The notes under the pieces are model-generated. The model was not told the DNA's origin and made no database searches. It saw only the letters and a list, made by a program, of their open reading frames with translations. A stretch of DNA of 35,713 nucleotides from a virus. Positions within the stretch are counted from its first letter, which is position 1. Each line of letters opens with the position of its first letter. Shown piece after piece: positions 1-35,713 of the stretch. Both the position numbers and the translations under genes were made by a program. The stretch covers positions 1 through 35,713 of the IMG/VR virus record IMGVR_UViG_3300032401_000034. One strand, 5' to 3'.

Positions 1-564
1 GCCACGGCCGGACGAGCCGGACTGCTTGGGCGCGCGGGCGGGGCTCTCGCTGCTGCAATGGGCGGACCGTGGGTCGCCGGGGCTGTCGGTTTGGGCGCTG
101 CGCTTTTCGGTGCCTACAAGCTAGGTAGCTGGCTATTCGAGCGCCCCAAGTTCGGCGACGCGATTAAGGCAGCGATTCCAGAAGCGCAGAAGCTAGCGGA
201 CATCGTTGCACAGTATGCGACCCCCAAGGCCCTCAAAGCTGCGCGTGCAAAACAGGCCAGAGCCGATAAGTCAGCTCGCGCAATCGGTTTCGACAGTGAG
301 GCTGCGATGCAGCGAGGCAATGCTGCCACCCAAGCGTTTGAGCTTGCGCGACACCACGGTCCAACGATCACCAGAGAGGGTCCTGGCGCTGGTTATGGCG
401 GCACCGTCGACTACTCCGGCCCGCGGGCGGTCTACAACATGAACGTCACCAACAACATCAGTGGACAGGGGCTAGGTGAGGAGCAGGTAAGCCAGATGGT
501 AGCGGATAAGGTCGAAACGGTTATCCGTGATGCCGGAGCCTCAACCGGGGAAGAAGAGCTATAG
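1..564 (+). CDS. Tail tape-measure protein, C-terminal part (5' truncated by window)
   Basis: The frame is open from base 1 to the stop at 562-564, so only the last 187 residues are seen. The fragment begins with Ala/Gly-rich hydrophobic sequence, including a possible membrane-inserting segment (AGAVGLGAALFGAYKLGSWL), then a long Ala/Lys/Gln-rich helical stretch, and ends with a beta-like segment and an acidic tail. A large protein ending this way directly upstream of a Dit-like baseplate gene is typical of the tape measure, which sets tail length inside the tube and is ejected with DNA. An internal ATG at 58 exists but nothing suggests the gene starts there. The family assignment rests mostly on position and composition. 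Confidence 0.65.
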   Translation, partial: ATAGRAGLLGRAGGALAAAMGGPWVAGAVGLGAALFGAYKLGSWLFERPKFGDAIKAAIPEAQKLADIVAQYATPKALKAARAKQARADKSARAIGFDSEAAMQRGNAATQAFELARHHGPTITREGPGAGYGGTVDYSGPRAVYNMNVTNNISGQGLGEEQVSQMVADKVETVIRDAGASTGEEEL

Positions 565-567
565 CCT

Positions 568-1260
568 ATGGCCATCCTAATCGACGACTTTCGCATCGAC
601 GCATCTCTGTCAGAGTCGCATGAGTTCCAGTCTGAAGTAACTTCGTATCCCGTCGAAAAGGGCGGCAACATCTCGGATAACGCACGACCGTTGCCGATTA
701 TCGTGACCATCGATGGCATTGTCAGTGACACGCCGATCGGTGCGGTTGAGGTTGACCGTGCCGCCGCCCGAACCTTTGCCGGCGTCAAAGGGCTACCGAG
801 CGAGGCTGCGCTGGCACATTTGCTGGGCATTCGCGATGCGCGTTTGCCGGTGACGATCGCTACATCGTTGAAGACGTACGACAACATGGTGTTGCAGAAC
901 CTGACGATCCCAAGGGAGTCACCCGGCACTGCGGCGTTACTGTTCACTGCCGTGTTTCAGCAGGTGATTCTGGTATCGAACACGCGTGTCACGATCAAGA
1001 TCAAAGGTCGGCGTGGCGGCGGCAAGCCGAAGTTTTACGGCCCGGGGCCGTCGACGCCGCTGGCTGATGAGGATTTCATCCCTGATCCGCCGCGTGCATT
1101 CAAAGAACCAGATGGCGACTATATCGATTCGGAAGGCTACCTAGTCACTCGCCGTAACGGTGTCGAGAACCACACCAATTCGTGGTTCAAGAGCCCGCCG
1201 ATCAACGCGCCAGTGTCCACGGTACCAACCAAGGGCGTTCACAGCGGGAAGTACGAGTAG
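568..1260 (+). CDS. Dit-like distal tail / baseplate protein
   Basis: This 230-aa protein has an N-terminal segment (residues about 5-145) with the pattern of phage Dit-like domains: a short beta strand, then TSYPVEKGGNISDNARP at 25-41, then a strand resembling 'ITIDGIVSD'. Such proteins form the ring that joins the tail tube to the central hub in simple contractile baseplates. Residues about 150-230 are Gly/Pro-rich and probably flexible. The ATG lies 3 nt after the tape-measure stop, and the gene opens the ordered baseplate run plug, hub, spike, wedge, J. The exact role (Dit or hub-associated) is inferred from family and order. Confidence 0.75.
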   Translation: MAILIDDFRIDASLSESHEFQSEVTSYPVEKGGNISDNARPLPIIVTIDGIVSDTPIGAVEVDRAAARTFAGVKGLPSEAALAHLLGIRDARLPVTIATSLKTYDNMVLQNLTIPRESPGTAALLFTAVFQQVILVSNTRVTIKIKGRRGGGKPKFYGPGPSTPLADEDFIPDPPRAFKEPDGDYIDSEGYLVTRRNGVENHTNSWFKSPPINAPVSTVPTKGVHSGKYE

Positions 1261-1263
1261 CCC

Positions 1264-1617
1264 ATGGCAACCGCAATTCCACTGCACCCGTCGGTACCGA
1301 ACTACCAACTCAGCACCACGATCGACGGTGTCCCGTACGTGTTTGACATGCGCTGGAACGATCGCGATTCTGCTTGGTACTTCGACCTGCTTACGGAGAG
1401 CGATGTACCGATCATCCGAGGCGTCAAGGTCGTGCTGGGCACGTACCTGGGGCGGCGGTCGGTTCACCAGTTCTTTCGCGACGGCGTGCTTGTAGTAACG
1501 GACATGACAGGTAGTGGGCGCGAAGCTGGCCTCGACGATCTAGGCGCGCGGGTGCAGATGGTTCGCTATTCGGCGCTCGAGGTTATCGCACAGCGCGGGA
1601 TGGTAGTTGCGCCATGA
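1264..1617 (+). CDS. Pam3 gp18-like baseplate plug protein (DUF6983 type)
   Basis: A 117-aa all-beta protein with the pattern of the cyanophage Pam3 gp18 plug family: a start rich in Ile/Pro, a strand pair around YQLSTTIDGVPYVFDMRWND, the W-Y-F-D-L segment, and later a GxYLGRRSV region. In Pam3 the small plug protein sits in the baseplate next to the hub. Its placement between a Dit-like gene and a hub gene matches that arrangement. It begins 3 nt after the previous stop and overlaps the next gene by 4 nt (ATGA). Recognition is by remembered family pattern, without an alignment. Confidence 0.7.
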   Translation: MATAIPLHPSVPNYQLSTTIDGVPYVFDMRWNDRDSAWYFDLLTESDVPIIRGVKVVLGTYLGRRSVHQFFRDGVLVVTDMTGSGREAGLDDLGARVQMVRYSALEVIAQRGMVVAP

Positions 1618-2483
1618 TGCTGTTTCGCCGGGCGGCAAGGCTGACAGTGTGGCGGATGACAGCGGACGGGTTCGGGGAGCCTGACGCCAACGTCAAAGGC
1701 GTGGCCATCACCGACCTGCGGGTGCGCTTCGCGATCAAGCGCGACCTAGCCAAAGGGCCTAATACCTGCGAAGTAGTTATCACGAACCTGTCCGAGCGTA
1801 CGCGCCAGTCCATCGAAAAGAAGCCGCTACGGATCAAGCTAGACGCCGGCCATGACGATGAACTGCGGCACCTGTTCGTCGGCGATCTTCGGTTCGGGTC
1901 TTCGACGTTCGAATCACCGGACTGGAACACGATACTGCATGTAGCCGACGGTGAACGCGCCTACAAACACGCCCGCGCGAACAAGTCCTATCGCAAGGGC
2001 ACATCGGTGCTGACGATCCTCAAGGACGCTGCCGCTGCAATGGGGCTACCGCTACCCGTCGAGCTAGAATCGTCCAAGGAGCTACAGTCCCAGGTTGCCG
2101 CGGGGGAGACCCTTAGCGGCTTTGCCAGGGACGAGCTGACCAGGTTGCTAGCACCATTCGGATACCGATGGTCAATCCAGGACCACCGCCTGATGATCTT
2201 AAAAGATCAGGTAACCACCGGGGTCGCGCCATGGCTGGTCTCACAGGAGACAGGCATGGTCGGCTCCCCGACCTACGGATCACCCGACAAGAGCGGTAAG
2301 CCGCCGTCACTGACGGTCAAGATGCTGCTACGTCCTGAGATCATCCCTGGCGGTACGGTCAGAGTGGAAAGCGGGGCGATCTATGGCAAACTGTTCAAGG
2401 TTGAGTCTGTAGGCCACACAGGGGACACCCACGGTGACGACTGGTTTACCGAGCTAGAGTTGAAAGAGAAAAAGCCACAATGA
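1614..2483 (+). CDS. Baseplate hub protein (gpD/gp27-like)
   Basis: This 289-aa protein has the layout of hub proteins of the P2 gpD / T4 gp27 type: a first barrel (AITDLRVRFAIKRDLAKGPN, then CEVVITNLSERTR), a stretch reporting onto 'LFVGDLRF', a middle region with a helix pair (TSVLTILKDAAAAMGLPL), and a final beta domain ending in WFTELELKEKK. Hub trimers hold the spike and open to the tail tube. The start ATG at 1614 overlaps the plug stop; a second ATG follows immediately. The stop overlaps the spike start by 4 nt, so plug, hub and spike are probably translationally coupled. Confidence 0.75.
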   Translation: MMLFRRAARLTVWRMTADGFGEPDANVKGVAITDLRVRFAIKRDLAKGPNTCEVVITNLSERTRQSIEKKPLRIKLDAGHDDELRHLFVGDLRFGSSTFESPDWNTILHVADGERAYKHARANKSYRKGTSVLTILKDAAAAMGLPLPVELESSKELQSQVAAGETLSGFARDELTRLLAPFGYRWSIQDHRLMILKDQVTTGVAPWLVSQETGMVGSPTYGSPDKSGKPPSLTVKMLLRPEIIPGGTVRVESGAIYGKLFKVESVGHTGDTHGDDWFTELELKEKKPQ

Positions 2484-3097
2484 GCCAGTCCCCAAAGCTA
2501 GCAAGTGTGCTGGATCGCGCTGCGGGCGCGAAGCTGAAGGGCCTGCGCGTGGCGTTGCCGGCACGCGTGGAAACGTACGACGAGGCTACGCGCCTGGTCT
2601 CGGTGCAGCCGCTGATCATGGACGGGTTCGTCGATGAGTCCGGCAATCGTAAGGCCGATCGGCTGCCTGTGATCAACGATGTGCCGATCGTGTTTCCAGG
2701 ATCGGGTGGCGCGCGTGTCCGTTTCCCGGTACTCAAAGGCGACACCGTGTTGCTGGTGTTCTCGTCGTCGAGCCTCGACAAGTGGCTCGTCAGTGGCGGC
2801 GAGGTAGATCCTAAAACCGACCACCGCCATGCTCTGACGGATGCAATTGCGATCCCGGGCCTACAAGCGACCCCCGATGCCGGCGACGCCGATGTGCTTA
2901 TCGAGTTTACCGATAACGGCCAGATCCATGCGGGTGGCTCTGACGAACTGGTCAAGCGTAGCGAGTTCTTGCAGCACGGCCATGGCTACCTACCAGGGCC
3001 GGGGCTCGCCGTTGCGACGACCGGCCCTATCACGAACATTGCGCCAGACGGCTCTGCGGTTCTATTCCCTGGCACATCCATCCTGAAGGGTGCCTAG
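2480..3097 (+). CDS. Central spike protein with Gp138 N-terminal (OB-fold) domain
   Basis: The protein is 205 aa. Residues about 25-115 match the Gp138 N-terminal domain: 'VETYDEATRLVSVQPLI', then VPIVFPGSGGARVRFPVLKG and DTVLLVFSSSSLDKW. A short repetitive beta region follows and the C-terminus carries HGH at residues 166-168. In P2 gpV and phi92 gp138 an HxH motif near the spike tip coordinates an iron ion, so the same role is inferred here. The trimeric spike would pierce the outer membrane during sheath contraction. The gene sits between hub and gp25-like wedge, as expected. Confidence 0.82.
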   Translation: MSQSPKLASVLDRAAGAKLKGLRVALPARVETYDEATRLVSVQPLIMDGFVDESGNRKADRLPVINDVPIVFPGSGGARVRFPVLKGDTVLLVFSSSSLDKWLVSGGEVDPKTDHRHALTDAIAIPGLQATPDAGDADVLIEFTDNGQIHAGGSDELVKRSEFLQHGHGYLPGPGLAVATTGPITNIAPDGSAVLFPGTSILKGA

Positions 3098-3099
3098 CG

Positions 3100-3504
3100 A
3101 TGCCGATCCTGAGTACAGACCAAATCGACCTGCTGCTAGACTCGGACGGTGAGATCGATCTGACCAGCGGCGGTGTCGAACTGTCCTCTGGGATTCAGGC
3201 CGTTGCACAGGGAATCAGAATTGCGATCTTGTTCGTGCAGGGCGAATGGTTTCTCAATCTGGACGAGGGCGTGCCCTGGTTTGAAAACGACACCGTGATT
3301 ACGACCAAGGCCATCATGGGTCAGCGCTTCGACGAGATCAAAGTCCTATCCGCGCTGCGCACCGCAATCCTGGGCGTACCGGGGGTGCTTTCGATCGCAG
3401 CGCTGGGCGTAGAATTTAACGGCGCTACACGTGGCATCGCCGTGACCTGGCGCGCACGAACCGAATTTGGCGACACCGCCGAAGAGACCACGGAGCTTAG
3501 CTAA
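3100..3504 (+). CDS. Baseplate wedge protein, gp25-like
   Basis: A 134-aa protein with the typical gp25/GPW pattern: an N-terminal 'DLLLDSDGEIDLTSGG' segment, a helix with AVAQGIRIAILFVQGEWFLN, the conserved WF-L-x2-G-V-P-W stretch, then a C-terminal region (TAILGVPGVLSI) and beta strands. gp25 proteins join wedges to the sheath and help start contraction. The stop codon TAA shares its last A with the ATG of the baseplate J gene (TAATG at 3502-3506), which suggests coupled translation. Confidence 0.85.
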   Translation: MPILSTDQIDLLLDSDGEIDLTSGGVELSSGIQAVAQGIRIAILFVQGEWFLNLDEGVPWFENDTVITTKAIMGQRFDEIKVLSALRTAILGVPGVLSIAALGVEFNGATRGIAVTWRARTEFGDTAEETTELS

Positions 3505-4880
3505 TGCCGTACGGTCTAACCCTAGAGGGTTTCTACCCCAAAACGCTGGAAATCATCCGCGAGGAGCTTGACGCCGCGCTGCGTTCGGTGTTCGGCCTAT
3601 CGCTACCGCTTGGTGACAAGACGCTACTAGGCGTCATCAACGGCATCATGGCAGAGCAGTATGCAACTCTCTGGGAGCTGGCCGAGGCGGTCAACGCCAG
3701 CCAGGATCCCGACCAGGCTAGCGGCGCTGGGCTCGAGGCGCTGGCACTGCTCACTGGCACCTTCCGTGGGCTTTCGATTAGCTCAACCGTTACGCTGACG
3801 CTGACCGGTACACCGGCCACGCTGGTAGCGTCAGGCTCTACAGCTGCAACGGACAGCACTGCTGTCAGCTTCGCTACGAACGCAGACGCGACGATTGCCG
3901 CGCTCACTGCCTGGACGATCACCACGGCGTATGTCGCGGGGGATCGCGTCACGAACGCGAGCCGTGCCTACCAGTGCACCATCGCCGGGACCTCTGCCGG
4001 AGCAGGCGGCCCCACGACTACGGCCAATGCGATCGTGGACGGTACCGTGACGTGGACCTACCTCGGAGACGGTACAGGTGCGATTGACGTACTTGCGCTA
4101 TCCGTTGACGACGGGCCGCTCGAGGGTACCGCCAGGGACATCATCGTGATCACCACGCCAGTCGGTGGCTGGTCCAGTGTGATCAACCTGCTAGATGCAG
4201 TGCCTGGGCACAACGCCGACACTGACGAGGAACTACGATTGCGGCGCGAGGATGAACTGACCGCGCCTGGCACCTCGACGGCGGACGCGATCCGCACCGC
4301 ACTGCTACAGATCGGTACCGTCACCAGCGCGACCGTGTTCGTCAACGACACGGACGTGACCGACGTCGATGGCGTGCCCCCGCACTCGATCGAGGCTCTG
4401 GTGCGCGGTAGTGGCACGGCCGAAGAGGACCAGATCATCTGGAATACACTTTTTGCCAACGTCGCTGCGGGGATCGGGACCTACGGCCCCTTGCATCAGG
4501 GCACCGTCACTGATAGCTCCGGGGTAGACCATACGGTCAGCTTCTCGCGCCCGACCGAAATCACGATTCATATCGCGGTCACCCTGAAGTACGATGCTGC
4601 CACTTATCCGACCGATGGTGATGTGCAGGTCGCGAGTGCGATCGTTGCATACGGTGACAGCCTCTCGATTGGTCGTGATGCCGTGGCCACTTCGCTAGGT
4701 GCACAGGCATTCAAGATCGCCGGTGTGCTCGATGTGCCACGCTCGGGAAGTCTGGGCGGTACCCTGATCCGCATCATTGCCTCGCCGATCTCCGATGCCA
4801 CGATCGTGATCACGTCGCGTCAGCTCGCGGTCTACGACACGAGCCGAGTCGCGGTTATCAGCACGCCAGCGACGCCGTAA
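3504..4880 (+). CDS. Baseplate J-like wedge protein with inserted carbohydrate-binding-like module
   Basis: The 458-aa sequence follows the baseplate J (P2 gpJ / T4 gp6) family: N-terminal helices (TLEIIREELDAALRSVFG), an 'AGLEALALLTG' segment, a central region ending GHNADTDEELRLRREDEL, and a C-terminal alpha/beta part. Residues about 133-190 look inserted: AWTITTAYVAGDRVTN, RAYQCTIAGTSAG and VTWTYLGDG resemble the small aromatic carbohydrate-binding fold of chitin-binding (CBM5/12-like) modules. Wedges of J-like proteins form the outer baseplate, so an exposed sugar-binding insert could touch the host surface. The J assignment is firm; the function of the insert is inference. Confidence 0.85.
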   Translation: MPYGLTLEGFYPKTLEIIREELDAALRSVFGLSLPLGDKTLLGVINGIMAEQYATLWELAEAVNASQDPDQASGAGLEALALLTGTFRGLSISSTVTLTLTGTPATLVASGSTAATDSTAVSFATNADATIAALTAWTITTAYVAGDRVTNASRAYQCTIAGTSAGAGGPTTTANAIVDGTVTWTYLGDGTGAIDVLALSVDDGPLEGTARDIIVITTPVGGWSSVINLLDAVPGHNADTDEELRLRREDELTAPGTSTADAIRTALLQIGTVTSATVFVNDTDVTDVDGVPPHSIEALVRGSGTAEEDQIIWNTLFANVAAGIGTYGPLHQGTVTDSSGVDHTVSFSRPTEITIHIAVTLKYDAATYPTDGDVQVASAIVAYGDSLSIGRDAVATSLGAQAFKIAGVLDVPRSGSLGGTLIRIIASPISDATIVITSRQLAVYDTSRVAVISTPATP

Positions 4881-4889
4881 GGAGACGCT

Positions 4890-7463
4890 ATGTCTGCACC
4901 TATCTCAGCCCAGCAACCCCTGCTAATCAATGGCACTACCGATCCGTCAGTCACGCCTCCAGCTGGGACGTGGCCAGTCGGTCAACTCTACCTGCGTACG
5001 ACCGTTGGCGCAGCACAAGTCTGGCAGAAGAACAATACTGGCGTTAATGACTGGGTGATCTCTGGTGTCGTTAACACTGGAATCCTAACGATCTCGGCTA
5101 CTGGTCTAACTGCTGCCATTCTTAATACGCTACTGACGAGCTACGCGCATGTCATTGTCGGACCGGGTACGATCAACGTGGACGTGTCCATCGTCGTGCC
5201 GACCGGGACCACGCTGGAAGGCGCTGGGCCGTTGACGCTGTTCCGCGCGACCGCCGGGCTTGGCACTGGCAACCCGGTCATCAAGTCGCTCAACACCATC
5301 GGTGCGACCATCAAGAACCTCAAGGTCACGCGCGACCTGGGCCTGGGTGGCGACGGCATCGAAGTCTACGGCGACGACATCACGATCAAGGACTGCACCA
5401 TCGACGACTGCATCCGGGGTCTACGGACAACCGACCGCACGCTGATCGACGGGCTCATGTCAAAGCGGATCCTGATCGAGAACTGCCGCGCGCAGATGGT
5501 CACGGCCCCGACCGCGCTCAACTCCGCGTTCGGGATCCTGATGTCGACGGTAGAGGACATCACCCTGCGCGAGTGCTACTTCTCGAACAACTGGCTGGAC
5601 GGCGTCAAGGGCAACCGCTTCGTCACCAGGCTCAAGTACATCGGCGGCGCGAGCCACTTCAACGGCCGGTCCAGCACCGACGCTGGCGACGGCATCGACG
5701 TGTTCGCCGGGCTCAACAACACCGTCCTCATCGATGGCGTGTCGTTCTACGACAACGGCATCGGAGCCATCGGTGGTAACGGCGCGGTGTTCAAGTCGAT
5801 CCACGATACGACTCCGGCGACGAATCCGAGCAACCCGGAATGGGGACAGATTCGCGGCGCTCGCATTATCAACTGCTACATGGACAACAACAAGGGATCG
5901 GCCATCGCGCTCGAGGGCGTCGTCGACTCCGTGCTAGGGGCTACCGCGAAGCTGCGCCCACGTGGTGCGCAGATTCACATCGCGAACTGCGTCGCCACCA
6001 ACCACTTCAACGCGGGCATCTACATCAACACGTTCCAGACGACGATCTCCCAATGCACGTTGCGAAACAACGGGCAGCAAGGCATCGCAGTCGGACCCCA
6101 GTCACGCGACGTCCTCATCGACCAGTGCTTGTTCTGGGGCAACGGCCACACGACCGTCGCCACCTACAATCAGGTCGACCTTCTCGCTGACGGTGCCGAC
6201 GCCCCCAAGCGCGTGCGCGTCTCCAACTGCCGCTTCAACGGCAAGGAGGCCACCGACGCGCTGGCGAACACGATCATCACGGACGCGGACTACACGGCCC
6301 TGACGACGTACTCGAAGAACGCGATCCACGTCGACAACCTGTCGACGCAGGTCTACGTCGAGGATTGCACCGCCGAGTTCCACACGCAGGACGCGAGCAA
6401 CTTCGGCTACCCGGTCATCACCAACAGCACGTCGCTGTCTGGTGACACCGTGACCGTGCGACACAAGACCACGCAGGGCAACCCCAACGCCAGGTTCTAC
6501 GGTGGGATCGGGTCCATCATCCAATCGCAGGCCGCTGGTGGCATCGACTCTGGTCTGTGGGTCAAGACTCGCGGCGCTGCCTCAGACACCAATGGCTGGT
6601 TCAACGTCAAGATCTTGCAGGACCAAGGCATCTACGGAGACGGCATCGATGGCCACAAGGTCGTGGCAGGCACCGAGACGCTGACTCGCGCGATGTACTG
6701 GGAGACGCTGAGTGTCCCTGTTGCGACCACGCTGATCACCGATGGATGGCCGATCTTCGTCAGAGGCAACATCGGTACCGCTGCGGTTGGTTCGATGTCA
6801 CTCCAGAGCGCGATGCTCGTCGCAGGTACCGTGAAGTGCAACGGTGCTGACGCCGTGACCACGGCCGGAGGCGTGGCGGGCAACACGGGCGAGGTGCCCA
6901 GCGGCGCGGCTGGTGGTGCGGGCGGTATCGCGGCTGGCTCGGCTGGCACTGGCGTGACCACGTCACGGCGTATGGCGAGCACGGGCGGTGCCGGTGGCGC
7001 AGGATCCGGTGGCGCTGGCGGTGCTGGTGGCACGTCCACTGGCTTCGCGTTCATCGAAGGCGACGTGCGCGACCTGTCGACGATTCCCTACGGCAAGACG
7101 CACACCGGGGCCTATGCCGAGGGCGGGCCTGGCGGTGGCGGCGGTGGCGGTGACGGTGCGCTTGCTGGCGGTGGTGGTGGTGCGGGCGGTGGCGTCATGG
7201 TCATCTGCGCACGGTCGATCTCCAACGCAGGCACCATCTCAGCGAATGGTGGTGCTGGTGCGGCCGGGCCGACGAACAACACGGGCGGCGGTGGCGGCGG
7301 TGGTGGCGGCCTCATCCTCATCGTCACCGGCAACGGTCCTCCTGGGGCCAGCGCCGGTTACGTTGTCGAGGTGCTTGGTGGCGCAGGCGGTGCTAGTGGT
7401 GGCGGCGCTGGTGTCGCAGGCTCGGCTGGTGTTGACGGCATCTGCATTGCGGTGAGGGCATAA
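4890..7463 (+). CDS. Tail spike/fibre: baseplate-anchor N-terminus, beta-helix, glycine-rich C-terminus
   Basis: An 857-aa receptor-binding candidate with a strong ribosome site (AAGGAGA, about 6 nt before ATG). Residues 1-55 have the pattern of phage fibre N-termini (GTWPVGQLYLRTTVGAAQVW). Residues about 67-517 show repeats of a right-handed parallel beta-helix, with 'IKNLKVTRDLGLGGDGIEVY', 'ITIKDCTIDDC', 'LIENCRAQ' and 'VLIDQCLFWGNG' rungs, as in pectate-lyase-type depolymerases. Residues about 657-857 are dominated by Gly runs separated by short hydrophobic segments such as GGGVMVICARSISNAGTI. The same layout makes up the three small proteins encoded downstream. Enzyme activity on capsule or LPS is possible, but no catalytic residues can be assigned. 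Confidence 0.8.
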   Translation: MSAPISAQQPLLINGTTDPSVTPPAGTWPVGQLYLRTTVGAAQVWQKNNTGVNDWVISGVVNTGILTISATGLTAAILNTLLTSYAHVIVGPGTINVDVSIVVPTGTTLEGAGPLTLFRATAGLGTGNPVIKSLNTIGATIKNLKVTRDLGLGGDGIEVYGDDITIKDCTIDDCIRGLRTTDRTLIDGLMSKRILIENCRAQMVTAPTALNSAFGILMSTVEDITLRECYFSNNWLDGVKGNRFVTRLKYIGGASHFNGRSSTDAGDGIDVFAGLNNTVLIDGVSFYDNGIGAIGGNGAVFKSIHDTTPATNPSNPEWGQIRGARIINCYMDNNKGSAIALEGVVDSVLGATAKLRPRGAQIHIANCVATNHFNAGIYINTFQTTISQCTLRNNGQQGIAVGPQSRDVLIDQCLFWGNGHTTVATYNQVDLLADGADAPKRVRVSNCRFNGKEATDALANTIITDADYTALTTYSKNAIHVDNLSTQVYVEDCTAEFHTQDASNFGYPVITNSTSLSGDTVTVRHKTTQGNPNARFYGGIGSIIQSQAAGGIDSGLWVKTRGAASDTNGWFNVKILQDQGIYGDGIDGHKVVAGTETLTRAMYWETLSVPVATTLITDGWPIFVRGNIGTAAVGSMSLQSAMLVAGTVKCNGADAVTTAGGVAGNTGEVPSGAAGGAGGIAAGSAGTGVTTSRRMASTGGAGGAGSGGAGGAGGTSTGFAFIEGDVRDLSTIPYGKTHTGAYAEGGPGGGGGGGDGALAGGGGGAGGGVMVICARSISNAGTISANGGAGAAGPTNNTGGGGGGGGGLILIVTGNGPPGASAGYVVEVLGGAGGASGGGAGVAGSAGVDGICIAVRA

Positions 7464-7465
7464 CC

Positions 7466-8194
7466 ATGGCGGCTGTAACCAAACTTCCTGCTGGCGGCTT
7501 CCGGTTCGGTACGTTCACCGGGACGCCCTACGACGCGGCGACGACCGCTCGACTCGACACGGCGCAGACCTACACGAAGGCGCAGCGGGTCGCGTCGGTG
7601 GCGCTCACCGACGGCGCGAACATCGCGACCGACGCGAGCTTGTCCAACGTCTTCACGGTGACACTGGGCGGCAACCGCACGCTCGACAACCCGACCAACT
7701 TGGTCAGCGGTGGCCGGTACGTCTGGATCATCACCCAGGACGGCACCGGGTCGCGGACGCTCGCCTACGGTGCGAACTTCTCCTGGCCTGGCGGCGTCAC
7801 CCCTGTACTGCCTACGGCGGCGGCGGCGATCTCCAGAATCGACGCCACCTACAACGGCACGGTCCTGGTGTCGACCATCAGTGCCGTGTCGACCACGCCT
7901 GCCAGCGACCCGGTCATCACCGCCGTCAAGACCTCGGCGTACAACGCAGTGCTCGGCGATTTCGTGCGGTGCGATCCGAGCGGCGGCGCGTTCACGGTCA
8001 CGCTGCCTGCACTGGCGACCGCCAGCATCGGCAAGGTCATCAACGTGAAGAACACCACCAGCTCGGCGGGGGCGATCACGATTGCCGCAACCGGCGGCGA
8101 CACCATCGATACGGCGGCGTCGACCAGCATCGCGGCTGGCTTCGCGTCGCTGTCGTTCATCGCCACGACGGCGAGCACCTGGGCGATCTACTGA
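7466..8194 (+). CDS. Tail fibre-like structural protein
   Basis: This 242-aa protein is Ala/Thr/Gly-rich and almost wholly beta-like. After a short N-terminus it carries AQTYTKAQRVASVALTDGAN and FTVTLGGNRTLDNPTNLVSG, a pattern common in phage fibre shafts and knobs. A second similar block lies at residues about 160-242 (CDPSGGAFTVTLPALATA, then a 'GKVINVKNTTSSAGAITIAA' strand pair). It starts 2 nt after the spike gene stop and ends 1 nt before the first glycine-rich adhesin gene. Structural role is inferred from composition and neighbours; receptor binding is not shown. Confidence 0.65.
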   Translation: MAAVTKLPAGGFRFGTFTGTPYDAATTARLDTAQTYTKAQRVASVALTDGANIATDASLSNVFTVTLGGNRTLDNPTNLVSGGRYVWIITQDGTGSRTLAYGANFSWPGGVTPVLPTAAAAISRIDATYNGTVLVSTISAVSTTPASDPVITAVKTSAYNAVLGDFVRCDPSGGAFTVTLPALATASIGKVINVKNTTSSAGAITIAATGGDTIDTAASTSIAAGFASLSFIATTASTWAIY

Positions 8195-8195
8195 G

Positions 8196-9041
8196 ATGAC
8201 CTATCGTGGTACGCCAGTAGCGAGCGGCTTCCTCGGAGATGGCTCCGACGGATCGTTGACTGTTGCGGGTACCACCACGCTCGCGGCCGACAAGAACTAC
8301 ACCACGGTTACAGTGCAGAGCGGCGGCGTCCTCAAGACGCAGGGCTACCGGGTTCGCTGCCAAGGGACGATCACCGTAGATTCCGGCGGCATCATCTCAG
8401 CGGACGGCTTGGCGGCTAGTGGATCCACTGGCGGCAGTACCTACGCCGCCGGATCCATCGGAGGCGCTCAGGCTAACGGAGCGACGGGCGTGAACGGTGT
8501 CGGCGTCGCGGGCACGGCTATCGGCGGCATCGGGCTCGGCGGTGCAGGCGGTGCAGGCGGTGCAGGCACTAGCGGTGCCGGTGGTGCCGGTGGTGCCGTC
8601 ACCGCACCGACCGCAGCGCAAGGCACAGCCGATAGCCTACCGGTGATCTCGTCAGGTTTCCTGCTCGGATCTGCGTCCAGATTGCTCGGCGGTGCCGGAG
8701 GCGGATCAGGCTCCGGGTCAGGCATCGCCGCAGGCGGCGGCGGCGGAAGCGGTGGCGGTGTGATGCTGCTAGCGGCAACCAAAATCATCAACAACGGGAT
8801 CATCAGAGCGCGCGGAGGCGCGGGCGGAACCCCGGCATCGACCAACTGCGGCGGCGGCGGCGGCGGCGGCGGCGGCGTGGCTTTCCTGATGTGCTCGGTC
8901 AAGCCGGGCGTCGATGGCAACGGAACCGCCGTCGATGTTTCAGGCGGTGCGGGCGGTGCCTCGGGCGGCGGCACGGGCGTCGCTGGATCGGCGGGCGCGA
9001 CCGGCCAGGTGTTCTACTGCCAGCCTTCGGGTGGACGATGA
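8196..9041 (+). CDS. Glycine-rich adhesin-like tail protein, copy 1 of 3
   Basis: 281 aa starting at the ATG 1 nt after the previous stop; the frame is open further upstream, but the two sister proteins begin with the same M-[ST]-Y-x-G motif. Residues 1-75 form a conserved beta-solenoid-like block (TYRGTPVASGFLGDGSDG, TLAADKNYTTVTVQSGG, LKTQGYRVRCQGTITVDSGG). The rest is Gly-rich, with hydrophobic segments 'GGGVMLLAATKIINNGIIRA' and 'GGVAFLMCSVKPG', and ends VFYCQPSGGR. Nine consecutive GGC codons occur. Long Gly runs with periodic hydrophobic breaks recall polyglycine-II adhesins such as Salmonella phage S16 gp38. That comparison is structural inference, not homology. Confidence 0.72.
   Translation: MTYRGTPVASGFLGDGSDGSLTVAGTTTLAADKNYTTVTVQSGGVLKTQGYRVRCQGTITVDSGGIISADGLAASGSTGGSTYAAGSIGGAQANGATGVNGVGVAGTAIGGIGLGGAGGAGGAGTSGAGGAGGAVTAPTAAQGTADSLPVISSGFLLGSASRLLGGAGGGSGSGSGIAAGGGGGSGGGVMLLAATKIINNGIIRARGGAGGTPASTNCGGGGGGGGGVAFLMCSVKPGVDGNGTAVDVSGGAGGASGGGTGVAGSAGATGQVFYCQPSGGR
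8322..8365 (+). repeat. 44-bp repeat, copy A (identical to 9164-9207)
   Basis: A 44-bp stretch in adhesin copy 1 is identical, base for base, to 9164-9207 in copy 2, while flanking bases differ at codon third positions. It codes for the GG-V-LKTQGYRVRCQG core. Identity at synonymous sites points to recent duplication or gene conversion. Confidence 0.85.
8538..8564 (+). repeat. Three tandem 9-bp units (GGCGGTGCA) in adhesin copy 1
   Basis: Three perfect GGCGGTGCA units encode Gly-Gly-Ala repeats and are followed by related GGTGCC units. Unit length is a multiple of three, so gain or loss would keep the frame. Confidence 0.85.
8850..8876 (+). repeat. (GGC)9 trinucleotide tract in adhesin copy 1
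   Basis: Nine consecutive GGC codons give nine glycines. The perfect period-3 region extends a few bases each side (8848-8877). The sister genes use mixed glycine codons at the matching place, so this tract looks like a local expansion. Confidence 0.85.
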
Positions 9042-9874
9042 GCTATCGCGGTATGCCAGTTGCGAGCGGTTTCCTCGGCGGTGGCGCTGATGGCGTCGGC
9101 ACGATTTCGGGGACCACCACGCTCGCGGCCGATGTGAATTACACGTCGCTGACCGTTCAATCTGGCGGCGTCCTCAAGACGCAGGGCTACCGGGTTCGCT
9201 GCCAAGGCACGATCACCGTCGACTCCGGTGGTATCATCCAGGCGGACGGCCTTGCGGCTAGCGGATCCACTGGCGGCGCTACCACGTCGACGCAGACCGT
9301 GAGCGGCAGCAGCGCGGGCGGCAACGGCAATACGGGGAACGGGGTAGCCGGGTCGAATGTCTCCGATGCATTTGGCGGCGCAGGCGGCGGCGGCGGCGCA
9401 GGCACCGGAACGGGCTCGGCTGGTGGAACCGTTACGGCCAGCATCGCCAACATCGGTCCAGTCGACATGCTCCCCCCTATCACGACAGGCAGGACGCAGG
9501 GGGCATCGAACGTGGCTGCCCGCAGTGGCGGCAGTGGTGGCGGCGGCGGTGGCGATGGCGTAAATGCAGGCGGCGGTGGCGGCGCGGCGGGCGGCGTGAT
9601 GCTCCTAGCGGCGACTAACATCGTCAACAACGGCACCATCCGCGCGAAGGGCGGCGCGGGAGGCGATGGCTCGGCTGGGAATTCCGGCGGTGGCGGTGGC
9701 GGTGGCGGTGGCGTGATCTTCCTGATGTGCATGGTCAAACCTGGGACGAACGGCAACGGCACCGCTGTCGATGTCTCAGGCGGCGCAGGAGGAACGAAAA
9801 CCGGGACCGGCGTCAACGGATCGACCGGCGCGACCGGCAACGTCTACTGGTGCCAGCCTCCGAGGGGACAATGA
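9038..9874 (+). CDS. Glycine-rich adhesin-like tail protein, copy 2 of 3
   Basis: 278 aa; the ATG overlaps the stop of copy 1 (ATGA). The first about 75 residues closely match copy 1 (SYRGMPVASGFLGGGADG, LKTQGYRVRCQGTITVDSGG), including a 44-bp stretch identical at the DNA level. The middle differs: copy 2 has a Thr/Ser/Asn-rich insert (TSTQTVSGSSAGGNGNTGNG) where copy 1 has another sequence. The segments GGVMLLAATNIVNNGTIRAK and GGVIFLMCMVKPG are conserved, and the C-terminus is VYWCQPPRGQ. Conserved ends with variable middles suggest duplication followed by divergence of exposed loops. It is probably part of the receptor-binding apparatus. Confidence 0.72.
   Translation: MSYRGMPVASGFLGGGADGVGTISGTTTLAADVNYTSLTVQSGGVLKTQGYRVRCQGTITVDSGGIIQADGLAASGSTGGATTSTQTVSGSSAGGNGNTGNGVAGSNVSDAFGGAGGGGGAGTGTGSAGGTVTASIANIGPVDMLPPITTGRTQGASNVAARSGGSGGGGGGDGVNAGGGGGAAGGVMLLAATNIVNNGTIRAKGGAGGDGSAGNSGGGGGGGGGVIFLMCMVKPGTNGNGTAVDVSGGAGGTKTGTGVNGSTGATGNVYWCQPPRGQ
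9164..9207 (+). repeat. 44-bp repeat, copy B (identical to 8322-8365)
   Basis: Second copy of the 44-bp identical stretch, in adhesin copy 2. The pair is directly oriented about 840 bp apart, so homologous recombination between them would delete or swap the intervening adhesin sequence in frame. Confidence 0.85.
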
Positions 9875-10719
9875 GTTACGACGGCGTACCAGTCGCGAGC
9901 GGATACCTCGGCAGCGGATCCGATGGCGTTGTCACGATCTCGGGGACGACCACGCTGACCAGGGACATGGAGTATTCGACGCTGACCGTGACCGGCACGG
10001 GGATCCTGAAGTGCCAGGCGTTTCGCGTGCGCTGCACCGGGACGATCACTGTGGCTTCAGGGGGTGTGATCAGGACGCAGGGGACGGCTGCGAGCGGATC
10101 TTCCGCAGGGACCGGGGATGGATCGGGAAACGGCACACTCGCTCCGAATCTAGCTGGTGGGAATGGACAGCTAGGGGTTGGGTCAAACGGAGTCGCTGCC
10201 ACCATCTCGTTCGGCGGCGCAGGCGGCGCAGGCGGCGCAGGGTCCGGCGGCGCGGGCGGCGCGGGCGGGACCGTCACCGCACCGACGACATCGCAGGGGC
10301 TCGCGACTAACCTGGCGACGGTCGGCACCGGCTACTTTGAGGGCATCGCATTGGCGAGCAGGGTCGCGGGCGGCGGTGGTGGCGCAGGCGGCGGCGGCGA
10401 TGGCGCGAGCGCGGGCGGCGGCGGTGGGGCTGCCGGCGGCACTCTACTGATCGCCGCTCAGAGCATCATCAACAACGGCACCATCAGCGCCAACGGCACT
10501 GCGGGGGCGGATGGCCCCGGTGCCAATCGTGGCGGGGGCGGGGGCGGCGGGGGCGGCGTGGTGTTCCTGATGTGCATGGTCAAGCCTGGCGTCGACGGCA
10601 ACGGCAACGCGGCGACCGCATCTGGTGGGGCTGGTGGAGCTAGCGGCGGCGGGTCTGGCGTGGCTGGCTCTGCGGGCTCGGCGGGCGTAGTATACTGGTG
10701 CCAGCCTCCCGTGTCGTGA
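9871..10719 (+). CDS. Glycine-rich adhesin-like tail protein, copy 3 of 3
   Basis: 282 aa; the ATG overlaps the stop of copy 2 (ATGA). The N-terminal block is kept but more diverged (SYDGVPVASGYLGSGSDG, 'LTRDMEYSTLTVTGTGILKC', FRVRCTGTITVASGG). The Gly-rich part has 'GGTLLIAAQSIINNGTISAN' and GGVVFLMCMVKPGVDGNGN, ending VYWCQPPVS. Copies 2 and 3 share the VYWCQPP end, which copy 1 has as VFYCQPS. A conserved Cys in the F-L-M-C segment and one near the C-terminus occur in all three and could support disulphide or packing contacts. Whether the three are used together or alternatively is unknown. Confidence 0.72.
   Translation: MSYDGVPVASGYLGSGSDGVVTISGTTTLTRDMEYSTLTVTGTGILKCQAFRVRCTGTITVASGGVIRTQGTAASGSSAGTGDGSGNGTLAPNLAGGNGQLGVGSNGVAATISFGGAGGAGGAGSGGAGGAGGTVTAPTTSQGLATNLATVGTGYFEGIALASRVAGGGGGAGGGGDGASAGGGGGAAGGTLLIAAQSIINNGTISANGTAGADGPGANRGGGGGGGGGVVFLMCMVKPGVDGNGNAATASGGAGGASGGGSGVAGSAGSAGVVYWCQPPVS
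10213..10239 (+). repeat. Three tandem 9-bp units (GGCGGCGCA) in adhesin copy 3
   Basis: Three perfect GGCGGCGCA units encode Gly-Gly-Ala repeats at the place equivalent to the 9-bp tandem in copy 1, but with a different synonymous base. This suggests independent expansion or homogenisation within each copy. Confidence 0.85.
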
Positions 10720-10755
10720 GCTACCAATCAACTATCGGGAAAGCAAGGACACCAA

Positions 10756-11253
10756 ATGCGCCAAAATGAATCGGTCGCGTCCCAGCGCACGCGACACATC
10801 TTCCTGGTCGACTCATTCGGCAATGGCGTCAATCCGACGTTCGCGGCCGGGGACGTCAAGGTCAAGCAGTATGGTGCGGCTGCTGCCAACATCACGACGT
10901 TGCCGACTCCGACCACCGGCGGACCGGTCGGGCTGCATGACCTGGTGCTTGCTCAAGCCGAAACCGCAACAGCCGGGCCGCTCGCCTACTGGGTAGAGAA
11001 GGCTGGCGTGCGTACTTATGCTGATTTTGAAATGGTCGGCGGCATGGCTAACGAGATCTGGAACTACGTCACTGAGTCGACGCATACCGCGGCCGACATG
11101 GTGCGCATGTTTGCGGCGCGCTTGTTCGGCAAGGCGACCGTGCTAACGGGTGACGGCTCCTATGCCTACCGCGATATCGCTGATAGTAAGAATCGGATCG
11201 CTGGTACGATTAGCGGCACCGCTCGATCGATCACGACTCGAGACGGCACCTAG
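10756..11253 (+). CDS. Putative virion structural protein near tail fibres
   Basis: 165 aa with an AAGGA ribosome site 6 nt before the ATG. The N-terminal half is beta-like (RHIFLVDSFGNGVNPTF, DVKVKQYGAAAANITTLPTP). The middle contains ANEIWNYVTESTHTAADMVR, a helical segment of a kind seen in phage structural proteins beside fibres. The C-terminus, 'GTISGTARSITTRDGT', is polar. No enzyme motif is visible. Its position between the adhesin genes and the wedge1 gene suggests a baseplate or fibre-attachment protein. The precise role is not recognised. Confidence 0.5.
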   Translation: MRQNESVASQRTRHIFLVDSFGNGVNPTFAAGDVKVKQYGAAAANITTLPTPTTGGPVGLHDLVLAQAETATAGPLAYWVEKAGVRTYADFEMVGGMANEIWNYVTESTHTAADMVRMFAARLFGKATVLTGDGSYAYRDIADSKNRIAGTISGTARSITTRDGT

Positions 11254-11258
11254 CCACT

Positions 11259-11900
11259 ATGAGCTGGGAAGGTGCATTTGATGGTGGATGGGAGGGCGGC
11301 TGGGAGGGCGCGTCACCCGAGACCACGGTGATCCTGGCCACCTTCGCGGATTCGTTCGATCATGCCGTGCTCGCTGTCGAGCGTCTACCCCAGCAGTTTA
11401 CCGACAAGCCCAAGGTCGTGGCGCTCCTACAGGCGCTGGTCGTGCCGTGCGCTGATCTCGAGATTGCACTGTTGCAGCTGCTCTACTTGCGATCCGTTGA
11501 CACCGCGCTAGGGGTGCAGTTGGACGTGATCGGTAAGCTCGTCGGGCAACCGCGTAATGGGCTCGTCGACAACGACTATCGGCGCTTCGTCCGCGCCCGT
11601 ATCGCGACCAACCGGTCGAGCGGCACGTCAGAAGAGGCCCTCAATATCGCCAGACTGGTGCTGGGCGACCAGACGGCTGTGCTTGATCTGGACCTGCAAG
11701 GCATCGCGGCATTCGTGTTGCGCGTCCTAGCGATCCCGATCTCGGCCAGTCTGGCAGCTATTCTGATTGGCTTCCTGCGCGATGCCAAGTCGGCCGGTGT
11801 CCGGGCCATCCTCGAGACCGCCGACGCTTTCGCCAATAACCTGCTACACTTCGACGTGGATAACCTCGATGAAGAGGTGTTCGCCGGCGCGCTGGACTAG
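11259..11900 (+). CDS. Baseplate wedge1-like protein (DUF2612 / tail protein I type)
   Basis: 213 aa beginning with a Gly/Trp/Glu-rich N-terminus (SWEGAFDGGWEGGWEG). The core matches the DUF2612 Phage_Wedge1 pattern: helical region KVVALLQALVVPCADLEIAL, then ALGVQLDVIGKLVGQPRNG, then DNDYRRFVRARIATNRSSGT and EEALNIARLVLG. This family completes baseplate wedges and normally follows baseplate J directly. Here about 6.4 kb of receptor-binding genes lies between J and this gene. The N-terminal Gly-Trp-rich stretch looks unstructured and may be an added tail. Confidence 0.78.
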   Translation: MSWEGAFDGGWEGGWEGASPETTVILATFADSFDHAVLAVERLPQQFTDKPKVVALLQALVVPCADLEIALLQLLYLRSVDTALGVQLDVIGKLVGQPRNGLVDNDYRRFVRARIATNRSSGTSEEALNIARLVLGDQTAVLDLDLQGIAAFVLRVLAIPISASLAAILIGFLRDAKSAGVRAILETADAFANNLLHFDVDNLDEEVFAGALD

Positions 11901-11908
11901 GAGAATTT

Positions 11909-12655
11909 ATGGCGACCAAGCCCGCAACACTGCCGAGGTGGGCCACCGACCTCACCAACAATACTGCCCCCACGTCGGGTCAGCAGGATACGGGCTGGAC
12001 TAGTAACCAGGTTGCGGTCAGCAGTTACTTCAACTACCTAGCTGAGCTGGTCTATCGATGGATGGCCTACCTGAACGATGGTGCGCTGACGGGTAACCAC
12101 ACGATCGCGGGCACCCTAGGTGTCACCGGTGACGTCGACATCACCGCCGGCGAGCTGGACGTAAGCGGCGACATCACCGCTGGCGGTGACGTGTACCACG
12201 GCAACCAGTCCATCACTTGCCCTTTCGCGTTTCTGATCGCCGGCGATTGGTCCTATAATGCTGGCGGTTACATTGACCATGCAGGCAACAGCGACGGAGA
12301 GCTTGCACTAGCCGGACTATGCACCGGGGATCGCCTAAAGACTGTAGGCTTTAACTACTATCGCGCCGGTGCCAGCGCAGCCGCCCTCACGGTCACAGTT
12401 ACGATCTATCATCTGCGTCCTGATTTTGGTGGGTCTAGCGCCGTCACCAAAACGTCGATCGGCTCTGCCACGGTCACTAACCCGAGCACCGTATGGAGCA
12501 GTGGCAACAGTATCAACGTCACCGACACCACACTTATCGATGGCGATACCCTGGTGGCGGAACTGGCGCAGACCGAAGATGGCGGTACTCCGGCGACCAA
12601 GATCAGGTTGTCACCGTTCGTACTGACTTTCGATCGCCCGGACCCGACCCCGTGA
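11909..12655 (+). CDS. Tail fibre protein
   Basis: 248 aa with a GGAG ribosome site before the ATG. The N-terminus reads like a baseplate-binding fibre end (TLPRWATDLTNNTAPTSGQQ, WTSNQVAVSSYFNYLAELVY). A trimeric beta-repeat shaft follows (GNHTIAGTLGVTGDVDITAG, ELDVSGDITAGGDV), then a compact beta-rich C-terminal domain (about 100-248) with CPFAFLIAGDWSYNAGGYID. It follows the wedge1 gene, consistent with attachment to the wedge. The stop overlaps the next start by 4 nt (GTGA). Receptor specificity cannot be told. Confidence 0.7.
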   Translation: MATKPATLPRWATDLTNNTAPTSGQQDTGWTSNQVAVSSYFNYLAELVYRWMAYLNDGALTGNHTIAGTLGVTGDVDITAGELDVSGDITAGGDVYHGNQSITCPFAFLIAGDWSYNAGGYIDHAGNSDGELALAGLCTGDRLKTVGFNYYRAGASAAALTVTVTIYHLRPDFGGSSAVTKTSIGSATVTNPSTVWSSGNSINVTDTTLIDGDTLVAELAQTEDGGTPATKIRLSPFVLTFDRPDPTP

Positions 12656-12813
12656 CCGAGATCGGCGCAAAGAAAGCCAAGGCCAGGCGTGCGATGCGCA
12701 TCGCGGCCGTTGCGGGCATGGTCCTGGGCCTGTCCTGTAAACTGCTCCCACCGGAGTACCACCCGCCATGCGAGGCGCTCTCGCAGGTGTTCTCATTGAC
12801 CTGCGGAGGCTGA
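12652..12813 (+). CDS. Small Cys/Pro-rich exported protein, possible lysis lipoprotein
   Basis: 53 aa starting at GTG 12652, which overlaps the fibre stop (GTGA). A basic N-terminus (KKAKARRAMR) is followed by a hydrophobic segment IAAVAGMVLGLSC and then a short Cys/Pro-rich tail (CKLLPPEYHPPC). The order fits a short signal anchor or lipoprotein signal, although GLSC is a poor lipobox. Pro-rich small lipoproteins near holin genes are often outer-membrane spanin subunits (Rz1 type). That is a guess here from location and composition. The ATG inside the hydrophobic segment is unlikely to be the start. Confidence 0.5.
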   Translation: MTEIGAKKAKARRAMRIAAVAGMVLGLSCKLLPPEYHPPCEALSQVFSLTCGG

Positions 12814-12814
12814 A

Positions 12815-13402
12815 ATGAAACGCATTCTATCGTTCGCTACCCTGTTCGTTATCTTTCTGGCCGCGTTCGCCGGGACCGCATTCGCGGCCGGTGCCGTGGC
12901 CCCTGCCGACGGCTCGCTGCTGGACCTGGCCCGACCGATCTTCGATGCCGTGATGCACGGCCAGTACTGGATCGCCGCATCCCTGGCGCTCGTGATGCTC
13001 ACCGCGCTCGCGCGCAAGTACGGCACCGGCAAGCTGCCATTCCTGGCGACCGGTGCAGGCGCTGCCATCCTGGTGCTGGTCGGCTCGTTCGGCGGTGCGC
13101 TGGCGACCGCACTGCTCGCGGGTAGCGCGATCTCTCTGGGGCTGGCGTTCACCGCGCTCAAGGTCGCGTTCGCGGCCGCGGGCGGGTTCTCCCTGGCCAA
13201 GTCACTGGTGGCCCCGCTGCTGCGCAAGATCCAGGCCAAGGCCCCGATCTGGGCACAGCCGATCTTCGGCATCCTGTTCTGGGCCTTTGAGCGCCCCGAG
13301 GCGCTGGCCACGGCTGAGGCTGCTGGTGCGGCCGCGGTCAAGGCAGCCCCTGCCAAGGGCGCTGCCGGTGTGCTCAAGAAGGCCCCAAAGGCTGTGAAGT
13401 AG
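12815..13402 (+). CDS. Multi-span membrane protein, holin candidate
   Basis: 195 aa with a strong GGAGG ribosome site 5 nt before the ATG. Residues 1-24 look like a cleavable signal peptide (MKRILSFATLFVIFLAAFAG, then TAFA). Hydrophobic helices follow around YWIAASLALVMLTALA, LPFLATGAGAAILVLVGSF and ALLAGSAISLGLAFTALKVA. The C-terminus is Ala/Lys-rich and basic. Such a protein upstream of an endolysin is a reasonable holin candidate, but a signal peptide and about 195 aa are unusual for a holin. It could be another phage membrane protein. Confidence 0.5.
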   Translation: MKRILSFATLFVIFLAAFAGTAFAAGAVAPADGSLLDLARPIFDAVMHGQYWIAASLALVMLTALARKYGTGKLPFLATGAGAAILVLVGSFGGALATALLAGSAISLGLAFTALKVAFAAAGGFSLAKSLVAPLLRKIQAKAPIWAQPIFGILFWAFERPEALATAEAAGAAAVKAAPAKGAAGVLKKAPKAVK

Positions 13403-13403
13403 C

Positions 13404-13802
13404 ATGACGCTGCGTGGCGCGACCGCTGGGCTCGCGTTCGTGGCGGTGCTCTGCGCTGCCACCCGAGTCGCTGGCGAGCCCCTGGCGGCTCCTGATGCAC
13501 CTAGCGGCCCTACGGTGCCAGAGACCGTGGACGAGTCGCTACAGCTCACGACCCCATCGATCATCCATACTGACGGCGGCGCTAACCTGCGCCTACCCCC
13601 TGGCTACTTCCTGACCACCCACGACTACGAGATCCTGGACGTGGAATTGCAGCGGCTACAGGACGAGGAGACCAGACTAACCGCCGAGAATGACTCGCTG
13701 CGTCAGTCTGCGGAACGTCCGGGGGCCGGACTTCGTACGATTGTGGTTGTAGTGGGAATAACTCTAGGACTGGGAATTGGACTGGGCGCGTGGGCGTTCT
13801 AG
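13404..13802 (+). CDS. Signal peptide / coiled-coil / C-terminal TM protein, spanin candidate
   Basis: 132 aa. Residues about 1-24 form a signal sequence (LRGATAGLAFVAVLCAATRV). A Pro-rich linker leads to RLPPGYFLTTHDYEILD and a charged coiled coil (DVELQRLQDEETRLTAENDS) at about 78-102. Residues 111-132 are a C-terminal membrane helix (TIVVVVGITLGLGIGLGAWA). An exported N-terminus, periplasmic coiled coil and C-terminal inner-membrane anchor resemble the topology of unimolecular spanins such as T1 gp11, which join the two membranes in the last lysis step. No clear lipobox is seen, so an outer-membrane anchor is not proven. Confidence 0.5.
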   Translation: MTLRGATAGLAFVAVLCAATRVAGEPLAAPDAPSGPTVPETVDESLQLTTPSIIHTDGGANLRLPPGYFLTTHDYEILDVELQRLQDEETRLTAENDSLRQSAERPGAGLRTIVVVVGITLGLGIGLGAWAF

Positions 13803-13808
13803 GCCCCG

Positions 13809-15326
13809 ATGCCCACCAAATCACCGAAGCTCACGCCTAGCAAGGTCCCGGCACTCAAGCGCTGCTCGATCTGCAAAGTCAGTCTGGCGCTCGCGATGTT
13901 CACGCCCAAGCGGGGCAGCTACGGCGGGGTCACGTCCGCCTGCAAGTCATGCCGCGCCGACAGGGAGCGCGAGAACTATGAGCGGCTGGGGCGAGCGCAG
14001 GACGCCGCACTCGCGGCCGCTGCCAATGAGATCGCCGCGCGCGCAGCTCGGCTAGCGTCCGACACCGAGGCGCTCAAGCCCGAGGACTTCGACGTCACCG
14101 TCGCGAACGATGGCCGGCGCGATCCCAAGGCGAGCAAAGAGAAGCGCCAAGAATTCAGCAAGGCCATGGGCGAGCACGCCGCTAGTTTGCGGCGTGCTGC
14201 GATCGGTGCGAGCGAAGGCAAGGGCAGCGTCGCCGACCTGATGGATCCCGAGGCGGGCGGGTACATCGCCAAGGTTGCGGAGCAAGAACGCCGATTCCAG
14301 AACCGTCGGCTGGCGCGGTCTGTGTCCCTGGCGGCTGCCGGGGAAGCGCTGACGCTGCATGCGTTCAAGCAAGCCGCGGCCGAGTACCTGCGAGACAAGA
14401 TCACGCCGACCGGATACGCGCGCAAGGCACCCGATCGCGCGATGAAGCGAAGCGCGGTGCTCCTGCTCAGCGATCTGCACATCGGCGCAGAATTATCGGC
14501 ACTCGATAACCCAATGCCGTATCGCGCCATCGAAGAAGCGCGCCGGCTCGAGTTTGTCGTGCGCCAGCTCCTCGACTTCAAGCCGCAGTATCGCAACAAC
14601 ACCGAGGCGGTGGTGCTCCTGAACGGTGACGTGATCGAGGGCCTGCTCATGCACGACTTCCGCGACGGTGCGCCGCTCGTCGAGCAGCAATGCGCGTTCC
14701 TCAAGTACATGCAGAGTGCGCTCGGGCTCATCGCACAACAGTTTCCGTCGGTGCGCGTGATCTGCCAGCCCGGTAACCACGGCCGCAACAAGCTCCGGCA
14801 TCCGGGGCGTGCGACGTCGTCCAAGTGGGACGGCGTCGAGTGGGGGCTGTACTGGTCGCTGAAGGAGATGTGCTCGGGGCTGCGGAACACGACCTGGGAT
14901 CTGGGCTTTCGCGCGGTGTCGATCGTCGACTTGCACGGATCCAAGCTCGGGCTGACACACGGTGACACCGAGGTGAAATTTGTGCACCCGGACAAATCCG
15001 ATCAGAACGCGCGCATCATGGACCGCGTCAACTCGACGCATATCTACGGTGTCGAGTTTGCGGCATGGGCGATCGGCCACTACCACAGCCCGCGCTACCT
15101 GCCGCGGAATCCGTCGCTTGTGTGCAACGGGGCGCTGATTCCTCCGAACGGGTACGCGCGCGGCGAGGGCTACATCTCGGACCCTTGCGGGCAGTTTTTG
15201 TGGGAGGCATGTGAGGGGTTCCCCGTCGGTGATCTGCGTTTTATCGGCGTCGGTCGCGCGCAAGACATCGACGAGGCGCTTGGCACATTGATCAAGCCGT
15301 TCCGGTTCGGAAGCGGTGACCTGTGA
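13809..15326 (+). CDS. Calcineurin-like metallophosphoesterase with N-terminal zinc ribbon
   Basis: 505 aa. Residues 19-48 carry C-x2-C, 22 residues, C-x2-C (CSIC and CKSC), a zinc ribbon also found in phage HNH and endonuclease VII-type proteins. A long helical region follows. The metallophosphoesterase core starts near residue 220: SDLHIG, GDVIEG, GNHGR (usually GNHDR), THGD and GHYHSP, supplying the expected metal ligands. The family hydrolyses phosphoesters; in phages the target may be nucleotides or nucleic acid ends. The gene sits between spanin and endolysin genes, outside the replication block, which is unusual. Substrate cannot be told. Confidence 0.82.
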   Translation: MPTKSPKLTPSKVPALKRCSICKVSLALAMFTPKRGSYGGVTSACKSCRADRERENYERLGRAQDAALAAAANEIAARAARLASDTEALKPEDFDVTVANDGRRDPKASKEKRQEFSKAMGEHAASLRRAAIGASEGKGSVADLMDPEAGGYIAKVAEQERRFQNRRLARSVSLAAAGEALTLHAFKQAAAEYLRDKITPTGYARKAPDRAMKRSAVLLLSDLHIGAELSALDNPMPYRAIEEARRLEFVVRQLLDFKPQYRNNTEAVVLLNGDVIEGLLMHDFRDGAPLVEQQCAFLKYMQSALGLIAQQFPSVRVICQPGNHGRNKLRHPGRATSSKWDGVEWGLYWSLKEMCSGLRNTTWDLGFRAVSIVDLHGSKLGLTHGDTEVKFVHPDKSDQNARIMDRVNSTHIYGVEFAAWAIGHYHSPRYLPRNPSLVCNGALIPPNGYARGEGYISDPCGQFLWEACEGFPVGDLRFIGVGRAQDIDEALGTLIKPFRFGSGDL

Positions 15327-15898
15327 AGGATATGAAAGAGGCTTTGGGCTCTGGTCGCAAGCCGGACCTGACGAACATCCGCACGCCGCTGATGGTCTAC
15401 GGATCGCGAGCTTGCGAGTACGGCTCCGTCAAATATGAACGGGCCAACTTTCTAAGGGCGACGGGTGACGGCCCGCACTCGGAACCTACGCCTGATGATC
15501 TCCATCGCCTGCGCACGTACCTGCGCGCGGTGATGTCGCATACGATGGCGACGCTCGACGCGATCGAGCGCCACCAGGCGAACGATCCCAAGCTAGCCGA
15601 TGTTGCGGGCATGAAGCGCGCCGCGTTCGCCGAGGACACCGATCCCGATACGAGCGGCAAGGTGGGACCGAGCTACCTGCCCCATCTATGCGGTGCGGTT
15701 GCATCGCTCAACATGGGGATCGCGCAAGCCGTCGACTGCGGCCTCTTGCCCGCCGATCCCGGGCAGCCGTGGGTTGAACGCCGCCGGACATGCCAGGACT
15801 GCCGGCTCCTGGGCGAATGCGTGTGCTCGTACAAGGCCGAGATGCAAGCAAAGCAAGCCGCGATCTGGTCCGAGGTACTCGAAAGGGAGCTGCCATGA
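15323..15898 (+). CDS. DUF5664-like protein (dATP/dGTP diphosphohydrolase N-terminal type), Cys-rich C-terminus
   Basis: 191 aa from GTG 15323, overlapping the upstream stop (GTGA); an ATG at 15332 is the alternative. The pattern YGSRACEYGSVKYERANFLR, then LRTYLRAVMSHTMATLDAIE, then a YLPHLCGAVASLNMG segment matches DUF5664, a MazG-related phage domain named dATP/dGTP diphosphohydrolase N-terminal. Members are thought to remove dNTPs as pyrophosphate. A C-terminal cluster, CQDCRLLGECVC, may bind zinc. Its place between the metallophosphoesterase and endolysin genes is odd for a nucleotide-pool enzyme. Catalytic residues were not aligned. Confidence 0.6.
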   Translation: MKDMKEALGSGRKPDLTNIRTPLMVYGSRACEYGSVKYERANFLRATGDGPHSEPTPDDLHRLRTYLRAVMSHTMATLDAIERHQANDPKLADVAGMKRAAFAEDTDPDTSGKVGPSYLPHLCGAVASLNMGIAQAVDCGLLPADPGQPWVERRRTCQDCRLLGECVCSYKAEMQAKQAAIWSEVLERELP

Positions 15899-16785
15899 GC
15901 CTGCTCAAGCGACTAGTTGCGTGGATCCGTACGCTGTTCGCGAACCGCGAACTGGCCAAGGCGATCAACGCTGGTGTCCCTGGCGAAATCGAACCCGTCC
16001 GCATCCGCGAAACCGCGACGACTCAGGACGTGCTACCGCCGCCGGTTGTCAAACCGGAACCCAAGCCGGTGCCAGCACCCGAGCCGCTCAAGCCGATCGC
16101 TGCCTTTCTAGGCGGCTGGTGGCATCGCGCGCTCATGCGCCCGGCGCATCCGGGGCGCGTTGGGCCGGCGATCAAACCGTGGTCGATCGTCGTGCATACC
16201 ACCGACACTTTGCCCGGCACGTTTGCCGGCATCATCCGCCGGGTCACGACCGAGCGCGGCGAGGGTAACGGCGCGCACTTCTGGATCGATCGCGATGGCA
16301 TCGTCTATCAGACCGTCTCGATCTACCGCAACGGTGCGCACGCCGGCGGTGCCAAGGGCCACGGTTGGTATGTCGTCGGCGGGAAGTACAGCCACCCCAA
16401 CAGTGTTGCCATCGGGATCGAGGTGCACGCCGCTGGCGGTGTCAAGCGCAAAGACGGCGCGTGGTGGTACGAGTCGTCAGGCGGCAAGTTGACCAGGGTA
16501 CCCGATGCCGACGTCACTCCCGATCCCGGTCACAAGGATCGCGGCTGGCACGGACCGACCGCGGCGCAGTTTGCATCGCTCCGGGATCTCGTCGCCGATC
16601 TTGACGCGGTGCTCCCCAAGCCGCCGGTGCCGTGCGAGATCTCCCCCAACGGTGAGGTGCCCGCATGGGGGCGATCTCCGTCGGTGCGCGTGGTCGGCCA
16701 TGTGACGCTAGATCCGGCGCGCAAGAGCGATCCCGGTGTGCCCGGCATGGACTGGGTCCGCGCTTTTCTTGCATCGAAAACTTGA
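15895..16785 (+). CDS. Endolysin: N-acetylmuramoyl-L-alanine amidase (Amidase_2 type)
   Basis: 296 aa from the ATG that overlaps the upstream stop (ATGA). Residues 1-30 are an amphipathic, basic stretch (SLLKRLVAWIRTLFANRELA), then a Pro-rich linker (VKPEPKPVPAPEP), then the amidase domain from about 90. Probable zinc ligands are H101 (VVHTTD), H269 (VVGHVTLD) and D279 (KSDPG), the H-H-D/C pattern of T7 lysozyme-like amidases. The enzyme cuts the bond between muramic acid and the peptide stem. No cleavable signal is evident; the N-terminal helix could mediate membrane contact. It is the lysis enzyme of the rightward block. Confidence 0.85.
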   Translation: MSLLKRLVAWIRTLFANRELAKAINAGVPGEIEPVRIRETATTQDVLPPPVVKPEPKPVPAPEPLKPIAAFLGGWWHRALMRPAHPGRVGPAIKPWSIVVHTTDTLPGTFAGIIRRVTTERGEGNGAHFWIDRDGIVYQTVSIYRNGAHAGGAKGHGWYVVGGKYSHPNSVAIGIEVHAAGGVKRKDGAWWYESSGGKLTRVPDADVTPDPGHKDRGWHGPTAAQFASLRDLVADLDAVLPKPPVPCEISPNGEVPAWGRSPSVRVVGHVTLDPARKSDPGVPGMDWVRAFLASKT

Positions 16786-16792
16786 CGAGCAC

Positions 16793-17113
16793 ATGTGTGG
16801 TCCCGTAGAACCTGCACCCACAATGTACTCAAAAATCGCTGCCCACCTACCCCGCTACCTCCAGCCTGCGCCCGTCGCGACCACCCCATGTGGTTGCTGT
16901 GCGGTGTTTGCGGCTGAGGTGATGGTCCCGGCAGGTCTCGAGCTGGAAGGCGTCGAGCACCTGTGCTGGCTATGCGCCCACTACGTGACCGAGCACGGCG
17001 CCAAGCCCGAGACCGCTGGGCTCCTGACTTGCTCGTGCCCGCGCGAGGAGATCTACCCCGATGATGTCCTGATGCGCCTGGGGCCGCCGAACGGCCCGCG
17101 CATTTGCGCCTAG
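16793..17113 (+). CDS. Cys-rich hypothetical protein, possible zinc binder
   Basis: 106 aa starting at ATG 16793, 7 nt after the endolysin stop; MYSKI at 16823 is an alternative start. It has CGCC near residue 34, CWLC near 59 and CSC near 81 with hydrophobic segments between, suggesting a small zinc-binding fold. No family is recognised. It is the last rightward gene, and its TAG stop overlaps the stop of the leftward HNH gene within one CTAG. Confidence 0.55.
   Translation: MCGPVEPAPTMYSKIAAHLPRYLQPAPVATTPCGCCAVFAAEVMVPAGLELEGVEHLCWLCAHYVTEHGAKPETAGLLTCSCPREEIYPDDVLMRLGPPNGPRICA
17110..17113. other. Convergent gene junction: two stop codons sharing CTAG
   Basis: The rightward gene ends with TAG at 17111-17113 and the leftward HNH gene ends with TAG read from the other strand at 17112-17110, so both stops lie in one palindromic CTAG. 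No intergenic space or strong terminator hairpin is visible, so the two transcription blocks probably overlap at their 3' ends. Confidence 0.85.
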
Positions 17114-17421
17114 CTTCGTCGTTTGTGGGGTACGCTAGCGGTTTCGGGCGGGCGGTTGCGGTTGTTGCAGGGCAGGCATAGCGCACGTAGGCGCACGCCG
17201 GCCTTGTGCTCACGCCAGTAGCGCCCGACGCGCGCCCACCGATTGACCGTGTGCAGGGACCACGTCCGGCCGTCCGCATGGTCAACATGCAGGTCGCCGG
17301 GATCGTGGAACCGCTTGCGGCAGATCGCACACTGGGCATCCGGTGCTAGCTCATGGACTAGCTCGATGCGTCGCTGGACGGCTCGCGCGGCCTTGGCCAC
17401 GTTCTGTTCGCGCGATGTCAC
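17110..17421 (-). CDS. HNH endonuclease
   Basis: 103 aa from a GTG start overlapping the upstream stop (GTGA). A helical basic N-terminus precedes CAIC, then HVDHADGR with the central HNH His pair, and CLPCN near the C-terminus. The Cys pairs form the zinc ribbon of HNH nucleases of the McrA/phage type. Such proteins nick or cut DNA and may act in packaging, recombination or as free-standing homing nucleases. Position beside a RuvC-like gene suggests DNA processing. It is the last gene of the leftward block. Confidence 0.8.
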   Translation of the reverse strand: MTSREQNVAKAARAVQRRIELVHELAPDAQCAICRKRFHDPGDLHVDHADGRTWSLHTVNRWARVGRYWREHKAGVRLRALCLPCNNRNRPPETASVPHKRRS

Positions 17422-17510
17422 TCAAGGAACCAGATCGCGATCCTGATACCGCTAGCAGCGATGATCAAGAGCAAGAGCGCGCGCTCGAGTAGATCCCACA
17501 GCCAGGTCAC
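17418..17510 (-). CDS. 30-aa single-helix membrane protein
   Basis: A 30-codon frame starts at GTG 17510, overlapping the stop of the upstream zinc-ribbon gene (GTGA), and ends at TGA 17418, overlapping the HNH start (GTGA). The protein starts VTWLWDLLERA and continues with a hydrophobic helix LLLLIIAASGIRIAIWFLE. Canonical overlaps at both ends argue that it is real and translationally coupled. Function is unknown; a small inner-membrane peptide. Confidence 0.6.
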   Translation of the reverse strand: MTWLWDLLERALLLLIIAASGIRIAIWFLE

Positions 17511-17749
17511 CGCGGGTCCTCTTCGTCCCACACCGCCGAAGTGCCGACGATTCGTCGGCTAAGCTCGACGAAGTACCGGACGCCGCACGGGCAGTGCGCC
17601 GGTGAATGCCTGTTCACGTCCATCAACGCGTCCGCCGGCGCATCCGCGAGCGTGTACGACTCGAGCGAGCACGGCCCGGACTTCGTCTGGAATTCCTGCT
17701 CGATGCCGCAGACGGGGCACGGCACGATCACCGAATCGTACATACCCAT
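17507..17749 (-). CDS. Small zinc-ribbon protein
   Basis: 80 aa starting MGMYDSVIVPCPVCGIEQEF, with a second Cys pair HCPCG near residue 53. This opening recurs in small phage proteins of unknown role. Four cysteines in two pairs suggest a zinc ribbon. The ATG shares one base with the stop of the RuvC-like gene (TGATG). Function is not known; nucleic-acid or protein binding is possible. Confidence 0.65.
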   Translation of the reverse strand: MGMYDSVIVPCPVCGIEQEFQTKSGPCSLESYTLADAPADALMDVNRHSPAHCPCGVRYFVELSRRIVGTSAVWDEEDPR

Positions 17750-18402
17750 CAGCCGACGGCCCCGGCGAACACGCGCTTGGGTACCAGGCGATCAAGCGCC
17801 CAAAGCCCGATGCCGACGCTATCGATCACGTCGTGCTGGGTCGGCACCAGGATCGACTCCTCGTCGGTGAGCTTGCCCAAGATGAAGATCGCGCGGGGGC
17901 TGGTACCGGCGGTGCTTGCCTTCGTGCTCTTGGGAAGCTGCCCGATCCACTCGGCGGGGGTAGGGGTCACGACCTCGAGTGTGATGTTACGCTGCGCGAC
18001 CGCGACCGCAAGCGCCCCGGCTACGGCCATGCCCACGCCGGCCAGGCCGATCAGGTCGTTGGGACTACCCTTCGACCGGGCGGCCTTGTAGACCTGGGGC
18101 CATTCCAGGGCCAGCGTCCGCGGTTCGGCATGGCACCCGATCGCCCAGCTCAGGATCTCCTGGGCCATGCGCAGGCATCGCGCGCCGATCGGACGGTTGC
18201 CTACGGGCATGCGGATCCGGTGTGCGGCGATGAGTACGCCGCCGCGGTAGAGCGCCGCGCCCACCGATGTAAGCGACGGATCGATCGCTAGCAGGTCGCC
18301 CGTGGTACGATCGTTGCGCTGCTCGATGTGCCCGTCGAGCGTTGTCGGTTCGATGTGCGGCTTCGACTTGATCCGCACGATGCGTTTTGACTTGGGCTTC
18401 AC
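17749..18402 (-). CDS. RuvC-like Holliday junction resolvase
   Basis: 217 aa from GTG 18402, overlapping the upstream stop (GTGA). The RNase H-like fold is shown by LLAIDPSLTSVGAALY (D41), TLALEWPQVY (E100) and HDVIDSVGIGLWAL (H190, D191, D194), giving the acidic metal ligands of RuvC. The enzyme would resolve branched DNA before packaging. The N-terminal about 35 residues are basic and may add DNA contact. An annotation as another RNase H-fold nuclease cannot be fully excluded, but length and motif order fit. Confidence 0.82.
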   Translation of the reverse strand: MKPKSKRIVRIKSKPHIEPTTLDGHIEQRNDRTTGDLLAIDPSLTSVGAALYRGGVLIAAHRIRMPVGNRPIGARCLRMAQEILSWAIGCHAEPRTLALEWPQVYKAARSKGSPNDLIGLAGVGMAVAGALAVAVAQRNITLEVVTPTPAEWIGQLPKSTKASTAGTSPRAIFILGKLTDEESILVPTQHDVIDSVGIGLWALDRLVPKRVFAGAVG

Positions 18403-18569
18403 TTGCGCTCCGCTACCGGCAGCACCACCGGTTCGGCCGCGATGAGCGCCTCGCTGATGCGCTGGACGCAGAACACCGCACGGTCGGCCGCGTTGGTGTT
18501 TGAGTCGCCGGCGCGCAGTAGCTCCTTGGCTAGCTCGACGGCCAGCTTGATTTTATCGTCGGTTTTCAT
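18399..18569 (-). CDS. Small hypothetical protein, 56 aa
   Basis: The frame runs from ATG 18569, overlapping the upstream stop (ATGA), to TGA 18399, overlapping the RuvC-like GTG. The protein begins MKTDDKIKLAVELAKELLRA and is predicted helical, with one Cys and an Ala/Val-rich C-terminus. No family is recognised. Coupled overlaps at both ends support it. Confidence 0.6.
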   Translation of the reverse strand: MKTDDKIKLAVELAKELLRAGDSNTNAADRAVFCVQRISEALIAAEPVVLPVAERK

Positions 18570-18790
18570 GGTGCCGCGTCCTTGTCTACATACGCTTGAA
18601 TGAGTGTGGCGACCGCGCTATGCGGTTCGTGCGTCTCGAGCCGGTCCCAGTACAGCGCCCCTAGCGCGTCCTCGCGTTGCTCCTCGATGACGTAGCCGAC
18701 ATCGCGGTTAGCACCGTTGAGGTAGCGCACGAGGCGATAGCGCCGGTGACCGTACTGCTTGGTCTTGAATTCGAGTACGAGCTTGCCCAC
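18566..18790 (-). CDS. Small hypothetical protein, about 74 aa
   Basis: A GTG start at 18790 has an AGGA ribosome site 6 nt upstream. A longer form from GTG 18811 (81 aa) is possible. The protein has basic beta-like sequence (VLEFKTKQYGHRRYRLVRYL) followed by a charged helical part (LYWDRLETHEPHSAVATLIQ). No family is recognised. The stop overlaps the next gene by 4 nt. Confidence 0.6.
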   Translation of the reverse strand: MGKLVLEFKTKQYGHRRYRLVRYLNGANRDVGYVIEEQREDALGALYWDRLETHEPHSAVATLIQAYVDKDAAP

Positions 18791-18815
18791 GACGGATCCT
18801 GATAGGCTCACGGGT

Positions 18816-19040
18816 TCAATGCACCGTCGCGCCGAACTGATTACCCCAGATGCGCAGGGCCTCGGTCACGTCGCACTTGAACCAGAACACATACGTGACC
18901 TCGCCCATTGCATCCGCCGTGCGTTCGGTGTGGCTGTACTGGTGGCGCGTAGGCATCGCGCCGCGGGTGCGAGGCAGGAGCGCGAACTTAGTTTCGGGCT
19001 CGGGCAGGTGCATGTCGGATCCTCGGATTTCTACGATCAT
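18816..19040 (-). CDS. Small hypothetical protein, 74 aa
   Basis: 74 aa starting at an ATG that overlaps the upstream stop (ATGA); a second ATG nine codons later is an alternative. It contains a basic stretch FALLPRTRGAMPTRHQYSH and ends in a beta-like segment VTYVFWFKCDVTEALRIWGN. No motif is recognised. It belongs to a run of short coupled leftward genes. Confidence 0.55.
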   Translation of the reverse strand: MIVEIRGSDMHLPEPETKFALLPRTRGAMPTRHQYSHTERTADAMGEVTYVFWFKCDVTEALRIWGNQFGATVH

Positions 19041-19369
19041 TGGTTCAGCTCGGGATCTGTAGCTTGGATGCGTTCAATGATGGCGCGCGCGGTGTCGACG
19101 GCCGCGTCAGCAACCACGGCCAACGTGCCGGGGGATAGGTTCTCGTACCCGATGATGATCCCGCCGGCGATACTGCCCGCCATCTGCGCTAGCAGCGTGT
19201 GCGGTGCGGCAAGTCGGGGCGGGTTCTCGTAGGCGTTCAGCACGGCCAGGATCACGCCGACTTGTCGAACGGTATCGGTCGCGCCCTTGGCTGCGGCGCG
19301 TCTGCCGCCATGTACGCAGTCCTCCCTGAGCTTCTCGAGATCCTCGACCGTGGGCTGGATCGGCTTCAT
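19037..19369 (-). CDS. Hypothetical protein, 110 aa
   Basis: 110 aa, ATG overlapping the upstream stop. The N-terminus is charged and helical (VEDLEKLREDCVHGGRRAAA). A mildly hydrophobic middle (LLAQMAGSIAGGIIIGYENL) may be a helix pair or membrane-associated segment, and the C-terminus is helical and acidic. No family is recognised. Confidence 0.55.
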   Translation of the reverse strand: MKPIQPTVEDLEKLREDCVHGGRRAAAKGATDTVRQVGVILAVLNAYENPPRLAAPHTLLAQMAGSIAGGIIIGYENLSPGTLAVVADAAVDTARAIIERIQATDPELNQ

Positions 19370-19587
19370 CGGAAATCGTCCGGGTTAGAATCCTCGCCGG
19401 TTGCCGTATCCCAGGCCACGGCTTCGATGATGCACAGGTCGAAGTACCCCGCTAGGTTAGCGCCCAAGCCCCGCCAGATCAGCGTGTCACGCGCGAGGGC
19501 CTCGGCTAGCACTAGCTCATCCGCACATGCTCGGATGTAGCGCAGATATTGCTGATCCGTGCGGTTATGCTTGGCTGGCTTCGTCAT
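19366..19587 (-). CDS. Hypothetical protein, 73 aa
   Basis: 73 aa with a GGGAAG ribosome site upstream of ATG 19587. The sequence is mostly helical: NRTDQQYLRYIRACADELVL and ALARDTLIWRGLGANLAGYF, with an acidic end. No motif is recognised. It begins 16 nt after the lipoprotein gene and overlaps the next gene. Confidence 0.55.
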   Translation of the reverse strand: MTKPAKHNRTDQQYLRYIRACADELVLAEALARDTLIWRGLGANLAGYFDLCIIEAVAWDTATGEDSNPDDFR

Positions 19588-19603
19588 TCACTTCCCGATC
19601 CTT

Positions 19604-19831
19604 TCAAACGCCGTCGCGTGGCATAGAGTGCCAGCCGCGCACACAGCGGTAGTTGCCGAACGTGCCGCCGGCCTTACAAATCCACTCGTAGCCGTCCCAG
19701 CTGCACTGCTGGGTCGTGACCGCGTCACCGTCGTACACTGTTGCGAAGCATTCGCCTTCCGCGATCGGCTTCGGTGGCACACAGCCGATCGTCGTCGACA
19801 GCATCACAGTCATGAGCGCGGACCCGATCAT
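19604..19831 (-). CDS. Small lipoprotein, 75 aa
   Basis: 75 aa from ATG 19831, overlapping the upstream stop (ATGA). Residues about 1-16 are a short hydrophobic signal MIGSALMTVMLSTTIGC, where TIGC is a workable lipobox. The mature part is Cys-rich (ECFATVYDGDAVTTQQCSWD, ICKAGG, YRCVRGW) and could form disulphides in the periplasm. Phage lipoproteins of this size often alter the envelope, for example in superinfection exclusion, but no function can be read here. Confidence 0.6.
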   Translation of the reverse strand: MIGSALMTVMLSTTIGCVPPKPIAEGECFATVYDGDAVTTQQCSWDGYEWICKAGGTFGNYRCVRGWHSMPRDGV

Positions 19832-20004
19832 GGCTTTGCCATGGCATTGGTAAGGCGCACGGCTTCCTTGCAGTTGCCGCAGTCGCGGGCCTGTAGCTCC
19901 TTGAGCTGATCGGTGTCGGTGCGTGATGCGCGCGCTTCCTGGCGAGCGCGCGCGGCCTCGCGCCGGCGCTGCTTGCGGTAGGGCAGGTCCGCTTGACCCT
20001 TCAC
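19828..20004 (-). CDS. Small basic protein with CxxC motif, 58 aa
   Basis: GTG at 20004 overlaps the upstream stop (GTGA) and is preferred to the longer open frame, which would overlap the neighbouring gene heavily. The protein is very basic (YRKQRRREAARARQEARASR) with CGNC near residue 44. The helix may bind nucleic acid. No family is recognised. Confidence 0.5.
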   Translation of the reverse strand: MKGQADLPYRKQRRREAARARQEARASRTDTDQLKELQARDCGNCKEAVRLTNAMAKP

Positions 20005-20237
20005 TTGGCCGCCGCCGCGCGCACAGCCGCGTCTTTGCTTTCCAAGAGGCGGCGCAAGCACACCGTGCGCTCCGGGTTTCGGGGCAGCATCGTGAGCACA
20101 TCGGCCAGTCTGGCGAACGGCTCTGACACCATCTGAAGGTACGGTGGCAGGTGCGCGAACGCGAAGAACTGCATGATGTGCTCGGGCTGTGCCTCGGGTG
20201 GTCGCGTCGACTCGAGCGCGGTCTCTGGTACGTTCAT
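20001..20237 (-). CDS. Small conserved phage protein (HLPPYLQ type), 78 aa
   Basis: 78 aa. From residue 22, MQFFAFAHLPPYLQMVSEPF then LPRNPERTVCLRRLLESKDA match a small protein that recurs in many tailed phages, with unknown function. The upstream ATG at 20237 overlaps the methyltransferase stop (ATGA); the internal MQFF may be the ancestral start. It is probably helical. Confidence 0.72.
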   Translation of the reverse strand: MNVPETALESTRPPEAQPEHIMQFFAFAHLPPYLQMVSEPFARLADVLTMLPRNPERTVCLRRLLESKDAAVRAAAAK

Positions 20238-21466
20238 GCTGCCTCTAACGGGTCAGAGCTAGCTGGTATTCCCAGCGCATGCTTGATACGGCCTTCAAGG
20301 ATCGGGAGGTACTCGTCCGTCAGCTCAACGCCGATGAAGTCCATGCCTTCCGCCAAAGCTGCCACTCCGGTGGTCCCGCTGCCAGCAAAAAGATCAAGGC
20401 ATGTGCCACCGGCAGGGGTGATGAGACGGATCAGATAGCTCATCAATGCAACACTTTTCTTCGTAGGATGAATGTTTGCGCGACCGCCTGTGCGGCCGGC
20501 GCCGGCGCGGGGGTTGTTCACCCCGGCGCTGCCGTCCTCGCGCCCGGTCGCCTCACCGCCTGAGTGCTTGGGCAAGTGATCAAGACCGGCCTCGGTCTCG
20601 GCCTTGGAAGGCTTAGGGCAGTAGAACATCCGCGACGCACCGCCGCCGTCGTCTGACGGGTTGGTGGTCGTACGGTCGGCGGTCTTGAACGTGCCGATCG
20701 AGTCGCTCGCCTTGTGCAGATGCTTGCTGCCGCGCTTGGGCTTTGTGATCGGGCCTTGTGCGTCCAGCAGAGCGCCAGCACCTTCGTCCAGCACCAGGTG
20801 CGATGGCCAGCGGCCCAGGCTGCGAGCACCGAGCGTCTCCGCAGCCTGGGCCGCTTGCATCGCTTCGACGTCCGAGGTAGCGCCGGGTTGTACCGCATCA
20901 TGATGTGTACGGTTCGCCGGGTTGCTCTTAGGCGTGTGATGCACCTCGCCCGCGCTAGCGATCCGGCACGCGTCGATGTTGAGCACGCCGGTGCCGTACT
21001 TTGCGAAGTTGGCCGCGACCGTGCCCTCGATCGGCTTTCGCACCAGCCACCAGTCCTCGATCGACGGCTTGAGCGCCGTACCCGTGCCATCCGGGATCTC
21101 TGCCGATGCGGACGTGAGGCTTTTAGGGAAGCCGTTCAAGAACGCATGTGCGATGCGGTCTCTGACCTCGAAACCTGCGTCCTCGAGCGCGCGCTGCGTC
21201 CAGCCCGAGGTTCTCGGCAGTGCCCACACCAGGCCATAGCCCCCGGGCTTGAGCACCGTCAGAGCACCCTTCATGATCCCGGCGAGCCAGGCGATCCAGT
21301 GGTCGCGGCCGCCCTTGTCGGAATCCCACTCGCGCCCCATGAAGCCGATAGCACTGGGCGGGTCGGTCACGATCGAATCGACGCTGTTTGGCTCGAGTAC
21401 GTCGGTGATGTGCTCCGCGTCGCCGTGCAAGATCACGGCCCGATCGTGTTGGTACAGTACGCGCAT
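20234..21466 (-). CDS. DNA methyltransferase (N4-cytosine/N6-adenine, beta class)
   Basis: 410 aa from ATG 21466, which has AGGGTGA just upstream; a GTG 6 nt earlier is less likely. Motif IV is TDPPS at residues 34-38 and motif I FAGSGTTG at 360-367, so the order IV then I marks the beta class. Between them lies a long target-recognition region. The C-terminal part also has HPTKKSVALMSYLIRL, the usual segment before motif I. No restriction partner is seen nearby, so it is probably an orphan enzyme that protects phage DNA. Target site is unknown. Confidence 0.85.
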   Translation of the reverse strand: MRVLYQHDRAVILHGDAEHITDVLEPNSVDSIVTDPPSAIGFMGREWDSDKGGRDHWIAWLAGIMKGALTVLKPGGYGLVWALPRTSGWTQRALEDAGFEVRDRIAHAFLNGFPKSLTSASAEIPDGTGTALKPSIEDWWLVRKPIEGTVAANFAKYGTGVLNIDACRIASAGEVHHTPKSNPANRTHHDAVQPGATSDVEAMQAAQAAETLGARSLGRWPSHLVLDEGAGALLDAQGPITKPKRGSKHLHKASDSIGTFKTADRTTTNPSDDGGGASRMFYCPKPSKAETEAGLDHLPKHSGGEATGREDGSAGVNNPRAGAGRTGGRANIHPTKKSVALMSYLIRLITPAGGTCLDLFAGSGTTGVAALAEGMDFIGVELTDEYLPILEGRIKHALGIPASSDPLEAA

Positions 21467-21481
21467 GGTCACCCTAAACGG

Positions 21482-21844
21482 TCAGACAGGGGCTTTCATT
21501 CCGCACTTCAAGCACTTGCTCACGCCGAACGAATACACTACCAGGTCATGTGGCGGGCACGGATCGAACCACCCGTCAAGATCAAAGCCGTCGACGCCGT
21601 GCTTGTCCGTCGTCTCGGCCTCGACGTACTCTGGTACCGAATCGCATCCCAGATTGCAAGTGTAGAAATTGCCTACGACCGCGGTGCCAGGGTGGCCACA
21701 CGGGGCCTGACCCTGCTTGCCATTCCCTGACGGCTTTGTGGACGCACCGGCCGGAGCTTTCCAAATGCGACCACAATGCTGACAGGACGTCAGAGGAGGC
21801 GATCCCGCGGTTCGCCAGTCGTGGGTGCAGACCTTCGGGATCAC
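21482..21844 (-). CDS. Cys-rich zinc-binding hypothetical protein
   Basis: 120 aa from GTG 21844, overlapping the upstream stop (GTGA). It contains CQHCG, CGHPG, CNLGCD and CLKCG plus several His, enough for two zinc sites. A linker Gly/Lys/Ser-rich part lies near residue 40. No family is recognised. It lies 10-16 nt upstream of the methyltransferase gene, so the two are probably co-transcribed. Confidence 0.58.
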   Translation of the reverse strand: MIPKVCTHDWRTAGSPPLTSCQHCGRIWKAPAGASTKPSGNGKQGQAPCGHPGTAVVGNFYTCNLGCDSVPEYVEAETTDKHGVDGFDLDGWFDPCPPHDLVVYSFGVSKCLKCGMKAPV

Positions 21845-22014
21845 GGAATGGTCGGATCTTCCTGGTTCGCGAACACCAGCAGCTCAGCGGCCAGGGCTCG
21901 CAGCTGCTCGGCCGTAAACCTGTCATCGACTCTGACCGTGACCCTTCGATCGGTACACTCGTCTGACCACGGCGCTTGGATGTGCCAGCGCATGCCGTTG
22001 AGCAGGTAGGTCAC
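21841..22014 (-). CDS. Small hypothetical protein, 57 aa
   Basis: GTG 22014 overlaps the upstream stop and TGA 21841 overlaps the next GTG (GTGA at both ends). The protein starts with a beta-like segment YLLNGMRWHIQAPWSDECTD and then a helix AEQLRALAAELLVFANQED. No family is recognised. The double overlap supports it. Confidence 0.55.
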   Translation of the reverse strand: MTYLLNGMRWHIQAPWSDECTDRRVTVRVDDRFTAEQLRALAAELLVFANQEDPTIP

Positions 22015-22181
22015 GACGCCGCGCTGCCCTTCAGCAGTCCATACAGCGCCAGGGCGATATAGTACGCCTCCATGACTTCCTCATACGTCGCCATGCCGCC
22101 CTTGTACGCAACCTGGATGCGCTCATACTCCGCGAGCGCGAGCGCGTACCCGTGATCAGCCGCGCGCTGGGCCGGTGTCAT
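22011..22181 (-). CDS. Small hypothetical protein, 56 aa
   Basis: ATG 22181 overlaps the polymerase stop (ATGA) and TGA 22011 overlaps the next GTG. The protein is helical and Tyr/Ala-rich (HGYALALAEYERIQVAYKGG, YEEVMEAYYIALALYGLLKG). No family is recognised. Confidence 0.55.
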   Translation of the reverse strand: MTPAQRAADHGYALALAEYERIQVAYKGGMATYEEVMEAYYIALALYGLLKGSAAS

Positions 22182-23272
22182 GCCGCGATCGCTCCGTCCG
22201 GTGTCCAGACCATCAAGCGCCCGTTGCTATCTCTGACGCACTTCGCCCCCTTGTAGAGCCTGGCCATCAACGTAGGTTCAGCATGGCAGGCGGGCGCGAG
22301 ATCCGGGCAGACCTCGGCCAGCGCCGTCTCCATCACCGTCGACAAGCGATCGCACGCCTCCGGCGCGATGCTGCGGGGATGCTCGGCGACCAGCTCATCA
22401 TGTTGGAGCACGATCACGCGACTGCCGCGCAATGCGGTGTTGCCGGTGTAGCATTCCTTACTGGCGCGAATCAGCGCCAGCTTGGCCGCGCGCGCGAGCA
22501 AGGCTTGGAAGTATCCGTTGGCTGCGCTGTTGAAATTGACCCCGCCTCTAACGCGCTTGTCAACGTGCTGGGTGACATAGCCCAGCTCCTCGACCTGATG
22601 GGTGACGAAGTCGAAGTAGGGTTTGTTCTCTGGATAGGTCCGGTACCAGTGGCTGCGCAGCGTCGCCGCGCATTCGATGCACTCGAGGCACGTCGGCGGG
22701 CCGGGGCGCTTCTTGTACTCGGTGACCTTGACACGCCCGCACGCCGGTGCGTTGTTCATGAGGATGCAGAACCGCAGGCCCTTGTACCGCGTGCCATCGG
22801 CCGCGACGGTGTCCGGGCCTTGCTTGCGTTGCTGCAAGACCATTTTCCATTCACCCATGCCGCCCGGGAAGCCGAAGTTACCCGGCTTGGCGGCTTGGCG
22901 CGCGTTGCCTGCGTCCTTGTCACCGGCATCGATCTTCAGATTGAACGAATCGTAGTCCTGACCTGTCATCGTCGCGCCTAGTAGGTTGTGCGGCTTCTTG
23001 CCGGCCAGGAGCGCGTCAGCGAGCTTCGACCAGCCGACGATCCACATGCACGATTGCGCATGCGTGACCAGCTCGCCGCCTTCGAAGTCGCACGAGCCCA
23101 GCAGGTAGCCAGGGCGCGATCGGATACAGTCGCGCACACCGACGAGCCCGGTACCCTTGAGCGCATTGCTCAAGCGCGCCGAGACTTGGCGCGGCATGAG
23201 CATGACCGCGCCGTCGTACGAGACGCGCGAAGTGTCAAGCATGGGGTTGGGTCGTAGCGTCAGTGCTGGCAT
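22178..23272 (-). CDS. Family A DNA polymerase, polymerase (palm/fingers) half of a split enzyme
   Basis: 364 aa from ATG 23272, which has AGGG five bases upstream and follows the exonuclease stop (TGACATG); an in-frame ATG at 23284 has no usable spacing. Motif A is CDFEGGELVTHA (D62, E67), motif B RQAAKPGNFGFPGG (R125, K129, F133) and motif C LQHDELV (H291, D292, E293), so the catalytic residues are intact. Between B and C four cysteines (C178, C195, C198, C201) could hold zinc. The exonuclease and thumb parts lie in the gene directly upstream. Together they should form the phage replicative polymerase. Confidence 0.85.
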   Translation of the reverse strand: MPALTLRPNPMLDTSRVSYDGAVMLMPRQVSARLSNALKGTGLVGVRDCIRSRPGYLLGSCDFEGGELVTHAQSCMWIVGWSKLADALLAGKKPHNLLGATMTGQDYDSFNLKIDAGDKDAGNARQAAKPGNFGFPGGMGEWKMVLQQRKQGPDTVAADGTRYKGLRFCILMNNAPACGRVKVTEYKKRPGPPTCLECIECAATLRSHWYRTYPENKPYFDFVTHQVEELGYVTQHVDKRVRGGVNFNSAANGYFQALLARAAKLALIRASKECYTGNTALRGSRVIVLQHDELVAEHPRSIAPEACDRLSTVMETALAEVCPDLAPACHAEPTLMARLYKGAKCVRDSNGRLMVWTPDGAIAA

Positions 23273-23273
23273 G

Positions 23274-24632
23274 TCAGCCCTCATCCTCGTCGGATTCGTC
23301 GTCGGCCTCTACGCCCTCGGGCACGTAGCCATTCCTGAGAAATGGGATGAACACGCTTGAGATCTTCTGATCCTCGAGGAACACCGCGAAGTCCATCAGC
23401 AGCTCATCGCCGCTCTCGGTCAGGGTATCCCTACCCTTGCTCACGCCAGGGTACGCCTCGGGGTTCTTGGGGACCGTGCGCGGCACGATCTCGGTGAGCG
23501 TCAGTCCGGTGCCGTCGCACGGTACACACTTCACGGCGGGCACCTTCGTGAACCCGCCACGCTTGAGCGGCTTGCCCTGCTTGGCACTCTCGACCTTGCC
23601 CACGCCGGTGCAGATCGTGCAGGTGACGTTAGCGCCGTACGCGAGCGCGACCATGCGCTTGATCAGCGCGGTGTCTTGTGACCGCCTGCCATCGGGCTTG
23701 AGCTTGGCGCGCAGGATCCCGGCCTCGATAAACGGCTTGATGTCGTCGTCATAGGTCGCATTGACCGCGGCCTCGAGTATGTTGACCGCGTCCTGGTCGA
23801 CGTCGAAACCCCACGCCGCTCCGAGGTGCAGCGCCCAATGCGCGTAGCACTGGAACGACACATCGTGCAGGTTGTGGTTGGCCCGGCGCGCGGTGCACGG
23901 CGGTGTGACGCCCATGCCCAGCACGACGCCACAATCAAGGCATGCGGTGCCCTCGCTGCCAGGTCCGCCGGATGGCCAGCGATGCTCTCGACCGCTTGCA
24001 GGAATCGCGCCGATCTGTGCCAGGCACGCCTCGAGCGTATTGACCGCGTCGTCGACCGGGTAGATCTTCGCGTCGTCGGGCCAGTCGGAGATCGGGATAT
24101 CCTCGAGCAGCGCGTACGATTTGCGCCAACGGTCATTGACTTTTGCGTTATTGCGGCCCAGCACCAGGCGCACGACCGTCTCGAGGGAGTACCGCGAGGT
24201 GCGCTTGCCCGTGTTCGGGTCGCGCATGGTGCCGCCGGTGTTGGTATCGAACCCGAGCCGGCCCAGCGCGATCGCGTGCTCGGTCTCGGCGATCTGCACG
24301 TCGAACACGCGGCCGTTCATCGGGTCATCGCCGCCGTAGGCTTCGAAGATCGCCGGCATCAGATCGATGCCCAGCTTGGCCGCCGCGACCGCTGCGACGA
24401 GCATGTCAAACGGCGCATTGGCCGCTACCAGGATCCGGCCTTCGATGATGGCCTGGAACGCGGCTAACGCGTTGGGCTTGTCGAGTAGCTCACCTGCGAT
24501 GCGATCCTGATCGACCATGGCGATCGAACCGCAGACCAGCGGCGGTGCCAGCAGCCCCGGGGCGATCAAGTGCGTCTCGCAGTCGTACGCAACGCCCAGC
24601 GTAGGGATCGCGGCTAGGTGCTCGGGCTTCAT
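23274..24632 (-). CDS. Family A DNA polymerase, 3'-5' exonuclease half of a split enzyme, with two Cys clusters
   Basis: 452 aa. Exonuclease residues are D17 and E19 (YDCETHL), D76 (ANAPFDM) and Y191/D195 (YPVDDAV), the DEDD-type proofreading set. A first Cys group (C231, C234, C246) and a DnaJ-like pair CTICTGVG and CVPCDGTG (C338, C341, C369, C372) are inserted before the thumb-like end. The protein closes with an acidic tail ADDESDEDEG, which looks like a true C-terminus. The polymerase half follows in the +1 frame, so a sequencing indel is possible but the separate ribosome site argues for two proteins. Confidence 0.8.
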   Translation of the reverse strand: MKPEHLAAIPTLGVAYDCETHLIAPGLLAPPLVCGSIAMVDQDRIAGELLDKPNALAAFQAIIEGRILVAANAPFDMLVAAVAAAKLGIDLMPAIFEAYGGDDPMNGRVFDVQIAETEHAIALGRLGFDTNTGGTMRDPNTGKRTSRYSLETVVRLVLGRNNAKVNDRWRKSYALLEDIPISDWPDDAKIYPVDDAVNTLEACLAQIGAIPASGREHRWPSGGPGSEGTACLDCGVVLGMGVTPPCTARRANHNLHDVSFQCYAHWALHLGAAWGFDVDQDAVNILEAAVNATYDDDIKPFIEAGILRAKLKPDGRRSQDTALIKRMVALAYGANVTCTICTGVGKVESAKQGKPLKRGGFTKVPAVKCVPCDGTGLTLTEIVPRTVPKNPEAYPGVSKGRDTLTESGDELLMDFAVFLEDQKISSVFIPFLRNGYVPEGVEADDESDEDEG

Positions 24633-24817
24633 TTGGGCTCGGCTGGTTTGATGTCAGATTCGACATCACTATCAGGTGCCGGATAGGTGCCCTCGGGATC
24701 GATCTTGCGCGCGATGCGATTGCCGATGCCCTCGCCGATCCTGCCACCGGCAGAGTCGAGCAGTGTCTTGCCAAGTGACTCGGCGACGAATCGGATCGCT
24801 TTGCGCACAAGGCTCAC
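24629..24817 (-). CDS. Small hypothetical protein, 62 aa
   Basis: GTG 24817 overlaps the upstream stop and TGA 24629 overlaps the polymerase start (ATGA). A basic amphipathic N-terminal helix (SLVRKAIRFVAESLGKTLLD) precedes a Gly-rich loop and an acidic tail. It could associate with membrane or with the polymerase, but no family is recognised. Confidence 0.55.
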   Translation of the reverse strand: MSLVRKAIRFVAESLGKTLLDSAGGRIGEGIGNRIARKIDPEGTYPAPDSDVESDIKPAEPK

Positions 24818-25218
24818 TCGCGACGTTCCCAGCCTCGGATGTGCTCGCTCTCGACCGTGTCACGCATCGGCTCGCGCTCCTCGAGCGCATCGGTGAACGC
24901 GCGCGGCTTGGGCATTACCACCTTGGGTGCCTTACCTCCGCGCTCCTCGGGAAATGCGGACGCAAGCGCACGCATCACCAGGCGCCACATGGGCAAGCGC
25001 TCACGCTGATAATCCTCGACCCGGCCCTCGCGAGTAGCTTGCGGTCCGCCATTGACGACCGGGTGCGGGATCGCGGCCTTGCCCTTGCGACAGATCGCCA
25101 CATTGTAGTTGCCGCGGTCCGTGGTGCCGGTGCCATCGTTGGCGACGTACGCACGTCCCAGCTCATAACTCTGCTCTTTGTCACCGTCGGGCCAGTAGTC
25201 AACTCGAATTACGATCAT
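24814..25218 (-). CDS. Conserved phage hypothetical protein, 134 aa
   Basis: 134 aa from ATG 25218, overlapping the upstream stop (ATGA). The N-terminus MIVIRVDYWPDGDKEQSYEL, then LGRAYVANDGTG and a GNYNVAICRKG segment, matches a small beta protein seen in many phages with unknown role. The C-terminal half is charged and helical with acidic and basic patches. No enzyme motif is visible. Confidence 0.62.
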   Translation of the reverse strand: MIVIRVDYWPDGDKEQSYELGRAYVANDGTGTTDRGNYNVAICRKGKAAIPHPVVNGGPQATREGRVEDYQRERLPMWRLVMRALASAFPEERGGKAPKVVMPKPRAFTDALEEREPMRDTVESEHIRGWERRE

Positions 25219-25313
25219 CGTCGGTCCTTGGTTACGAGCCAGAACACCCAGACCAGCAACGCTAGTCCGGCTATCGTCAGAATCAGGTCGGCCCTACTTA
25301 GGGGCGTGCTCAT
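25215..25313 (-). CDS. 32-aa single-helix membrane protein
   Basis: The frame runs from ATG 25313 to TGA 25215 and overlaps the next gene start by 4 nt (ATGA). It begins MSTPLSRADLILTIAGLALL and continues VWVFWLV before a basic KDRR end, so one transmembrane helix with a positive cytoplasmic tail. It overlaps the end of the upstream 80-aa membrane protein gene by 20 nt in another frame. Function is unknown. Confidence 0.58.
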   Translation of the reverse strand: MSTPLSRADLILTIAGLALLVWVFWLVTKDRR

Positions 25314-25536
25314 CGTCGCGCTTGCCCAGCCACTCTGACGCTGCCGTGAATGGCGGGACCACGACGGCCACGACTATCAGGGTAGCTACAATGACCAGGA
25401 GCAAGGCGCATGGAATCCAAAAGGGCGATAGCACCCAGAACCACGACCAGTCAACGTTGTTCGTCAGCTTCAGCGTGATGAAGATGGCGAGCAGGATGGT
25501 GGTGATCGGCGTTCCGGTCTCGGATGCCTTGCTCAC
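25294..25536 (-). CDS. Two-helix membrane protein, 80 aa
   Basis: GTG 25536 overlaps the stop of the HD gene (GTGA). Two hydrophobic helices are clear: TTILLAIFITLKLTNNVDW and IPCALLLVIVATLIVVAVVV, followed by a charged C-terminal tail. Small membrane proteins beside replication genes are often host-takeover or exclusion factors; an additional holin-like role is also conceivable. Function cannot be assigned. Confidence 0.6.
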   Translation of the reverse strand: MSKASETGTPITTILLAIFITLKLTNNVDWSWFWVLSPFWIPCALLLVIVATLIVVAVVVPPFTAASEWLGKRDDEHAPK

Positions 25537-26120
25537 GGCCGGATGCCTTTCTCGTGCTCTGGGAACAAGTCGCAGAACATGTCAAGGAAGATCTCCTCGG
25601 CGTAGCGCGGCGGCCAACCGTCAATGTAGACCTCGAGCGGCTCGATCCCTGCCGTCCAGTTGTCGACCGGTGGCCCGAGCAGCGCACGTGCCTCATTCGC
25701 CAGTATGCGGTGATCGAGCGCCGCGACCGCGGCCCGTGAGATGTCCGTCGATGCCACTCCGAACTTGGCGAAGATCAGCGCCTCGACCTTGGCCTCGGCC
25801 TCGCGGAAGAACGCAAACTCGGGCAACACCTTGAGCGGCCGCGGCACGTCACCTAGCAGGTACTCGGCCGCGTCGTGCAAGAGCGCCTCACGGCGGTAGC
25901 CTTCAGGCGCGGCTACGGCCAGCAGCACGGAATGCTCCGCGACCGAGTACATGTGCTTTGCATGGCCGTTGTACCGGCAGAGCAGCGATAGGCTGTGCGC
26001 GATATCGCGAATGTCGATGTCCTCGAGCCTGAGATCGAGCGGATACACCTTCCTAGTCGTGAAGGTTTGAAGGAACGCGCCGCGACGGTGGCCGCTCGCG
26101 CTATGCTCGGTGGTGTTCAT
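25533..26120 (-). CDS. HD-domain phosphohydrolase (nucleotide-directed)
   Basis: 195 aa starting at the ATG adjacent to the upstream TAG. The conserved phage pattern is DIDIRDIAHSLSLLCRYNGH, MYSVAEHSVLLA (H63), LLHDAAEYLLGDVPRPLK (H82-D83) and D136 (ALDHRILANE), giving the HD metal site. Close relatives hydrolyse nucleoside mono- or triphosphates and help manage dNTP pools. The DatZ dATPase of aminoadenine phages is also an HD enzyme, but this protein looks like the common phage type. Substrate is unknown. Confidence 0.82.
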   Translation of the reverse strand: MNTTEHSASGHRRGAFLQTFTTRKVYPLDLRLEDIDIRDIAHSLSLLCRYNGHAKHMYSVAEHSVLLAVAAPEGYRREALLHDAAEYLLGDVPRPLKVLPEFAFFREAEAKVEALIFAKFGVASTDISRAAVAALDHRILANEARALLGPPVDNWTAGIEPLEVYIDGWPPRYAEEIFLDMFCDLFPEHEKGIRP

Positions 26121-26633
26121 CTAGCCACCAACCGGCTGCGGCTCGGTGCCCGTTTCCGGGGCGTTGTCGCTGTTGCCGCGATCGGGCTGGACCTCGCCAG
26201 GGATCGGGATGTGGTACGCGTGCCGGGGCGGGGTATGGCGAGCGCCACCCAGGTTCGGCCGGTGCCGCAACGTGACCCAGCGCTTGCGCCAGATGCCGTC
26301 AGCGCAGAGCTTGAACATCTCGCGCTTGAACCGCGGCCGGGGCATGGGCGGCTTGATCATGCGCTTGACCAGGTCGCCGGCATCGTTCAGGAGCAGCCCA
26401 AACTTGGCACGCTCCTTGCGTCGGTCCTCGGTCCAGTCGTACCACCGTTCCATGAAACGCGTCAGGACGGGCTCAGGCGCGTCTGGATTGGCGACCGCGG
26501 CCGGCTTAGGTGACGGTGCTTTGGACGCTTCCTGGGCTGCCAGGCGAGCAGCCTGACGCCGTTGGGTATGCTTGGCCAGCGGTGCCCGTGTCGGTCGGGC
26601 TGCTACGTGCTTTGGGTTCATGACGGTATCCAT
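26121..26633 (-). CDS. Hypothetical basic protein, 170 aa
   Basis: ATG 26633 is chosen because AGGGG lies five bases upstream; the frame stays open to 26666. The N-terminal third is Ala/Arg/Pro-rich and basic (AKHTQRRQAARLAAQEASKA). The middle has a conserved-looking segment RFMERWYDWTEDRRKERAKF, then LLLNDAGDLVKRMIKPP, and later a basic CADGIWRKRWVTLRHRP. The C-terminus is polar. It may bind nucleic acid, but no family is recognised. Confidence 0.55.
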   Translation of the reverse strand: MDTVMNPKHVAARPTRAPLAKHTQRRQAARLAAQEASKAPSPKPAAVANPDAPEPVLTRFMERWYDWTEDRRKERAKFGLLLNDAGDLVKRMIKPPMPRPRFKREMFKLCADGIWRKRWVTLRHRPNLGGARHTPPRHAYHIPIPGEVQPDRGNSDNAPETGTEPQPVGG

Positions 26634-26720
26634 TCGCGCCCCTAACCAGGTATCGCACCCGATCACCGTACCCGCACCGACTAGGGCGCATCGACGATGG
26701 CACTTGCAGGGGCAGTTTCC

Positions 26721-26736
26721 CCGGCCTCTCGGCCGG
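26721..26736 (-). other. Short GC hairpin between two leftward genes
   Basis: CCGGCC, a TCTC loop and GGCCGG form a 6-bp stem just downstream of the 68-aa gene stop and upstream of the 170-aa gene. No T-tract follows on either strand, so it is at best a weak terminator or an mRNA-processing element. Confidence 0.4.
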
Positions 26737-26742
26737 AGGTAT

Positions 26743-26949
26743 CTAGTGCCCGGACCGCTCAGCCCAGCCGATGTGGCTAGGATTCGTGGGCTGGGGCATC
26801 TCGAGGGTCGCGATCTGTGTCGGTTGTCCGATCAGGGTTCGTTCGTAGACGAGTGTGGCCACGCCGTTGTCAGGGTTCCAGTCTTGCTCGATCAGGTCCC
26901 AGCCGTCGACGCCGTGATAGGGCGAGTACAGATCGCGACCGATGTTCAT
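26743..26949 (-). CDS. Small hypothetical protein, 68 aa
   Basis: ATG 26949 overlaps the upstream stop (ATGA); the open frame extends further but would lie inside the upstream gene. The protein starts MNIGRDLYSPYHGVDGWDLI and has a beta-like middle ATLVYERTLIGQPTQIATLE. No motif is recognised. It is probably expressed with the preceding DNA-binding candidate. Confidence 0.52.
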   Translation of the reverse strand: MNIGRDLYSPYHGVDGWDLIEQDWNPDNGVATLVYERTLIGQPTQIATLEMPQPTNPSHIGWAERSGH

Positions 26950-27584
26950 CGGACCCCGAGCAGCGCAGCCAGACCGCCGTTGGCGGGCGCGGACGGTGCA
27001 GCGAACTGCGGCGCCGGTGCCTGCGCAGGAGCGCCGAAGCTTGCAGGCGCCGCGACCGGTGCCGGTGCGGCCGGCGTCGGGTTCTGGGCCTGCTGGTCGA
27101 CGATGCTGCGCTGACCCTTGATCTGCTCCGCGGTCTGGGGGATGTGCTCCCAGTTGCGGTGCGTGAACGCCTTCGCAGTAGCCGTCGCCGGCTTCTCGTT
27201 GGCGTTGCACTTGATCAAGATGCCCTTGGCGGGCTGTGCATCCTCGTTCGCGAGCAGCTCACCGATGTAGCCCGACGCGGTTGGCGCGTCGACACCGAAG
27301 AGCTTCTGTGCGAAGTCGCAGGCGCGATCCACTTCCTGGTTCGAACCAGGAAACTTCTGCGGCTTGCCGGGGTACCAGGCTTCGAACACCAGCGAGCCGG
27401 GCTTGATCGTGGTCGACTGCATGACGAGCAGGGTGCAGCCAAGCCCGTCGCCGTACTTGGTCGATTTCGTGGTTGCGTACTTGACAACGGCCAGGACGTG
27501 ATCGCCAGCGGTAATGAAGGGGATGCGATTCGAGACGGGCTGTGCGTTGGCGAGCTGAGCAAGGAGTGACTGGTAGTTCTGCAT
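26946..27584 (-). CDS. Putative replication-associated or ssDNA-binding protein
   Basis: 212 aa from ATG 27584 (MQNYQSLLAQ); an upstream TTG/GTG in the same frame would add residues that belong to the tRNA-like region. The core is beta-rich (HVLAVVKYATTKSTKYGDGL, TLLVMQSTTIKPGSLVFEAW), then helical with HRNWEHIPQTAEQIKGQRSI. The tail is Ala/Pro/Gln-rich and ends LAALLGVR. A beta core with a low-complexity tail resembles single-stranded DNA-binding proteins, but the usual acidic tip is absent. Assignment is tentative. Confidence 0.42.
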   Translation of the reverse strand: MQNYQSLLAQLANAQPVSNRIPFITAGDHVLAVVKYATTKSTKYGDGLGCTLLVMQSTTIKPGSLVFEAWYPGKPQKFPGSNQEVDRACDFAQKLFGVDAPTASGYIGELLANEDAQPAKGILIKCNANEKPATATAKAFTHRNWEHIPQTAEQIKGQRSIVDQQAQNPTPAAPAPVAAPASFGAPAQAPAPQFAAPSAPANGGLAALLGVR

Positions 27585-27622
27585 TCGAGATGTCGCTTTC
27601 TTTTCTGGGTATTGGTCTGAGA

Positions 27623-27637
27623 CTGACGATGTGTCAG
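27623..27637 (-). promoter_or_regulatory. Palindrome CTGAC-N5-GTCAG near the 212-aa gene
   Basis: A perfect 5-bp inverted repeat around a 5-nt spacer lies about 40-55 nt upstream of ATG 27584. On the minus strand AATAC follows 24 nt after its first base. It matches a second palindrome at 27740-27755 in sequence and arrangement. An operator, promoter element or weak terminator are all possible. Confidence 0.4.
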
Positions 27638-27642
27638 TGTCG

Positions 27643-27690
27643 TGCACCGCGCGGGAATCGAACCCACATGACTACCGGCCAGGCTGGTGC
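27643..27690 (-). other. tRNA-like element: T-arm and acceptor without anticodon arm
   Basis: Read on the minus strand, GTGGG-TTCGATT-CCCGC is a proper T-arm (stem with one G-U pair and consensus TTCRANY loop), followed by GCGGTGC and a discriminator A; CCA is not encoded. GCACC at 27690-27686 can pair with GGTGC to close a short acceptor, and CCTGGCCGGTAG in between recalls a D-loop. No 17-nt anticodon arm fits at any standard spacing within about 90 nt. It may be a degenerate tRNA, a tRNA-like structure, or a host tRNA 3' end kept as an attachment site. Confidence 0.5.
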
Positions 27691-27739
27691 GTGGTTGCTT
27701 GACTATGGAACGGACATGGTTGCCGGTGTATTCCCTTGT

Positions 27740-27755
27740 CTGACACTTTCGTCAG
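27740..27755 (-). promoter_or_regulatory. Palindrome CTGAC-N6-GTCAG at the helicase stop
   Basis: A 5-bp inverted repeat around a 6-nt spacer overlaps the helicase TGA (27754-27752). On the minus strand AATAC follows 23 nt after the first base, as at 27623-27637. No T-tract follows, so a simple intrinsic terminator is unlikely. Confidence 0.4.
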
Positions 27756-29704
27756 CGCAGGAGCTTTTGCGGCGACCCCAGAGTGCGCTGGACATATGCG
27801 GCGCGGCGCATAGCTTGCTGAATCGCGGCTTCAAGCTCCGGGGTGTGTGCGTAGTAGAATGCTGAAACTTCAGGGGACGCTTGACCCTGACGGTGCAGAC
27901 GACCGAGCGCCTGTTCTGCCACGGTTGCGCTTGATGGCGGGCTCGTAAACAGCTGGGTCGCGAACTTGTATTGCAGGCCATCGCGACCAGTACCGTGCGA
28001 CTGGATCGAGCAAATGATGCTGGTCTCGCCGGTGGCGCGGGCGATAAATTTGCCGGCGTCGGGGCCGCCGCCATGCAGCGGCAGGCCCGAGATCTCGGCG
28101 ATCCAGCGGCCCAGCTCGGCCTGAGCATACCAAACGATCCCGGTGTTCTCATGCGCCCATCTCGATGCGTCCCGCGCCAGGTAGTCATCCAGTCTGACGG
28201 CCTCGGTTTGATAGGTTACCGTGTTCCGCGTGTCTCGCCAGCGCGGCCAGTGCTCCGCATCCCAGGTCGGTAGGTTGCGGTCCTCGTCGATCACCTCTTC
28301 CATGATCTCCTCGCCGTCGTCGTCTAGCTCGCCGGTAGGGACCTCGCGCACGCCAGGCTCATAGCCGTCCCAGTGACGCATCGCCGCACGGGTGCAGAGC
28401 AACGGCGAATCCATGTGCACCTCGCGGCTGCGCAGCTTCTGACGTAGTTCCTTGCGCCAGAGCTTGCGTGCCTCGAGCCAGTTTAGGATCGTGCCAACTT
28501 TCTGAGGCTCGCCTTTGATCAGCGGAAACTTCCAGCGGTAGTAGAAACCGCAGGCCAGCTCACGCGCGCAGCGGCTCATCGACAGCGCATCGATCAGCTC
28601 CTCACCATCGGGCCGCTGCCAGGTCGCGCGCAGGTTGTTGAGCGCATCTTCGATCACTGGCGGTAGCGGCGGGGCAACGCGCTCATCGATCACCAGGCTG
28701 CTCTCGACCGATGACCCGTGCGTCGCGACAACGCCCATGGTCTCGGTCAGCCGGCGCTTGTAGCCGTCACGTACGTGCTCGCCAGGCGTGCACCACTCGA
28801 GCAGCGCGCCGGGCGGGGCCGGGGTATCGCTCGCGTCGATCGCGCGCGCCCACTCCTCGGTGACGTCCAGACTCGTCGGCAGTGGCGATCCGTCGCGCAA
28901 CGCCAGCAGGGATAGGTGCCAGTAGTCCTTCAGACTACTATCGGTGATGCTTCCCGACATGGCGCAGAACCGCATGGTGGGATCGTCGCGGAAGGCCCGG
29001 ACGATGCGCCCACCCGTCGCAGAGCCTACATTGCGAATCTTGTGGGCCTCGTCGGCGATGATCAGATCCGGTGCCAGTCGCGGGATCCAATCCGTCGACT
29101 TGGCCAACTGTAGGATTGAGTAAGGGAGTACATGTAACGTCGGTGCACCGGGCACCTCGCGCACGAAGTCGATCGAGCCGTGAGTCACCAGGGTTGGCAC
29201 GCGAAAGTGCTCGGCCACTAGCTCATGCTCATCGATCAGCTGATGCACCAGTGTAGGTGGAATCAACAGCAGCGCCGTCTTGCAGTCGGGCATCGCGAGC
29301 GGTGCCAGGATGCTGATCCCTGTCTTGCCCGCGCCCACTTGGACGGCTCCGAGAAACCCGCTGACGATGCCCAGCTCGTACAGTGCCCACGCTTGCGGCA
29401 GGTTCAGCCGTTCGAAGCATTTGCGCGGCCGCTGTCCTCGAGCGGCCACGATCTCGGCGCAGCGACAGCGACGCGTACCGCGACCGTAGCGCGCCGTCAT
29501 CGCCTCGATCAGCGCCGACGCGCGCAGGTTCGTGTCGTCGGGCTGTGGGCGTCGCGGTAGATCAAGCACGCGGCGCAGGTCCGCCGACATCTCGATCGGA
29601 GGCTTCTGCGTCCAGCTATCATCCGGTCGCGCACTCTGACAGGCAGCCGGTGAGTACCCTGGATTGGCTAGCAGCTTTGTGGGATCGATCGGCACGGCTT
29701 GCAA
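27752..29704 (-). CDS. DEAH/SNF2-type helicase
   Basis: 650 aa. The likely start is TTG 29704, which directly follows the upstream TGA and has AAGGG 8 nt before it; GTG 29695 is an alternative. Walker A is GAGKTG (residues 124-129), motif II DEAH (218-221), motif III MSGS (249-252) and motif VI LGRLHRQGQ (from about 600), all as in SF2 SNF2-like helicases. An N-terminal Cys group (C80, C82, C96) may bind zinc. The enzyme would unwind or remodel DNA in replication or recombination. The tRNA-like region follows its stop. Confidence 0.85.
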   Translation of the reverse strand: MQAVPIDPTKLLANPGYSPAACQSARPDDSWTQKPPIEMSADLRRVLDLPRRPQPDDTNLRASALIEAMTARYGRGTRRCRCAEIVAARGQRPRKCFERLNLPQAWALYELGIVSGFLGAVQVGAGKTGISILAPLAMPDCKTALLLIPPTLVHQLIDEHELVAEHFRVPTLVTHGSIDFVREVPGAPTLHVLPYSILQLAKSTDWIPRLAPDLIIADEAHKIRNVGSATGGRIVRAFRDDPTMRFCAMSGSITDSSLKDYWHLSLLALRDGSPLPTSLDVTEEWARAIDASDTPAPPGALLEWCTPGEHVRDGYKRRLTETMGVVATHGSSVESSLVIDERVAPPLPPVIEDALNNLRATWQRPDGEELIDALSMSRCARELACGFYYRWKFPLIKGEPQKVGTILNWLEARKLWRKELRQKLRSREVHMDSPLLCTRAAMRHWDGYEPGVREVPTGELDDDGEEIMEEVIDEDRNLPTWDAEHWPRWRDTRNTVTYQTEAVRLDDYLARDASRWAHENTGIVWYAQAELGRWIAEISGLPLHGGGPDAGKFIARATGETSIICSIQSHGTGRDGLQYKFATQLFTSPPSSATVAEQALGRLHRQGQASPEVSAFYYAHTPELEAAIQQAMRRAAYVQRTLGSPQKLLR

Positions 29705-30259
29705 TCAGGTACCCTTGTGCCCGTCGTCGCCCAGCGTCACCTTGAATTGGGTACGGCTTGCGACGTGATAGACGACGATCCCTTCGGGGTTCATGAACGG
29801 CAGGACCTTGGAACCGGTGGTGCGCAGCGTCTCGAGCGCGGCCGCAACCGCGGTATCAGTGAAGTCACCCTGGTACAGCAGTGGCACCAGACTGACGCAC
29901 GACGGCAGGACCGCATCGGGTGCCGTCCAGCGCAAAACGTCGAACAACGCGAAGCGCTTCTCGATCATACCATAGTTGCGCTGGATACCAGCGCCGAACC
30001 ACTCACCGAAGTGACGACCCGGCCCGAGCTTGCGCAGCTCGGCTTCATGCTCGTACGCCCAGCGCGCGAAGCCGTAGTTGTCGGCCTCGGGGGTGATCCA
30101 CCGATTGCGGCTGCCGACCAGCATCGGTGCGTCGGGTTCCGGGAAGCAGATCTGCCCATTCGAACCGTCGATCTTTTCGGTGATCACACAGCCCCGGCGC
30201 AGGCGCGGGATCTTGCGGTACTCCTGAAATTCAGGGACGGGTGGGGTAGGATCGCTCAC
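29705..30259 (-). CDS. RNA ligase family protein
   Basis: 184 aa from GTG 30259, overlapping the upstream stop (GTGA). The adenylation motif is EKIDGSN with K29 as nucleophile, followed by SRNRW (R51), FGEWFGAGIQRNYG (E86), FALFDV, EGIVVY (E159) and FKVTL (K173): nucleotidyltransferase motifs I to V of the Rnl2/Rnl5-like RNA ligases. It lacks room for a C-terminal domain. Such enzymes reseal nicked RNA, including host tRNAs cut by anticodon nucleases. Direct substrate is unknown. Confidence 0.85.
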   Translation of the reverse strand: MSDPTPPVPEFQEYRKIPRLRRGCVITEKIDGSNGQICFPEPDAPMLVGSRNRWITPEADNYGFARWAYEHEAELRKLGPGRHFGEWFGAGIQRNYGMIEKRFALFDVLRWTAPDAVLPSCVSLVPLLYQGDFTDTAVAAALETLRTTGSKVLPFMNPEGIVVYHVASRTQFKVTLGDDGHKGT

Positions 30260-30522
30260 TTGCGCCTCAACTTCTTCGACGGGCTGACCGTCGCATTTTC
30301 GCCAGGGACCCGTGCCCAGTGCTCGGCCGCCGATAGCGTCGTCGGCTGCGGGCTACGATTCACGGCCGCGCGATATAGCACAAGCGATAGCTCATGCCTA
30401 GCGATCGCGGGATCAACATTGTCGCGGATGAGCTTGCGCTCGATGACCGCGATCGCGGTCTCGAGATCGGCCGCGAGCTTGATGCTCGTGGCTTGGTCCA
30501 TCGGGCTAGGTAGGTTGTCCAT
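30256..30522 (-). CDS. Hypothetical protein, 88 aa
   Basis: ATG 30522 is preferred, with GAGGA just upstream; a GTG at 30558 would overlap the preceding gene. The protein is helical (SIKLAADLETAIAVIERKLI, ARHELSLVLYRAAVNRSPQP) with a basic C-terminus KKLRRK. No family is recognised. Confidence 0.52.
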   Translation of the reverse strand: MDNLPSPMDQATSIKLAADLETAIAVIERKLIRDNVDPAIARHELSLVLYRAAVNRSPQPTTLSAAEHWARVPGENATVSPSKKLRRK

Positions 30523-30527
30523 GGTCC

Positions 30528-30686
30528 TCAGATTGGATAGATAGGCCCGGAGCACCACTCTTTGGGTTGGGCCGGATGACGATGTGCGATTGGGTACCAG
30601 CGACGGCTCGACTTGTCGGGTTCGTGCTGCTTACCGGGTACGATCGGCACTAGCTCGCCGCACCCCTTGCAGTAACCAGACACCAT
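30528..30686 (-). CDS. Small zinc-ribbon-like protein, 52 aa
   Basis: ATG 30686 shares one base with the upstream TAA (TAATG). The protein begins MVSGYCKGCGELVPIVPGKQ and has a third Cys late (KEWCSG) and several His. It is probably a minimal zinc-binding protein. Function unknown. Confidence 0.55.
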   Translation of the reverse strand: MVSGYCKGCGELVPIVPGKQHEPDKSSRRWYPIAHRHPAQPKEWCSGPIYPI

Positions 30687-30880
30687 TATAGCTCGTCCGC
30701 GTACTCGCTGACGAACCGGTAGCCCTCGCGCGGCTTGGGCTGCATCTCGGCTAGCGCAGCGTTGAACGCTTCGACCAGCGTCGTCACCATCGCCCATTCG
30801 GGCATCGTCAGGCGCGAGCCGCTGACGGCCCCGATGCGTGCATTGATCTGGTCGAACACGTTTTGAACGTCTACCGCCAC
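30686..30880 (-). CDS. Small hypothetical protein, 64 aa
   Basis: GTG 30880 has a clear GGAGAG ribosome site 6 nt upstream and overlaps the end of the preceding gene by 10 nt. The protein is helical (VQNVFDQINARIGAVSGSRL, MVTTLVEAFNAALAEMQPKP). No family is recognised. Confidence 0.58.
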   Translation of the reverse strand: MAVDVQNVFDQINARIGAVSGSRLTMPEWAMVTTLVEAFNAALAEMQPKPREGYRFVSEYADEL

Positions 30881-31062
30881 GGTATCTCTCCGGTTACAGA
30901 TTTCGGTTCGTCGCGCTCGGGAACGCGTGCCCACCACGGTTCATTCCGGGCGTTACGTGCAGCGACCCATAGCCGGCGCTTGTCACCGGACAGCGCCTCA
31001 TCGACTACTTGGTTGCGTTTGACCTCGGCTGGCGTCGGCTCCCAGTTAGGCGGCTGCCACAC
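30871..31062 (-). CDS. Small hypothetical protein, 63 aa
   Basis: GTG 31062 lies 3 nt after the upstream TGA; the ATG at 31066 is out of frame and closes after six codons. The protein is rich in Trp, Arg and Pro (WQPPNWEPTPAEVKRNQVVD, RRLWVAARNARNEPWWARVP). It may bind nucleic acid; no family is recognised. Confidence 0.5.
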   Translation of the reverse strand: MWQPPNWEPTPAEVKRNQVVDEALSGDKRRLWVAARNARNEPWWARVPERDEPKSVTGEIPWR

Positions 31063-31065
31063 GCA

Positions 31066-31311
31066 TCACCAGATCTTGATCTCGGGCAGGACCCAACCCT
31101 CGCGGATCATGACCTCGGCCTCGAGCCACGCGTCCTGGAACGACGACGGCCGTCTGACGGCGAAGTATGCGTCACATGCCAGATCTAGCGCGAGACCATC
31201 GCGGCTATAGTCATCCAGCGCATCGTACACGGTTTCTTCTCCCAGGTTCGCGAACGAGCTACCGCGCATGTTGCAGATCTCGGCAGCTTCCTCGCGTTGT
31301 GCTTTGGTCAC
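31066..31311 (-). CDS. Hypothetical protein, 81 aa
   Basis: GTG 31311 overlaps the nuclease stop (GTGA). The protein is mixed helical (QREEAAEICNMRGSSFANLG, YDALDDYSRDGLALDLACDA) and ends in a basic-hydrophobic WVLPEIKIW. No family is recognised. It probably belongs to the nuclease transcript. Confidence 0.52.
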   Translation of the reverse strand: MTKAQREEAAEICNMRGSSFANLGEETVYDALDDYSRDGLALDLACDAYFAVRRPSSFQDAWLEAEVMIREGWVLPEIKIW

Positions 31312-33308
31312 GACGCGACCCCGACGACATACAGCGTGCAGGCCGGGCGCAGGGCCTCGACCACGATCTCGATCGCCTCGTTGCCTCGAGAGTGTGCCAC
31401 GTAGGTTCCCGATGCAGGGGGTTGTGCGCGAGCGAACGCGGCCAGTGCACCCTTCCATGCACCGAAGGACAGCTGATCGATCGACTTGGGAGCGCAGCGA
31501 ATGTCAGCGACCAAGCCCTCGAGCTTGAAGTGTGCGACCATCGCGGCGCAGAGCTGATCCACGTACGGTGCCAGCGACTCGTACGGGCTCGTCTGCGGGA
31601 TCGCATTGACGAAGATCGCCAGGCCGGGTTGTGCTTGCTGGATCGGCGCAGGCTCATGCTTGGCGACGATCGGCGCGGTCTGGACCGGATCGTACATGAC
31701 CACGGTAGCAGGGATCGCGATTGACTGCGCAGGGGCTGGTGCTGGGGTGAGCGCGGCTTGCACCGCGGCGAATCCGGCAGACGTCGGTGGCGGGGAAGCT
31801 GCGTCCTTCTTGGGACGACCGCGGCCTCGCTTGGCCTCATGCGCAGCGACCGCTTCCGGCGAGCTGAAGCCAGGCACGGGCTCCGCAGCCAGTGCCGGGT
31901 TCGATGCCGGTGCATCGGGTGCGAGCAGCCCAGCCAGCGGCACGGGTGCCGGTGCCACGATCGGGGCCGGGATCGCCTTGGCGTATTCGACGACCTCGGC
32001 CGCCTTCGCGATCAGGTCGGCCGGGTCCTCGATGGTGCCCAGGACCGTCAGGCGACCGTTGCCGACCGCGATCGCGGCCTGGTCTGCCTTGGGGAACAGC
32101 AGCATGAAGCCCGCCAGGGCGCGGCCGGCGAGCGCAGGGAAGCCCAGGCCCGTGGCGTTGATCGCCGCGACCGCGCCAGGGAACCCGATCGGGTACGGTG
32201 GCGGGGCGGCCGGCGCAGGCTTCTGGGCTGCCTTGGCGGCCTGCTCATCGGCCAGGAGCGCGGCCACAGCACCGCCCAGGCCGAGATTCACGACCGGTGC
32301 GGTAGCGACCGCGGGCGTCGCCAAGAGCGCGCCTACGGACGTCTGTGCGGCCGTGGCCGGGTCAGCGGCCTTGACTTTGAGCTTGTCGATTAGACTCATC
32401 TGTGCTGGTTCCTTGGCTACGGGTTCGGTGAACTTGGCTAGCAGGCTGTTGGCGCCGCCGGTGCCGAAGATCTGGGTGAGTGTGGGCTGAGCTGCTTTTG
32501 AGGCTTGGCAGTATTCGCGGTGCGGGCAACCGCCGTAAGCGCCGCATGAGCTGGTGTTTGCACTGACAGCGTCCTCGTTGTCAAGCTTTGCGGTGTCGCG
32601 CAGAACACGCGCGACCCCTTCGACGTATTCCCAGCGCCGATCGATTTCCGGGCGGGGCAGCAGCAACGTCACCTTTTCGGCGGGCTGGCGCTTGCCCGTG
32701 ACATAGTAGATATGGCTGAGTCTGACGTTTTGCAGCGTGGGCATGCGCGTCAGCGCCCACTTGGCATACGACAGCATCTGCACCGTGTGCCCGAGCGTAT
32801 CCGCGGTCTTGGCGTAGTTGAGGCTGATCGTGCTCTTGTGGTCGCCCAGCTCGATCGTGTCGGGGGCCTCGTCGCGCAGGGTTCCCGAATTGTCGATCCA
32901 CTGGCCTCGACCGTGCCCCCAGTCGATCATGCCGATCATCGGGATACCGCTGACGCGCAGGCTCGCGGTCTGCCATGGATCGTTCTGGACACCGTGCACG
33001 CCGCCGCCGATGTCGTGCTCGATCAGCAGGTCCGGGCCGGGCTCGGGGAGCAAGTGCTTGCCGCTCAGGGCCAGCGCACCCAGGACAGGCCCACCACCGC
33101 GTAGGTACGCCTCGAGCTGTGCGTGCATCTCCTCGCCGACGGCTTGGCTCTTGCGCTGGGGCTCTGCCTGCTTCTGTACGTACTTCCACCACCATCGGCG
33201 CAGGCAACCGCCCTCAGACTTCGGATCCGCGCTTGTGATCGCGGACGGCGACAGGTAGTTGACCACGCCGCCACTGACAGCATGCCCGTAGCGGATGCGA
33301 GCGGCCAC
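31308..33308 (-). CDS. Cas4/RecB-like PD-(D/E)XK nuclease with AT-hook and extra C-terminal domain
   Basis: 666 aa from GTG 33308, directly after the upstream TAG. The nuclease domain covers about 18-270: C35 (GCLRRWW), D129 (GMIDWGHG), D156-x-K158 (ELGDHKS) and C255, C261, C267 (SCGAYGGCPHREYC), the four-cysteine Fe-S cluster pattern of Cas4/AddB-type nucleases. An Ala/Pro-rich region with a small folded-looking segment (about 385-450) follows, then an AT-hook-like KRGRGRPKK at 493-501, and a separate C-terminal domain (about 562-666) not recognised. Role is probably DNA end processing or recombination. Confidence 0.75.
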   Translation of the reverse strand: MAARIRYGHAVSGGVVNYLSPSAITSADPKSEGGCLRRWWWKYVQKQAEPQRKSQAVGEEMHAQLEAYLRGGGPVLGALALSGKHLLPEPGPDLLIEHDIGGGVHGVQNDPWQTASLRVSGIPMIGMIDWGHGRGQWIDNSGTLRDEAPDTIELGDHKSTISLNYAKTADTLGHTVQMLSYAKWALTRMPTLQNVRLSHIYYVTGKRQPAEKVTLLLPRPEIDRRWEYVEGVARVLRDTAKLDNEDAVSANTSSCGAYGGCPHREYCQASKAAQPTLTQIFGTGGANSLLAKFTEPVAKEPAQMSLIDKLKVKAADPATAAQTSVGALLATPAVATAPVVNLGLGGAVAALLADEQAAKAAQKPAPAAPPPYPIGFPGAVAAINATGLGFPALAGRALAGFMLLFPKADQAAIAVGNGRLTVLGTIEDPADLIAKAAEVVEYAKAIPAPIVAPAPVPLAGLLAPDAPASNPALAAEPVPGFSSPEAVAAHEAKRGRGRPKKDAASPPPTSAGFAAVQAALTPAPAPAQSIAIPATVVMYDPVQTAPIVAKHEPAPIQQAQPGLAIFVNAIPQTSPYESLAPYVDQLCAAMVAHFKLEGLVADIRCAPKSIDQLSFGAWKGALAAFARAQPPASGTYVAHSRGNEAIEIVVEALRPACTLYVVGVAS

Positions 33309-33554
33309 CTAGGTGCTCTCGACCGAGCGGATGGCCGTGACCTTGCTTGTGATCGTGCCGGGGACCTCCATCGGGTCAGATTCGGTCTTGTCCCAGAGTA
33401 GGACCATCGCCTTGCCGACCTCGATCGCTACGCTATAGAACGTGCGGCCGCCGCTTGTGCGCTCGGTACCCTTGCCGACGATATGCTCGCAGGTGCGGGC
33501 CACGTCATCGACACGGTAGATGCTACCACTCTGTGTAGTCACATAGTGAATCAT
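33309..33554 (-). CDS. Small hypothetical protein, about 81 aa
   Basis: Start taken at ATG 33554 (MIHYVTTQSG); an in-frame ATG at 33581 would add nine residues. The protein is beta-like (GSIYRVDDVARTCEHIVGKG, TFYSVAIEVGKAMVLLWDKT). Its stop touches the nuclease GTG. Neither start has a strong ribosome site. No family is recognised. Confidence 0.5.
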   Translation of the reverse strand: MIHYVTTQSGSIYRVDDVARTCEHIVGKGTERTSGGRTFYSVAIEVGKAMVLLWDKTESDPMEVPGTITSKVTAIRSVEST

Positions 33555-33555
33555 A

Positions 33556-33579
33556 GGGCCGGAACACTTACCACGGCCC
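33556..33579 (-). other. GC hairpin just upstream of ATG 33554
   Basis: GGGCCG and CGGCCC form a 6-bp stem with a 12-nt loop ending one base before ATG 33554. It could hinder translation from that start or act as a processing site; no T-tract makes a terminator unlikely. Confidence 0.35.
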
Positions 33580-33616
33580 ATCTATTCAGCCAAGGTTAAA
33601 GCATCACGCGGCGCGG

Positions 33617-33871
33617 TCAGTCGCGCCCGACCATGATCAGCTCGTAGCTCGTGTCTGGCACCGTGTGGAGCTTGCGGGCGTCGGCCACCCGCATGAGCAT
33701 GATCCGGGTCGCAAAGCCCGAGTCATCGGTCTCGCCGCCAAGCCACTGTGCACCCTCTTCGGGCGTACGCGAGCAGATTGGCTTGGCTGACCAGAATTCG
33801 ACCACGTCCGCCAGGCCCTTCGCCGTCTCGTCGCGCGAGACCCAATAGCGCGCTGGTAGGTTGAGCTTCAT
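33617..33871 (-). CDS. Hypothetical protein, 84 aa
   Basis: 84 aa from ATG 33871 (MKLNLPARYWVSRDETAKGL). The frame is open upstream and a GTG at 33928, just after the preceding TAA, would add 19 residues. The core has EFWSAKPICSRTPEEGAQWL and a beta-like FATRIMLMRVADARKLH. No family is recognised. Confidence 0.5.
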   Translation of the reverse strand: MKLNLPARYWVSRDETAKGLADVVEFWSAKPICSRTPEEGAQWLGGETDDSGFATRIMLMRVADARKLHTVPDTSYELIMVGRD

Positions 33872-33930
33872 TGGCTTCGCGCCCGTGTCGGGCCGCTTCG
33901 CGCCACTATGGACATTGATCCGAGCCACAT
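33868..33930 (-). CDS. Possible 20-aa micro-ORF
   Basis: ATG 33930 immediately follows the upstream TAA, and the TGA at 33868 overlaps ATG 33871 (ATGA). It encodes 20 residues starting MWLGSMSIVARSG. The exact fit between genes is suggestive, but with this length chance is not excluded, and the 84-aa gene may instead start at GTG 33928. Confidence 0.25.
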   Translation of the reverse strand: MWLGSMSIVARSGPTRARSQ

Positions 33931-34170
33931 TTATGCCGCTACCCGATCGCGATCGAGCCTCTCGTAGAGCGCCTGGACACCGGCCGTGAGCGTCTCGAGC
34001 GGCTCCTCGAGATGATAGGCTACCTGGACACCGCCCGAGATCAGCAGCCCGGCCATGATGGTCGGGTCGACACCACGATCGTGCCAAGCACGAACGAGTG
34101 AGCCGATGTCCTCGGCGCAGATCTCGACGTCGGGATCATCGTCGTCAGTGGTATCCAAGATCTCGGTCAT
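33931..34170 (-). CDS. Small acidic hypothetical protein, 79 aa
   Basis: ATG 34170 overlaps the upstream stop (ATGA). The N-terminus is strongly acidic (TEILDTTDDDDPDVEICAED), followed by helical segments (IGSLVRAWHDRGVDPTIMAG, LLISGGVQVAYHLEEPLETL). It resembles the neighbouring 74-aa protein in helical layout with a mid-protein ISS/ISG turn; the two may be distant relatives. Function unknown. Confidence 0.52.
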   Translation of the reverse strand: MTEILDTTDDDDPDVEICAEDIGSLVRAWHDRGVDPTIMAGLLISGGVQVAYHLEEPLETLTAGVQALYERLDRDRVAA

Positions 34171-34391
34171 CCGTCCTCGTCGCCCCATGCCGCCATGAGC
34201 GCGTTGACGAGCGCCTGACGCTTGAAGCCTACGCCGCGGGCCATGATGATCGCGCCGGCGATCATACTCGAGATCGCCGTCGACGCACGCACGTCTCCGC
34301 GCTCGCACCACTCCTTGATTAGCGCGTCGATCTCGGTGCCGCACTTTTCGCCGGGCGTCTTGTCGATGAAGTCCACGACCCTGATACTCAT
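34167..34391 (-). CDS. Small hypothetical protein, 74 aa
   Basis: ATG 34391 overlaps the protease stop (ATGA). The protein reads DFIDKTPGEKCGTEIDALIK, then EWCERGDVRASTAISSMIAG and a basic helix ARGVGFKRQALVNALMAAWG. It is helical with no recognised family. Layout is similar to the 79-aa neighbour. Confidence 0.52.
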   Translation of the reverse strand: MSIRVVDFIDKTPGEKCGTEIDALIKEWCERGDVRASTAISSMIAGAIIMARGVGFKRQALVNALMAAWGDEDG

Positions 34392-35041
34392 GCGGGCAGC
34401 ATCCATCTACGGTCAAACAGCGACGTCGCCTTGCCGCCGCAGATCTGCCCGTTCGAGCACAGCCAAAGCTGGGAAACGATGCCTACCAGGTCACCGTCGA
34501 GGTTGTAGACCGGGCCGCCCGAGTTACCATGCTCAGTGATGACGTTGTGCATGATGTCCGGGAAACCGTCGTCTGTGTACCACTGGACCTCGCCGCAGCG
34601 ACGGCCCACGCGCGGGATCGCCGACACGATACAGATCGTGTCACCGGGGGCTGGCTTCAGCCCGACCCTCACCGGTGCAGCATCGAACGGATAGCCCTCG
34701 ATCGCGCCCAGACGCACCACATCGGCGTTCGCGTCGCGCAGCTCAACGCGCATCTGCACGGGCTCAAGCGAGCCGTCCATCAGGATGATCGCACCGGGGC
34801 AATCGACCACATGGTGCGCCGTCATCGCCTGGTGATCGCTCACCATGACGCCGGTGCCAAAGCGTACACTTGCCGTGCCGTCAGGCTGGGGGCAGGTCAC
34901 CATGACCGCTCGGGTGGTCTGGTACTGCTGCATGACCGTGCGCGTTCGCAGCCGGGCTAGGGGTGACGCGCAGCCGACGATGCCGGCGCCAAGCGCCAGA
35001 CCGGCCAGTACATAACCCAAGACCATGGTGCTTTGCTTCAC
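34388..35041 (-). CDS. Trypsin-like serine protease lipoprotein
   Basis: 217 aa if started at GTG 35041, with GGGGG about 6 nt upstream; ATG 35026 and TTG 35047 are alternatives. A basic start and hydrophobic segment end at GIVGC, a good lipobox (C24). The mature protein shows the chymotrypsin-fold triad: H77 (TAHHVV), D107 (NADVVRL) and S174 (GNSGGPVYN), plus several cysteines. It should therefore be an envelope-anchored periplasmic protease. Proteases of this kind are rare in phage genomes outside head maturation. The likely role is envelope modification or protection, by inference. Confidence 0.78.
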   Translation of the reverse strand: MKQSTMVLGYVLAGLALGAGIVGCASPLARLRTRTVMQQYQTTRAVMVTCPQPDGTASVRFGTGVMVSDHQAMTAHHVVDCPGAIILMDGSLEPVQMRVELRDANADVVRLGAIEGYPFDAAPVRVGLKPAPGDTICIVSAIPRVGRRCGEVQWYTDDGFPDIMHNVITEHGNSGGPVYNLDGDLVGIVSQLWLCSNGQICGGKATSLFDRRWMLPA

Positions 35042-35049
35042 GTTCAACC

Positions 35050-35086
35050 CCCGTCGTGTGCTCGATGCCTCCTGCGGTGCGACGGG
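35050..35086 (-). other. Inverted repeat upstream of the protease gene, AGGAGG in its loop
   Basis: CCCGTCG and CGACGGG pair as a 7-bp stem with a 23-nt loop containing AGGAGG on the minus strand. The loop motif is too far from any start to serve it directly unless the stem shortens the distance. A translational control element is possible. Confidence 0.35.
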
Positions 35087-35093
35087 CTAAACG

Positions 35094-35297
35094 TTAGCCG
35101 TCACCGTACGTTTCTGGTGTGGTGCGCGGCGTCGCCGGGCGCGCTTCAAATTCGACGTCAGACGCGTTCAGGAACGCATAGCTGCCATGTGGCAGCTCGA
35201 CCTGGATCACGCCGTTGGCGAGCACCGCTCTGACCTCGACGTTGACACGAACTGTGTCACCGGTGCGTAGGTCGTTGCCGTGCTTGTCCAGGGCCAT
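35094..35297 (-). CDS. Small beta-rich hypothetical protein, 67 aa
   Basis: 67 aa from ATG 35297. The sequence is SH3-like in pattern (LRTGDTVRVNVEVRAVLANG, VIQVELPHGSYAFLNASDVE), with a Pro/Thr-rich tail. Small barrels of this kind occur in many phages and may bind nucleic acids or proteins. Function unknown. Confidence 0.55.
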   Translation of the reverse strand: MALDKHGNDLRTGDTVRVNVEVRAVLANGVIQVELPHGSYAFLNASDVEFEARPATPRTTPETYGDG

Positions 35298-35299
35298 AG

Positions 35300-35596
35300 C
35301 TAGCGATCGTCAGCGGGCTCGTCGTCGTGCTCGGGCAGGGCATCGAACGCCATCAGCGACGGGTGCGCGGGCTCATCGGCGGGCTCATCGAACGTGTCCG
35401 GGGTCGGGTCAAAGTCCAGCGGCGCGGGCTCGGCGTCGACGGCGGTGTCGTGCGCCTCATCGATCAGGTCGGTGATGTGCTCTCGGATTTGGAGCAGCGC
35501 GTCAAGGTACTCCTGTGCCGGCAGCTTCCTCGAGTCAGGCGCGTTGTCGATCGCGCTGGTGACATCGTTGATCCATGCATCGCTATTTCTGCCCAT
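35300..35596 (-). CDS. Acidic hypothetical protein, 98 aa
   Basis: ATG 35596 has a GAAAGG ribosome site about 5 nt upstream; a GTG at 35608 is less likely. The N-terminal half is helical (WINDVTSAIDNAPDSRKLPA, YLDALLQIREHITDLIDEAH). The C-terminal half is Asp/Glu/Pro-rich and probably disordered. It could mimic nucleic-acid charge, but that is speculation. Confidence 0.6.
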   Translation of the reverse strand: MGRNSDAWINDVTSAIDNAPDSRKLPAQEYLDALLQIREHITDLIDEAHDTAVDAEPAPLDFDPTPDTFDEPADEPAHPSLMAFDALPEHDDEPADDR

Positions 35597-35650
35597 GATA
35601 CCTTTCACTCTGCCATGTTACGGGTGTTGTGCCAGTCGGCGGGAATCGAG

Positions 35651-35664
35651 TAGTGACTAACTGG
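35651..35664 (+). repeat. 14-bp direct repeat, copy 1 (TAGTGACTAACTGG)
   Basis: Matches 35689-35702 at 13 of 14 positions, 38 bp apart, in the noncoding stretch upstream of the leftward 98-aa gene. Possible operator pair or promoter element. Confidence 0.5.
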
Positions 35665-35688
35665 ATCGTCGCGCCGAGGGTCGGAACT

Positions 35689-35702
35689 TAGTGACTAGCT
35701 GG
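35689..35702 (+). repeat. 14-bp direct repeat, copy 2 (TAGTGACTAGCTGG)
   Basis: Second copy of the direct repeat near the window edge, one base different from copy 1. More copies may lie beyond 35713. No gene is seen in 35597-35713, so this stretch may hold the control region of the leftward transcript. Confidence 0.5.
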
Positions 35703-35713
35703 TGGTGCGCGTA

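Follow-up and report, generated by a model that had tools for sequence, protein, structure and literature searches.

Gene pair and junction

The window, a stretch of 35,713 nt of viral DNA (IMG/VR record IMGVR_UViG_3300032401_000034), carries on its minus strand two abutting open reading frames (ORFs) that share out the domains of a family A DNA polymerase. The features of the pair are:

23274–24632, minus strand: gene 1, 452 aa, encoding the 3'–5' exonuclease and thumb of a family A DNA polymerase (ORF and translation)
22178–23272, minus strand: gene 2, palm plus fingers half, carrying motifs A, B and C (ORF; 364 aa counted from the ATG at 23272)
23270–23276, minus strand: junction TGA-C-ATG, comprising the gene 1 stop, a single base and the gene 2 start (sequence)
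23278–23281, minus strand: AGGG Shine–Dalgarno-like site, 5 nt upstream of the ATG at 23272 (sequence and scan)
23282–23284, minus strand: alternative in-frame ATG of gene 2, giving an 11-nt overlap with the end of gene 1
23309–23311, minus strand: TAG closing the polymerase frame upstream of gene 2 (sequence; stop marked in the frame scan)
23277–23303, minus strand: acidic tail at the C terminus of gene 1, DDESDEDEG, predicted to be disordered
23502–23621, minus strand: segment resembling a zinc ribbon (CxxC...CxxC) within the thumb region of gene 1, common to relatives
23144–23188, minus strand: 15-residue insert VSARLSNALKGTGLV in gene 2, in the loop before VRDC

Read on the minus strand, the junction is GAGGATGAGGGC-TGA-C-ATG. 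The ORFs and the junction sequence agree in placing gene 2 in the +1 frame relative to gene 1, as a preliminary description of this DNA had proposed; its further observations of an AGGG (23281–23278) and an ATG (23272) belonging to the second gene after the first stop, and of an acidic tail closing the first gene, were also borne out. The start-site scan gave no suitably spaced Shine–Dalgarno sequence for the alternative ATG at 23284–23282. In a codon-usage scan trained on the other window genes, the coding signal moves from the exonuclease frame to the polymerase frame at the stop/start. Similar stop/start overlaps link the adjacent genes of the operon at 24629/24632 and 22178/22181. The halves are one base apart, with no spacer, group I intron or endonuclease ORF between them, and intein-like sequence was seen neither at the close of gene 1 nor at the start of gene 2, in contrast to one relative (L079) that has an intein-like insert in the next loop. 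A group I intron was rejected as an explanation, since neither the window nor five loci gave a match to Rfam.

Also near the polymerase on the minus strand are an RNA-ligase-like ORF (29705–30259), an N6/N4 DNA methylase (20234–21472) and a weak HD-domain match (25533–26120); the split relatives described below likewise have methylase and HD proteins close to their polymerase genes. On the plus strand, three consecutive similar glycine-rich ORFs (8082–10719) appear to have arisen by tandem duplication of a tail or fibre-like gene.

Catalytic residues and domain border

Gene 1 contains the exonuclease residues D17/E19, N72/D76 and Y191/D195, within the DnaQ/DEDD-type motifs DxE, NxxxFD and YxxxD. 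Gene 2 contains motif A (D66, E71), motif B (R129, K133) and motif C (H295, D296, E297), numbered as in P0002, which is counted from the upstream ATG. Locating the residues in their respective ORFs confirmed the initial claim that the exonuclease residues all fall in one gene and the palm and finger motifs in the next. D66, R129/K133 and H295-D296-E297 are conserved across 46–47 relatives, both catalytic aspartates of motifs A and C being present, and gene 2 retains the arginine that is invariant in the TGR-type motif (R20 of P0002). The locus thus has the palm/finger motifs A, B and C and the DEDD-type exonuclease motifs by which family A is recognized, while the exonuclease and polymerase parts, expected in a single chain, occupy two ORFs that differ in frame. 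Profiles from Pfam, PHROGs and the PDB all assigned gene 2 to family A; taken alone, it matched Pfam DNA_pol_A below the cut-off, and its profile matched Pol I structures with E 8e-35. The gene 1 profile matched the Klenow fragment (E 3e-8), T7 polymerase and the viral exonuclease ExnV1.

On the Klenow chain, the gene 1 profile ends at residue 319 and the gene 2 profile begins at 338. Thus, the break separates the thumb from the first palm strand and lies at the thumb–palm border named in the preliminary description, with the refinement that the thumb belongs with the exonuclease gene. AlphaFold2 models of each half alone were confident, with pLDDT values of 90.5 (gene 2) and 89.4 (gene 1), falling below 50 only at the two ends created by the split, which are predicted to be disordered (residues 444–452 of gene 1 and 1–9 of gene 2), and in the last residues of gene 2. 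Query-normalized Foldseek TM-scores against T7 polymerase were modest, ∼0.52–0.60 for gene 2 and 0.31–0.34 for gene 1; the domains of gene 1, on their own, need not hold their mutual arrangement.

Gene 1 has a further Cys-rich, zinc-ribbon-like insert (23880–23990, minus strand) that was not seen in the nearest relatives. The loop before VRDC, which holds the 15-residue insert in gene 2, is occupied in relatives by inteins, HNH ORFs or splits.

Single-chain and split relatives

Relatives were gathered by alignment-based scans of IMG/VR, with a profile check run on every locus, and were counted after removal of same-contig repeats; near-identical records of the window were possibly left out of the searches. 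Scans of viral contigs with single proteins returned no relatives, whereas the alignment-based scans did, and the plasmid and genome collections held no useful relative. About 131 of the 138 relatives, the closest included, are single-chain, and the sequences closest to the window genes by BLAST are also single-chain. The only clear relative in the phage databases, isolate ctsHD2 (MW202816.1, UOF82274.1), shares the domains, motifs and replication neighbourhood of the window (41% identity in the polymerase part, 33% in the exonuclease part) and is one chain of 729 aa. The same domains, motifs and neighbourhood are found in L003 (3300038379_000225; 54% polymerase identity), a single chain of about 712 aa, and neither of the two has a stop or a start in the thumb–palm loop.

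Splits occur in seven contigs in addition to the window, four at the same loop and three at the next. The four are L087 (3300037478_000323), L094 (3300037478_000320), L089 (3300037743_000136) and L147 (3300036823_000160). Like the window, they encode exonuclease plus thumb and palm plus fingers as separate genes divided in this loop, but one or two small ORFs stand between the halves where the window has one base. In L087 the exonuclease gene ends in FLKSGLDA and a stop, an 88-aa ORF follows, and the polymerase gene begins MLTLNPNPLLATGR; L094 has a 94-aa ORF in this position and L089 two small ORFs. The exonuclease gene of L147, which ends in EEPEEASDAE and a stop and so carries an acidic tail like that of gene 1, is followed by an 83-aa Cys-rich ORF and a polymerase gene that starts with GTG and reads TRTVPLTLRPN. 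Stops and starts touch or overlap throughout these four loci, and the replication gene cassette around the polymerase is common to the window and the split relatives, all of which keep the two genes adjacent and in the order exonuclease, then polymerase. The preliminary description had proposed a search for homologues with the same split and had held that uniformly single-chain homologues with the same flanking residues would refute it; most are indeed single-chain, but these four are cut at the same loop, so that the refutation fails.

The spacer ORFs are small and unrelated, and their proteins gave no Pfam match above the cut-off. Those at L087:6268–6534, L094:6235–6519 and L089 ∼6397–6690 matched Sigma70_r4 below the Pfam cut-off (E 6e-5 to 8e-5), and such an ORF may encode a DNA-binding protein or a third subunit.

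The three next-loop splits lie before VREC: L029 has an ATGA overlap beside a seven-G run (∼4980–5030), and in L037 (∼4400–5013) and L152 (∼2990–3390) the gene is broken by an inserted HNH-like ORF. This loop is an insertion hot spot. The family A polymerase of L079 (3090–5834) has its intein-like insert, starting CFSGD and ending VTGN before C, in the palm loop before VREC. An apparent frame break in the thumb of L101, near the contig end, was not counted among the seven. A further viral scan, aimed at spacer-less splits like that of the window, found none. Three close single-chain relatives (L143, L145 and L148) have long unbroken insertions in the thumb–palm loop. Two family A polymerase genes (L104 and L112) lie on one 77-kb contig (2844571421_000002) and possibly belong to two neighbouring prophages.

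Selection and history of the halves

Among the three close split relatives L087, L089 and L094, dN/dS was 0.14–0.21 for the exonuclease half and 0.07–0.25 for the polymerase half; both halves are under purifying selection in these loci. The exonuclease of L087 is closer to that of L089 (91%) than to that of L094 (87%), whereas its polymerase is closer to that of L094 (97%) than to that of L089 (76%), and the trees support the conflicting placements (support 98/91 and 100/99). Thus, the exonuclease and polymerase halves of the trio have different histories, which suggests that split halves have been exchanged separately between phages. On the 25-row polymerase and exonuclease trees, three changes are required to explain the split state, and a constraint grouping the five split rows into one clade was rejected in both (p-AU 0.0014 and 0.0053). 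The AU tests thus reject a single origin of the split and point to recurrent fission, or to splits alternating with refusion.

Comparison with known split polymerases

The preliminary description regarded a two-subunit replicative polymerase as unusual; split polymerases are, however, already known from phages. The gp43A and gp43B halves of the T4-like Aeromonas phage 25 co-purify and show polymerase activity (PMC2988022). The T4-like Aeromonas phages 25 and 44RR resemble the window in having a two-gene replicative polymerase, but theirs is of family B, and the genes are separated by a seg endonuclease gene or by untranslated spacer DNA where the window has one base. Cyanophage Mic1 encodes a family A polymerase in two ORFs, ORF86 and ORF85, exonuclease first (PMC7156551); 298 bp termed an intron lie between them, and the break is inside motif A rather than at the thumb–palm border. 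In the OM43 phages MEP401 and MEP402, a family A polymerase is split into ORF13 and ORF15, exonuclease first, with a small ORF between the halves and the break within the polymerase domain, again not at the thumb–palm border; most of their relatives also have a split polymerase (PMC10580990). ExnV1 (PDB 7r0t; 314 residues), from a hot-spring virus metagenome, was read by its authors as the product of a truncated polymerase gene (PMC9629493). Like gene 1, it represents the exonuclease portion of a family A phage polymerase encoded by a gene of its own; no partner gene was reported. Our literature search, outside which most subscription papers fell, found no report of repeated fission at the thumb–palm border, and it is this repetition at this border that is new, split phage polymerases being already known.

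A probable two-chain polymerase and its alternatives

We consider it highly probable that the locus reflects a genuine fission in the thumb–palm loop, with coupled translation of the two genes and two chains that very probably assemble as a proofreading polymerase. The ORFs are intact, each half has its full catalytic set, the break is exact with respect to domains, the same break occurs in four relatives and selection acts on the halves in three; from these we infer translation as two chains, their association and their use in replication. A Pol I-like phage polymerase gene would have been cut in the loop joining thumb and palm, so that gene 1 encodes an exonuclease–thumb subunit and gene 2 a complete palm–fingers subunit. 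The pair would be translated in tandem, coupled through TGACATG and gene 2's own Shine–Dalgarno site, and the chains would assemble non-covalently around the primer-template through the thumb–palm seam, by analogy with gp43A/gp43B of phage 25.

The preliminary description had named a single-base error as the main alternative: an assembly or sequencing indel within 23277–23308 would have broken an ordinary single-chain gene. This agrees with the single-chain state of about 131 relatives, the nearest among them, and with the rarity of spacer-less splits, the only other being L029, next to its seven-G run. An unbroken acidic loop is also conceivable, since L143, L145 and L148 carry long unbroken insertions there, and these weaken the long acidic loop as proof of a split. 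The absence of a spacer ORF in the window, unlike the four same-loop relatives, counts against fission, and for this reason an indel, although unlikely, keeps some weight. However, the permitted zone is just 32 nt, contains no long homopolymer and coincides with the loop at which four relatives are split; a single-base slip could not have produced those splits, whose gaps are filled by whole ORFs. No further frame break was found in ∼13.4 kb of other window genes, over which the proteins of relatives each match in one frame. Gene 2 also has its own ATG and Shine–Dalgarno directly after the stop. When every frame-breaking position in unbroken genes was scored, a stop with a nearby in-frame ATG and Shine–Dalgarno turned up at 0.1% of positions in window genes and at up to 4.7% in relatives, before location in the one domain-border loop is even required. 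The shared cut point in four related contigs argues for a genuinely bipartite enzyme and against a sequencing slip.

Programmed +1 frameshifting at UGA-C, yielding some full-length chain besides the short exonuclease, seems very improbable. The +1 direction fits, as does the Shine–Dalgarno-like AGGG ahead of UGA and C, an arrangement somewhat resembling the release factor 2 frameshift site, but GGC-UGA is a poor slip codon, there is no stable structure downstream (z −0.73), and frameshifting cannot join the halves in the four same-loop relatives because a whole ORF lies in between. Hardly any likelihood attaches to two separately acting proteins, an independent proofreading nuclease and an independent polymerase that form no complex. 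The disagreement of the exonuclease and polymerase trees in the split trio, which implies separate exchange of halves, and the soluble stand-alone Pol I exonuclease ExnV1 (PMC9629493) favour such independence; on the other hand, with the thumb placed in the exonuclease gene, the palm half by itself is missing part of what grips the primer-template, and adjacency and gene order are constant in all split relatives. Beyond fission at this locus, a repeated and lasting two-subunit state of the family A polymerases in this phage group, cut at the thumb–palm hinge, with the exonuclease–thumb and palm–finger modules exchanged separately between phages and an additional small protein, sigma-region-4-like or Cys-rich, that could be gained between them as a regulator or clamp, is possible but doubtful.

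The fission indicates that a family A phage polymerase apparently tolerates separation exactly where its proofreading/thumb portion adjoins an intact catalytic portion, and the relatives indicate fission at this border more than once within one phage group. Split genes of this type are easily written off as frameshift errors of metagenomes, which calls for caution. The thumb–palm border marks a natural split point for polymerase engineering, and such enzymes offer a natural test of how a primer is handed over between exonuclease and polymerase sites without a covalent link.
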